A stretch of DNA of 49,549 nt, taken from the NCBI GenBank assembly GCA_026195895.1, contig JAPHRO010000041.1:1-49549 (forward strand), given 5' to 3'. Positions 1 through 49,549 of this stretch are shown piece after piece. How positions within the stretch are numbered: position 1 is the stretch's first letter; each line of letters starts with the position of its first letter. The notes under the pieces were generated by a model that searched no databases, was not told where the DNA came from, and saw nothing but the letters and a program-made list of their open reading frames with translations. The translations under genes were made by a program, and so were the position numbers. The DNA comes from Gammaproteobacteria bacterium. Lineage in GTDB: Bacteria > Pseudomonadota > Gammaproteobacteria > SZUA-229.

Positions 1-1468
1 TCTGCCCACACCAGGCCACTTCAGGCTCGGTATACGCCACCGAAGGAATGGTGCGCGCATCAAAGAACCGCGGCTGGCCATCGATGACTTCTGCCGCCAC
101 TTTTGCTTCATGGGTCGCTTTGTGAGCCAGCATCGGCTGACCCACCACGTCACCAATAGCAAAAATATGATCCACATTGGTACGCTGCTGTTTGTCGACC
201 GGAATAAATCCGTATTCATTAACCACAACACCGGCCTGTTCGGCATCGATCAATTTACCATTGGGTGATCGGCCAATTGCAACCAGCACGTTATCGAAGA
301 TATCTTCCTCGGGTGCATTCTTACCTTCGAATTTGCAAACAATGCCTTTTTTAGTCGCGTTTATTTCTGTGACTTTGGTATTCACAAAAATATTTTCGTA
401 ACGTTTTTTCAGAATCTTTTCAAAAGGACGTATCAGGTCACGATCGGCACCGGGGATTAAACCCGGACTTAATTCAACCACTGTCACTTTCGCACCCAGC
501 GCATCATAGACCGTTGCCATTTCCAGACCAATGATTCCGCCACCAACAACTAACAGTCGTTTTGGAATATTGTTTACTTCCAGCGCGTCTGTGGAATCCC
601 ATACCCGCTCATCTTCCCAGGGCACAAACGGTAATTTGGTGACCGATGAGCCGGCGGCAATAATACAATTTTCAAACGCCACGACTTGCCTGGAACCGTC
701 GTCGGCTTCTACTTCAATGGTATGCGGCGAAGTAAATTTACCATAACCGGTAACGACTTTAACTTTACGTTGTTTGGCCAGTCCCGCTAAACCTCCGGTC
801 AACTTGCCAACCACTTTATTTTTATGGGCACGTAATTTATCGACGTCGATTTTTGGTTTTTTGAACTCGACTCCCAGCGCTGAAAATACGGCGGCTTCAT
901 TGACCACTTCGGCCACATGCAATAAGGCTTTGGAAGGGATACAGCCCACATTCAAACAGACACCACCCAGACCGGCATCTTTTTCAATCAGGACAACTTT
1001 TTTGCCCAGATCAGCCGCCCGGAAAGCAGCGGTGTAACCACCAGGGCCCGAACCCAGCACAACCACTTCGGCCTGGATATCTGCATCACCATCAAAACGG
1101 GCCGCCTGTGGCGTTTCCTGTTTTGATGTTTCCTGTTTTGGTGCTTCCTGTTCTGGCATTTCTTCTTTAGCTGTTTCAGCTTCCTCTGCCACTGGAGCAG
1201 ATTCGGTTGCAGATGCCTCTGCGCTGTCAGCACTGGCTTCCAGCGTTACAATCACACTGCCCTGCGCAACTTTGTCACCAACGTTTACATTTATAGCCTT
1301 AATAACGCCGGCGTCGGTGGACGGAATTTCCATCGCTGCTTTATCAGACTCCAGTGTCACCAGGGAATCTTCAACAGCAACGGTGTCGCCGACAGAAACT
1401 AATATTTCAATGATTTCCACTTCATCGAAATCACCAATATCAGGAATTTTGATTTCAATCGTACTCAT
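1..1468 (-). CDS. lpdA: Dihydrolipoyl dehydrogenase (E3) with N-terminal lipoyl domain, 3' end outside window
   Basis: FAD-dependent E3 subunit that reoxidises dihydrolipoamide of the pyruvate dehydrogenase complex with NAD+. I translated the minus strand from ATG at 1468, which has an AGGTGAT ribosome site and lies 8 nt after the aceF stop. About 489 residues are visible; roughly 100 C-terminal residues (dimer interface with catalytic His) lie beyond position 1. Residues 1-75 are a lipoyl domain with [10 protein letters not shown] around the modified Lys. A Glu/Lys/Pro/Ala-rich linker follows, with the short repeat [10 protein letters not shown]. Next come the FAD-binding [10 protein letters not shown], the redox disulfide motif [13 protein letters not shown], the NAD-binding [10 protein letters not shown] and the second FAD motif IFAIGDV. 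E3 with its own lipoyl domain is known from other proteobacteria. Last gene of the visible aceE-aceF-lpd operon. Confidence 0.97.
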
Positions 1469-1476
1469 ATCATCAC

Positions 1477-2802
1477 CTATAACAATAAACGTCGTGCATC
1501 AGCCAGTAGATGACTTAAGTAAGTTGCAAATCGTGCACCATCGGCGCCATCAATTACGCGATGATCATACGACAAGGACAGCGGACACATCAGGCGCGGT
1601 TTGAATTTTTTACCATTCCAGACGGGTTTCATTTCGGCTTTTGATACACCCAGAATGGCAACTTCTGGTGCGTTCACGATAGGTGTGAATTTAGTGCCGC
1701 CGATACCGCCCAGACTGGAAATAGACATACTGCCACCCTGCATGTCCGAAGGTTTAAGTTTCTTTTCCCGCGCCTTGATAGAAATTTCTTTCAGCTCCAG
1801 GGAAATATCAATCAGGCTTTTCTGATCGACATTCCGTACCACAGGCACCACCAGACCATCAGGAGTATCTACAGCCACACCAACATGAAAATATTTTTTC
1901 AGGATCAGATTTTCACCACTGGCATCCAGCGATGAATTAAAGCGCGGATATTTTTTCATTGCTACCGCAAGCGCTTTCATGATGAAAGACAGCATGGTGA
2001 ACTTGACGCCCTGGTCCGCATATTCTGCATTCGATTGTTTGCGGAAAGCCTCAAGCTCAGTAATATCAGCTTCCTCAAACTGAGTAACATGGGGAATAGT
2101 CACCCAGTTGCGATGCAGGAATTTTCCGGTCAGTTTATTAATTTTGGTCAATGGCTGTGTTTCGATTTCACCGAACTGACTGAAATCAACTTCCGGCATT
2201 GGCTCGACACCCAGCGCACTGCCACCGGTTGCTGCTGCAGGCTGACTTAAAGCCTGCTTAACATAGTTCTGCACGTCATCTTTGACGATGCGGCCACTGC
2301 GACCACTGCCATCAAGTTTACTGAGATCAACTCCCAGCTCGCGCGCAAATTTTCTCACCGAGGGTGAAGCATGCGCCTTGGCAAAACGCACCGGGTCAAT
2401 ATGTGCAGTCGGTGAGGGCTTGATAGCTGGTGTTATAGGTTTAGTAGATTCAGCTTTTGTTTCTGCAACCGGTGCCGGCTTTTCTTCTGCTGCAGACTCA
2501 ACCACAACGGGCTCTTCTTCTGGTTCTACTGCAGCGAGAGGGATCTGGTCTACTGCGTGGGCACCCGCTTCCAGTACAACCACAACACTACCCTCTGAAA
2601 CGGTATCACCAATACTCACCTTTATATCCTTGATCACACCGGCATGGCTACTGGGTATTTCCATCGCCGCTTTGTCTGATTCTACGGTGATCAATGAATC
2701 TTCTTCAGCAACCGAGTCACCGACGGAGACCAGCACTTCGATAACTTCGACACCGTCGAAATCACCAATATCAGGAACTTTTACTTCAACCATTTCGCTC
2801 AT
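1477..2802 (-). CDS. aceF: Dihydrolipoyllysine acetyltransferase (pyruvate dehydrogenase E2)
   Basis: Core E2 subunit that moves the acetyl group from lipoamide to CoA. The 441 aa show one lipoyl domain (about 1-75, [10 protein letters not shown]), an Ala/Pro/Glu-rich linker, a peripheral-subunit-binding domain (about 143-180, [18 protein letters not shown]) and the acyltransferase domain with the catalytic [11 protein letters not shown] near residue 413. E. coli AceF has three lipoyl domains, this one only one; the adjacent lpd carries another very similar one. ATG at 2802 has a GGAG site seven bases upstream. It lies between aceE and lpd, separated from aceE by a 157-bp spacer that contains a palindromic repeat. 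Confidence 0.97.
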
Positions 2803-2851
2803 GGTTTTTACTCCAATGTCATTTGCCTATAGCAAACTGAATAACATCACC

Positions 2852-2952
2852 TGTCTTCTCGACTGGAGCGATAGCGAAATGGAGAGATCTAGTATATTTA
2901 TGCTGCAAAGTACAAGATCCCTCCACTACGCCAGGCTGCGGTCGGGATGACA
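2852..2952. repeat. Imperfect palindromic repeat between aceE and aceF
   Basis: Left arm 2852-2890 begins TGTCTTCTCGACTGGAGC and ends GGAGAGATCT. The right arm 2914-2952 is its imperfect inverted copy, reading on the other strand TGTCATCCCGACCGCAGC through GGAGGGATCT. The arms differ at several positions and one indel; the loop is about 23 bp. The outer end TGTCATCC(C/T)GA and the inner end GGATCT match the element at 38101-38171, so both belong to one short interspersed repeat class. Its location inside an operon suggests it is tolerated or used as an mRNA hairpin. Confidence 0.75.
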
Positions 2953-2959
2953 TTAATTT

Positions 2960-5623
2960 TTACGCTCTTGCGGGATTGGGTTTCTCAGGATCAATACCAT
3001 ATTTCTCGATGGCCTCCTGTACCTTGCCAGCCGGGAACTCACCCGCATCGGACAAAGACTTCAGTGCGGCGACCACAATATATGGCGCATTGACTTCAAA
3101 ATGCTTACGTAATTGCGCACGGGTATCAGAACGACCAAAACCATCGGTGCCCAGAACATCATATTGCACGGGAATCCATTTACGGATTTGATCCGCATAG
3201 GATTTGATGTAATCGGTCGCTGCCAGCACCGGGCCTCGACGATCCTTCAGACATTTTTCAACATAAGACACTTTCCTGTCTTTCAGTGGATGCAGCATAT
3301 TCCAGCGATCGATATCTTCGGCTTCACGTTTCAGCTCGTTAAAGCTGGTGACACTCCAGATATCGGCATCGACCGACCAGTCTTTATCCAGCATTTTGCC
3401 CGCTGCAATTACTTCACGCAGGATAGCGCCTGAACCTAGTAACTGAATTTTCTTGCGTCGCTTACCACCACCTTTCAGCAGATACATGCCTTTGATAATG
3501 CCGTCTTCGACCCCTTTGGGCATAGCCGGCTGGACATAATTTTCATTCATTACGGTGACGTAATAGAACACATTTTCCTGATCCTTATACATACGGCGCA
3601 TACCGTCCCGGATAATAACGGCCAGTTCATAACTGAATGCTGGATCATAAGACACACAGTTTGGAATGGTACTTGACAAAATCAGACTGTGACCATCCTG
3701 ATGCTGTAAACCTTCACCCGCCAGCGTAGTACGGCCGGCGGTGCCACCGATCATAAAACCACGCGCCTGCATATCGCCGGCCATCCAGGCCAGATCGCCG
3801 ATACGCTGGAAACCGAACATCGAGTAATAGATATAGAACGGCACCATATTAACACCGTGGGTGCTGTAAGCCGTGGCGGCGGCAATCCATGACGACATGG
3901 CACCGGCTTCATTGATCCCCTCTTCCAGGATCTGGCCAGTTTTGTCTTCTTTGTAGAACATCACCTGGTCTTTATCCTGCGGCGTATATAACTGGCCGAC
4001 AGAAGAATAAATACCCAACTGACGGAACATGCCTTCCATACCGAAAGTACGCGCTTCATCCGGCACAATCGGCACCACGTATTTACCCATGTTCTTGTCA
4101 CGCGTGATCAGGGTTAACAAACGGACAAAGGCCATGGTGGTCGACATTTCACGATCACCGGAACCTTTCAGGATGGGTTCAAAAGCTGACAATGGCGGTA
4201 CTTCCAGTGGTGCCGCCAGGCGTTGACGCACGGGCATAGAACCACCCAGCGCCGCGCGTTTCTCCATCATGTATTTGTATTCGTCACTGTCTTCGGCTGG
4301 ACGATAGTATTCCGCTCTGGCCGCCTGCTCATCTGAAATCGGAATATTGAAACGATTCTTGTACGCAATCATTTCTTCCTCATCCAGCTTCTTCTGCGAA
4401 TGGGTACGATTCTGCCCTTCACCCGCAGCCCCCATACCATAACCTTTTACCGTATGCGCCAGGATAACCGTTGGATGATCGGTGCATTCCATGGCTTCTT
4501 TATACGCCGCATACACTTTGTGTGGATCGTGACCGCCACGGTTCAGGCGCCAGATATCATCATCCGACATATGCGCCACCATGGCTTTTAATTCAGGATA
4601 TTTGCCAAAGAAATGTTCGCGCACGTAAGCGCCGTCTTTGGACTTGTAATTCTGGAATTCGCCATCAACCACTTCCATCATGCGGCGTTTTAACAGACCG
4701 TCTTTATCCTGCGCCAGCAGCTTGTCCCAGTAACTGCCCCAGACCACTTTAATAACATTCCAGCCGACACCACGGAAAATCGCTTCCAGCTCCTGGATGA
4801 TTTTGCCATTGCCACGTACCGGGCCATCCAGGCGCTGCAGGTTACAGTTGATTACCCAGGTCAGGTTGCCCAGCTTTTCACGGGAGGCCAGTGAAATTGC
4901 GCCCAGGGTTTCCGGCTCATCCACTTCGCCATCACCGAGGAAGGCCCAGACATTACGATCGCGAGTATCAGACAAACCGCGATCCTGCAGGTATTTCATG
5001 AAACGGGCCTGATAAATCGACTGCAATGGCCCAAGACCCATCGACACCGTTGGGAACTGCCAGAAATCCGGCATCAACCAGGGATGCGGATAGGATGACA
5101 GCCCCTTGCCATCCACTTCCTGACGGAAATTATCCAGTTGGTCTTCGGTCAGGCGGCCTTCCAGAAAAGCCCGGGAATACATACCCGGTGCTGAATGCCC
5201 CTGGAACAACACCAGATCACCACCATGCTGATGGGTTGGCGCATGCCAGAAATGATTAAAACCCACATCATATAAGGTTGCTGCAGAAGCGAAGCTGGCG
5301 ATGTGACCACCCAGTTCGGTGGATTTACGATTCGCTTTCACGACCATCGCCGCTGCATTCCAGCGAATCAGCGCGCGAATACGGCGTTCCATACTATGGT
5401 CGCCCGGCAGAGCTTTCTGCAGATGCGTCGGGATAGTATTTACATAGGCCGTATTGGATGAATGGGGTAAATTGACGCCAGAGCGGCGTACTTTGTCGAT
5501 AAGCTGCTCAAGTATATAATGAGCGCGTTCCGCACCTTCGGCTTCCAGAACGCTTTCCAGGGCATCGAGCCATTCCTGGGTTTCCTGCTGATCTATATCG
5601 TGATCCTGCATCTGAGTCGACAT
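2960..5623 (-). CDS. aceE: Pyruvate dehydrogenase E1 component, homodimeric type
   Basis: Thiamine-diphosphate enzyme that decarboxylates pyruvate and acetylates E2 lipoyl groups. 887 aa matches the E. coli-type homodimeric E1 (887 aa). The ThDP motif starts GDGEVDEPE near residue 230 and ends at NCNLQ; the N-terminal part carries HGGDLVLFQGHSAPGMYSRAFL. The E1 C-terminal domain is complete. The start ATG at 5623 is preceded by GGGAGAAG. First gene of the pdh operon, with its likely promoter about 45 bp upstream. No pdhR-type regulator gene is in the window. Confidence 0.98.
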   Translation of the reverse strand: MSTQMQDHDIDQQETQEWLDALESVLEAEGAERAHYILEQLIDKVRRSGVNLPHSSNTAYVNTIPTHLQKALPGDHSMERRIRALIRWNAAAMVVKANRKSTELGGHIASFASAATLYDVGFNHFWHAPTHQHGGDLVLFQGHSAPGMYSRAFLEGRLTEDQLDNFRQEVDGKGLSSYPHPWLMPDFWQFPTVSMGLGPLQSIYQARFMKYLQDRGLSDTRDRNVWAFLGDGEVDEPETLGAISLASREKLGNLTWVINCNLQRLDGPVRGNGKIIQELEAIFRGVGWNVIKVVWGSYWDKLLAQDKDGLLKRRMMEVVDGEFQNYKSKDGAYVREHFFGKYPELKAMVAHMSDDDIWRLNRGGHDPHKVYAAYKEAMECTDHPTVILAHTVKGYGMGAAGEGQNRTHSQKKLDEEEMIAYKNRFNIPISDEQAARAEYYRPAEDSDEYKYMMEKRAALGGSMPVRQRLAAPLEVPPLSAFEPILKGSGDREMSTTMAFVRLLTLITRDKNMGKYVVPIVPDEARTFGMEGMFRQLGIYSSVGQLYTPQDKDQVMFYKEDKTGQILEEGINEAGAMSSWIAAATAYSTHGVNMVPFYIYYSMFGFQRIGDLAWMAGDMQARGFMIGGTAGRTTLAGEGLQHQDGHSLILSSTIPNCVSYDPAFSYELAVIIRDGMRRMYKDQENVFYYVTVMNENYVQPAMPKGVEDGIIKGMYLLKGGGKRRKKIQLLGSGAILREVIAAGKMLDKDWSVDADIWSVTSFNELKREAEDIDRWNMLHPLKDRKVSYVEKCLKDRRGPVLAATDYIKSYADQIRKWIPVQYDVLGTDGFGRSDTRAQLRKHFEVNAPYIVVAALKSLSDAGEFPAGKVQEAIEKYGIDPEKPNPARA

Positions 5624-5996
5624 ACTTGCTTCTCCCGGGTCATGCCCTGCGCTACAAAACAGATGTAAAATGTAGTGGATTGACCAAAAAATGCAAGCTT
5701 ATTTTTACAAGCCATTTTTTATTTACTTAATTTTCATATGCTTACAAAGTTCAAATAATTTTTACAGCTAATTTCACAGGACTTTAATACGCCACAAATA
5801 TGTGTGATTTAATGCGGTTTAGAAAGATAAGCTTTTAACAAGTGTTAATTTTATGCTTGAAGCACAGCTTGAAATTCTTCGTTAAAAACTACAATGCCTA
5901 TGCACCATTTCTGGATCCGAAGTGAATTTGCGAAGATAGCCTTTTAATTACTTAATATTTTTTATGCAGGCTTAGCAGCCGGCCAATAATTCTCGC
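5624..5996. other. Intergenic region between aceE and the Fe-ADH gene, no gene seen
   Basis: 373 bp, clearly AT-rich. Its left end holds the candidate pdh promoter. A small perfect hairpin TTAACA-AG-TGTTAA lies at 5835-5848. The part next to the alcohol dehydrogenase stop contains a weak GGCT/AGCC stem, too short to call a terminator. No convincing reading frame with a ribosome site was found on either strand. Confidence 0.6.
5669..5696 (-). promoter_or_regulatory. Candidate sigma-70 promoter of the pdh operon
   Basis: On the minus strand TTGCAT (5696-5691) is followed after 16 bp by TACATT (5674-5669), some 45 bp before the aceE start. The spacer contains TGGTCAATCCA, a weak inverted half-site pair that only loosely resembles GntR-type (PdhR) operators. 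Prediction by eye only. Confidence 0.35.
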
Positions 5997-7202
5997 CTAT
6001 AAACGTGCTCGTAACAGGCTTTGTATTTCATCATCCGTCAACACTACAGGATTGGTTTTCATACTGCTGCCGCGACTATTGGCAACCACATGATCCAGGC
6101 CATCTTCGGTTAAGCCATATTCGGATAATTTCTGTAAGCCTAGTTTGTCTGTCCATACCTGCAAAATAGCTGTTAAGTCATCCCGGGCATCCTGCCTGTT
6201 TTTATGATGCCGATTGGCCAGTACATCGCCCAGTCGCGCATATTTTTCCAGCGCCGGATTTTCCGGTTCACGTGCCAGCATAGCCTGGATATTCAGATCC
6301 GTTGCTTCGGCCACCAGCGTACCGCATACCACACCATGGGATATCGGATAAAAAGCGCCCAGCGGTGATGCCAGTCCATGCACGGAGCCAAGCCCGGTCT
6401 GCGCCAGACATATCCCCGACAGCATCGAGGCATAGGCCATTTGTTCCTGGGCGTTTTTGTCCGCGCTGTTGTTATACATGGGCAACAAGCTATCGCGAAT
6501 GGCTCGCCAACCACTCAATGCGAGCGTATCCGTCATTATATTTGAATTAGTTGAAACGAAGGATTCCATTAGCTGCGTGAGCGCATCCATACCATTGGCT
6601 GCAATTACTGATTTTGGACAGCTTGCCAGCAATGCCGGATCGACAATCGCATACTCAGCAACCAGTTTGTCATCACGAAAAGATTTTTTAAAACCATCCA
6701 GACCCTGCACACTCAATACAGCATTCTTGGTCGCTTCACTGCCGGTGCCAGCTGTCGTTGGTACCGCGATAAACGGAACTGCGGGCCCTGCATATTTCAA
6801 TTCCGGGCCGACACCTTCGAGATAATCCATAACCGAGCATTTTACTTTTAGTAATCCAGCGATGGCTTTTGCTGCATCCAGTGCACTGCCGCCGCCAATG
6901 CCCAGAACCACGTCAAAATTATCATCTGCAAATTGTTTAACCGCATCATCGACCAGTTGCGGTGACGGCTCACCATCAACCGTACATTGGACCCACTGAA
7001 TATTTTTCGATTTAAAATCTTCGAGCAACTGCTGAAAAAAAACACTGCTGGTAAACGATTGCTTACCGGTAACCAGTAAGAGTCGATTGCCATACTGACT
7101 ACAGATATCAGCGATTTTGGCAAACGCACCGTGTCCAAATTCTATGCGGGGTAATCGCGCGATGGAAAAATTTTGTAAATTCATAATCTGCTGCATTATC
7201 AT
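5997..7202 (-). CDS. Iron-containing (type III) alcohol dehydrogenase
   Basis: Member of the Fe-ADH family, NAD(P)-dependent oxidoreductases that interconvert alcohols and aldehydes using a bound divalent metal. The 401 aa include the nucleotide-binding GGGSALDAAKA (about 103-113) and PTTAGTGSEAT. Metal-ligand regions are NGMDALTQLMESF and HGLASPLGAFYPISHG, with Asp and His residues intact. Length is normal for the family. The start is uncertain: ATG at 7202 and an in-frame ATG at 7184 (MNLQNFSIARLP) both lack a clear ribosome site; the family alignment would favour 7184. Single gene, divergent from the zinc-ribbon gene at 7385. The substrate cannot be inferred. Confidence 0.93.
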   Translation of the reverse strand: MIMQQIMNLQNFSIARLPRIEFGHGAFAKIADICSQYGNRLLLVTGKQSFTSSVFFQQLLEDFKSKNIQWVQCTVDGEPSPQLVDDAVKQFADDNFDVVLGIGGGSALDAAKAIAGLLKVKCSVMDYLEGVGPELKYAGPAVPFIAVPTTAGTGSEATKNAVLSVQGLDGFKKSFRDDKLVAEYAIVDPALLASCPKSVIAANGMDALTQLMESFVSTNSNIMTDTLALSGWRAIRDSLLPMYNNSADKNAQEQMAYASMLSGICLAQTGLGSVHGLASPLGAFYPISHGVVCGTLVAEATDLNIQAMLAREPENPALEKYARLGDVLANRHHKNRQDARDDLTAILQVWTDKLGLQKLSEYGLTEDGLDHVVANSRGSSMKTNPVVLTDDEIQSLLRARL

Positions 7203-7384
7203 TAATTGTTTAAAATAAAATATTTAGACGGGTGCGAACCTTTATAAACAGTATCTCCATGGGGCGATATCAATAAATCAGAATGGCGTGAATTGCATCA
7301 CGGGTCAAGCCACCTGGCATGTTCCCCTGCTATAGATGCCGACCAGTGGTATAGTTCAACTTTTCAAACTAACTGATACATAAC

Positions 7385-7945
7385 ATGTCCAATCCAAGGC
7401 TTGTGCTCCTGCCCAAAGATCCCAGTAGAATTCCCGATGATATACCAGAATTACAGCAGGCTTTAACAAATGCTGGGCTTATAGATCAATCACTGGACAA
7501 TGCAGACACCTGTTTGCCCGGCGATAATTTCCTTAGTCTACTGACCTTTCTGGGCTGTTCGCCGAATATTAATTTACGCCCTGCAGATGGTAAAAATTTC
7601 TGTTTTGTTGCATTTAGGCCTGTCACCCAGCACGCTGTTTGCCAGGGCTATACATCATCAATCTTTCCCAGATGCCCGCAATGCAAAGCCAATATTAAAA
7701 ACTGGATGCAAATAAACAACTGGCAGTTTGCTGATACTAAATATCATTGTAAAGAATGCGCGACAGAAACAACAATGTTGCAATTGAAATGGCGACAGAA
7801 AAGTATCTATGGTCGTTTTAGTATAATTATTGCTAACATTCATCCCCATGAAGCCGTACCCTCCGAAAAACTTCTCACGACCTTAGCAACAGCTACGGGT
7901 TTTAGCTGGACTTATTTCTATGCCAATAATGAGGACTTACCATGA
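7385..7945 (+). CDS. Uncharacterised zinc-ribbon protein
   Basis: 186 aa, not assigned to a named family. Two CxxC knuckles, CPQC near residue 97 and CKEC near 121, about 20 residues apart, form a likely zinc ribbon in the middle of the protein. No signal peptide or membrane segment is visible. The stop overlaps the start of the cyclophilin-like gene by 4 nt (ATGA), so the two are almost surely co-translated. The gene is divergent from the Fe-ADH gene, and the 182-bp gap between them must hold both promoters. It is probably cytoplasmic; DNA, RNA or protein binding is possible but not shown. Confidence 0.8.
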   Translation: MSNPRLVLLPKDPSRIPDDIPELQQALTNAGLIDQSLDNADTCLPGDNFLSLLTFLGCSPNINLRPADGKNFCFVAFRPVTQHAVCQGYTSSIFPRCPQCKANIKNWMQINNWQFADTKYHCKECATETTMLQLKWRQKSIYGRFSIIIANIHPHEAVPSEKLLTTLATATGFSWTYFYANNEDLP

Positions 7946-8313
7946 CACAAATTAAAATAACACTCGGCAAAACGATTATTGGCGCCGAACTACTCGATAC
8001 GCCAACGGCAAATGCCATTGAACAGGCATTGCCTTTTGCCAGCAAAGCCCAGACCTGGGGTGACGAGGTTTATTTTGAAACGCCGGTGCAGGCCGAACTT
8101 GAAGCGGATGCAAAAGATGTGGTTGATGCCGGTGAGCTGACCTTCTGGGTAGAAGGCAGTTGCATAGCCATCGGCTTTGGACCGACACCGATTTCACAGG
8201 GTGATGAAATTCGCCTGGCCGCACCAACCAATATCTGGGCTCGGGCATTGAATGATGTGACTGAATTAAAATCCGTTAAGGCTGGCGATTTTATTTTTAT
8301 TGAAAAAATATAA
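7942..8313 (+). CDS. Cyclophilin-like fold protein (TM1367-type)
   Basis: 123 aa, similar in pattern to the small cyclophilin-like family (TM1367 type, formerly DUF369). Characteristic stretches are ITLGKTIIGAELLDTPTAN at the start, WGDEVYFETPV near residue 36 and the conserved CIAIGFGPTPIS near 75-85. These proteins share the cyclophilin barrel; peptidyl-prolyl isomerase activity has not generally been demonstrated. The ATG at 7942 overlaps the upstream zinc-ribbon gene by 4 nt, so the pair forms a tight two-gene operon. It converges on alaA, whose stop is 10 bp away. Confidence 0.85.
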   Translation: MTQIKITLGKTIIGAELLDTPTANAIEQALPFASKAQTWGDEVYFETPVQAELEADAKDVVDAGELTFWVEGSCIAIGFGPTPISQGDEIRLAAPTNIWARALNDVTELKSVKAGDFIFIEKI

Positions 8314-8323
8314 AATCTAATTT

Positions 8324-9538
8324 CTAGAATTCGTAATTGCCCAAAAAATGTTCCATGCGCTCAAATACATGTTCCATATCTTCCTTACGCGGCAGGAACA
8401 CAATCCGAAAATGATCCGGACTCGGCCAGTTAAATGCTGTTCCCTGCACCAGTAATATTTTTTCCTGAATTAACAAATCCAGTACAAACTTTTCATCATC
8501 TTTGATGGGATACATTTCAGGATCAAGCCGCGCAAATAAATATAAAGCACCCTTCGGTTTAACACAGGACACACCGGGTAATCTGTTAACCATTTCCCAG
8601 GCATACTGACGCTGTTCATATAAACGCCCGCCGGGTCTAACCAGATCCTGAATACTTTGATAACCGCCGAGGGAGGTCTGAATAGCATACTGCCCGGGCA
8701 CGTTGGCGCATAGCCGCATGGATGCCAGTAACTCCATGCCTTCGATATAATCCACTGCGGTGTGTTTGGCCCCAGAAATAACCATCCAGCCGGAGCGAAA
8801 ACCCGCTACCCGATAGGCTTTGGACAGGCCATTAAAACTAACGAACAGGACATCATCAGCCAGCGATGCCATGGCGGTATGTTCTACCCCGTCATATAAG
8901 ATCTTGTCATAGATTTCATCGGCAAAAATAATCAACTTATGTTTTCGTGCCAGATCGATAATCTGCTTCAGGATATCATCAGAATATACTGCACCGGTGG
9001 GATTGTTGGGATTGATGACTACAATACCGCGGGTGTCGGGCGTGATTTTACTTTCCATATCGGCAATATCAGGCTGCCATTCATTGGCTTCATCGCATAA
9101 ATAATGGACTGGTTTACCGCCCGATAAGCTAACCGCCGCAGTCCAGAGAGGATAATCGGGCGCCGGTATTAACACTTCATCGCCATTATTTAACAGTGCC
9201 TGCGTTGCCAGCACAATCAGCTCACTGACGCCATTGCCGAGAAAAATATCTTCGATTTCTACATCAGGGAAGTTCTTCTGCTGGCAGTATTGCATGACTG
9301 CTTTACGCGCAGAATATACGCCTTTGGAATCACTATAGCCCTGACAATGCGCCAGGTTATAAATCACATCCTGAATAATTTCATCGGGCGCCAGCAAATC
9401 AAAAGGCGCTGGATTCCCGATATTTAATTTGGTAATTCTATGGCCTTCTTCCTCGAGCCGTTTCGCTTCCTGCAATACCGGGCCACGGATGTCATAGCAA
9501 ACCCCATCCAGCTTGTGTGATTTTTTAATAATGGTCAT
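8324..9538 (-). CDS. alaA: Alanine aminotransferase, AlaA type
   Basis: PLP-dependent class I/II aminotransferase that makes alanine from pyruvate and glutamate. The 404 aa align over nearly the whole length with E. coli AlaA/YfbQ (405 aa). Shared stretches include CYDIRGPVL near the start, LNIGNPAPF, GNGVSELIV, PAPDYPLWTAAVSLSGGK, INPNNPTGAVYS, FADEIYDKILYD and the PLP-Lys motif FNGLSKAYRVAGFR. Start ATG at 9538; no strong ribosome site. Single gene, divergent from the hydroxyacid dehydrogenase remnant. Confidence 0.95.
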   Translation of the reverse strand: MTIIKKSHKLDGVCYDIRGPVLQEAKRLEEEGHRITKLNIGNPAPFDLLAPDEIIQDVIYNLAHCQGYSDSKGVYSARKAVMQYCQQKNFPDVEIEDIFLGNGVSELIVLATQALLNNGDEVLIPAPDYPLWTAAVSLSGGKPVHYLCDEANEWQPDIADMESKITPDTRGIVVINPNNPTGAVYSDDILKQIIDLARKHKLIIFADEIYDKILYDGVEHTAMASLADDVLFVSFNGLSKAYRVAGFRSGWMVISGAKHTAVDYIEGMELLASMRLCANVPGQYAIQTSLGGYQSIQDLVRPGGRLYEQRQYAWEMVNRLPGVSCVKPKGALYLFARLDPEMYPIKDDEKFVLDLLIQEKILLVQGTAFNWPSPDHFRIVFLPRKEDMEHVFERMEHFLGNYEF

Positions 9539-9647
9539 GCGTGTGTCTTACACTTTGTTAATTCGTTGAACGGCGTATATCTTAAGTGATGTATCAATTG
9601 TTGTCCTTAATAATATAATAGCCGCTTTAAATTCAAGGGCATATTCC

Positions 9648-10043
9648 ATGATTGTAGTCGTAGTTGACAGCGATAATATCGCCGGTGAAGCGGATTTCCC
9701 CATGCTTAACCTGAAACGCTATGGCTGGGAACAGTTTCCAGATCTGGATCTGGAAGAGACGGCTCTTCGTTGCTGGCGAGCAGAGGTCATCGTGAGCGCT
9801 GCCGCACCCATTGATCGCACCATAATTGAAAAATCCTTTAAATTAAAACTCATTGTTAGCGCCGGTGAGAATTATAATCACATCGATCTGGAAGCCGCGA
9901 CAGAAAGAGGCATTAAAGTCTGCAATACACCGGGGCTATTTCCCGATAATACAGAAACGAGCCGCAAACTGTGTCGGCAGGTGGTGAGCAATATCAATGG
10001 CTTTTTAAAAGACGAGGATATAAATCGGATTATCCAGGCATAA
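9648..10043 (+). CDS. Internally shortened D-2-hydroxyacid dehydrogenase-like protein
   Basis: 131 aa. Residues 1-105 resemble the N-terminal substrate-binding half-domain of D-2-hydroxyacid dehydrogenases (glycerate/phosphoglycerate type): AEVIVSAAAPIDRTIIE, then LKLIVSAGENYNHIDLEAA and RGIKVCNTPG. In full-length enzymes this is followed by the Rossmann NAD-binding domain with GxGxxG and the catalytic Arg, Glu and His. None of that is present. The sequence instead passes into RKLCRQVVSNINGFL, which resembles the extreme C-terminus of the family. The simplest reading is a clean in-frame loss of about 180 residues. The frame is intact, so it may be a recent pseudogene or a stand-alone binding domain. 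Confidence 0.75.
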   Translation: MIVVVVDSDNIAGEADFPMLNLKRYGWEQFPDLDLEETALRCWRAEVIVSAAAPIDRTIIEKSFKLKLIVSAGENYNHIDLEAATERGIKVCNTPGLFPDNTETSRKLCRQVVSNINGFLKDEDINRIIQA

Positions 10044-10070
10044 GATTTTGATATTGGCGTCCAGCCCACA

Positions 10071-10089
10071 AATGAGTATAATTCTCATT
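10071..10089 (+). promoter_or_regulatory. Candidate Fur box
   Basis: The 19 bp AATGAGTATAATTCTCATT fit the palindrome AATGAGAATnATTCTCATT at all but one position, a form common for Fur operators. The perfect inverted arms CAAATGAG/CTCATTTG extend it to 10069-10091. It lies 24 bp upstream of the ATG of the Cys-rich peptide, where it would overlap or adjoin a promoter. Confidence 0.65.
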
Positions 10090-10112
10090 TGCAACCTCTA
10101 ACGGACATAAGC

Positions 10113-10292
10113 ATGAATTCACTATTAAGCGCTCTGATTGACTGCCCTAACCTGAGCCTGAAAATTCTAGACAATAATGGGCAAACCATCAAAACAGTAA
10201 ACCACGAGCAGCTACGTCAGTTCGTCAATAATCAGGATGCGCCCTGTTATAAAGACTGTGGTATTTATGACTGCCCCAAAAAGCCTGAATAA
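10113..10292 (+). CDS. Small Cys-rich protein, probably iron-regulated
   Basis: 59 aa from ATG at 10113; a longer in-frame TTG start at 10089 would put translation inside the Fur box and is unlikely. The C-terminal 15 residues hold three Cys in a tight pattern (CYKDCGIYDCPKK); a fourth lies at residue 11 (DCPNL). The composition suggests metal or Fe-S binding, but no family is recognised. The frame is supported by the Fur-like operator just upstream and by the absence of any other gene in this interval. The ribosome site is weak (ACGGAC). Existence is likely, function unknown. Confidence 0.6.
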   Translation: MNSLLSALIDCPNLSLKILDNNGQTIKTVNHEQLRQFVNNQDAPCYKDCGIYDCPKKPE

Positions 10293-10330
10293 CAGTAACT
10301 AAATCTAAGACTCGATTGCGACGCCGCTGG

Positions 10331-10927
10331 TTAATTCCTGCGCCAAACCAGTATTCGATTATTCGCCGGCATCTCATAATCGGCATCTAACATCATGTCA
10401 TTGTCTCTGGCCAGGCTGGCCAGATCTTCAAAATTTCGCACACCGCTTTCCGGGTCACGACTCTTTAGCCACTGATCAAATCGAGCATTACTTTCAGAAG
10501 TGAATTTGCCATCGTAATTGAACGGTCCATATTGGGCAAACAGGCCGCCCTGCTTCAGCGCATTGCTGATACCTCGAAACATGGCTTCCACCCTGGGCCA
10601 GGAAACGATATGCGTGGTATTCGCGGTGAACACATAGTCCATTTCGATAAACGACCAGGGTTGTTCATTAACATCCAGCAACTGCGGCGGCCTGATTCGA
10701 TCATGGCTCGCGTCCTGTATCCACATTTCAATACCCGCTAGCTGATCTTCCAGTTCTGTCGGCTGCCAGCCAAGATGCGGCAAATACTCAGTAAAATATA
10801 CCGCATGCTGCCCGGTACCACTGCCAATCTCAAGCACGTCTCCTGGTTCGGTAAAAACATCCTGCAAAACTTGCAGAATTGGATGTTTGTTCTGTTCACA
10901 GGATTCTGCAAATGGTTTTTTTAACAT
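10331..10927 (-). CDS. SAM-dependent methyltransferase-like protein, DUF938 family
   Basis: 198 aa when started at ATG 10927 (MLKKPFAESCEQNK). The frame is open further upstream, but the ATG overlaps the apeB stop as TAATG, which implies translational coupling. Motif I of class I methyltransferases is clear: VLEIGSGTGQHAVYF near residue 31. PTELEDQL is the probable acidic SAM-ribose region. The ending NNRILVWRRN is typical of the DUF938 family. The substrate is unknown. Second gene after apeB. Confidence 0.88.
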   Translation of the reverse strand: MLKKPFAESCEQNKHPILQVLQDVFTEPGDVLEIGSGTGQHAVYFTEYLPHLGWQPTELEDQLAGIEMWIQDASHDRIRPPQLLDVNEQPWSFIEMDYVFTANTTHIVSWPRVEAMFRGISNALKQGGLFAQYGPFNYDGKFTSESNARFDQWLKSRDPESGVRNFEDLASLARDNDMMLDADYEMPANNRILVWRRN

Positions 10928-12210
10928 TAAGCGTAATACTCTTTCAAAACTCGATATAAATAAAAGGCATCCCAACATCCAGCCAGTTCTCTGATGGAAT
11001 GCATGGCAAAAGTTGGCACACCCACATCCAGGGTTTTAACACCAGTTTCACTGGCCGTAATAGGACCAATAGTGCTGCCACAACCCAGATCACTGCGCAC
11101 AACAAAAGACTGGAATGGCACATCGGCCTGCTTGCATAAACTTTTGAAAATAGCACCAGTTTCACTATTCGATGCATAGCGCTGATTAGCATTGGTTTTA
11201 ATCACCGGGCCATGATTAATTACCGGGCCATGATTATCATCGTGTTTATCAGCAAAATTAGGATGCACACCATGGGCATTATCTGCTGAAATAAACATGG
11301 ATTGATTAATAACTCGGCTCAGATTTTCACCCGTGCCGGCGATACGTTCCAGCACCGATTTTAAAAACGTTCCCTGCGCACCCGAAGCCGAGGCACTGCC
11401 TACTTCTTCATGGTCATTGCACACCAGCAAGCTGGTTGCATTTTCACCCGCTTCGGTAATGCTCATCAAACCGGTATAACAACTAAGTAAATTATCCAGC
11501 CGAGCCGAGGCAATAAAATCCTGATGCAAACCGACAATAGCGGGTGGTTGTACATCATAAAAACTCAGCTCATAGTCAAGCACTTCAACTGCATCACAAT
11601 CATCAATCTGTTGCTTCATTAATTGCAGAATAATGCTTTTAAAATCAGGTTTGTCTTCATTGGGCAACTTAAGCAGTATCGGTGGAATATCTTTCTGTGC
11701 ATTGATACTCCGTTCATTATTCGCTTCGCGATCCAGGTGAATAGCCAGGCTGGGAATCACCGCAATGGGATTTTGAAAATTAATCAGCACCTGATGAATT
11801 TCGTCATCTTCATCCAGATAATTGACGCGGCCCGCCAGCGATAAATCACGGTCAAACCAGGGATTTAATAATGCGCCGCCGTAAACTTCTACACCCAACT
11901 GGAAATAACCGTTTTTAACAATCTCCGGTTGCGGTTTAACTTTTAAACAGGGGCTATCGGTGTGCGCACCCACCATGCGAATGCCGGTTTCACTGAGATC
12001 GCCTTTGCCCAATTTAAACGCAATAATGGATGAATCATTACGGGTAACATAATAGCCCTCACCTTTCTCCAGCGTCCAGGCATCGGCTTCAAACAGACGA
12101 CGGTACCCGGAACATTCCAGTATGCCAGTCATTTGCTCAACCGCATGAAATGGCGTTGGCGACATTTCGATAAAATCCATCATGCCCCGGTTAAATTTTG
12201 TATCGTTCAT
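10927..12210 (-). CDS. apeB: M18 family aminopeptidase
   Basis: Zinc metallo-aminopeptidase of family M18 (aspartyl/deblocking-aminopeptidase type), cytoplasmic, taking N-terminal residues off peptides. The 427 aa match the usual length. Metal and catalytic regions are visible: GAHTDSPCLKVKP (His and Asp ligand, near residue 82), LLVCNDHEEVGSAS (catalytic Glu), SADNAHGVHPNF and the C-terminal AMHSIRELAG. ATG at 12210 is preceded by a GGGGCAG stretch. The stop overlaps the start of the DUF938 gene by one base. The doubled NHGPVI near residue 330 is a normal family feature. Confidence 0.95.
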   Translation of the reverse strand: MNDTKFNRGMMDFIEMSPTPFHAVEQMTGILECSGYRRLFEADAWTLEKGEGYYVTRNDSSIIAFKLGKGDLSETGIRMVGAHTDSPCLKVKPQPEIVKNGYFQLGVEVYGGALLNPWFDRDLSLAGRVNYLDEDDEIHQVLINFQNPIAVIPSLAIHLDREANNERSINAQKDIPPILLKLPNEDKPDFKSIILQLMKQQIDDCDAVEVLDYELSFYDVQPPAIVGLHQDFIASARLDNLLSCYTGLMSITEAGENATSLLVCNDHEEVGSASASGAQGTFLKSVLERIAGTGENLSRVINQSMFISADNAHGVHPNFADKHDDNHGPVINHGPVIKTNANQRYASNSETGAIFKSLCKQADVPFQSFVVRSDLGCGSTIGPITASETGVKTLDVGVPTFAMHSIRELAGCWDAFYLYRVLKEYYA

Positions 12211-12244
12211 CTACTGCCCCACAAACTTTTTTACTTTTGATATA

Positions 12245-13378
12245 TTAATGTTCGATTCGATAAAGCGTATGTTCATCATAGCCGGTAACCACTCGAATCA
12301 TGCCACACAATTCATCGTTTAATCGCTCATCGCCGCTATCGACTCGAATCGCCTGTCCATTCAGTGCGTGCAATTTTTCTGGCGTTGCTATCACCAGCAA
12401 ATTATCTCTGCCAATTTTACGAATAACCTGTGGACTCAGCTGCTGATTGCCGCGACCCAGTAAATGGCCCTGCCCGCCGATAATCGTCAAAATAATTTTT
12501 GCTGTCTTACCCTGTTCCAGCATGGCTAATATCTGTTGTTCATTGACATCATTTTGCAACAACTGCTGATTCTCAATGGCATCGATGCCTAACAAGGTCG
12601 AGGCTAATCCCAGTTCATCCATAATGGCTTTAGGGGTGCTACCCGAGCCGACAAAATAAACAATATCCGGCTCCATTGATTCAATCACAAAACTGGCAAT
12701 ATCATGCAGTACCAGTTCTGCATGTTCGACACCGCCTTCTTTCATGTTTTGCATATACTGATTTTCAGCCGGCACACTGAGCTGACCGAAACGCTTCGCC
12801 TTCACGATATCATGGCGAAATGCATCTTCATCTATATCCATCACCGAAGCCTCATGCACCGCTAACGGTCGGCCACGAATAATGAGATACAATAGCTCAC
12901 CGGCATGCTTAGGCGTCACGGCATAAACCGCCGAATGAATTTTACAGCCCGCCGGAATGCCCAGCACAGGAATAGACTCTTCTTTGTTCAGATTTTTCAG
13001 GGTACTGAAAATATCGCGGGCCGTACCATCACCACCGGCAAACAGAATTAGATCGATACCTTCTGCAACCAGTTTTTTTACCGCGTTACAGGTATCTTCC
13101 GCCGTGGTTTCACCCGCTTCATTACTCGCCACGACGCGAGTGTCAAAGCCCATGTCCTCAGACAGGTACTGCCCCATTTCATTGGCGGCGGTGTACACTC
13201 GAAACAGGTCGTTGAACTCCTGGATTTCTTCAAGCGCCACTCGGGTTCGCGCCTGCGCCTGCGGTTGTGCACCCATTTTGCGCGCCGCTTTCACGATCGC
13301 TGCACCATCGGAGCCTTTAAGCGCCACACGACCACCCACACCCGCCAGTGGATTAATAATTAACCCCAACCTAAACAA
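12245..13378 (-). CDS. ATP-NAD kinase-like protein
   Basis: 377 aa of the predicted ATP-NAD kinase family (COG3199 type), related to NAD kinase and diacylglycerol kinase. The glycine-rich kinase motif FAGGDGTARDIF (near residue 116) is the NAD-kinase GGDGT signature, followed by PVLGIPAGCKIHSAVYA. The N-terminus LGLIINPLAGVGG is characteristic. It probably phosphorylates NAD or a related substrate; the exact substrate is not established for this subgroup. The start is a TTG at 13378 with AAGG seven bases upstream. Divergent from ispG across 94 bp. Confidence 0.88.
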   Translation of the reverse strand: MFRLGLIINPLAGVGGRVALKGSDGAAIVKAARKMGAQPQAQARTRVALEEIQEFNDLFRVYTAANEMGQYLSEDMGFDTRVVASNEAGETTAEDTCNAVKKLVAEGIDLILFAGGDGTARDIFSTLKNLNKEESIPVLGIPAGCKIHSAVYAVTPKHAGELLYLIIRGRPLAVHEASVMDIDEDAFRHDIVKAKRFGQLSVPAENQYMQNMKEGGVEHAELVLHDIASFVIESMEPDIVYFVGSGSTPKAIMDELGLASTLLGIDAIENQQLLQNDVNEQQILAMLEQGKTAKIILTIIGGQGHLLGRGNQQLSPQVIRKIGRDNLLVIATPEKLHALNGQAIRVDSGDERLNDELCGMIRVVTGYDEHTLYRIEH

Positions 13379-13472
13379 TGATTTACCTTGTTATTAAAAC
13401 TGCTAACCTGCTAGTCAATTTAACATATAGTGGTATCATAAATGCCGATTTAAATGGCCCCGTAGAAAAAAT

Positions 13473-14705
13473 ATGCAATTTCCTTCTCCATTCCACTCCA
13501 GACGCAAATCGATTCCGGTCAAAGTTGGCAATGTTGTCGTAGGAGGAGAAGCACCGGTCGTCGTTCAGTCGATGACCAACACGGATACCGCCGATGAAAT
13601 TGCAACGGCCGTTCAAATCGCAGAACTTGCCGCCGCCGGCTCTGAAATGGTCCGCATTACCGTCAATACGGCAGAAGCGGCAGCCTGCGTCGCCGGTATC
13701 AAAGCGCGGCTGAAACACATGGGCATAGATGTCCCCCTGGTGGGTGACTTTCATTTCAATGGTCATAAATTGTTGAGCCAGTATCCTGAGTGCGCCCAGG
13801 CACTGGATAAATACCGGATCAATCCGGGTAACGTGGGCCGTGGTAAAAAACGCGACGAGCAGTTCGCCACCATGATCGAGTTTGCGATCAAATATGACAA
13901 ACCGGTTCGCATTGGCGTGAACTGGGGCAGTATGGATCAGGAATTGCTGGCTCATCTAATGGATGCCAACGCACAACAGGCAGAACCGGACGAGCCGAAA
14001 GACGTCATGTTTGAAACCGTTATTCGTTCAGCCCTCGACAGTGCCAAACAGGCTGAAGAACTGGGGCTTGGTAAAGATAAAATTATTTTGTCCTGCAAAA
14101 TGTCCGATGTGCAGGATCTGGTTACTGTCTACCGGGCGATGGCGGAACGATGCGATTACGCCCTGCACCTCGGACTCACCGAAGCGGGTATGGGATCAAA
14201 AGGTATTGTTGCCTCAACGGCTGCTCTGGCCATTCTGTTGCATGAAGGTATCGGCGATACCATTCGCATTTCGCTAACTCCCGAGCCCGGTGCTGCGCGT
14301 ACCAAAGAAGTCATCGTTGCGCAGGAAATTTTACAGACCATGGGCCTGCGCGCCTTTGTTCCGCTGGTCACTGCCTGCCCCGGTTGTGGTCGTACCTCGA
14401 GCAGTTACTTTCAGGAACTGGCGGAAAGAATCCAGCATTATTTACGCGAACAAATGCCGATCTGGGCACAGAAATATCAGGGCGTGGAAAACATGTCGGT
14501 GGCGGTCATGGGCTGCGTTGTTAACGGTCCCGGCGAAAGCAAACATGCCAACATTGGCATTAGTTTACCGGGTAATGGCGAAAAACCGGTTGCGCCGGTT
14601 TATGAAGACGGTGAAAAAACAGTCACGCTAAAAGGTGATCACATCGCCGAGGAATTCCAGCAGTTACTGGATCAATATATTGAGCGCACCTATAAACAGC
14701 ATTAA
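13473..14705 (+). CDS. ispG: 4-hydroxy-3-methylbut-2-en-1-yl diphosphate synthase
   Basis: Fe-S enzyme of the non-mevalonate isoprenoid pathway that converts MEcPP to HMBPP. The 410 aa include the start region [41 protein letters not shown] and the cluster cysteines in [10 protein letters not shown] (near residue 303) and [11 protein letters not shown]. Length and motifs are complete. ATG at 13473 has a weak ribosome site. Here it stands alone, divergent from the NAD-kinase-like gene, not next to hisS as in many relatives. Confidence 0.97.
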
Positions 14706-14893
14706 ATTTTTTTCCAACACAGTAACAATAAAAACAGTCGAATTCAGGCAAAATCTTAACCCCCGTTTCCCGATCAGTACAACTTGATCTTACGCAGGAA
14801 TTATTATCTGATCATTTTATTAAACTATCAATTGATGCAATATAGATGTATACAAGCTATTCGCGGTTAACGAAATAACATGGAGAAGCTAAC

Positions 14894-15535
14894 ATGAAAA
14901 ACCACTACCCTGCGATCCGATATTCGGTATTGTTGTTGATCGGATTTGCTGCCACCCCACTTCTGACTCAGGCATCCGGACTGACACTGCGCGGCCCCAT
15001 CGCTTTCGAAACATTTGATAAGGATTCGAACGGCATGATTAGCCCACAGGAATTTGTCAGCACCCATAACCAGCGCAAACGCATACAGTTCGATGCTGGC
15101 ATGCGACCCAAATTCATGCCCGGCTTTACCTATTTTGATGCCAATGGCGACAACCAGATCAGCAAGGAAGAATTAGCCGCAGGGCGAGAAAACTGGCGTC
15201 AGCAACGGGGCAATATGCAAGGTCAGAAACCAGGATCAGGCATGGGGCCCGGTATGGGACGTGGCCAGGGAATGGGTCAGGGCATGAACCGGGGCAGGAA
15301 TATGCCCAGCTTTGCCGATTTCGATCTCAATGGCGATGGGGTTTTAAAACCGGAAGAATTTTATGATGCACGGGCAAAACGCATGTATCAACGTGCTGAA
15401 CAGGGCTACCCAATGCGCAACGCCGCTAAAGCCCCGCCCTTTGAACAGGTCGACACCAATAAGGATGGCGTGATTTCAACAGAAGAATTTGCTGCGCACC
15501 AGGCAGAGCATAAACGAATGCGCGGTAATCCATAA
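14894..15535 (+). CDS. Exported EF-hand calcium-binding protein
   Basis: 213 aa with an N-terminal signal peptide (about 1-28, hydrophobic core YSVLLLIGFAATPLLTQA). Four EF-hand loops are visible: DKDSNGMISPQEF near 42, DANGDNQISKEEL near 80, DLNGDGVLKPEEF near 144 and DTNKDGVISTEEF near 190. The two pairs are separated by a Gly/Met/Gln-rich linker (about 102-135) of repeated GMG and GQGM units. Probably periplasmic; calcium buffering or sensing is the family expectation. A GGAG site lies eight bases before the ATG. Single gene, ended by a strong terminator. Confidence 0.93.
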   Translation: MKNHYPAIRYSVLLLIGFAATPLLTQASGLTLRGPIAFETFDKDSNGMISPQEFVSTHNQRKRIQFDAGMRPKFMPGFTYFDANGDNQISKEELAAGRENWRQQRGNMQGQKPGSGMGPGMGRGQGMGQGMNRGRNMPSFADFDLNGDGVLKPEEFYDARAKRMYQRAEQGYPMRNAAKAPPFEQVDTNKDGVISTEEFAAHQAEHKRMRGNP

Positions 15536-15540
15536 ACACC

Positions 15541-15574
15541 ACCGGGCACCTGTTGTTCAGCTGCCCGGTTTTTT
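15541..15574 (+). terminator. Rho-independent terminator of the EF-hand gene
   Basis: Stem ACCGGGCA/TGCCCGGT (15541-15548 with 15562-15569), extended inside by CTG/CAG around a TTGTT loop and followed by a T run. It lies 6 bp after the EF-hand stop and its T run overlaps the end of the convergent aroG. Confidence 0.9.
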
Positions 15575-16631
15575 ATTTGCGTCGTTTTTTTACCGCCTCG
15601 GCCAGCTCTCTCAATAAGCCTTCCGTTTCATCCCAGCCCATGCAGGCATCGGTAATACTCTGGCCGTAAATCAGATCATTTAAGTTATTGCAGTCGGCAT
15701 CCTGACGTCCCGCCACCAGATGGCTCTCCAGCATGACACCAAAAATGCGTGTATCGCCAGCGGCTATCTGACTGGCCACATCACGACACACCTCAAGCTG
15801 CCTGGCGTGACTTTTTTCGCTGTTCGCGTGGGAACAGTCCACCATAAGCTTGGCACGCTGACCGTTTTTTTTCAGCTTGCTCGCAGCATCATTCACACTG
15901 GCCGCATCATAGTTTGGTTTTTTGCCGCCACGCAGAATAATGTGGCAATCATCATTACCCGTGGTAGAAAAAATCGCGGAATGCCCCTGCTTGGTCAGCG
16001 ACATAAACACATGGGGGCGTGAAGCTGCCTGAATCGCATCGACCGCCACGTTCAGGCCACCGTCGGTGCCATTTTTAAAACCCACCGGACAGGACAGACC
16101 GGAGGATAATTCCCGATGCCCCTGGCTTTCCGTGGTGCGGGCGCCAATGGCACCCCAGCTTACCAGGTCAGCAATATACTGCGGGCTGATCAGATCAAGG
16201 AATTCAGTACCTGATGGCACGCCCATTTCTGCCAAGTCCAGTAACAGGCTGCGCGCCACTCGCAATCCATGATTAATGTTGAAACTGTCATCAAGATGCG
16301 GATCGTTGATCAGGCCTTTCCAGCCGACTGTAGTACGCGGCTTTTCAAAATAAACGCGCATGACAATGCAAAGCTCAGTCGACAGTTCAGCAATCAATGT
16401 CTTCAAGCGTCTGGCATAGTCTCGGGCTGCTTTGGGATCATGAATAGAACAGGGGCCGACGATCACCAGTAAACGATCATTTTCATCGTTCAAAATATCG
16501 TGAATGGCCTGACGGGTCGTATGTACCGTATCGGAGGCCACCTCAGAAATGGGATATTCTCGATGCAATTCCTCTGGCGCAATCACTTCCTGCATGCCCG
16601 AAATGCGTAAATCGTCAGTCTTGTACTTCAT
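15573..16631 (-). CDS. aroG: 3-deoxy-7-phosphoheptulonate (DAHP) synthase, class I
   Basis: First enzyme of the shikimate pathway, condensing phosphoenolpyruvate and erythrose 4-phosphate. 352 aa from ATG at 16631; a GTG two codons upstream (16637) is an alternative start. E. coli-type class I signatures are complete: VIVGPCSIHDPKAA near 55, RVYFEKPRTTVGWKG near 91, GARTTESQGHRELSSGLSCPVGFKNGTDG, LRGGKKPNYD and MVDCSHANS. The isoform (Phe-, Tyr- or Trp-sensitive) cannot be decided by eye; overall it looks AroG-like. Single gene, convergent with the EF-hand gene. Confidence 0.96.
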   Translation of the reverse strand: MKYKTDDLRISGMQEVIAPEELHREYPISEVASDTVHTTRQAIHDILNDENDRLLVIVGPCSIHDPKAARDYARRLKTLIAELSTELCIVMRVYFEKPRTTVGWKGLINDPHLDDSFNINHGLRVARSLLLDLAEMGVPSGTEFLDLISPQYIADLVSWGAIGARTTESQGHRELSSGLSCPVGFKNGTDGGLNVAVDAIQAASRPHVFMSLTKQGHSAIFSTTGNDDCHIILRGGKKPNYDAASVNDAASKLKKNGQRAKLMVDCSHANSEKSHARQLEVCRDVASQIAAGDTRIFGVMLESHLVAGRQDADCNNLNDLIYGQSITDACMGWDETEGLLRELAEAVKKRRK

Positions 16632-16780
16632 GGTCACTTACGTTCTATATGGAAAAATAAATATGGTCGCGCATTATATCGGAAAATGAATGGCACGGGG
16701 CATTCCGCTAAAAATACAGTTATCCCGGCAGTTATGCTACTTTCAACGATACGACACAATCAGTCCATGGAATATTACAG

Positions 16781-17278
16781 TTGCGAATTCTAAGCATATT
16801 CATCTACCCGGTCTTTTCGGTCATGCTGCTCATGCTAGTGGCTGGCTGCACAGAAGAGCCGCAAACACCAGAAAACAGAATCAGGCAATTCATTGAGCAA
16901 GCCATTCTGGCAGCAGAAAACAGAGATGTCGGTGCCCTGGCTGATCTGATAGCACAGCAATACATCGATGATAAAAATCTGAACAAAGATACGCTAACCA
17001 AAATGGCGCGGGGCTATTTTTTTCGCCACAGAAATATTCACCTGTTGAGCCGGATTGATTCGATCAGTCTGACCCGCCAGGCAGATGCTACAGGCCGCGC
17101 CAGTCTCATTGTGTATATCGCGATGGCGGGCCAACCCCTGCACAGCATGCAGGCCATAACCACGATGCGCGCCCGCCTGTATCGTTTTGATTTAATCCTG
17201 GTGGAACAAAATAATGACTGGTTATTACTCAGCGCCAACTGGAAACCGGTGAAAATCAATGAATTTTTTGGCCACTAA
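16781..17278 (+). CDS. Predicted lipoprotein of unknown function
   Basis: 165 aa with a lipoprotein signal peptide: hydrophobic IFIYPVFSVMLLMLVAGC with the lipobox LVAGC at residues 19-23. The mature part begins with acidic and Pro residues and then looks like a small alpha/beta domain, of NTF2/SnoaL-like size (AAENRDVGALADLI early, NNDWLLLSANWKPV late). That fold guess is weak. The start is TTG at 16781 with GGA ten bases upstream; no in-frame ATG precedes it. It lies between the divergent aroG and the convergent HAD gene. Confidence 0.8.
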   Translation: MRILSIFIYPVFSVMLLMLVAGCTEEPQTPENRIRQFIEQAILAAENRDVGALADLIAQQYIDDKNLNKDTLTKMARGYFFRHRNIHLLSRIDSISLTRQADATGRASLIVYIAMAGQPLHSMQAITTMRARLYRFDLILVEQNNDWLLLSANWKPVKINEFFGH

Positions 17279-17303
17279 GAATTTTGATTACTGATAATTG
17301 ATG

Positions 17304-17999
17304 TTAATCCATCAGTAATTTCAGCAGCCCGTATAAATCAGCAATTTCAAAGTCTGCGCTATAGTCCGCTGTCTGCCATTCAGTGCCCTGACGATTTATC
17401 CACACAGACCGTATACCGGCATGTCTGGCTCCCTGAATATCATGAACTTCATGATCGCCCACATGCAAGGTCTGTTCGGGTTTCATGCCCAGTTGATTCA
17501 TCGCTTCGATAAACATGGCAGGATGCGGTTTGGCGGCAGCGACATCGGCAGCAGAAACCTGCAAATCAAAAAACTCACCCAGCCCGACTTTTTCAATATC
17601 CGCATTGCCATTGGTAAGCGCTACCAGTTTGAAATGTGCCTGTAGCCGTTCCAGTACCGGGATTACATCGGCATAAAATTCGACCTTTTGCCGAGCATCA
17701 TGGAAAACCTTAAAACCCTCGTCGATCCAGTCATAGTGATAACCCAGTTCATCGGCAAGCTCCCGAAAATGAGCACGGCGGGCAGCAGACAGATCATTCA
17801 CCAGATCTGGCTGCTGCCGCATCAGGGCTTTGCGTTTGTCACGTAAATCGTCAATCGAATAACGACTGGTAATATCAGGCAAATTCTGCTGCAACCAGGC
17901 ATAACTGGTGTTTTCCGCATGCATAATCGTCGGCATGCAGGGCCACAGAGTATCGTCTAGATCGATAGTCACTAACTGAATTTGAGAACGAACATTCAC
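17304..17999 (-). CDS. HAD-superfamily phosphatase, YigB-like
   Basis: 231 aa haloacid-dehalogenase-type hydrolase. Motif I is VTIDLDDTLWPC (nucleophile Asp near residue 13), motif II LVALTNGN near 128, the motif III Lys AAAKPHPAMF near 154 and motif IV HVGDHEVHDIQGA near 180. The alpha-helical cap between motifs I and II matches the YigB (FMN phosphatase-type) group. The GTG start at 17999 overlaps the stop of the SPOR gene by 4 nt (GTGA), so it is translationally coupled to it. The substrate is not known. Confidence 0.88.
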   Translation of the reverse strand: MNVRSQIQLVTIDLDDTLWPCMPTIMHAENTSYAWLQQNLPDITSRYSIDDLRDKRKALMRQQPDLVNDLSAARRAHFRELADELGYHYDWIDEGFKVFHDARQKVEFYADVIPVLERLQAHFKLVALTNGNADIEKVGLGEFFDLQVSAADVAAAKPHPAMFIEAMNQLGMKPEQTLHVGDHEVHDIQGARHAGIRSVWINRQGTEWQTADYSADFEIADLYGLLKLLMD

Positions 18000-18859
18000 T
18001 TATTGATAACAATATAAGCCGGTGTGGTGAAAAGCTGTTTGTATTCGGACAATTTATCCCTGGCATCATCGCGAGTCAAAAATTGTCCAAACCGGACATT
18101 AAATTTAGTCGTGCCACTGGAGGTAAACTCGGAAGTATAGGCATCGAATCCACTGCCCTTAAGCTCGCTAACAAATTTCAAGGCATTATCTTTGCCGGAA
18201 AACATACCCACCTGTACAGAATAACTGGGGGCTGAAACAGACGTTTTCTGTGGCAGCGATTCTGGCGTGTTTTCCGTTTGTGGACTGCTTGCTTTAGCTA
18301 CTGACTGGACAGACTGTTTAACAACTTCAGCTTTGATGTCAGGCTTTTCGGCTGGTTTAACTATTGGTTTTACTGGTGGTTTTACTGGCGGCTTTGGCCT
18401 GGGCGTCGCCTTGACAGGTTCAGCTTTCGCAACAATTTTTTTAGCTTCCGGCTTGCTGACCGGTTTCTTCGCCCTGGCTACATTGGCCTGCTTTTTATCC
18501 GCAGGCTTTGCCTCCGCTGTTTTTTTATCTGCCTGCTTTTTTACCGGTTTTTTCTGCGCGCTATTCGCTGGTTTAGCGGGGGATTTTTCAGCAGTCAGCT
18601 GTTTTTCAGCTTTTTCCGATGCCGACCTGGCCGAGGTTTTATTGCTGTTGTCCTGAGCAGCTTTTTCCGGCGGGACTGCGACTGTCTGGTCAGCGGCAAT
18701 CGGCGGCATGCTATCGGTCTTTTCCGCTGTCAACGCCATGGCTGACTGGCTTTGTTGATAACCGAAAAAATACCCCAGCGTAAACGCAACAATGAGTCCC
18801 AGAAGAAATAGCAGTATCCATTGTTTTCGTTGCTGATGATCGATTACGTAGGGCGTCAT
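17996..18859 (-). CDS. SPOR-domain inner-membrane protein
   Basis: 287 aa bitopic protein: a short cytoplasmic start, one membrane helix (about 14-34, WILLFLLGLIVAFTLGYFFGY), then a long Lys/Ala/Pro-rich periplasmic linker (about 70-200). The linker has repeated KPAxK and PPVKPPVKP units. A C-terminal SPOR domain follows (about 210-287, YSVQVGMFSGKDNALKFV to VRFGQFLTRDDARDKL). SPOR domains bind denuded peptidoglycan glycan at the septum, so a role in division or wall remodelling is likely. ATG at 18859 has AAGG six bases upstream. First gene of a two-gene unit with the HAD phosphatase. Confidence 0.92.
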   Translation of the reverse strand: MTPYVIDHQQRKQWILLFLLGLIVAFTLGYFFGYQQSQSAMALTAEKTDSMPPIAADQTVAVPPEKAAQDNSNKTSARSASEKAEKQLTAEKSPAKPANSAQKKPVKKQADKKTAEAKPADKKQANVARAKKPVSKPEAKKIVAKAEPVKATPRPKPPVKPPVKPIVKPAEKPDIKAEVVKQSVQSVAKASSPQTENTPESLPQKTSVSAPSYSVQVGMFSGKDNALKFVSELKGSGFDAYTSEFTSSGTTKFNVRFGQFLTRDDARDKLSEYKQLFTTPAYIVINK

Positions 18860-18961
18860 TTGTGACCTTGTTTAAATCGGAGTTTAGGGCTTATCTTTTT
18901 TGCAGATTATTGTAGGCGGTGTACAGCGGAATGGGTAGAGAATCAGCCCACAAATATGGAA

Positions 18962-19558
18962 TTATTGACTCGCCGCAAGCATATCCAGCCAGTGGTTAAT
19001 CACATCAACTTCCCCATCTACAAGACTATCATCACCGTAAACATGGACTATGGAGGCAATGCCCTGCATCTGGATCAGCAAATGTGTGGCCAGCATTTCG
19101 GCATCCTGACCCGGCAGCAATAACTTGAACTGTTTTTTTAACCAGTTTTTGAATATGTCAAACTGTGTTTTGCTGATTTTTTTCAGCTTCGGCTGCACTT
19201 TTCCCAGCTCAGCATTGAGGCTTCCCATAGGACAGCCATATTTAGCTACATTGGCTTTCTCATTGACCACTATCTGGGTAAATCGCTTTATTCTTTCCTG
19301 TGGAGAATCCAGATCCGCGTCCCACTGCGCCAGCATGCGACTGGTCTGATCAAGGCGATATTCAATGACCGCCGCCAGAATTTCTTCTTTGGATTTAAAG
19401 TAATAATAAATATTGCCCCGCGGCACGCCCGATGCCCTGGCAATATCTGTAAACGACATTAAATTGAATCCTTTGTGATACAGAAGCTCATCGATGGACT
19501 CAATAATGTGCTGACGTTGTTGTGCTGTTTTCTCTCTGGCAACCATGGGCGCAACCAT
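18962..19558 (-). CDS. TetR/AcrR-family transcriptional regulator
   Basis: About 198 aa from ATG at 19558; an in-frame TTG (19582) and an ATG (19546) are alternatives and none has a strong ribosome site. The N-terminal helix-turn-helix is typical TetR: HIIESIDELLYHKGFNLMSFTDIARASGVPRGNIYYYFKSKEEIL, written here as two joined helices around residues 20-60. The C-terminal ligand domain contains YGCPMGSLNAELGK, common in a subgroup with a conserved Cys. The ligand is unknown. The adjacent inositol-phosphatase-family gene lies upstream on the same strand. An inverted repeat in the intervening DNA could be its operator. Confidence 0.9.
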   Translation of the reverse strand: MVAPMVAREKTAQQRQHIIESIDELLYHKGFNLMSFTDIARASGVPRGNIYYYFKSKEEILAAVIEYRLDQTSRMLAQWDADLDSPQERIKRFTQIVVNEKANVAKYGCPMGSLNAELGKVQPKLKKISKTQFDIFKNWLKKQFKLLLPGQDAEMLATHLLIQMQGIASIVHVYGDDSLVDGEVDVINHWLDMLAASQ

Positions 19559-19625
19559 ACCCGGCTTTGCGCCGTTAGACAATCGGTCGGGCCATACTCA
19601 TGGGCTTTTTTTGACGTTTGGCCAT

Positions 19626-19654
19626 TTTCTCAATATATAATATTACTTGAGAAA
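19626..19654. repeat. Inverted repeat upstream of the TetR gene
   Basis: Perfect 8-bp arms TTTCTCAA (19626-19633) and TTGAGAAA (19647-19654) around 13 AT-rich bp. The right arm overlaps the last codons of the inositol-phosphatase-family gene. It is placed like a TetR operator. No T run follows, so it is not a standard terminator. Confidence 0.45.
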
Positions 19655-20428
19655 GGCCTGGAGCTGGTTAAATAGTGTATCCGTCACCGCCGCCATCACC
19701 GACCGTGGCTGCAGAGACTGTACGAAAATATTTTCTCCCGAAAACGTTTTTACCTTGCCACCAGCTTCCTGAAGAATTAACTGGCCCGCACAATAATCCC
19801 ACAGCTTCTGCCCGCCATGCACATAGAGCTGGCTGCGATTAGCCGCGAGCCAGCACCAGTCCAGAGCCCCGGAACCAAAATTACGCTGCGAAGCATAAGG
19901 GTGCTCGGCTGCCAACCTGATGGCCATTTCTTTTGGCAAGCGTTTTAAATCAACCTGTGCAATACATTGTTTCAGTTCCATTTTTTGGGACCGGGATTTT
20001 AATATCTTGCCATTTAGCCAGGCGCCCTGCCCTTGCAACGCCGAAAAGCATTCCTTCCTCACCGGATCATAAATCAACCCCAAAACAACTTTGCCCCGTT
20101 GAATGAGCGCCAGTGATACAGAAAAAATGGGCACGCCCGAGGAAAAATTGGTGGTGCCATCCAGAGGATCCAGCACCCACAGACCCGATGCTGAAGATTC
20201 CAGTAGCAGTTGCTGCTGCGCGGGCTCCATTTCTTCGCCCAACAGCTCAAACTCAGGCCAGCGAGTCTTAAGCTCAGCAACAGTAGCTTGTTGCATAGCT
20301 AGATCAGCTTCAGTGACCAGGCTACCGTCTGACTTCAAATCATAGCCAACACGATTAAACCGCCCCATAATTTCCTGTTGTGCCAGTTCCGGAATGATTG
20401 CTTCCAGTTGCTTTAATATATTTTTCAT
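19643..20428 (-). CDS. Inositol monophosphatase-family phosphatase
   Basis: 261 aa from ATG at 20428 (MKNILKQLEAIIPEL); the frame stays open to a TTG at 20470, but the ATG gives the usual family length. Lithium-sensitive, Mg-dependent phosphatase signatures are present: LLGEEM near residue 71, DPLDGTTNF near 94 and the C-terminal LWDYCAGQLILQEAGG. DPLDGTTNF rather than DPLDGTKEF favours an inositol-phosphatase (SuhB/IMPase) type over CysQ. The natural substrate is unknown. It is upstream of and codirectional with the TetR gene. Confidence 0.9.
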   Translation of the reverse strand: MKNILKQLEAIIPELAQQEIMGRFNRVGYDLKSDGSLVTEADLAMQQATVAELKTRWPEFELLGEEMEPAQQQLLLESSASGLWVLDPLDGTTNFSSGVPIFSVSLALIQRGKVVLGLIYDPVRKECFSALQGQGAWLNGKILKSRSQKMELKQCIAQVDLKRLPKEMAIRLAAEHPYASQRNFGSGALDWCWLAANRSQLYVHGGQKLWDYCAGQLILQEAGGKVKTFSGENIFVQSLQPRSVMAAVTDTLFNQLQAFLK

Positions 20429-20470
20429 GGCCGCAATGATAAGTTCCTGACATCCATCTGGAAAGAACAA

Positions 20471-20763
20471 AAACGATTACCGACTCAATCCCCTGCCGTT
20501 ACTGATATTTAGCAGCCGATCTTTAGGCGTAGTATTTATTACAGGAGTATTGCTGAACCCATCCCGTAAGCCCCACAGGAAGATACTATGAGTACAGCCA
20601 GCCATGTACAATATTTGTCGCTCGAATAGACAAAAAACTGACTGGATACACAATCTGTTTCATAGCTGCCTGAATGCATGATGAGTGGCCGGATTACCGG
20701 ATCCCGGAGAAGAGGCCAAATCCTGTTTAAATGATATGTGAAGTTTTTGATGCCAGAAACAAA
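20471..20763. other. Intergenic region with a 13-codon reading frame
   Basis: No normal gene is visible. On the plus strand a short frame at 20588-20629 (MSTASHVQYLSLE) has an AGGAAG ribosome-like site seven bases before its ATG. It is too short to assign, and nothing downstream on the same strand would be controlled by it. It could be the truncated start of a lost gene or chance. Confidence 0.35.
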
Positions 20764-20797
20764 CAGGCCGAAGCATGAGCGCTCATGCTTCGGCCTG
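20764..20797 (-). terminator. 34-bp perfect palindrome, terminator of the sigma-54 activator gene
   Basis: Both 17-bp arms are perfectly complementary (CAGGCCGAAGCATGAGC and its complement), with a tight GCGC centre. On the minus strand it follows the activator stop by about 20 bp and is itself followed by TTTGTTT, consistent with intrinsic termination. Confidence 0.8.
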
Positions 20798-20818
20798 AAT
20801 AGCTAACAGTGAATTTGC

Positions 20819-21763
20819 TTAAATCGCGTGTTTCTTCAACCGATATAAAAATGCATCACGGCTAATACCTAGCAGGCGTGCAGCACGACTTTTATTGCCC
20901 TGGGTCATACCGAGTGCCTGACGAATCAGATCATTTTCAAGCTCGTCCAGATTAACACCCGATGAAGGCAACCTGAAATCACCCTGAGCAGTCTGATTCT
21001 GCTGCGTATGTTCAACCGGCAAATTTGTCACTTCAATTTTCTGTCCTGGCAGCAACACGACCAGACGTTCGCATAAATTACGTAACTCGCGGATATTGCC
21101 GGGCCATGAGTAATTCTGTAGATACTTTAGTGCGGATGCGCTAAATGTTGGTTGCGCCAGATTATGTTGACGGGAAATCGATGTCATAAAATGGTTAGCG
21201 AGTAATTTGATGTCCGAACCTCGCGTTTTCAGTGGCGGCAACTCAAGCGGAACAATCTTCAAACGATAATACAGATCATCTCGGAATCGCCCTTCTTTTA
21301 CATTCTGTTGCAGATCCCGGTTGGTCGCCGCGATCAGGCGTACATCAATTTTGCGCGGTAACGCGTCACCAACCCGCTGGCATTCACCGTACTCAATAAA
21401 TCGCAGCAGCTTGGCCTGCACCGATACGGGCAATTCGCCAATTTCATCCAGGAACAGGGTGCCACCTTCGGCCTGACGAATATAACCGGGTTGATCAGTA
21501 ACAGCGCCGGTAAAGGCGCCTTTCACATGACCAAATAATTCTGATTCAACCAGCTGTTCAGGCAGGGCTGCACAGTTTATGGTTATAAAGGGCTTATCTG
21601 CACGTTGGCTGGAACGATGAACTTCCTGGGCCAGCACTTCCTTGCCCGTACCCGTATCACCTTCAATCAGCACGGTAACATCAGTTGCGGCGACAATCTG
21701 CGCCGAACGCATCACGGCCTGAAATTCAACGGATTCCCCAATAAGTGTTTGAACGTCACTCAT
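20819..21763 (-). CDS. Sigma-54-dependent activator without receiver domain
   Basis: 314 aa consisting only of the AAA+ domain and a Fis-type helix-turn-helix, like PspF in architecture. Visible are Walker [10 protein letters not shown] (near 35), the sigma-54-contacting GAFTGA (near 85), Walker [14 protein letters not shown] (near 100), the sensor region [10 protein letters not shown] and [12 protein letters not shown]. The C-terminal DNA-binding helices end [23 protein letters not shown]. No N-terminal receiver or ligand domain is present, so activity would need a partner protein or be constitutive. ATG at 21763 has AGG seven bases upstream. It lies 24 bp downstream of the SafE-like gene, probably in one operon. 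Confidence 0.93.
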
Positions 21764-21787
21764 AGCTAAAACCTTTATTTTTCATAA

Positions 21788-22495
21788 TTAATGCTGCTGG
21801 TGATTAAGGCCATCACCAACGCCTATCAACAAACTTGCCAGTGCACTCAGTATGATAATTACACCGATAACCTGCCTGGCTTTCTGCGAACTGGCCAGCC
21901 GTCTCACCCAGGTGGTCATTATACCAGCCGATAACATGGTTGGCAGTGTTCCCAGCCCAAAAGCGAGCATCATATTGGCACCCTGGATGGCTGATCCTGC
22001 GGTTACAGTCATTAGAAGCACCACATATACCAGCCCGCATGGCAACCAGCCCCAGGCCATACCATAAAACAAAGCCCGCGCGGGTGTATTGATCGGCATC
22101 ATTTTTCGTGCAATTGGCTCAACATACCGCCACACCGGCTTTCCGATTCGCTCAACCTGTGCCATTTGGGGAAACCAGCCAGCCAGATAAAAACCGATGG
22201 CCACCATAAAAATCACCCCGAAATAGCGCAGAATTTCATGGGCATTTTCCAGTCCCACCGCCTTCAGGATCTCCACGCCAAAAGCACCGGCAATTAACCC
22301 CGCCGCCATATAGCTGACAATGCGGCCAATATTAAACAGGCTGACAAAACTGACCAGATATACGCGATTGTTACGTACCTCAGCGGGCAGACTCAGACTC
22401 AGGGCCCCCATAATACCACCACACATACCGAGACAATGCAGCGTACTGACAAGTCCTACGAGAAAAGCCTGGCTAATAGTTAGGGGAGTATCCAC
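21788..22495 (-). CDS. TauE/SafE-like membrane protein, putative copper or heavy-metal related
   Basis: 235 aa polytopic membrane protein of the sulfite exporter TauE/SafE-like group, with about six hydrophobic segments. The N-terminal LVSTLHCLGMCGG near residues 15-28 and GWLPCGLVYVVLL near 150 carry conserved His/Cys residues in membrane segments. This is the hallmark of the branch often found near cytochrome cbb3 oxidase or copper genes. No oxidase genes are in the window, so the role is open. It starts with GTG at 22495 without a clear ribosome site. Operon with the sigma-54 activator downstream. Confidence 0.85.
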   Translation of the reverse strand: MDTPLTISQAFLVGLVSTLHCLGMCGGIMGALSLSLPAEVRNNRVYLVSFVSLFNIGRIVSYMAAGLIAGAFGVEILKAVGLENAHEILRYFGVIFMVAIGFYLAGWFPQMAQVERIGKPVWRYVEPIARKMMPINTPARALFYGMAWGWLPCGLVYVVLLMTVTAGSAIQGANMMLAFGLGTLPTMLSAGIMTTWVRRLASSQKARQVIGVIIILSALASLLIGVGDGLNHQQH

Positions 22496-22576
22496 AATAT
22501 GCGCGTATGTTAAAAAGCAGGTATTCTATTATTTAACCAGACAACTGTATTGATTTATTTCATCAAGGAGACAGTT

Positions 22577-23623
22577 ATCGCCAAAATACTGGTAACAGGT
22601 GCCACCGGTTTTGTCGGCAGCCATATTCTTGAAAGTCTGATGGCTATTGAACATACCGGTGTGGAAATCGTCGCCGCCTGTCGTCGTCCAGAAAAACTGC
22701 TAACCGCTTATAAAGGTGAAATCCGTGTTGGTGACTTACGTGATGCAGACTACCTGGACCGGCTGCTGGCTGGTGTTGATATAGTATGCCATGCCGCCGG
22801 ATGGAGCAGTTTTCTTAGCGATGGACAAGCCTCTCGTGAGCAATACCTTGAACCCACCCTGGAACTTATAAATCATGCCGTTGAATGGCGAGTCTCCCGT
22901 TTCGTCAACCTGAGCAGCATTGCCGCAGCAGGCTTAAAACATCGCAATAATGCGGATTGCCGGGGACAGCCTCGTCGCTACTGGCCTATGATTAACTGCA
23001 TGATTGCCGTAGAAGATTATTTGCGCGCACAGACAACCCGTAACAGTCATCTAAATTGCAGTGTGGTAAATCTACGCTGTGGGATTTATAGCGGCACAAG
23101 ATTAGGCACCACCAGCCCCCTTCCTCTTTTATTCTCACGTATTGATTCACCGCTACTACCCTGTACCGGCGGTCGATATGGCTACCTTCCTCTGGTTGAC
23201 GGCAGGGATATAGGCCAGGCCTTTGTGCGCGCTGCACTGGCCCCTTTAGACACTAGCTACACTTCGCTAAATATAGTCGGCCCTGATACGCCATCCCAGA
23301 AGCAGGTGATGGATTTCCTCGGTCGCCAGTCGAAACAATCGGCTTACCGGCTACCGCTGCCTGCCATTTTCACCCAAATAACGACGCTGGCAATTGAGCA
23401 TGTCAGCCATAACCCAGGACAAAAACTGTTTACCAGAAGCCTTAACAGCATCCTCACTAATCCCTTGATTTATAATGATAAAGCAATCTCAGCACTGGGT
23501 TATGACCCTGAAATAAGCTGGCAGGCTTCGTTACAGTCATTTCTTGATCACAGCCAAAAGACATCGGCCCAGCCCGAATTACAGCAGGCAGTTACGCCGC
23601 TGAATTCATATTTAGGTCAATAG
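22577..23623 (+). CDS. Extended SDR-like NAD(P)-binding protein with altered active site, probable AUC start
   Basis: About 348 aa. The N-terminus is a clear Rossmann motif, ILVTGATGFVGSHIL, followed by VGDLRDADYLDRLLAGVDIVCHAAG, as in extended SDR epimerase/dehydrogenases. The place where the family has YxxxK reads M-INC-M just before IAVEDYLRA, so both catalytic residues appear replaced. The start is odd: GGAG at 22567-22570 lies six bases before ATC (22577), exactly where the family's Met is expected. The only other in-frame start nearby is TTG at 22550, with no ribosome site. Function may be binding rather than oxidoreduction. Divergent from the SafE-like gene. Confidence 0.8.
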   Translation: MAKILVTGATGFVGSHILESLMAIEHTGVEIVAACRRPEKLLTAYKGEIRVGDLRDADYLDRLLAGVDIVCHAAGWSSFLSDGQASREQYLEPTLELINHAVEWRVSRFVNLSSIAAAGLKHRNNADCRGQPRRYWPMINCMIAVEDYLRAQTTRNSHLNCSVVNLRCGIYSGTRLGTTSPLPLLFSRIDSPLLPCTGGRYGYLPLVDGRDIGQAFVRAALAPLDTSYTSLNIVGPDTPSQKQVMDFLGRQSKQSAYRLPLPAIFTQITTLAIEHVSHNPGQKLFTRSLNSILTNPLIYNDKAISALGYDPEISWQASLQSFLDHSQKTSAQPELQQAVTPLNSYLGQ

Positions 23624-23650
23624 TTCATCCAGATATTCTTATAAACTTTA

Positions 23651-23679
23651 TTGACTTATTTTAGTCAGACGTTTATCTT
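23651..23679 (+). promoter_or_regulatory. Sigma-70-type promoter of the DsrE-like gene
   Basis: TTGACT (23651-23656), a 17-bp spacer and TATCTT (23674-23679). It lies about 97 bp before the chosen start, leaving an untranslated leader of roughly 90 nt with a small GGCG/CGCC hairpin. Confidence 0.6.
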
Positions 23680-23775
23680 ATTTTTTAAGGCGCTTGCAAA
23701 TTAAACGCCTTTAGAGAACAGGTGAAGCTTTTCTTAACCATATACTCAGTCAATTGCAGACTGGAGGAGCCGGAA

Positions 23776-24408
23776 ATGACAGCCGTATCCACTTTACAGG
23801 AACAGCAGGCAATCAGCGACCCATCCACATTTAGCAAAGAAGATTTAAACAAATGGTTTGATCAACGATTTGAGGAAAAACAAAAAGAACTAGCGGCCAA
23901 TCACACGCCAGCCATGAGCATCATTGCCACCAGGGGGTCGATGGACTGGGCATATCCACCGTTTATTCTGGCTTCAACAGCCGCGGCCCTTGGCTGGGAT
24001 GTTTCAATATTCTTTACCTTTTATGGATTGGGTTTACTGAAAAAAGATATGAATCTGAAAGTCAGCCCGCTGGGCAATCCGGCCATGCCGATGAAAATGC
24101 CGATGGGACCCAAATGGTTGCAGGATATGAATATGAATATTCCCAATGTCCTGATGGGCAATATGCCGGGTTTTGAATCCTTGGCCACAGCCATGATGAA
24201 AAAAACAACGCAGAACAAAGGTATAGCAAGTCCCGAAGAATTGAGGACGCTGTGTATCGAAGCAGATGTCAAACTCATTGCCTGCCAGATGACAGTTGAT
24301 ATGTTCGGTTCTAATCAGGACGAGTTTATTGATGAAGTCGAAGAATGGGTCGGTGCCGCAAGTTTTTTACCCACGGCGCAAAAGTCCGATATCTGTTTAT
24401 TCATCTAG
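23776..24408 (+). CDS. DsrE/DsrF-like (DsrE2-type) protein
   Basis: 210 aa from ATG at 23776, which has GGAGGAG just upstream; an upstream in-frame ATG at 23722 lacks a site. The N-terminal 50 residues are hydrophilic and helical. The DsrE2-type core follows: SIIATRGSMDWAYPPFILASTAAALGWDVSIFFTF spans about 62-98, with a possible membrane-associated helix. Then comes a Met/Pro/Gly-rich insert (PMKMPMGPKW) and ELRTLCIEADVKLIACQMTVDMFG with two Cys, the second being the usual persulfide-carrying position. Such proteins act in sulfur-transfer relays with TusA and rhodanese; none of those partners is in the window. Confidence 0.88.
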   Translation: MTAVSTLQEQQAISDPSTFSKEDLNKWFDQRFEEKQKELAANHTPAMSIIATRGSMDWAYPPFILASTAAALGWDVSIFFTFYGLGLLKKDMNLKVSPLGNPAMPMKMPMGPKWLQDMNMNIPNVLMGNMPGFESLATAMMKKTTQNKGIASPEELRTLCIEADVKLIACQMTVDMFGSNQDEFIDEVEEWVGAASFLPTAQKSDICLFI

Positions 24409-24436
24409 TTTTATGCAGGTTGACTTACCAGCAATT

Positions 24437-24469
24437 CCACATCCGTGATCGCCCCTGATCCGGATGTGG
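24437..24469 (+). terminator. Stem-loop after the DsrE-like gene
   Basis: Perfect 9-bp stem CCACATCCG/CGGATGTGG with a 15-nt loop, 29 bp after the DsrE-like stop. Only a weak T-rich tail (CTGCTTAATT) follows. Probable terminator or 3' stabilising hairpin. Confidence 0.5.
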
Positions 24470-24480
24470 CTGCTTAATTC

Positions 24481-24506
24481 GCCTGATAATCTGGCAGTGA
24501 TCAGGC
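24481..24506 (-). terminator. Stem-loop after the REC-GGDEF-EAL gene
   Basis: Perfect 7-bp stem GCCTGAT/ATCAGGC with a 12-nt loop, about 35 bp downstream of the minus-strand stop at 24541. On the minus strand it is followed by GAATTAAGC, not a T run, so terminator status is uncertain. Confidence 0.35.
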
Positions 24507-24540
24507 AAACAATCAAATCATGCGGCGTAAGGATGCGAAG

Positions 24541-26262
24541 CTATCTTAGAATGGTACGTTCAAACTCAAGTGCCGATACAGGCTTACTCCAGTAATAGCC
24601 CTGACCATGTAAACAGCCGATGTCTTTCAGAAACATAATCTGCTGTTCGGTTTCTACACCCTCGGCAATAAGCGATAAACCCAGGGCCTCAGCTAAACCG
24701 GTAATGGCTTTTACTATTGCAGTATCTTCCTTGTCATCGGGTATATCTCTGACAAAGCTTCGATCAATTTTGACAGTATCGATGGGAAAATCTTTTAGAT
24801 AAGACATCGAAGCATAACCGGTACCGAAATCATCCAGTGCAATCAATAATCCCATATCATGCAATTCATTGATTATTCCCCTGGCCTTGCGTTGATTGCT
24901 TATCAACGTGCTTTCGGTTAATTCGATTTCTATTTCTGCTGGATTCAGTCCGGTTTCCTGTAGCACCTGCTGGAATAATCCCGTTATGTCCTGTTCATGA
25001 AACTGCCTGGCCGATACATTAATTGAAATATTATTAAGCACATAACCCGCCTGTTTCCAAAGACTATATTGTGCACACGCGGTTTTAATCACCCACTCTC
25101 CGAGCGGAACGATCAGCCCCGTTTCTTCAGCTAGCGGGATGAATTCATCCGGTGAAACAATTCCCTTCTCGGGATGATCCCATCGAACCAGCGCTTCCAT
25201 GCCACAGCATTTACCTCTTTTAAAATCATATTTTGGCTGATAAAAAATTACAAAATCCTGACTTTCAACAGCGTTGCGCAAACTGTTTTCCAGCTCCAGT
25301 CGTCGCATTGCTATTTCACTCATTTCAGCAGTATAAAACTGAAAAGTATTACGCCCTAAATCTTTCGCTCTATACATCGCGGTATCGGCATTTTTCAGCA
25401 AATTCCCAAAAGATATACCGTCATCCGGGTACATCGATATGCCAATACTGGCACCTATATGCACTTCCCTGCCACTAATCTCTATGGGTTCAGATATTTT
25501 TTCCAGCAAATTTTTAACCACCAGTATAACCGCTTCTGGCTCACTCAGATTCTCCAGCACAACTGTGAATTCATCACCGCCCAGGCGTGCGATGGTATCG
25601 GACATTCGAAGAGTTTCACGTAAACGCTGAGTAATACTGATGAGTAATTTGTCACCGGCTTCATGCCCCATCGAATCATTAATGACTTTAAAATTATCAA
25701 TATCAATAAACAACAGCGCAAAATTTTCCTGGTTACGCATTGCGCGACTAATAGCCTGATCCATGCGATCCATAAACAGCATACGATTGGGCAACCCGGT
25801 GAGTGTATCGTGATAGGCAAGATGCTCAATTTTACGTTCCGCATTAGCAGCAAACAGCAAGCGCTTAACTCGCTGTTTTAATACGGACCAGTTCACGGGT
25901 TTGGTAATGTAGTCACAGGCGCCAACATTAAATGCCTGTTCTACAGATAAATCATCATCAAGAGAGGTAATTATAAGAACGGGTATATTGTAATGATCTT
26001 CCATGCCTTTGAGTTCTGAGGTGGCACGAAAACCATCCATTTGTGGCATAACCGCATCCATCAAGATTAAATCAGGATGTTGTCGCACTGTCGCCTGAAT
26101 CGCTTCCAGACCATTGGCAACCTCAATCACATGATAGCCTTCCTGCTCCATCGCATGGCGTAACACCAGACGAATAGCAGGATCATCATCAGCAATAAGG
26201 ATAACCGGGATATGGGGGTGCTCTAAATCCATCCCTGGACCGTACCGCGTTGAATCTACCAT
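24541..26262 (-). CDS. Response regulator with GGDEF and EAL domains
   Basis: 573 aa: receiver domain (about 16-135; acidic pocket ADDDP, phospho-Asp in LILMDAVMPQMDG, conserved Lys in YITKPVNW), GGDEF domain (about 150-310; RLGGDEFTVVLEN intact) and EAL domain (about 325-570; MEALVRW, ELTESTLI, ALDDFGTGYAS, KIDRSFV, AEGVET all present). Both catalytic signatures look intact, so it could make or break c-di-GMP under phosphorylation control. A partner kinase is not adjacent. The start is ATG 26262 or ATG 26232 (MDLEHPHIPVIL); neither has a good ribosome site. Single gene downstream of pepN, same strand. Confidence 0.95.
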   Translation of the reverse strand: MVDSTRYGPGMDLEHPHIPVILIADDDPAIRLVLRHAMEQEGYHVIEVANGLEAIQATVRQHPDLILMDAVMPQMDGFRATSELKGMEDHYNIPVLIITSLDDDLSVEQAFNVGACDYITKPVNWSVLKQRVKRLLFAANAERKIEHLAYHDTLTGLPNRMLFMDRMDQAISRAMRNQENFALLFIDIDNFKVINDSMGHEAGDKLLISITQRLRETLRMSDTIARLGGDEFTVVLENLSEPEAVILVVKNLLEKISEPIEISGREVHIGASIGISMYPDDGISFGNLLKNADTAMYRAKDLGRNTFQFYTAEMSEIAMRRLELENSLRNAVESQDFVIFYQPKYDFKRGKCCGMEALVRWDHPEKGIVSPDEFIPLAEETGLIVPLGEWVIKTACAQYSLWKQAGYVLNNISINVSARQFHEQDITGLFQQVLQETGLNPAEIEIELTESTLISNQRKARGIINELHDMGLLIALDDFGTGYASMSYLKDFPIDTVKIDRSFVRDIPDDKEDTAIVKAITGLAEALGLSLIAEGVETEQQIMFLKDIGCLHGQGYYWSKPVSALEFERTILR

Positions 26263-26378
26263 TTATTATTTTTATGCTTTTAAGTCATTAATGTTAAAAA
26301 GCAAGTGTAGCTTCTTTTTTTTTCTTGTACAGTAAATGCATGATTTTTTAGGAGAATTTATATTCCCCTCTGGATTAT

Positions 26379-28997
26379 TTATTGTTGACTCACACTTAAT
26401 CCGCGACTGACAATCTCGAAAACATCTTTAGCCAAACCTTGAGTATCTGAAATTCGCTGTAACTGTTTTATCATGAGCTGTTGCCTTGCCTCATCAAACC
26501 GGCGCCACTGAATCAGCGGCAATAACAGGCGCGCCGCAATTTGCGGATTGGTTTCATTCAGTTTAATAACGCAATCTGCTAGATACTGATAGCCCTGACC
26601 CGACTTATCGTGAAAATTAACCGGATTGGCCTGACTAAACGCGCCCAACAAAGCGCGTACCCGATTGGGCACATTAATATCGAACGCTTCGTGCACCAGC
26701 AACTTGCCTATATTATCCAGAGTCTGCGGCAATGCTGCAGTTGCCTGCACAGTGAACCACTTATCAATGACCAGCGCATCATCTTTCCATTGCGCATAAA
26801 ACTGTCCTAACACCTGCTCACTTTCCTTGCCGCCGAGCCCAACCAGGGAACTCAAAGCGGCTATCTGGTCAGTCATATTAGTGGCCTGCTCATATTGCTG
26901 TAGCGCGAGTTCTCGGCTATCAGCCATATCCAGGCTCACCAGATAGGCAAGACACAGGTTTTTCAAGCTTCGCTGACCCATCGCCTCTGCCGTGAGTTCA
27001 AAATTGGCAGTCTGCTTATCACGATAAATAGCAATCAGATCGGCCTGTAATTCACGGGCTATAGCCGATTTACAAAATTCGCGGACATCATGAATCGCAT
27101 CGACATCAACTACATTCATCATTTCCGCCAGGTAATCCTCAGCTGGCAAGGTGAGTACTCGGGCGGCTAAAGCGGCATCAAGTTTTGCATCGGTTAATAC
27201 CTGTCCAAATGCTGCTACAAAAGATGCGGGTAATTGCAGATTATCAAGCTGCCGCCCCGCCCTGCGGTATTCGGCGATTAGTGCCAGCATGATATTAACA
27301 GCCAGTTGCTGTGCTGAATTCCAGCGATTAAATTCATCACTATCATTCGCCATGAGGAAAGCCAGATCATCATCACTCAGATCCAGCTGTAGTTTCACTG
27401 GCGCCGAAAAATTTCGCAGTATCGACGGCACAACGACCGACGAAATATTATTGAATACAAAGCTTTGTTCCGCCTGAGTGACATTCAAAATCTGACTCGC
27501 ATGCGGGATATTATTACCTGCCTCATCAATCAGGCCAAAGGATAGTGGAATATGAAAAGGCTTATTATTGCTGGATTGCTGTTTAACACTCAGGGTATAT
27601 GTTGAGTCATCCGGAGAATGTTCACCACTCACCTGCAGCTCAGGCGTACCCGCCTGGTGATACCACAAACGGAATTGTTGCAGCTTCACATCAGATGCAT
27701 CTTCCATCGCTTTGACAAAATCTTCAGTGGTTGCGGCTTCGCCATCATGCCGGCTGAAATACAAATCCATACCTTTGCGGAAATCATGTGCTCCGAGCAA
27801 TGTATGAATCATACGAATAATCTCAGCACCCTTGTTGTACACAGTAACGGTGTAGAAATTATTAATCTCAACATAGGAATCCGGCTGAATTGGATGCGCC
27901 ATTGGACCGGCATCTTCGACAAACTGACGGGTGCGCAAAACGTTTACATCATCGATACGTTTAACAGTGGCCGAGCTCATATCGGCAGTAAATTGCTGAT
28001 CGCGAAAAACGGTCAAACCTTCTTTTAAGGTCAGCTGAAACCAGTCGCGGCAGGTGACTCTATTACCACTCCAGTTATGAAAATATTCGTGGCCAATCAC
28101 CGCTTCAATATTTACAAAATCAACATCCGTTGCGGTTTCCGGTTTTGCCAATACAAATTTGGAATTAAAAACGTTAAGTCCTTTATTTTCCATGGCCCCC
28201 ATATTGAAATCGTCTACCGCTACGATCATGTAAATATCCAGATCATATTCACGGCCATATTTCTGTTCATCCCAGCTCATGGCTTTTTGTAAAGAACGCA
28301 TCGCATGCGCACATTTGTCAACATTATGTTGTTCGACATAAATGCGCAGCGCTATCTCACGACCAGACATGGTGGTAAACGTATCTTCCACACACTCTAA
28401 CTGGCCTGCCACCAGAGCAAACAAATAACAGGGTTTCTTATAGGGATCCTCCCAGCTAACAAAATGCTGGCCATTCTCAAGCTCACCTGAATCGACAGGA
28501 TTGCCATTGGATAACAACACTGGATAACGTGATTGATCCGCTACAATGGTGGTGGTGAATTTTGCCATCACATCGGGTCGGTCGAGATAATAGGTGATTT
28601 TTCGGAAACCTTCTGCCTCACACTGGGTACAGAAATTTCCGCTGGATTTATACAGCCCTTCCAGAGACGTATTTTCCTGGGGTTTTATAAAAGTTTCGAT
28701 CTGCAGGGTGAACTGATCCGGCACATCAGGAATCCATAGCTGTTCCTTGCTAACACTAAAATCCCCATCACTCAGCGCCCTGCCATCGAGAAACACCGAA
28801 CCCAGCACCAGTTGCTCACCATGCAGTTCGAGAATATTGGGTGCATCGACATCAAAATTACGCCGAAAATCTATTTCAGAAACCACTCGCGTTTCCTGCT
28901 CACCCAGCTCAAATCGTAAATTAACTGAATCAATCCAGAAAGTTGGCGGTATATAGTCTTTTAGATAGATCGCGCCGGGTGTTGCTTCTTTGGACAT
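26379..28997 (-). CDS. pepN: Aminopeptidase N (M1 family)
   Basis: Broad-specificity zinc aminopeptidase of the cytoplasm. The 872 aa match E. coli PepN (870). The exopeptidase motif GAMENKGLNVFN (near 260) and zinc site VIGHEYFHNWSGNRVTCRDWFQLTLKEG (near 295-322, HExxH plus distal Glu) are complete, as is the C-terminal helical DUF3458-type domain. ATG at 28997. It stands alone between tRNA-Pro and the REC-GGDEF-EAL gene; the 116-bp gap downstream has no clear terminator. Confidence 0.97.
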   Translation of the reverse strand: MSKEATPGAIYLKDYIPPTFWIDSVNLRFELGEQETRVVSEIDFRRNFDVDAPNILELHGEQLVLGSVFLDGRALSDGDFSVSKEQLWIPDVPDQFTLQIETFIKPQENTSLEGLYKSSGNFCTQCEAEGFRKITYYLDRPDVMAKFTTTIVADQSRYPVLLSNGNPVDSGELENGQHFVSWEDPYKKPCYLFALVAGQLECVEDTFTTMSGREIALRIYVEQHNVDKCAHAMRSLQKAMSWDEQKYGREYDLDIYMIVAVDDFNMGAMENKGLNVFNSKFVLAKPETATDVDFVNIEAVIGHEYFHNWSGNRVTCRDWFQLTLKEGLTVFRDQQFTADMSSATVKRIDDVNVLRTRQFVEDAGPMAHPIQPDSYVEINNFYTVTVYNKGAEIIRMIHTLLGAHDFRKGMDLYFSRHDGEAATTEDFVKAMEDASDVKLQQFRLWYHQAGTPELQVSGEHSPDDSTYTLSVKQQSSNNKPFHIPLSFGLIDEAGNNIPHASQILNVTQAEQSFVFNNISSVVVPSILRNFSAPVKLQLDLSDDDLAFLMANDSDEFNRWNSAQQLAVNIMLALIAEYRRAGRQLDNLQLPASFVAAFGQVLTDAKLDAALAARVLTLPAEDYLAEMMNVVDVDAIHDVREFCKSAIARELQADLIAIYRDKQTANFELTAEAMGQRSLKNLCLAYLVSLDMADSRELALQQYEQATNMTDQIAALSSLVGLGGKESEQVLGQFYAQWKDDALVIDKWFTVQATAALPQTLDNIGKLLVHEAFDINVPNRVRALLGAFSQANPVNFHDKSGQGYQYLADCVIKLNETNPQIAARLLLPLIQWRRFDEARQQLMIKQLQRISDTQGLAKDVFEIVSRGLSVSQQ

Positions 28998-29309
28998 GTG
29001 TCACTCCATCACATTGCTTAGCTGGAACGATACAACAGTCACACCTGAAAATAAAACAAATAAATTCAGTGGTTTATAAATATTAAAGGACATAAAAAAG
29101 AGGAAATGGCTGAACAGCAGAATTTGAACCGAACCTGAGTATGTGGACACACGCTAATAATTCGTGCCACAGCCCCATTAAATCCAGAACTTCAGGCTAT
29201 CTAACGAAATTTTGACCAGGCAGACTCAGCAAAGTAGATTATTTACGGAACAATTTACGGAATGGTTAAAAAATAACCAGCTAGAAATGAGCTAAGTCAT
29301 TGATTAAAT
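28998..29309. other. Gene-free region 3' of tRNA-Pro
   Basis: 312 bp with no credible gene. It holds a direct repeat ATTTACGGAA (29241-29250 and 29253-29262), a small hairpin GGTTA-AAAAA-TAACC just after it, and near 29120 the string AATTTGAACC, which echoes the tRNA T-arm. Its position beside a tRNA 3' end makes it a typical landing zone for integrative elements, but no integrase remnant was found. Confidence 0.4.
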
Positions 29310-29386
29310 TGGTCGGGACGAGAGGATTTGAACCTCCGACCACTTGACCCCCAGTCAAGTGCGCTACCAGGCTGCGCTACGTCCCG
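29310..29386 (-). tRNA. tRNA-Pro (anticodon GGG)
   Basis: 77 nt with all arms: acceptor CGGGACG/CGTCCCG, D-arm GCGC/GCGC, anticodon stem CTTGA/TCAAG with loop CTGGGGG (anticodon GGG), T-arm GGAGG-TTCAAAT-CCTCT and an encoded ACCA end. It lies upstream of pepN and downstream of merR on the same strand; a tRNA-Pro next to ihfA/merR is common in gammaproteobacteria. Confidence 0.97.
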
Positions 29387-29435
29387 AACAGGCGGTGAAT
29401 TCTACACCGTGTTGATTTTTGATTAAAGCGAAAGT

Positions 29436-29792
29436 TTACTTCTTGAGGGTATGTAATATTTCTTCCAGCTCCAGGCGTAGCTGTTTAACCAACTGCTGGC
29501 TCTGATTAGTGTCATCTTTAGCCTGCTCACCGGTTAATTGCTGCCGAGCACCACCGATAGTGAATCCCTGATCATATAGCAGGCTGCGAATCTGGCGAAT
29601 TAAAATAACATCATGACGCTGATAATAGCGACGATTGCCACGGCGCTTGACCGGTTTAAGCTGTAGAAACTCCTGCTCCCAGTAACGCAGTACATGAGGT
29701 TTTACACCACAAAGCTCACTTACCTCACCAATGGTGAAGTAACGTTTGCTTGGTATGACAGGTAATTCGTTATTATTGCTGGCTTCCAGCAT
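29436..29792 (-). CDS. MerR-family regulator of the ihfA locus
   Basis: 118 aa. The N-terminal winged helix is typical Mer[28 protein letters not shown] (about 16-42), [13 protein letters not shown] and [23 protein letters not shown]. The short C-terminal coiled coil has no metal-binding Cys cluster, so this is the small unclassified MerR that usually follows ihfA. The start overlaps ihfA by 20 nt, so it is translated from within that message. The target is unknown. Confidence 0.92.
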
Positions 29793-30072
29793 ATGCTTCG
29801 ACTCGTTGTTTTAGTTTTTGTCCAGGGCGGAATGTCACTACGCGACGTGCGCAAATCGGGATTTCTTCCCCAGTTTTGGGGTTGCGTCCCGGGCGCTGAG
29901 TTTTATCTCTCAAAGTAAAATTACCAAAGCCAGACAGCTTAACATTGTAAGCCGATTCCAGTGCTTCACGAACTTCTTCAAAAAATAATTCAACCAGCTC
30001 TTTGGCTTCTCGCTTGTTCAGACCCAATTCGTCGAACAATCGCTCTGCCATGTCAGCTTTGGTTAACGCCAT
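29773..30072 (-). CDS. ihfA: Integration host factor subunit alpha
   Basis: 99-aa DNA-bending protein that pairs with IhfB. Signatures: [27 protein letters not shown] at the start, [30 protein letters not shown] with the beta-arm Pro near residue 65, and [14 protein letters not shown] lies five bases before the ATG at 30072. It follows pheT by 2 bp in the operon thrS-infC-rpmI-rplT-pheS-pheT-ihfA-merR. Confidence 0.98.
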
Positions 30073-30074
30073 TT

Positions 30075-32447
30075 CTACTCCCGTAGTGTAGCACCGAAAT
30101 CGTTGTTCAATGCCTTAACAATATTCTGTAATTCTGAGTCCACATCTTCGTCCGTAAGAGTGCGGGAAAATCCCTGTAAAATCAAGCCTAAAGCGACACT
30201 TTTTAGACCAGAATCTATTCCTTTACCAGTATAGACGTCAAATAACAAAATTTCCTGTAAAACTTCGGAAGAAGTTGATTTTATTACATTAAACAGCTCA
30301 CTCACGGGTATATCCTGCTTCACCAGCAACGCCAGATCTCGACGCACTTCCGGGAACCTGGACAATGGCTCAAACACCGGTATATCGGCCTCTAACAGGG
30401 CATGTAGCTGCAATTCAAACACATAAACTGTAGGGTCAATATCCAGTGTTTTTTGTGTTTTCGGGTGCAATGCACCAAGCCATCCAATTGGTTGATTTTT
30501 CTTAAAAATTTTGGCAGTTTGACCGGGATGCAGGGCATTATGCTGTGCTTTTTCGAATGTTATATCGCCCAGACCGCCCAACGCTAAAATAGCCTCAACA
30601 TCGGCTTTGGCATCAAAAAAATCAACTTTTCGGCTTTCACTATCCCACTGTTCGGCCTCGACTGTGCCACAAATCGCACCCGCCAGCTTCGGTTGTTGAA
30701 CCAGCTCATCACCCTGCTGGATGAAAGTCAGGCCAGTTTCGAATAACCGCACCCGGGATTGTTGCCGGTTCGTATTGTGCTGGACGGCCTTGAGCAGGCC
30801 GGGCCAGATACTGGTGCGCATAACAGAAAGTTCCGCAGACAGGGGATTTGCCAGTGCCACCGGCTTGATATCTGCATCGATGGCGGCCTGCCACTTTGGA
30901 TCAACAAAACTGTAGGTAATGGCCTCGAAATATCCCCGCTCCACCAGTACGTTTTTTACCCGCGACAGATCCAGTTTCGATTCGTCCAGCGCCTTCATTT
31001 CGGGCTGGTAGCGTGGCAGGGTTCTGGGAATATTGTTGTAGCCGTGGATGCGAATCAGCTCTTCGATAAGATCGGCTTCAATCGCAATATCAAATCTAAA
31101 TGCTGGCGGTGTTACTATCCAGCCATCTTGCTGGGTTTCAACAGCCATACCCAGGCGGGTTAAAATACCTTCGACTTCCGCCGCTTCAAAACGAATACCC
31201 AGCATGCGAGTAATGCGATCAGCACGTAGCTTGATCGGTGCGGGCAAGGGTAGATAAGCGGCTGCCGATTGTTCTTTAACAGGTCCTGGCTGACCGCCGC
31301 AGATATCAATCAGCAACTGGGTGGCTCTTTCCATCGCCTTAAACGACAGTTCTGGATCAACTCCACGCTCGAAACGATGCGAGGAATCGGTATGCAAGCC
31401 AAACTCACGAGCCTTACCGGCTATCGCCAGAGGATTGAAAAAGGCGCATTCGAGGAACAGGTTCCGGGTTTCATCTCCCACACCTGAACCTTCACCACCC
31501 ATAATGCCAGCCAACGCCAGAGGCCTGTTTTCATCTGCAATTAACAACGTGTTGTCAGTAGCCACGATTTCTTTGCCATCCAGCAGGGTGATCTTCTCGC
31601 CCACTTTCGCCATACGCACCTGAATACCACCACTGAGAACATCCAGATCAAAAGCATGCATGGGCTGACCCAGCTCCAGCATAACGTAATTGGTGACATC
31701 CACCGCAGGCCCTAAACTACGAATGCCTGAACGGCGTAATTTCTCCACCATCCATAATGGCGTTTCAGCGTTTACATTCACATTCCGAATCACCCGGCCC
31801 AGATAACGAGAACATGACTCCTCGGCTTGTAAAGCTACCGGAAAGATATCCTCTATCTCTGCCGCAACTGCTGGAATATCAACAACATTCACATCGCACT
31901 GATATAAAGTGCCGACCTCACGAGCAATACCCGCCACACTCAGGCAATCGCTACGGTTAGGCGTTAAATCGACTTCGATGATCTGATCATTCAGTTGCAG
32001 ATACTCACGGATATCGCTACCGATCGGTGCGTCAGCAGGTAATTCCATCAGACCTTCCGCCTGCTCGGCCATGCCCAGTTCTTTTTCTGAACACAGCATG
32101 CCAAAGGATTCAACACCGCGCAGTTTGGATTTTTTAATTTTGAAATTACCGGGTAACACGGCGCCAATAGTGGCACAGGCCACAAATAATCCTGGACGCA
32201 CGTTGGCGGCGCCACAAACGATCTGTAACAAATCACCGCCTGCATCGACTTTACATACATTGAGTTTGTCGGCATCCGGATGTTTTTCAACTTCTTTAAC
32301 CTGTGCCACGACAACATTGGTAAATTCACCAGCGGCGGGTGCAATTGAATCCACCTCAAGACCGGCCATGGTAATTTCATCTGCTAACGTCTGGGTATCA
32401 ACAGCCGGGTTCACCCATTCACGTAACCATTGTTCTGATATTTTCAT
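30075..32447 (-). CDS. pheT: Phenylalanyl-tRNA synthetase beta subunit
   Basis: 790 aa beta chain of the (alpha-beta)2 enzyme. In order: N-terminal tRNA-binding (EMAP-like) domain (about 40-150; [24 protein letters not shown]), the B3/B4 editing domain, the B5 region and the C-terminal anticodon-recognition domain ([18 protein letters not shown] near 705). Length is normal (E. coli 795). ATG at 32447 has AAGG upstream. It begins 9 bp after the pheS stop. Confidence 0.98.
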
Positions 32448-32456
32448 GGGCCTACC

Positions 32457-33503
<1,047 letters not shown>

Positions 33504-33511
33504 TTAAAATA

Positions 33512-33544
33512 AAAAAGGGGAAAGACATGGCCTTTCCCCTTTTT
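33512..33544 (-). terminator. Intrinsic terminator between rplT and pheS
   Basis: Stem GGGGAAAG/CTTTCCCC, extendable with A/T pairs to 13 bp, loop of seven, then TTTTTTATTTT on the minus strand. It can end the infC-rpmI-rplT transcript or act as a pheST attenuator. Confidence 0.85.
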
Positions 33545-33563
33545 CTGATTTTTCTCTAAAACC

Positions 33564-33621
33564 GTAACTATTCAGATTGCGCCTTAATCGGATACCTCAC
33601 AGGTGTGAGCTGAATAGTTAC
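33564..33621. repeat. 58-bp palindromic element just after rplT
   Basis: Perfect 12-bp terminal arms GTAACTATTCAG (33564-33575) and CTGAATAGTTAC (33610-33621). Inside, on the minus strand, a second hairpin CTCAC-ACCT-GTGAG abuts the first arm, giving a branched stem. It begins 6 bp after the rplT stop and precedes the terminator by about 20 bp. Family not recognised; it could be a miniature inverted-repeat element or a 3'-UTR RNA structure. Confidence 0.7.
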
Positions 33622-33627
33622 AAAATT

Positions 33628-33993
33628 TTAGGCAGCTTTCGCAAGGCCCGCTTTGGCTGCATCAACCAATTGACCAAATGCTGCGATATCATGAACCGCG
33701 ATATCTGCCAGAACCTTACGGTCGACATCAATTTCAGCTTTGTTCAGACCGTCAATGAAACGGCTGTATGACATATCAAATTCCCGCGCGGCTGCATTAA
33801 TACGCGCAATCCACAGTTTACGGAATTCACGCTTCTTAACACGACGGTCACGGTATGCGTATTGACCGGCTTTAATTACCGCCTGGTGAGCTACACGATA
33901 AACACGACTACGCGCACCGTAATAACCCCTGGCTTTCGCCATTATCTTTTTATGCTTAGCTCTCGCCTGTACACCACGTTTAACTCTTGCCAT
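33628..33993 (-). CDS. rplT: 50S ribosomal protein L20
   Basis: 121 aa, the usual L20 start [31 protein letters not shown] followed, in separate segments, by [20 protein letters not shown] and [11 protein letters not shown]. It binds 23S rRNA and represses its own operon. AGGAGT precedes the ATG. It lies 11 bp after rpmI. Confidence 0.98.
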
Positions 33994-34004
33994 GATTCAG
34001 ACTC

Positions 34005-34202
34005 CTATATAAAAGGCAACATGCGTTTAACCATACGAACATCACATGCAGCAATCTGTGATGGCGCACGTAAATGGCGTTTACGCTTGGTGGATTTTTT
34101 AGTCAGAATATGACGACGGAATGACTGGGCGCGTTTAAAACCGCCAGAGCCATTTTTGCGGAAACGCTTGGCAGCGCCGCGATTGGTTTTCATCTTAGGC
34201 AT
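34005..34202 (-). CDS. rpmI: 50S ribosomal protein L35
   Basis: 65 aa from ATG at 34202 ([18 protein letters not shown]), with GGAG six bases upstream; the frame is open four codons further but without a site. Strongly basic, normal length, ends VKRMLPFI as in other L35 proteins. Confidence 0.97.
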
Positions 34203-34376
34203 TATTTGCTCCAAAATAATTCTTTAAAAGACCCAGTTCCTGCTCCCCCAGATTTGACCATGGGAGGCGGATGCAGGGTGATTATTTTTCGGGTTTTTAC
34301 TGATTACTCAGCCCTGATTTCTCAAGTATGGACCCTGATGAACCATGCCCTCTGTGAGGAGGGGCGGAAGTATATA
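34203..34376 (-). promoter_or_regulatory. Candidate L20-responsive leader between infC and rpmI
   Basis: 174 nt without a gene between infC and rpmI, the place where L20 binds mRNA to repress rpmI-rplT in other bacteria. It is rich in G- and C-tracts able to pair, for example CCGCCCCTCC near the infC end and GGGGGAGCAGG near the rpmI end. I could not fold it by hand; the assignment rests on position. Confidence 0.4.
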
Positions 34377-34898
34377 CTATTTTGTCTTCTTAGGCGAGAT
34401 CATCATCACCATTTGTCGACCTTCCATTTTCGGCATTTGCTCGACCGTGCCAAATTCTTCCAGATCAGCCGCTACGCGTTTTAACAGCTCCAGACCCAGT
34501 TCCTGATGGGCAAACTCACGGCCGCGGTAACGCAGGGTAACTTTTGTTTTATCGCCTTTTTCCAGAAACTCGCGCAGTTTTCGAACTTTAGTATTGTAAT
34601 CACCTTCTTCAGTACGCGGACGGAACTTGATTTCCTTGACCTGAACCTGCTTCTGTTTCTTGCGATTAGCGTTTAGCTGCTTCTTCGCTTCAAATCTGAA
34701 CTTGCCGAAATCCATGATTCGACAAACCGGCGGTGCCGCATTCGGTGACACTTCCACCAGATCGAGATCAGCTTGCTGAGCCAGCTTCAAAGCTTCCTCA
34801 ATCGCCATGACTCCGGCCTGTTCGCCTTCTGCATCTATAACCCTGACTTCAGGGGCAGTAATTTGATCGTTTAAACGAGATTTCTTTTCAGCAGCGAT
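34377..34898 (-). CDS. infC: Translation initiation factor IF-3, AUC start
   Basis: 173 aa when started at ATC 34898. The only in-frame ATG (34808) falls well inside the conserved N-domain ([15 protein letters not shown]) and would drop 30 residues. GGAGG lies eight bases before the ATC, within the end of thrS, three bases after whose stop infC begins. IF3 genes typically use AUU or a similar rare start, through which IF3 limits its own synthesis. Domains: N-domain (about 10-80; [23 protein letters not shown]) and C-domain ([40 protein letters not shown]). Confidence 0.95.
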
Positions 34899-34901
34899 GT
34901 T

Positions 34902-36827
34902 TTATTCCTCCGAAATAGCGAGACCGTGACTCTCAATAGCCTGGGAAAGGTGGTCTGCAAAGTCATCAACTGACATTGAGCCCAGATCTTCACCACTACG
35001 AGAACGCACGGCCACACTGTGATTTTCTAGTTCCCGGTCACCAATGACCAACATATAGGGAACCCGCTGTAATGTATGCTCGCGAATTTTAAAGCCGATC
35101 TTTTCATTTCTCAAGTCCGCTTTCACCTTAAAGCCCCGATCGTGCAGGGTTTTTTCGACTTTTGAAGCAAATTCAGCCTGTTTATCCGTAATATTCATAA
35201 TGACCGCATGCTGCGGCGATAACCACAGTGGAAATTTACCTTCGTAATGCTCGATCAAAATACCGATAAATCGTTCCACCGATCCCAGGATAGCGCGGTG
35301 CAACATCACTGGCACCTGGCGACTGCCGTCTTCAGCGACGTACTGAGCATCCAGACGCCCCGGCATGGAAAAATCCACCTGCATGGTGCCGCATTGCCAG
35401 CCACGTTCCAGGCAGTCACGTAAGGTGAATTCTATCTTGGGTCCATAGAAGGCACCTTCACCGGGCTGCAATACGTAATCCAGCCCCTTGGACTTCAACG
35501 CTTCTTCCAGCGCCTTTTCCGCCTGATCCCAGACTTCATCTGAACCGACCCGCTGCTCCGGACGCGTCGATAATGCAATCTCGATATTTTCAAAACCGAA
35601 GTCTTTATAGACATCGAAGGTTAAATCGATGAAATCGGAGACTTCCTGCTGGATCTGATCTTCAGTACAGAAAATATGCGCATCATCCTGGACGAAATTA
35701 CGGACCCGCATCAGACCATGTAAAGTGCCCGACGGCTCGTTGCGATGACAGGAGCCGAACTCTGCCAGACGTAACGGCAAATCACGGTAGGATTTCAGGC
35801 CCTGATTGAACACCTGTACGTGGCAGGGGCAGTTCATCGGCTTGACCGCATAATCGCGATTTTCCGAGTGGGTGGTAAACATCATGTCACTGAACTTGTC
35901 CCAGTGACCGGATTTTTCCCACAGACTGCGATCAACCACCTGTGGGGTATGAATTTCCTGGTAGCCGTGATCACGCAAACGCCGACGGATATAGTCCTGA
36001 ATAGTCAGGTTCAGATCCCAGCCATCTTTATGCCAGAACACCATGCCCGGTGCTTCTTCCTGGGAATGGAACAGGCCCAGTTGTTTGCCTATTTTACGAT
36101 GATCACGCTTTTCAGCCTCTTCGATACGTTTCAAGTAGGCTTTTAGCTGTTTCTTGTCAGGCCAGGCAGTACCATAAATGCGTTGCAGCATTTTATTATT
36201 GGAATCACCACGCCAGTAGGCACCGGCCAGCTTGGTTAGTTTGAATGCTTTGATTTTGCCGGTACTGGGTACATGCGGGCCACGGCAAAGATCGACGAAA
36301 TCCCCCTGCTGATACAGTGACAAATCTTCGTTGGCCGGAATATCTTCAATGATCTGGGCCTTGTATTCTTCGCCCATATCACGGAAAAATTTTACCGCTT
36401 CATCACGCGTTTTGACGGAACGACTTATCTTGAAATCCGCCCTGGCAAGTTCTTCCATTTTCTTTTCAATGGCCTGCAAATCTTCCGGGCTGAAACGTGG
36501 CTCATAATCAATATCATAGTAAAAACCATCATCGATCACCGGCCCAATCGTAATCTGAGCAGAGGGATACAGGGCTTTGACCGCCTGTGCCAACAAATGG
36601 GCAGCGGAGTGGCGAATAACTTCCAGACCTTCCTCATTTTTATCAGTAATAATGGATAACTGGGCATCAGCCTCCATCACATATGACGCATCGACCAGCT
36701 TGCCATCGACATTACCGGCCAGAGTGGCCTTGGCCAGGCCGGGACCAATTTCGGCCGCGACATCATATACAGAAACGGGGGATGCAAAAGTGCGCTGACT
36801 ACCGTCAGGCAGAGTAATAACTGGCAT
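34902..36827 (-). CDS. thrS: Threonyl-tRNA synthetase
   Basis: 641 aa with all usual parts: TGS domain (about 1-60), editing domain with [10 protein letters not shown] near 72 and the zinc/catalytic core. The core has RYGTAW-type region [17 protein letters not shown]-like [11 protein letters not shown] near 332 and [20 protein letters not shown]. The class II motif 3 segment [19 protein letters not shown] and the anticodon-binding domain at the C-terminus are complete. GGAG lies seven bases before the ATG at 36827. First gene of the translation operon. Confidence 0.98.
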
Positions 36828-36849
36828 GTTGTGCTCCTGGCTTTCAGTG

Positions 36850-36870
36850 GTGACCCATACTAGAGGTCAC
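36850..36870 (-). promoter_or_regulatory. Hairpin in the thrS leader
   Basis: GTGACC/GGTCAC with a nine-base loop, 22 bp before the thrS start and just upstream of its ribosome site. thrS of E. coli is autoregulated by leader hairpins that mimic tRNA-Thr; whether this one does so is not shown. Confidence 0.3.
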
Positions 36871-36932
36871 ATGCATTTAATGATCCCTACAAAAGACCAT
36901 TAAACAGGTTGTAATAAATTTCAATTTATATA

Positions 36933-36958
36933 ACCAATTTACATGAAAGTAAATTGGT
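36933..36958 (-). terminator. Trailer hairpin that includes the tRNA-Val 3' end
   Basis: Perfect 10-bp stem ACCAATTTAC (36933-36942) with GTAAATTGGT (36949-36958), loop six. On the minus strand the 5' arm begins with the encoded ACCA of tRNA-Val, so the acceptor end is base-paired with the trailer in the precursor. An AT-rich tail follows. Confidence 0.6.
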
Positions 36959-37031
36959 AGGCGCGAGTGGATTCGAACCACCGACCCCCACCATGTCAAG
37001 GTGGTGCTCTAACCAACTGAGCTACGCGCCT
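36955..37031 (-). tRNA. tRNA-Val (anticodon GAC)
   Basis: 77 nt with acceptor AGGCGCG/CGCGCCT, D-arm GCTC/GAGC, anticodon stem CCACC/GGTGG with loop TTGACAT (anticodon GAC), T-arm GGTGG-TTCGAAT-CCACT and an encoded ACCA. It lies between thrS and hinT, same strand as both. Confidence 0.97.
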
Positions 37032-37199
37032 GGAGAGGCCGGAATATTACTGATAAGACCGATAAGTTGCAAGTAATATGCGGGAGAATAATTGGTATTT
37101 CACAGGCTATCTACTAGATTTCGTAAACGCTAACAGTAAAGTTTCTATCTCAGGTGAAAACTCTCCAGGATTTGATTTTGCTGGCAAAATACTCGCAGC

Positions 37200-37544
37200 T
37201 TAACCCGGCGGCCAACTCATAGCACGCCCACCCAGCACATGCAAATGGATGTGAAAAACTGTTTGCCCTGCCCCTGAGTTGCAATTCATTACGGTGCGGT
37301 AGCCTGGCTCAGCAATACCATCATCTTTTGCTATCTTTTGTGCCGCCAGAAACATTTTACCTACCAGCTCTGCATCGTCCGATTGAATATCGTTGATGGT
37401 AGATATGTGTTTTTTGGGAATGACCAGCGCATGGGTTGGCGCCTGAGGGTTTAGATCACGAAAAGCCAGCACATCGTCATCCTGATAAATAATATCGCCG
37501 GGAATTTCACCCGCAATAATTTTACAGAAAATACAGTCAGTCAT
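37200..37544 (-). CDS. hinT: HIT-family purine nucleotide phosphoramidase
   Basis: 114 aa. The histidine triad HIHLHVLGG near residue 97 is complete, and CIFCKIIAGEIP at the start and ALVIPKKHIST are typical of the HINT branch. It hydrolyses nucleoside phosphoramidates such as AMP-lysine. The C-terminus WPPG is the normal HinT ending. ATG at 37544 with GTGAG upstream. The 168 bp between its stop and tRNA-Val show no gene. Confidence 0.95.
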   Translation of the reverse strand: MTDCIFCKIIAGEIPGDIIYQDDDVLAFRDLNPQAPTHALVIPKKHISTINDIQSDDAELVGKMFLAAQKIAKDDGIAEPGYRTVMNCNSGAGQTVFHIHLHVLGGRAMSWPPG

Positions 37545-37600
37545 TTTTTCTCACTTTCATATTTTTAAAATAAGCTCATCCACGCATGAGCAGCGTTGAG

Positions 37601-37972
37601 CTAAACAAATTCGTCGATGATGCCCGAAACCTGTCTGGGCTGATCCGGGTCAGCAATCAGCGCTTCATTGTCGCTGTAGGTCTGGATAGCAGCATAAATA
37701 CTAATTTGACGAGTATCAGACTGCGCAAACTCCATATTACGCTCATTCAATGCACCCAGCGTACTATTAACGGCGCGCGTATGATTGGAGTTCGATGATA
37801 AAACTTCACCACGAACAAGCCGTTCACCGCCAGGATTATCCGACTGGGTTTGCGTGCGATTACGAGCGGTATTTTGCTGATTGTTATCGGCGCGAGCAGT
37901 ATCAGGCCGCGATCGACTTCGGCCTGGATCGGGCAATAATAACGGCGCCAGACCGGTAACTGCTATGTCCAT
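37601..37972 (-). CDS. Small uncharacterised protein, largely disordered N-terminus
   Basis: 123 aa. A short hydrophobic start (MDIAVTGLAPLLLPDPG) is followed by an Arg/Asn/Gln/Asp-rich segment (about 18-50) that looks disordered, then a helix-prone stretch ALNERNMEFAQSDTRQISIYAAIQTY and IDEFV at the end. No Cys and no recognisable catalytic motif. The pattern recalls short proteobacterial hypothetical proteins, but I cannot name a family. ATG at 37972 with GGGAT upstream. It lies 56 bp upstream of hinT on the same strand and may be cotranscribed with it. Confidence 0.6.
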   Translation of the reverse strand: MDIAVTGLAPLLLPDPGRSRSRPDTARADNNQQNTARNRTQTQSDNPGGERLVRGEVLSSNSNHTRAVNSTLGALNERNMEFAQSDTRQISIYAAIQTYSDNEALIADPDQPRQVSGIIDEFV

Positions 37973-38056
37973 TCAGGTATCCCGCAAAACAAAGATATTT
38001 TTAAAGTATAGCAAGCAAAAAACAGCTCTTAGAACCATAAGTCGGAAAAACACTCC

Positions 38057-38075
38057 TCATCCTGAGCGCAGCCGA
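38057..38075 (+). repeat. Partial copy of the interspersed repeat arm
   Basis: TCATCCTGAGCGCAGCCGA is identical to the first 19 bp of the arms of the palindrome at 38103-38171 and then diverges. It looks like a truncated third arm in direct orientation to the left arm. Confidence 0.7.
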
Positions 38076-38100
38076 CACTAGTTGTCCGGTTAAATATTCC

Positions 38101-38171
38101 TGTCATCCTGAGCGCAGCCGAAGGATCTAGCTACCCGGGTATTTAAGATCCTTCGGCTGCGCTCAGGATGA
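38101..38171. repeat. Palindromic interspersed repeat downstream of recR
   Basis: Perfect 26-bp inverted arms, 38103-38128 (TCATCCTGAGCGC to AAGGATCT) and 38146-38171, around a 17-bp loop containing CCCGGG. The same end motifs occur at 2852-2952. It lies 14 bp beyond the recR stop, where the stem could also end the dnaX-ybaB-recR transcript, although no T run is present. Motifs of this TGTCATCCTGAGCG...GGATCT type are seen in many bacterial genomes; I make no database claim. Confidence 0.85.
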
Positions 38172-38185
38172 CCGGCTCGTTTTTA

Positions 38186-38794
38186 TCAAAACTCGCCGGC
38201 CACCTTCTGCCTGCCGGTAAACGCATGGGCCAGGGTGCCACCATCGATGTATTCCAGCTCACCACCCAGGGGTATGCCGTGAGCCAGACGTGTCGCCTGG
38301 ATGCCATATTCAGACGCCATCTGGGAAATATAATGTGCTGTCGTTTCACCTTCTACTGTCGGATTGGTAGCCAGGATAATCTCCTGGATACCGTCCGCTT
38401 TCAGTCGCTGCTCCAGCATGTTTAATCCGAGCTCATCCGGGCCAATACCATCCAGCGGCGACAAATGCCCCATCAGCACAAAGTAGACGCCCTTGAAATC
38501 CGTTGCCTGTTCGATTGCCAGCACATCGGAAGGGGTTTCTACCACACACATAAACAAGGGATCGCGGGAGGGATTGGCGCATAGACCACAGATTTCAGTC
38601 TCCGACAAAGTCCGGCACTGTTTACAGTGGCCAATATTCTCCACTGCTTCGCGTAGCGCCCGCGATAGTTTTAACGCCCCATCGCGATCACGTTCCAGTA
38701 AATGAAATGCCATACGCTGGGCGGACTTGGGGCCAACACCGGGCAAACAGCGCAATGCTTCGATAAGCTGATTCAGTAGCGGAGAGTGACTCAT
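38186..38794 (-). CDS. recR: Recombination mediator protein RecR
   Basis: 202 aa. It works with RecF/RecO to load RecA at gaps. Helix-hairpin-helix [20 protein letters not shown] (about 14-33), four-Cys zinc finger [16 protein letters not shown] (about 57-72) and Toprim domain ([26 protein letters not shown]). Length normal (E. coli 201). It starts 4 bp after the ybaB stop, in the dnaX-ybaB-recR operon. Confidence 0.98.
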
Positions 38795-38798
38795 TAAT

Positions 38799-39122
38799 TT
38801 AGAACGGCAGCTTCAATCCGCCGGGCAGATTCATACCTGCGGTGACACCTGACATTTTATCAGAGGATTCCTGTTCGATCTTGCGTACTGCATCATTGAC
38901 CGCAGCCGCCAGCAGATCTTCGATCATTTCCTTGTCATCTTCCATCAGGCTGTCGTCCAGCTCGACCCGACGCACTTCGTGACGACCATTCATCACGACT
39001 TTCACCATACCGCCGCCGGACTGTCCTTCTACTTCCATATTGGCTATTTCTTCCTGCGCTTTCTGCATGTCTGCCTGCATCTTCTGCGCCTGTTTCATCA
39101 TGTTTCCAAGACCACCTTTCAT
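38799..39122 (-). CDS. ybaB: YbaB/EbfC nucleoid-associated protein
   Basis: 107 aa DNA-binding protein. The N-terminal helix [31 protein letters not shown] has the typical Met/Gln-rich coil, followed by [18 protein letters not shown]. It ends [12 protein letters not shown] as in relatives. GGAAAAGCC precedes the ATG. It lies between dnaX (50 bp) and recR (4 bp). Confidence 0.97.
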
Positions 39123-39172
39123 GGCTTTTCCTCTTTGTTGTGTGCCCCTCCTTCAACAAGGCAGGCAACTCA

Positions 39173-40774
39173 TTAATCGATGGGTCGTACGGAATTGGGT
39201 ACGACCTCTGCACCAAAGTTCTCTTTCATGGCCTGCACCACCGGATCCTGTTCAATCGACTGCTCAGCCTGCTGCTGTCTTTCGGCGACATTGCGAGCGG
39301 CTGTTTGCGCCGGAGATTCGGTTTCCGGTTTGCCCAGACTAATCTGTAATTTGATTTTATCACCCAGATACTCACCCAGCGCATCTGCCAATTTGCTCTG
39401 CAAACCAGGGTTCAGCAACTGGGAAAATTCTTCATTTAGTATCAACTGGATCTCGCCACCGTCGCGTTGATGCAATACGCAGTTCACTGCCAGTTGTTTG
39501 ACCATGCCGCGAATATTCATTGCTTCAACCAGGCCGTGCCAGTCGCTGACCGCGACTTTAGCGACCGGCGCGGTGGCCGGCGTTGCTTGTTCTGTCGCCG
39601 GCTCTGGATTTTGCTCACCAGCATTAACCAGGGGAGCAGATGCGGCATGCGCAGTTTGCTGGACCGGTAGCCGCTCGCTCACCTGGCCGGGTGCTGGCTT
39701 GAACGCCAGCATTCTTAACAGGGCCATTTCAAAACCGGTTCGGGCATCGGGCGCCAGCGGTAAATCTTTCCGGCCGAGTAAACCGATTTGATAAAACAGT
39801 TGCACATCTTCAGCAGATACCTGGCTGGCGATTTGCTGAATGGTCTCACGTTCAACCAGATGATCATCCACCGCATCGGGCACCTGTTGAGCCAGAGCAA
39901 CCTGATGCAGCAAAGCCAGCAAATCGGCCAGCGCATTCTGATAGTCCGGCGTCATCTCGGCAAGCCGGGCAACTTCATTCATCGCCGCCGCCGCATCATT
40001 CGTTATCAGGGCATTCAGGATGGCCAATATACGATCCCGCGATACCGAACCCAGCATGGCCTGTACTTCGTCGGTATCCAGTTTGCCGCCACCGTAGGCG
40101 ATGGCCTGATCCAGCAAACTCAGGGCATCCCGCATCGAGCCATCGGCGCCATGCGCCAGCAAACGAATTGCCTGGTCTTCGAATGCCACCTGTTCGGCCT
40201 GCAATATATGTTGCAGGTGCCCCTCAATCAGTGGCATCGGCATGCGTTTGAGATTGAACTGCAGACAGCGCGATAAAATTGTCACCGGCAGTTTTTGCGG
40301 ATCAGTGGTCGCCAGCAGGAACTTCACATGCGGTGGCGGCTCTTCCAGCGTTTTCAGCAGGGCATTGAAACTGTGCCCGGACAGCATGTGTACTTCATCG
40401 ATCAGATAGACCTTAAAGCGGCCATGGGTCGGTGCATATTGCACATTATCGAGTAATTCCCGGGTATCTTCGACCTTGGTGCGCGAGGCTGCATCCACCT
40501 CGATCAGATCGATAAACCGGCCTTCCGCGATTGCCTTACAGGCGGCACATTCGCCACAGGGTGTGGAGGTGACCCCAGTTTCACAATTCAGGGATTTTGC
40601 AAATATACGTGCCACGGTGGTTTTGCCGACACCGCGGATGCCGGTGAACAAATAGGCGTGGTGTAAGCGCTCTTCATCCAGGGCATTGATCAGTGCACGC
40701 AATACATGATCCTGCCCCACCATTTCGGTGAAATTTGCGGGACGCCATTTTCGCGCTAGAACCTGATAACTCAT
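39173..40774 (-). CDS. dnaX: DNA polymerase III subunits gamma/tau
   Basis: 533 aa clamp-loader ATPase. Walker A GIRGVGKTTVARIFA (about 44-58), four-Cys zinc module between CETG and CAACK (about 64-82), Walker B YLIDEVHML near 125 and sensor 1 FLLATTDPQKLPVTILSRC near 151. The C-terminal region after about 370 is Ala/Pro-rich and shorter than E. coli tau (643 aa). I saw no A-AAA-AAG slippery heptamer, so programmed frameshifting to a short gamma form is not supported here. First gene after ffs in the ffs-dnaX-ybaB-recR order. Confidence 0.97.
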   Translation of the reverse strand: MSYQVLARKWRPANFTEMVGQDHVLRALINALDEERLHHAYLFTGIRGVGKTTVARIFAKSLNCETGVTSTPCGECAACKAIAEGRFIDLIEVDAASRTKVEDTRELLDNVQYAPTHGRFKVYLIDEVHMLSGHSFNALLKTLEEPPPHVKFLLATTDPQKLPVTILSRCLQFNLKRMPMPLIEGHLQHILQAEQVAFEDQAIRLLAHGADGSMRDALSLLDQAIAYGGGKLDTDEVQAMLGSVSRDRILAILNALITNDAAAAMNEVARLAEMTPDYQNALADLLALLHQVALAQQVPDAVDDHLVERETIQQIASQVSAEDVQLFYQIGLLGRKDLPLAPDARTGFEMALLRMLAFKPAPGQVSERLPVQQTAHAASAPLVNAGEQNPEPATEQATPATAPVAKVAVSDWHGLVEAMNIRGMVKQLAVNCVLHQRDGGEIQLILNEEFSQLLNPGLQSKLADALGEYLGDKIKLQISLGKPETESPAQTAARNVAERQQQAEQSIEQDPVVQAMKENFGAEVVPNSVRPID

Positions 40775-40977
40775 ATTTTGCCGGGCTGACTTAAAAAGCG
40801 CAGTTTAACACAAACCGGAGAAAAGACAGGACAGCTACTTTTTCTTTAGATGCTTATTTTGAGTGACTTCTAAATGCTGAAGTACGCGCGAAAAATGATG
40901 TTTGTTTTCTCTGTTTCTGGCTCCGAATCTACGGCTTGCACCTAAATACCTGAAACAGAAAAATTTGAAAAATTAGA

Positions 40978-41093
40978 GGGTGGCAACCCACATCAGCCAC
41001 ACCCCGGCGCCCGATGTCGCCACTACCGTTGCTTCCTTCCGGACCTGGCGGGGTTCGCGGTTAATCGTCGCGGGGGAACCAACGTGGGTCACC
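40978..41093 (-). ncRNA. ffs: 4.5S signal recognition particle RNA (small bacterial type)
   Basis: On the minus strand the conserved SRP core GGTCCGGAAGGAAGCAACGG (GGAA tetraloop, asymmetric internal loop) lies in the middle. The ends GGTGACCCAC and GTGGGTTGCCACC pair to close the rod. About 116 nt; ends estimated from the closing stem. Located upstream of dnaX as in many gammaproteobacteria. The 203 bp between it and dnaX hold no gene. Confidence 0.95.
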
Positions 41094-41134
41094 ATAACAA
41101 GGCTGCGAATTATCCAGCCTTTACCGCATAGTTT

Positions 41135-41284
41135 CAAGCCGAATCGGCCCCAATATCATTTTGCGCCTGGTTGCGGCCTGACTTTTTAGTCTGATATAAA
41201 GCCTCATCGGTCTCTGCCAGCAATTGCTTACTTATGACTTCATCTGCCGCCAGCATCTTCGGAACTCGCTTTAAAAAACCTGTC
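41135..41284 (-). pseudogene. C-terminal remnant of a GGDEF (diguanylate cyclase) gene
   Basis: The minus strand reads open for about 49 codons between a TAG near 41285 and a TGA at 41135. It encodes LLAETDEALYQTKKSGRN, which matches the closing helix of GGDEF domains (pattern ALYxAKxxGRN). The GGDEF motif itself and the rest of the domain are missing. It lies directly downstream of, and in the same direction as, the REC-EAL gene, so it is probably the stump of a further operon gene. Confidence 0.75.
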
Positions 41285-41342
41285 TACCCATTAAATGCAG
41301 AATAAAAATACAGAATAAAATGAATGGATCCAATGATTCTTT

Positions 41343-42524
41343 TCACTGGCTGGTTCTGGAATTGATCCACTCAAGCAACTTTTCGGCAGGCATAGGCCTT
41401 GCGATATGATAGCCTTGGGCTATATCGCAACCAAGCCTGGTAAGATTATCTAGAATCCCCTGGGTTTCAACACCCTCAGCAACAACCTTCATGTTTAATT
41501 TGTGGCCTAACATGATACAGGTTTCAACAATCGCACCCGCCTCGTGATCTTTTTCCATTTGCATGATAAAGCGCTGGTCAATTTTCAGCTCAGTAAATGG
41601 CACTCGATGTAATTGCGCCAAAGATGAATAACCCGTACCAAAATCATCAATAGACAGATCAAAGCCTTTCATGCGTAAACGGGTGAGAATATCCAGTGAT
41701 TTGACCAGCTCACCCATCAAGGCAGTTTCCGTTATTTCCAGCATTAACGATGAGGCGTCGAGCCTGTTGGCATTGACCAGATTAATTAACTGATCGGGTA
41801 AACTGAGGCTGGTTATGTTCTCGGCAGAAACATTAATCGATATCTTCAATTTAAGATCATTGTCTCGCCAACGTCGATTCTGCTCCATTGCCAGTTGTAT
41901 AACCAACGATGTCAAGTCACCGATTAATCCAGATTTTTCGGCCAGAGAGATAAATGCATCAGGAAATACTAAACCAAGCGTTGGGTGTTGCCAGCGCACC
42001 AGCGCTTCAACACCGATGCAGGCATCAGTAACAAGATTAATTTGTGGCTGGTAATACAGAATCAATTCCCGATTCTCGATCGCTCGTTTTAAATCAGCTT
42101 CCGTGATATCGGTCTTCTTGCGTGCTTTAGGGGCTGTTTCAATAGGATGTGTATTCTGATAATCAACCAGCAAATCTCGCAGCTCAGTTATTTTTAATGG
42201 CTTGGTTAAACTTGCTATGACATTTAATCGAGACTCCGAAGCCAGTTCATGGGCAGAATGTAAAACACTTTTATCATAACCACTAACCAGAACCAGTCCA
42301 GCAGTAATTTTTTTCTCTGCCAGACTACGAATTACCTCAATGCCATCCATACCTGGCATCATCAGATCAAGCATAATTATTTGCGATGTATCACCCAGGC
42401 TATTCTGAAATGCTGTCCCATCATGAAAAACCTGAACAAAATAGCCCGCATCTTCAGCAACTTCTTTGAATAAATGGGCCAGGTCTATATCATCATCAAC
42501 CACTGTAAGCGTAGGAATAGTCAT
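41343..42524 (-). CDS. Response regulator with EAL domain
   Basis: 393 aa: receiver (about 1-120; VVDDDIDL, phospho-Asp in IIMLDLMMPGMDG, SLTKPLK) and EAL phosphodiesterase domain (about 140-390; GVEALVRWQHP, EITETALM, IDDFGTGYSSLAQL, KIDQRFI, VAEGVETQGI). The catalytic EAL signature is intact and no GGDEF domain is present, so it should hydrolyse c-di-GMP. Its ATG overlaps the stop of the 899-aa hybrid kinase by one base (TAATG), making that kinase a likely phosphodonor. Confidence 0.95.
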   Translation of the reverse strand: MTIPTLTVVDDDIDLAHLFKEVAEDAGYFVQVFHDGTAFQNSLGDTSQIIMLDLMMPGMDGIEVIRSLAEKKITAGLVLVSGYDKSVLHSAHELASESRLNVIASLTKPLKITELRDLLVDYQNTHPIETAPKARKKTDITEADLKRAIENRELILYYQPQINLVTDACIGVEALVRWQHPTLGLVFPDAFISLAEKSGLIGDLTSLVIQLAMEQNRRWRDNDLKLKISINVSAENITSLSLPDQLINLVNANRLDASSLMLEITETALMGELVKSLDILTRLRMKGFDLSIDDFGTGYSSLAQLHRVPFTELKIDQRFIMQMEKDHEAGAIVETCIMLGHKLNMKVVAEGVETQGILDNLTRLGCDIAQGYHIARPMPAEKLLEWINSRTSQ

Positions 42525-45223
42525 TATATTTTCGGCTCATCAAGTGAATTTCTTATTGCTTTCAAAATATCATTAGAACTATATGGTTTATGCAATAAAG
42601 TATATTCCTGATTTATGCCTTCAGTGTTTAAATGCTGCATATCGGTAAATCCACTAGCCATAATAATTTTTAAATGCGGATAAATATCTGCTACTTTTTG
42701 AGCTAACTGATAACCATTCACCCCAGGCATAATCACATCACTTATTATTAAGTCAATATTTAGACCCGAGTTTGCTAAAATTTCCAACGCCGCCATGGCA
42801 TCTTCAGCCTTATATACGGTATAGCCATGGTTTATCAGGATTTCTTCCGCCAGGTCTCGTAATGATGGCTCATCATCTACAATGAGTATAGTTTCGTTTC
42901 CTGCAGTCGTCTGGCTTCCTGTTTCTTCTCGGTTTATCGTTTCTTCGATATCGCCCTGAAATCCTGGAAGATAAATAATAAAACTCGTTCCCTGATTCAG
43001 TTCGGAATAAACATGAATAGTACCGCCCAGGCCTTCAACAAAACCGTATACCTGGCTTAAGCCCAGGCCAGTACCCTTTTCTCCTTTTGTGGTAAAAAAC
43101 GGATCAAATATTCTTGATCGGGTTTCCTTGTCCATACCAATACCGTTATCTGTTATACCAATCTGCACATAATCACCTTCCCGCAAATGCAGATTTTGTG
43201 CTTCAGGCTTCTGCAAATGAATATTGTGCGTAGTTATTGAAAGAACACCGCCGTCAGGCATCGCATGCATGGCATTGATACAGATATTTAAAATGGCATC
43301 CTGAAAACCCGCACGATCCATCCAGACCAACCAGATATTTTCATATAAATCCATACTAATTTGAATGCGCGCCGTCAGCGTACGCTGCAGAATCTGACGG
43401 TCGGCGTTCAGCAGATCATTAACATTAACCACATCTGACTGACTGGCCCGGCGCTTTGTAAAAGCCAGTAATTTTCGGGTAAGCGTGGCACCTCGTTCAC
43501 CCGCCTTACGTATTTCAGCCACATATCGCGATAATTTTTCTTCTTTTTGTAGCGCCATCGCCAGGATTTCTGCATATCCCATTATGACGCCCAACATATT
43601 GTTATAGTCATGTGCTATGCCACCCGTCAGCTTACCCAGAGCTTCCATTTTCTGACTACGATACATATTTTCTTCATTCAGGCGCTGTTCAGTAATATCA
43701 CGACTAATACCGATAAGACCTAATACTTTTCCATCAACCGTGTAAAAAGGTGTTTTTAAGGTTGTCAATAAGACACGACGACCATCCGGGTAGGTAACCC
43801 ACTCCTCATTTTCTCGTGACTGTTTGCTATGCAACATTTTTTTGTCCATTTCACGAAAAAATTCTCCAACCTCGGCTGGAAACAGGTCGAGGTCTGTCTT
43901 GCCAATAATATCTTCTTCAGAAAGTCCAGCAAACGTCTCAAACGCTTTGTTACACCCAATGTATACGCTGTCCGTATCTTTATAAAATATAAAATCAGGC
44001 ACAGAATCAATTAATGAACGCAATAATGACTGCTCTCGAAGCAGTTTTTCTTTTTCTTCCAGCAAAGCCTGCTGCGATAATTTTCTCTGGGTTATATCAT
44101 GAGCAAAGCCTTCAACCGCAATAACATTGTTTTGATTATCAAAAACAGGTACTTCCGTCACCTCAAGTAAATGAACGTTCCCGTCTTTATGATAAATCTC
44201 TACTTCATATACCGGCTGCTTTTCACCGCGCATGCTTCGCTGGCTATATTCTTTAGCTTTTTCATTAACTGGATTATCGGTTAGATATTTATTATTAAAC
44301 CCAATGAATTCCTCCGGCGAATAACCCAGAACATTTTCGATTGCAGGACTTAAAAAGGTAAAGACACCACTGGTATCATATAAATAAAAGAAATAGTCTG
44401 GTGTTACATTCTCGACTAAACGCCGATATCGTGACTCACTATTTTTCAAGGCATCATGACTGATATGCAGCTTCTGCTCACGCTCATTCATTGTGTGCAG
44501 CATTTCATTAAAATCATGACTCAACTCCTGTAACTCATCATGTCGATTCAGGGAAACTTTAACATCACGTTCACCGTCAATGATTTTTTGCAAGGCCATT
44601 GTCAACTGCCTTATACCACGGGTAAGCCCATTTGCCATAAACCAGGCAAACACAGTTCCAGCTAAAATCGCAACCGCAATATAAATCAATCCTTTCTGAG
44701 TGATTTCATCAAAACTTGTTATTAGTTTATCCCGACTTAAAACAACTCTAACCCAGCCAATGTGCTTATTTTTTATCCATGCTGGCGCAAGCACATCAAT
44801 AGCTGACTCAGTCGCAACAAGTATTTTGCTGTGAGCTGGCTTATCCACTGGCTTATCCAGTAGATTCATGCTGCTATCGCTATTAATAATGAATTCCTGG
44901 TCAACAAAACCAGCATCAGCAAGCGCTTTACCATTCATATCCAGAAATATTATACGCCGCAATCCTGATACCTTTGACTGTGCAGCAATAATGTCACTTA
45001 AAACAACTGCATCCCCGGCATTCATCCAGGCTGCTCCGTTAGCAGCAAGTGTTTCAGCAAGACTTATAGCCTGAACATTTTGTTGCTGAAACATGAAATC
45101 TTTCTGCCTGGAAATAAAATCAAACACAAATACAGTCATCAACACTGCATGCACCAGGGCAATACCCAGCATTAATTGGCGAGCAAGTGAATGACAGCAT
45201 AAACGTTTAAGAAAACTTATCAT
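42524..45223 (-). CDS. Hybrid sensor histidine kinase (two TM, HAMP, two PAS, REC)
   Basis: 899 aa inner-membrane kinase. Order: TM1 (about 14-36), periplasmic sensor (about 37-175), TM2 (about 176-198), HAMP, then PAS/PAC domains near 265-385 and 400-520. Then come HisKA with phospho-acceptor GGIAHDYNNMLG (near 538), HATPase (NICINAMHAMP, DNGIGMD, TKGEKGTGLGL) and a C-terminal receiver (ILIVDDEPS, LIISDVIMPG, LHKPYSS). GGAA precedes the ATG at 45223. It is closely similar in its kinase-receiver half to the upstream 1212-aa kinase. Overlaps the REC-EAL gene start. Confidence 0.95.
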   Translation of the reverse strand: MISFLKRLCCHSLARQLMLGIALVHAVLMTVFVFDFISRQKDFMFQQQNVQAISLAETLAANGAAWMNAGDAVVLSDIIAAQSKVSGLRRIIFLDMNGKALADAGFVDQEFIINSDSSMNLLDKPVDKPAHSKILVATESAIDVLAPAWIKNKHIGWVRVVLSRDKLITSFDEITQKGLIYIAVAILAGTVFAWFMANGLTRGIRQLTMALQKIIDGERDVKVSLNRHDELQELSHDFNEMLHTMNEREQKLHISHDALKNSESRYRRLVENVTPDYFFYLYDTSGVFTFLSPAIENVLGYSPEEFIGFNNKYLTDNPVNEKAKEYSQRSMRGEKQPVYEVEIYHKDGNVHLLEVTEVPVFDNQNNVIAVEGFAHDITQRKLSQQALLEEKEKLLREQSLLRSLIDSVPDFIFYKDTDSVYIGCNKAFETFAGLSEEDIIGKTDLDLFPAEVGEFFREMDKKMLHSKQSRENEEWVTYPDGRRVLLTTLKTPFYTVDGKVLGLIGISRDITEQRLNEENMYRSQKMEALGKLTGGIAHDYNNMLGVIMGYAEILAMALQKEEKLSRYVAEIRKAGERGATLTRKLLAFTKRRASQSDVVNVNDLLNADRQILQRTLTARIQISMDLYENIWLVWMDRAGFQDAILNICINAMHAMPDGGVLSITTHNIHLQKPEAQNLHLREGDYVQIGITDNGIGMDKETRSRIFDPFFTTKGEKGTGLGLSQVYGFVEGLGGTIHVYSELNQGTSFIIYLPGFQGDIEETINREETGSQTTAGNETILIVDDEPSLRDLAEEILINHGYTVYKAEDAMAALEILANSGLNIDLIISDVIMPGVNGYQLAQKVADIYPHLKIIMASGFTDMQHLNTEGINQEYTLLHKPYSSNDILKAIRNSLDEPKI

Positions 45224-45277
45224 TTACTTTTCCAAATACCTTATTCCTGGGCTTCCGCATATAATTCAACATCAACA

Positions 45278-48200
45278 CTATTCTTCCTGATCAAGTAAAC
45301 GGCGAATTTTTTCAAGCAACTTTATTGAGGTAAATGGCTTGTGTAACAAATCTTTATATAATGACTCTTTCCTGACACCCTGATGCAGACCATCATTGAA
45401 ACCACTGGCTATTTGAATTTTCACATGAGGGAATTTATTTGACACTTCATCGGCCAACTCATAGCCGTTCATTCCAGGCATAATAACGTCTGTCAGGAGC
45501 AAATCGATTTTATCTGTTTCGAGTATTTCCAATGCATGCCGGGCATCGTTAGCCATAATGACCTGGTATCCATGCTGGCTAAGTATTTCTCTGGCCAGAT
45601 CTCGTAGATCTTGTTCATCATCAACCACCAGAATAGTCTCATTACCTTCACAGCTATCAATTTTTTTATTATCATTTTTTATATCTGCTAGCTGGTCCGC
45701 TTGATATCGAGGAAAATACAATGTAAATCGTGTCCCCTTTTCAAGTTCTGAATATACACGTATAGCACCCTTTGATCTTTGCACAAAACCGTACACCTGA
45801 CTCAAGCCCAGACCAGTACCATTCTCGCCTTTTGTTGTATAAAAAGGTTCAAATATCTGGAGTCTGGTGTCTTCATTCATTCCAGCGCCCGTATCTTCCA
45901 GTGACAGGCGAACATACTCCCCGGCATTTAACCCCAGTATACTTGCCTCAGAATTCCCCAGCACTTCATTACTGGATTCTATTTTTAGTGTGCCGCCTCC
46001 AGGCATAGCATGCATTCCATTAATACACATATTCAGAATCGCGTCTTCCAGGTCTCCCTTATCCAGAAAACTTAACCATAAGTTATCCTCCAGGATTAAC
46101 TTCAGTTTCACCTGCGCCGTCATCGTTTTAGCAAGCAGATGCTCATCATCTAATAGCAATTGATTAATATCCGTCGGCTCTGCCTGAATATCCTTACTGC
46201 GAGAAAAGGCCAGCAAACTGCGGGTCAGCTTTTTACCTCGTTCCCCTGCGTGCAAAATTGTTTTTATATATTTATCCAGTTTTGGATTATCCGATAACTG
46301 CATTTCAAGCAATTCAGCATACCCCAGAATAACGCCCAGCATATTATTGTAATCATGCGCAATACCGCCAGTTAGCTTGCCTATCGCGTCCATTTTCTGC
46401 GCACGTTTTACCTGATCTTCATTGATTTTTATCTGAGTAACATCACTACATGATGCTATAAAACGTCGCACATTGTTTTCATCTACTGGCAATTCAGCTA
46501 ATGCCAGACGCATTGGGAATATTTCTCCGTTCCTTCTCTTTGCATTAACTTCTCTGCTAGCCCCTATCACCCTGGCCTCACCAGTTTCCAGGTAAGCCTG
46601 AATATAATCGTCATGATTTTTCTTATACGGCTCCGGCATAAGAAGATTAACGTTCTGACCGATAACCTCCATCGAAAGATAGCCAAACATTTTCTCTGCA
46701 GATGGATTGAATGAAAGAATCCTTCCTGTCTGATCAATAGTAATAACACCATCAATAAGATTATCCAGCAAGCGTCGATTTTCTGTTTCCTTGCGCCTTA
46801 ATATACTTTCTGTTTGCCTGCGTCGCTCGGCCTCCAGCGAAATAGCCATGGTACTGGCAATTGAAATAACAAACTCCTGTTGCTCCAGCGTCCATGGCTG
46901 CTCATCGTTAATTCGCTCACAACAAACCGTACCTAACACTTCACCATGTAATCGAACAGGCACATTCAGCATTGCTTTAATTCCAAGAGGAACCAGATAG
47001 GAATCAAGCAATTCTGCACATACAGGATCATTGGAAACGTCCTCTACAACAAGCACTACATCACGCAATAAAGCCTTGAAATACTCCGGACAATCTTGCT
47101 GTTCTCTCAGCAAACCTTTTTCATGGCTATCTTCATTTAACAAATAAAGCTCTTCACATTCTATGGCATCAAGAGATCCTGAAAACAACCAGATACTGAC
47201 TCTATCAACCTGCAAATTTTTAGCCGCCAACCGTGTAGCACTTCTAAAGGCCTGTTCAATATCGAGATAATCGACTTTAGCCCATTCAAGCAAAGCATTT
47301 TGATTATTACGCATTTGCTCATTGCGCTGGTTTTCCTTATCGCGCGCAATCACTTTTTCAGAAATATCTACAATAATACCTACTACTCGTACAGGTTCCC
47401 CCTGATCATCTCTTTCCGTTACTTTTCCTCGCCCCATCACCCAAAACCAGCTACCATCTTTTTTCTGCAGCCGATGTCCCGCTTCATAAAATTCTGTTTT
47501 GCCACTCAAGTGCGCCTGCAATGCAGCATATACATGGCTTTCATCATCCGGATGTATTATTTTTTTCCAGCTTGATATATGGGACTCAATTTCACCCAGT
47601 TCATAACCCAGCATCGTTTGCCATCTGGGGCTGTAATACACTTCATCAGTAACAATATTCCAGTCCCACAAGCCCTCCTCTGTTGCTTCCATTGCCAGTT
47701 GTAAGCGCTGCTCACTTGCTTTCATGGCATTTTGCATTTCATAATTTCGGGTCACATTTTGAAATACCATGATGACACCATGAATTACTCCAGTAGCATC
47801 TTTAATAGGTGCAGCACTATCTGCTATCTGATATTCCTTGCCCTGTTTATCAATCAACGAGGTATGATTAGCCAGTCCAACAATTTGACCGGTTTTAAGA
47901 ACCGTCTCAACAGGGCTTGATATAGGTTCTCGAGTTTTTGAATTAATAATATTGAAGACTCGATCAAGATGATGCCCTACACCTTCATTCTCAGCCCAGG
48001 CGGTAAGCTGGCAGGCGGCTGGATTCATTCTGGTAATATAACCTTCTGCATCAGTCACTATGACGGCATCACCAATACTTTGTAATGTCAGAGTGAGGTT
48101 CTGCTCTCGATCTCGAATTTCATTAAAAGAATTTTCCAGTACATTCTGGTGTGCCTCAATACTGGATATCATCTGATTAAAAAAATTACCCAAAAACCCA

Positions 48201-48916
48201 ATCTCATCATGCCCCCTGGCATCCAGGCGATATGAATAATTACCCTTCGATACATTTATTGCCGCTTCAGTAATTTTATTAATACGCTTTATATAAAGAA
48301 AATAAACGAGGGCACTGAATAATCCAGTTAATAATATCAGTGACAAAAAAACTGGAATTTGTGTATTAACAAGTGATGCAAGCACCTGGAATTTAATCCA
48401 GCTCAAATCATAATCCAGAACAAGAACACCTATAACATCAGGCCGGATAGAAGCCTGGCTCGTCCCGATTACTACCGGCTGCATAATATACATGCTATCT
48501 GACCCAGAGACTTCAAGATGATATTTTAACGAGCTTCTAACATCGATAAATTCTCTAAAAACATTCTGATTCGAGACAATGGCAGGAATTTTATCTACCG
48601 AATTACCAATGTATTCGATGCGAGTTGAAGCTGAAACAATATCCTTTTCATTGATAAGGACGGCAAGGCGCAAATGTTCATCTGAACCCAGACTTGTTAT
48701 CTCTTCCTGCACTTGCTCCAGCTCATTTTTATAGTGCAAAAATTCCAGTATACCCTGCAAAAAATTTGCCTTGGCTACCAGTTCTTTTTTTACCTCCTGC
48801 CGTAAACTATTATCAATTTCCCTGTACCCAGTGTACATTAAAACGCTGGCCTGCAAAAAAAGCAGCAGTAGCGCCAGAGCAGTAATTGAAACAACTATTG
48901 GGAAATGAATTTTCAT
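45278..48916 (-). CDS. Large hybrid sensor histidine kinase (PAS-PAS-GAF-PAS, REC)
   Basis: 1212 aa. TM1 (about 8-29), periplasmic sensor domain (about 30-185), TM2 (about 187-209), HAMP (about 210-262), PAS (about 275-395), PAS/PAC (about 405-525; WFWVMGRGKVTERDDQGEP) and GAF (about 555-700). A third PAS follows (about 712-835), then HisKA with GGIAHDYNNMLGVILGYAEL near 858, HATPase (MCINGMHAMPGG, TKGENGTGLGLSQVYG) and a C-terminal receiver (ILVVDDEQDL, LLLTDVIMPGMNG, LLHKPFTS). It follows the truncated substrate-binding-protein gene by 31 bp; such proteins often serve as the periplasmic sensor for adjacent kinases. The ribosome site is weak. Confidence 0.95.
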   Translation of the reverse strand: MKIHFPIVVSITALALLLLFLQASVLMYTGYREIDNSLRQEVKKELVAKANFLQGILEFLHYKNELEQVQEEITSLGSDEHLRLAVLINEKDIVSASTRIEYIGNSVDKIPAIVSNQNVFREFIDVRSSLKYHLEVSGSDSMYIMQPVVIGTSQASIRPDVIGVLVLDYDLSWIKFQVLASLVNTQIPVFLSLILLTGLFSALVYFLYIKRINKITEAAINVSKGNYSYRLDARGHDEIGFLGNFFNQMISSIEAHQNVLENSFNEIRDREQNLTLTLQSIGDAVIVTDAEGYITRMNPAACQLTAWAENEGVGHHLDRVFNIINSKTREPISSPVETVLKTGQIVGLANHTSLIDKQGKEYQIADSAAPIKDATGVIHGVIMVFQNVTRNYEMQNAMKASEQRLQLAMEATEEGLWDWNIVTDEVYYSPRWQTMLGYELGEIESHISSWKKIIHPDDESHVYAALQAHLSGKTEFYEAGHRLQKKDGSWFWVMGRGKVTERDDQGEPVRVVGIIVDISEKVIARDKENQRNEQMRNNQNALLEWAKVDYLDIEQAFRSATRLAAKNLQVDRVSIWLFSGSLDAIECEELYLLNEDSHEKGLLREQQDCPEYFKALLRDVVLVVEDVSNDPVCAELLDSYLVPLGIKAMLNVPVRLHGEVLGTVCCERINDEQPWTLEQQEFVISIASTMAISLEAERRRQTESILRRKETENRRLLDNLIDGVITIDQTGRILSFNPSAEKMFGYLSMEVIGQNVNLLMPEPYKKNHDDYIQAYLETGEARVIGASREVNAKRRNGEIFPMRLALAELPVDENNVRRFIASCSDVTQIKINEDQVKRAQKMDAIGKLTGGIAHDYNNMLGVILGYAELLEMQLSDNPKLDKYIKTILHAGERGKKLTRSLLAFSRSKDIQAEPTDINQLLLDDEHLLAKTMTAQVKLKLILEDNLWLSFLDKGDLEDAILNMCINGMHAMPGGGTLKIESSNEVLGNSEASILGLNAGEYVRLSLEDTGAGMNEDTRLQIFEPFYTTKGENGTGLGLSQVYGFVQRSKGAIRVYSELEKGTRFTLYFPRYQADQLADIKNDNKKIDSCEGNETILVVDDEQDLRDLAREILSQHGYQVIMANDARHALEILETDKIDLLLTDVIMPGMNGYELADEVSNKFPHVKIQIASGFNDGLHQGVRKESLYKDLLHKPFTSIKLLEKIRRLLDQEE

Positions 48917-48947
48917 ATTTGGCTTATTGCATTAATTATCCACTAAT

Positions 48948-49448
48948 TTAATCATTAACTGGAAACAAAACGCTGGTATCAATTTTTTTTACCATTAATT
49001 TATTATCAACCATAATGCTGGCAAGTTTTTCCGACGTAGCCAACAGCTTTGCCTGTTTTCCATTTCCCAACAAATCATCGCTTTGTTTTAAATCAGGCAA
49101 TCTCAAACCAATATAGGAATCAAGCGTTTCTTCTGGCGACAACTTCATACGAGTAGAAATCTGTTGGGCAGCCAGATGCGGATTATTGGCAAAATACTTT
49201 AGCGCTTTAAACCAGCTATGCTTTAAAGCCTCTATGCGCTGAGGATACTTTTTTAAAAAACTCTCCCTGACCACTAATACATCGACTATCTCACCCGGCG
49301 TTTGACTGCTATCGAATAATTGTCGCCCCCCCTGCTCAAGCAGCATGCTGCGCACCGGTTCAAAAGTGACTACCGCATCAATCTTACTTTCTTCAAAAGC
49401 ACGAAGCTGCTTATCTATATCGAGGGGAACCACATCCAGTTGACTCAC
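48948..49448 (-). pseudogene. ABC-type substrate-binding protein (NMT1/SsuA-like), 5' part removed by an IS
   Basis: 166 codons remain. VVPLDIDKQLRAFEESKIDAVVTFEPV is the lobe-2 region of NitT/TauT- or SsuA-type periplasmic binding proteins, and VLVVRESFLKKYPQRIEALKHSWFKAL continues the fold. Full proteins have about 320 residues and a signal peptide; both lobe 1 and the signal peptide are missing. Immediately upstream, about 10 bp before the GTG at 49448, lies the end of an IS30-type element, so the gene appears interrupted. Ends 31 bp before the 1212-aa kinase, whose sensory partner it may have been. Confidence 0.8.
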
Positions 49449-49457
49449 TGTGCGGTT

Positions 49458-49549
49458 TCAACCGGTCGATGCAACACATTCATAAAAACGGTCAGCCGGT
49501 GTTTCATAGTTTAACGTTTTTCTTGGGCGTTCGTTCAATTGTCTTGCAA
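49458..49549 (-). mobile_element. 3' end of an IS30-family transposase, rest outside window
   Basis: The minus strand from the window edge reads ARQLNERPRKTLNYETPADR and ends in a TGA at 49458. The LNxRPRKTLxxxTPAxxF pattern is the C-terminus of IS30-type transposases. Between the stop and the interrupted gene lies GGTTTCAACCGGTCGATGC, likely part of the terminal inverted repeat, overlapping the end of the coding region. The IS transcription direction is toward the kinases, so it could provide or disturb their expression. Confidence 0.8.

Follow-up and report, generated by a model that had tools for sequence, protein, structure and literature searches.

A candidate c-di-GMP-lowering sensory operon with a binding-protein gene interrupted by an IS30-type element

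Layout of the locus and the split binding-protein gene

The window, by which we mean the whole stretch of DNA that was analysed, is the entire 49,549-bp contig C23 of a draft genome (84 contigs, approximately 99% complete). The window ends, together with the contig, inside an IS30-type element. Read from this end on the minus strand, the unit is composed of the IS30 end, the C-terminal part of a substrate-binding protein (SBP), two hybrid kinases (K1 and K2), a REC-EAL phosphodiesterase, and a GGDEF fragment, followed by ffs and then dnaX. All parts named in the original prediction are present on this strand and in the order given there. The features are as follows.

49451–49549, minus strand: right end of an IS30-family element with the transposase C-terminus, cut by the contig end
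49448–49450, minus strand: CAG, the 3-bp target-site duplication on the right side (its left copy is at C6:6398–6400)
48948–49448, minus strand: C-terminal part of the SBP, NMT1_2/SsuA-like, periplasmic (Pfam PF13379, E 8.5e-7; also by alignment with relatives)
C6:5917–6400: N-terminal part of the SBP, 161 aa, lipobox LIAC (from the profile search of the own genome)
45278–48916, minus strand: K1, 1212-aa membrane hybrid histidine kinase
42524–45223, minus strand: K2, 899-aa membrane hybrid histidine kinase
41343–42524, minus strand: REC-EAL phosphodiesterase of 393 aa (one-base overlap with K2)
41134–41283, minus strand: C-terminus of a diguanylate cyclase, an open remnant (GGDEF-like part at approximately 41232–41167)
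40988–41084, minus strand: ffs, small SRP RNA, the downstream border of the slot described below (Rfam RF00169, 64.7 bits)
39173–40774, minus strand: dnaX, the conserved neighbor by which the slot was located in relatives

The stop codon of the SBP gene is separated from the start of K1 by 31 bp, and the gap between K1 and K2 measures approximately 54 bp. K2 and the REC-EAL gene share one base (TAATG). The GGDEF-like residues of the remnant, which is on the same strand as the operon, lie approximately 110 bp beyond the REC-EAL stop codon. The proposal of a single operon, made from the one-base overlap, holds for the co-directional genes of the binding protein, the kinases, and the c-di-GMP enzyme. 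Elsewhere in the window, Rfam reports an HPnc0260 match at 36872–36993 on the plus strand, antisense across tRNA-Val, which is probably spurious (61.4 bits against a threshold of 59).

The missing part of the SBP gene is located on another contig. A profile of 17 full-length SBPs of the family and the window fragment identified two pieces only in the organism's own genome, and no intact copy: model positions 20–162 on contig C6 and 161–323 on C23. A scan of the named genomes with the SBP fragment alone gave no match; the profile of full-length relatives did match. At its right end, the IS30 element has a terminal inverted repeat of 26 bp, TGTTGCATCGACCGGTTGAAACCGCA, with its end at 49451. On C6, the SBP frame continues into TGCGGTTTCAACCGGTCGATGCAACA, which is this repeat in exact reverse complement, and the left end on C6 and the right end on C23 thus match perfectly over 26 bp. 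CAG is present on both sides of the element as a 3-bp target duplication. The IS30 family typically duplicates 2 bp of its target, and 3-nt spacers have also been reported (PMC5821093). The empty site, with one CAG removed, restores an uninterrupted frame of 327 codons that encodes a 327-aa lipoprotein. Its N-terminal half contains the sequence VMSLIAC-DP, judged by eye to be a lipobox as in the relatives, and neither half has decayed further. The matching repeats, the duplicated CAG, and the rejoined frame show that a single, recent IS30-type insertion split the SBP gene.

Contigs C46 and C11 also end in the final 99 bp of C23 (98–99 bp identical); the assembly therefore stopped at a repetitive sequence. 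The bases beside the repeat on C46 and C11 differ from CAG (TGA, GTA). A related 307-aa transposase with a nearly identical C-terminus is encoded on contig C42, and the IS30 copy in the SBP gene is assembled at its two ends only. The adjacency of C6 and C23 is confirmed independently by their surroundings. A tRNA-Ser(GGA) gene is located on C6 at 5661–5748, 168 bp before the SBP start, so that the operon occupies the interval between tRNA-Ser and ffs that we also find in relatives.

The binding-protein gene had been described as truncated. It is broken, as claimed, but not merely truncated, since its 5' part survives on C6, where the opposite end of this IS30 element lies. The further claim, that the kinases and the phosphodiesterase are intact next to it, is borne out: K1, K2, and REC-EAL retain open frames and catalytic motifs.

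Partners of the binding protein, the kinases, and the phosphodiesterase

The relatives matched to named records are metagenome-assembled genomes of Gammaproteobacteria. Homologs of the SBP in its family (approximately 330 aa) are mostly followed, immediately 3', by a gene for a membrane hybrid kinase or a GGDEF sensor. A wider set of 80 named genomes includes Gammaproteobacteria, Cyanobacteria, Aquificota, Nitrospinota, and Planctomycetes. A sensor gene, encoding a kinase or a GGDEF protein, is next to the SBP gene in 55 of the 80 and upstream of it in two; at the remaining loci no gene is called in range, the contig ends, or the gene is unclassified. A motif search found an ABC ATPase at two of the 80 named SBP loci, and the operon itself has no ABC transporter gene. 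The pairing with sensors and the rarity of ABC ATPases support a function of the SBP in sensing and not in transport, which fits the class of SBP-stimulated receptors (PMC9602780) and the NspS-MbaA system (PMC8079147). That the binding protein belongs with a membrane sensor, as originally suggested, is thus upheld by a conserved gene pair. We propose a putative physical activation of the receptor by the ligand-loaded SBP.

K1 is composed of a transmembrane-periplasmic-transmembrane-HAMP module, three PAS domains, a GAF domain, a HisKA-HATPase core, and a REC domain. Its best relative, in G028 (53% over the kinase part), is also encoded directly 3' of an NMT1_2 SBP. K2 contains sCache_3_2 and HAMP domains, two PAS domains, HisKA-HATPase, and REC. 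Full-length relatives of K2 (46–48%) are present in four genomes of another genus (G034–G037), each preceded by a PhnD-like SBP (PF12974). When the first 260 residues of K2 alone were used to search the class for its sensor, a PhnD-like gene was found directly upstream of the K2-type sensor in 17 of 17 distinct loci, ten from other families and seven from the same family. A search of the gap of approximately 54 bp between K1 and K2 found no PhnD remnant, and the sole PhnD-like gene found in the own genome (27%) adjoins another kinase. K2 is therefore without a dedicated SBP, a point that goes beyond the original prediction. In our interpretation, the locus encodes a sensory module that lowers c-di-GMP and in which neither kinase currently has a binding protein. 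A recent tandem duplication as the origin of K1 and K2 was considered and rejected, since the two match each other at 44%, over the kinase part only, against the 53% and the full-length 46–48% to their respective relatives.

The REC-EAL protein has intact EAL, DDFGTGYSS, and ELKID motifs, as read in its translation. Its best NCBIfam match is PvrR (NF052596) with 282.5 bits, below the equivalog cut-off of 580; the protein may work like PvrR but is therefore not filed as PvrR. Related REC-EAL genes are positioned directly 3' of a hybrid kinase gene at 10 of 21 loci. The REC-EAL gene of G028 ends a PhnD-kinase-REC-EAL unit whose parts lie on two contigs that overlap exactly over 127 bp. G028 was rejected as a carrier of the intact ancestral operon, as its SBP-K1-like and PhnD-kinase-REC-EAL genes form separate loci. 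The complete order SBP-K1-K2-REC-EAL was not found in any relative examined, and the ancestral four-gene operon is thus itself a deduction.

Related arrangements vary in the genes that accompany the kinases. A longer similar array in G009 (L152, G009:C79:106000-122000) has the order PhnD, kinase, kinase, PhnD, kinase, REC-EAL, REC-EAL. In G050 and G049, a double rhodanese protein takes the place of the SBP before the kinase/REC-EAL pair (L157 10694-11620 and L158 10386-11327), which hints at a sulfur-related input.

The tRNA-Ser/ffs slot and the cyclase remnant

The arrangement tRNA-Ser, variable content, ffs/dnaX occurs in at least 13 relatives. The slot contains hemC, recognized by eye from the translation, in six genomes (G002, G011, G033, G043, G044, and G045; the ffs gene of G011 itself was left unscanned). 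It is empty in G049. An intact REC-GGDEF gene is located directly upstream of ffs, on the same strand as the remnant studied here, in G050, G051, and G052, which have no operon there. G034–G036 carry a REC-PAS-GGDEF-EAL gene, and G037 carries such a gene together with a Porin_O_P gene and a hybrid kinase gene. Other genes precede ffs in G028, G030, and G032, with no tRNA-Ser within the stretch read.

Some slot genes deserve a separate description. In G037 (L216/L324, G037:C85), the slot encodes a phosphate-selective porin (Porin_O_P), a hybrid kinase of approximately 1270 aa, and the GGDEF-EAL protein. The REC-GGDEF-EAL gene of G035 (L215 3070-6008) is called as two overlapping frames of 783 and 224 aa, likely due to a frameshift or an assembly error. 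On C6 (L114), upstream of the SBP gene, positions 3–3242 hold an open-ended 1080-aa frame with NIT-HAMP-PAS-GGDEF-EAL-REC domains, so that the upstream side of the operon is also rich in c-di-GMP genes. Positions 4376–5356 of C6 encode a DUF4421 protein of 327 aa that probably belongs to the outer-membrane type; its gene adjoins tRNA-Ser(GGA) and is transcribed away from the SBP gene.

The GGDEF remnant is short, with approximately 22–30 recognizable residues. Compared with GGDEF C-termini, it scores 64, and shuffled versions of it average 28 and reach at most 44. The resemblance is therefore not due to chance, and the remnant is a genuine cyclase C-terminus, as had been supposed. Among 35 GGDEF C-termini, the best match is another GGDEF protein (64), and the ffs-adjacent REC-GGDEF proteins rank second, third, and fourteenth (the first two with 61 and 58); the remnant is too short for a tree. 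The own genome contains no orthologue of the REC-GGDEF gene of G050–G052 elsewhere, the best match being 37%. Most likely, the remnant is the 3' end of the former REC-GGDEF gene of the slot, displaced around the arrival of the operon, rather than a component that the operon has lost. This assignment draws on position more than on sequence.

The original prediction held instead that the operon had ended with its own diguanylate cyclase, thereby combining synthesis and breakdown of c-di-GMP, and that this gene decayed to the remnant. The strand of the remnant, its place directly after REC-EAL, and its genuine GGDEF end agree with such an origin. However, a GGDEF gene lies within 3 kb downstream at none of the 21 related REC-EAL loci, so the remnant does not look like a part of the module. 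The closest REC-EAL gene (G028, 62%) is followed by pncC/recA-type genes, as judged from translations, and the ffs-adjacent cyclase occurs independently in three relatives from which the operon is absent. We consider the loss of an own cyclase improbable. The comparison with relatives thus cut both ways: the GGDEF gene is missing at the operon position, which counts against the cyclase claim, and the binding protein is present, which leaves that claim standing. Decay at both ends of the operon, as first described, is correct in that both genes are broken; the absence of downstream GGDEF genes and the REC-GGDEF genes before ffs indicate that the two ends most likely have separate causes, a transposon insertion and the remnant of a displaced neighbor. 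It is rather unlikely that two events befell the neighbor, with the operon entering the space that separated tRNA-Ser from a complete REC-GGDEF gene, and the 5' part of this gene lost later by an unrelated deletion. The slot synteny, the shared strand, and the short distance from REC-EAL to the remnant are in line with this order of events, and nothing decisive speaks against it; the data fit both courses, but a single event is simpler. Beyond the displacement of a former neighbor, which we prefer, K2 might have been placed behind a foreign SBP-kinase pair and share the NMT1-type SBP of K1, giving one SBP, two receptors, and one phosphodiesterase, with the tRNA-Ser(GGA)-ffs interval as a lineage-specific exchange site for alternative c-di-GMP modules. 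We regard this extension as doubtful.

Proposed working and comparison with known systems

Overall, the locus is probably best explained as a c-di-GMP-lowering sensory operon (lipoprotein SBP, K1, K2, REC-EAL) in the variable slot between tRNA-Ser(GGA) and ffs-dnaX, with its SBP gene split by IS30 and the remnant of a former neighbor behind it. We hypothesize that, in the intact state, the SBP would bind a small solute and dock on the periplasmic part of K1, which would change the balance between the kinase and phosphatase activities of K1. K1, and probably K2, would then determine how far the REC domain of REC-EAL is phosphorylated, and hence the breakdown of c-di-GMP. Gene order suggests the phosphotransfer from K1 or K2 to REC-EAL, and the signal path and the putative loss of ligand control follow from protein families and gene order. 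Phosphotransfer from hybrid kinases may depend on a separate Hpt protein. At present, there is no full-length SBP for K1 and no PhnD-type SBP for K2, and the catalytic parts are intact.

It is also possible, if somewhat improbable, that the IS30 element does not silence the system, and that transcription from the element reads into K1, K2, and REC-EAL, which would work without ligand control in a constitutive kinase or phosphatase state. The transposase gene is co-directional with the operon, no terminator-like site was seen between the IS end and K1, and the retained frames and catalytic motifs of the three downstream genes are consistent with continued use. IS30-family ends can supply promoter parts (PMC9330008); however, no convincing fusion promoter was found at the junction of the IS30 right end and the SBP gene.

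The split SBP gene provides a concrete case of a c-di-GMP circuit whose input was cut by a single traceable transposition while its downstream parts stayed intact. The relatives link two classes of binding proteins, NMT1_2 and PhnD-like, to two types of sensors. The constant PhnD-like neighbor of K2-type sensors, from about ten families, suggests that many proteins annotated as 'phosphonate-binding' are really signaling proteins. The tRNA-Ser/ffs slot offers a simple marker for tracing c-di-GMP gene turnover in this lineage.

The literature yielded mostly nothing specific on combinations of an SBP, a hybrid kinase, and c-di-GMP. In the NspS-MbaA system of Vibrio cholerae and Sinorhizobium meliloti, a periplasmic polyamine-binding protein controls a c-di-GMP enzyme (PMC8079147, PMC9993111). 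As in the locus described here, a separate periplasmic SBP is encoded with a membrane receptor, and the output is c-di-GMP. The present locus differs in its NMT1_2/SsuA-like SBP, the hybrid histidine kinase as receptor, the separate REC-EAL response regulator, and the interruption of the SBP gene. PvrS/PvrR with RcsC/RcsB, from the PAPI-1 island of Pseudomonas aeruginosa (PMC3842833, PMC2696094), likewise lies on an acquired segment and comprises a REC-EAL phosphodiesterase and two sensor kinases. Unlike there, the REC-EAL protein of the present operon scores far below the PvrR equivalog cut-off, an SBP accompanies the kinases, and RcsB-like regulator and cup fimbrial genes are absent.

Hybrid kinases followed directly by REC-EAL, as here, are found within the family in G009, G013, G028, G049, G050, and G052. 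In G009 the kinases are likewise arranged in tandem and outnumber the SBPs, but none of these loci has the SBP-K1-K2-REC-EAL combination. TorT-TorS and LuxP-LuxQ are examples of sensor kinases stimulated by SBPs. Such kinases form a recognized class (PMC9602780), with which the present locus shares the position of the SBP gene, immediately ahead of that for a membrane hybrid kinase, and the lack of adjoining ABC transporter genes. It departs from the class in its tandem kinases and in K2, which lacks the PhnD-type partner present with its sensor type in all 17 relatives examined. The system thus belongs to a class already known, that of SBP-coupled kinases, here with a c-di-GMP phosphodiesterase, and its SBP-K1-K2-REC-EAL combination is a variant.
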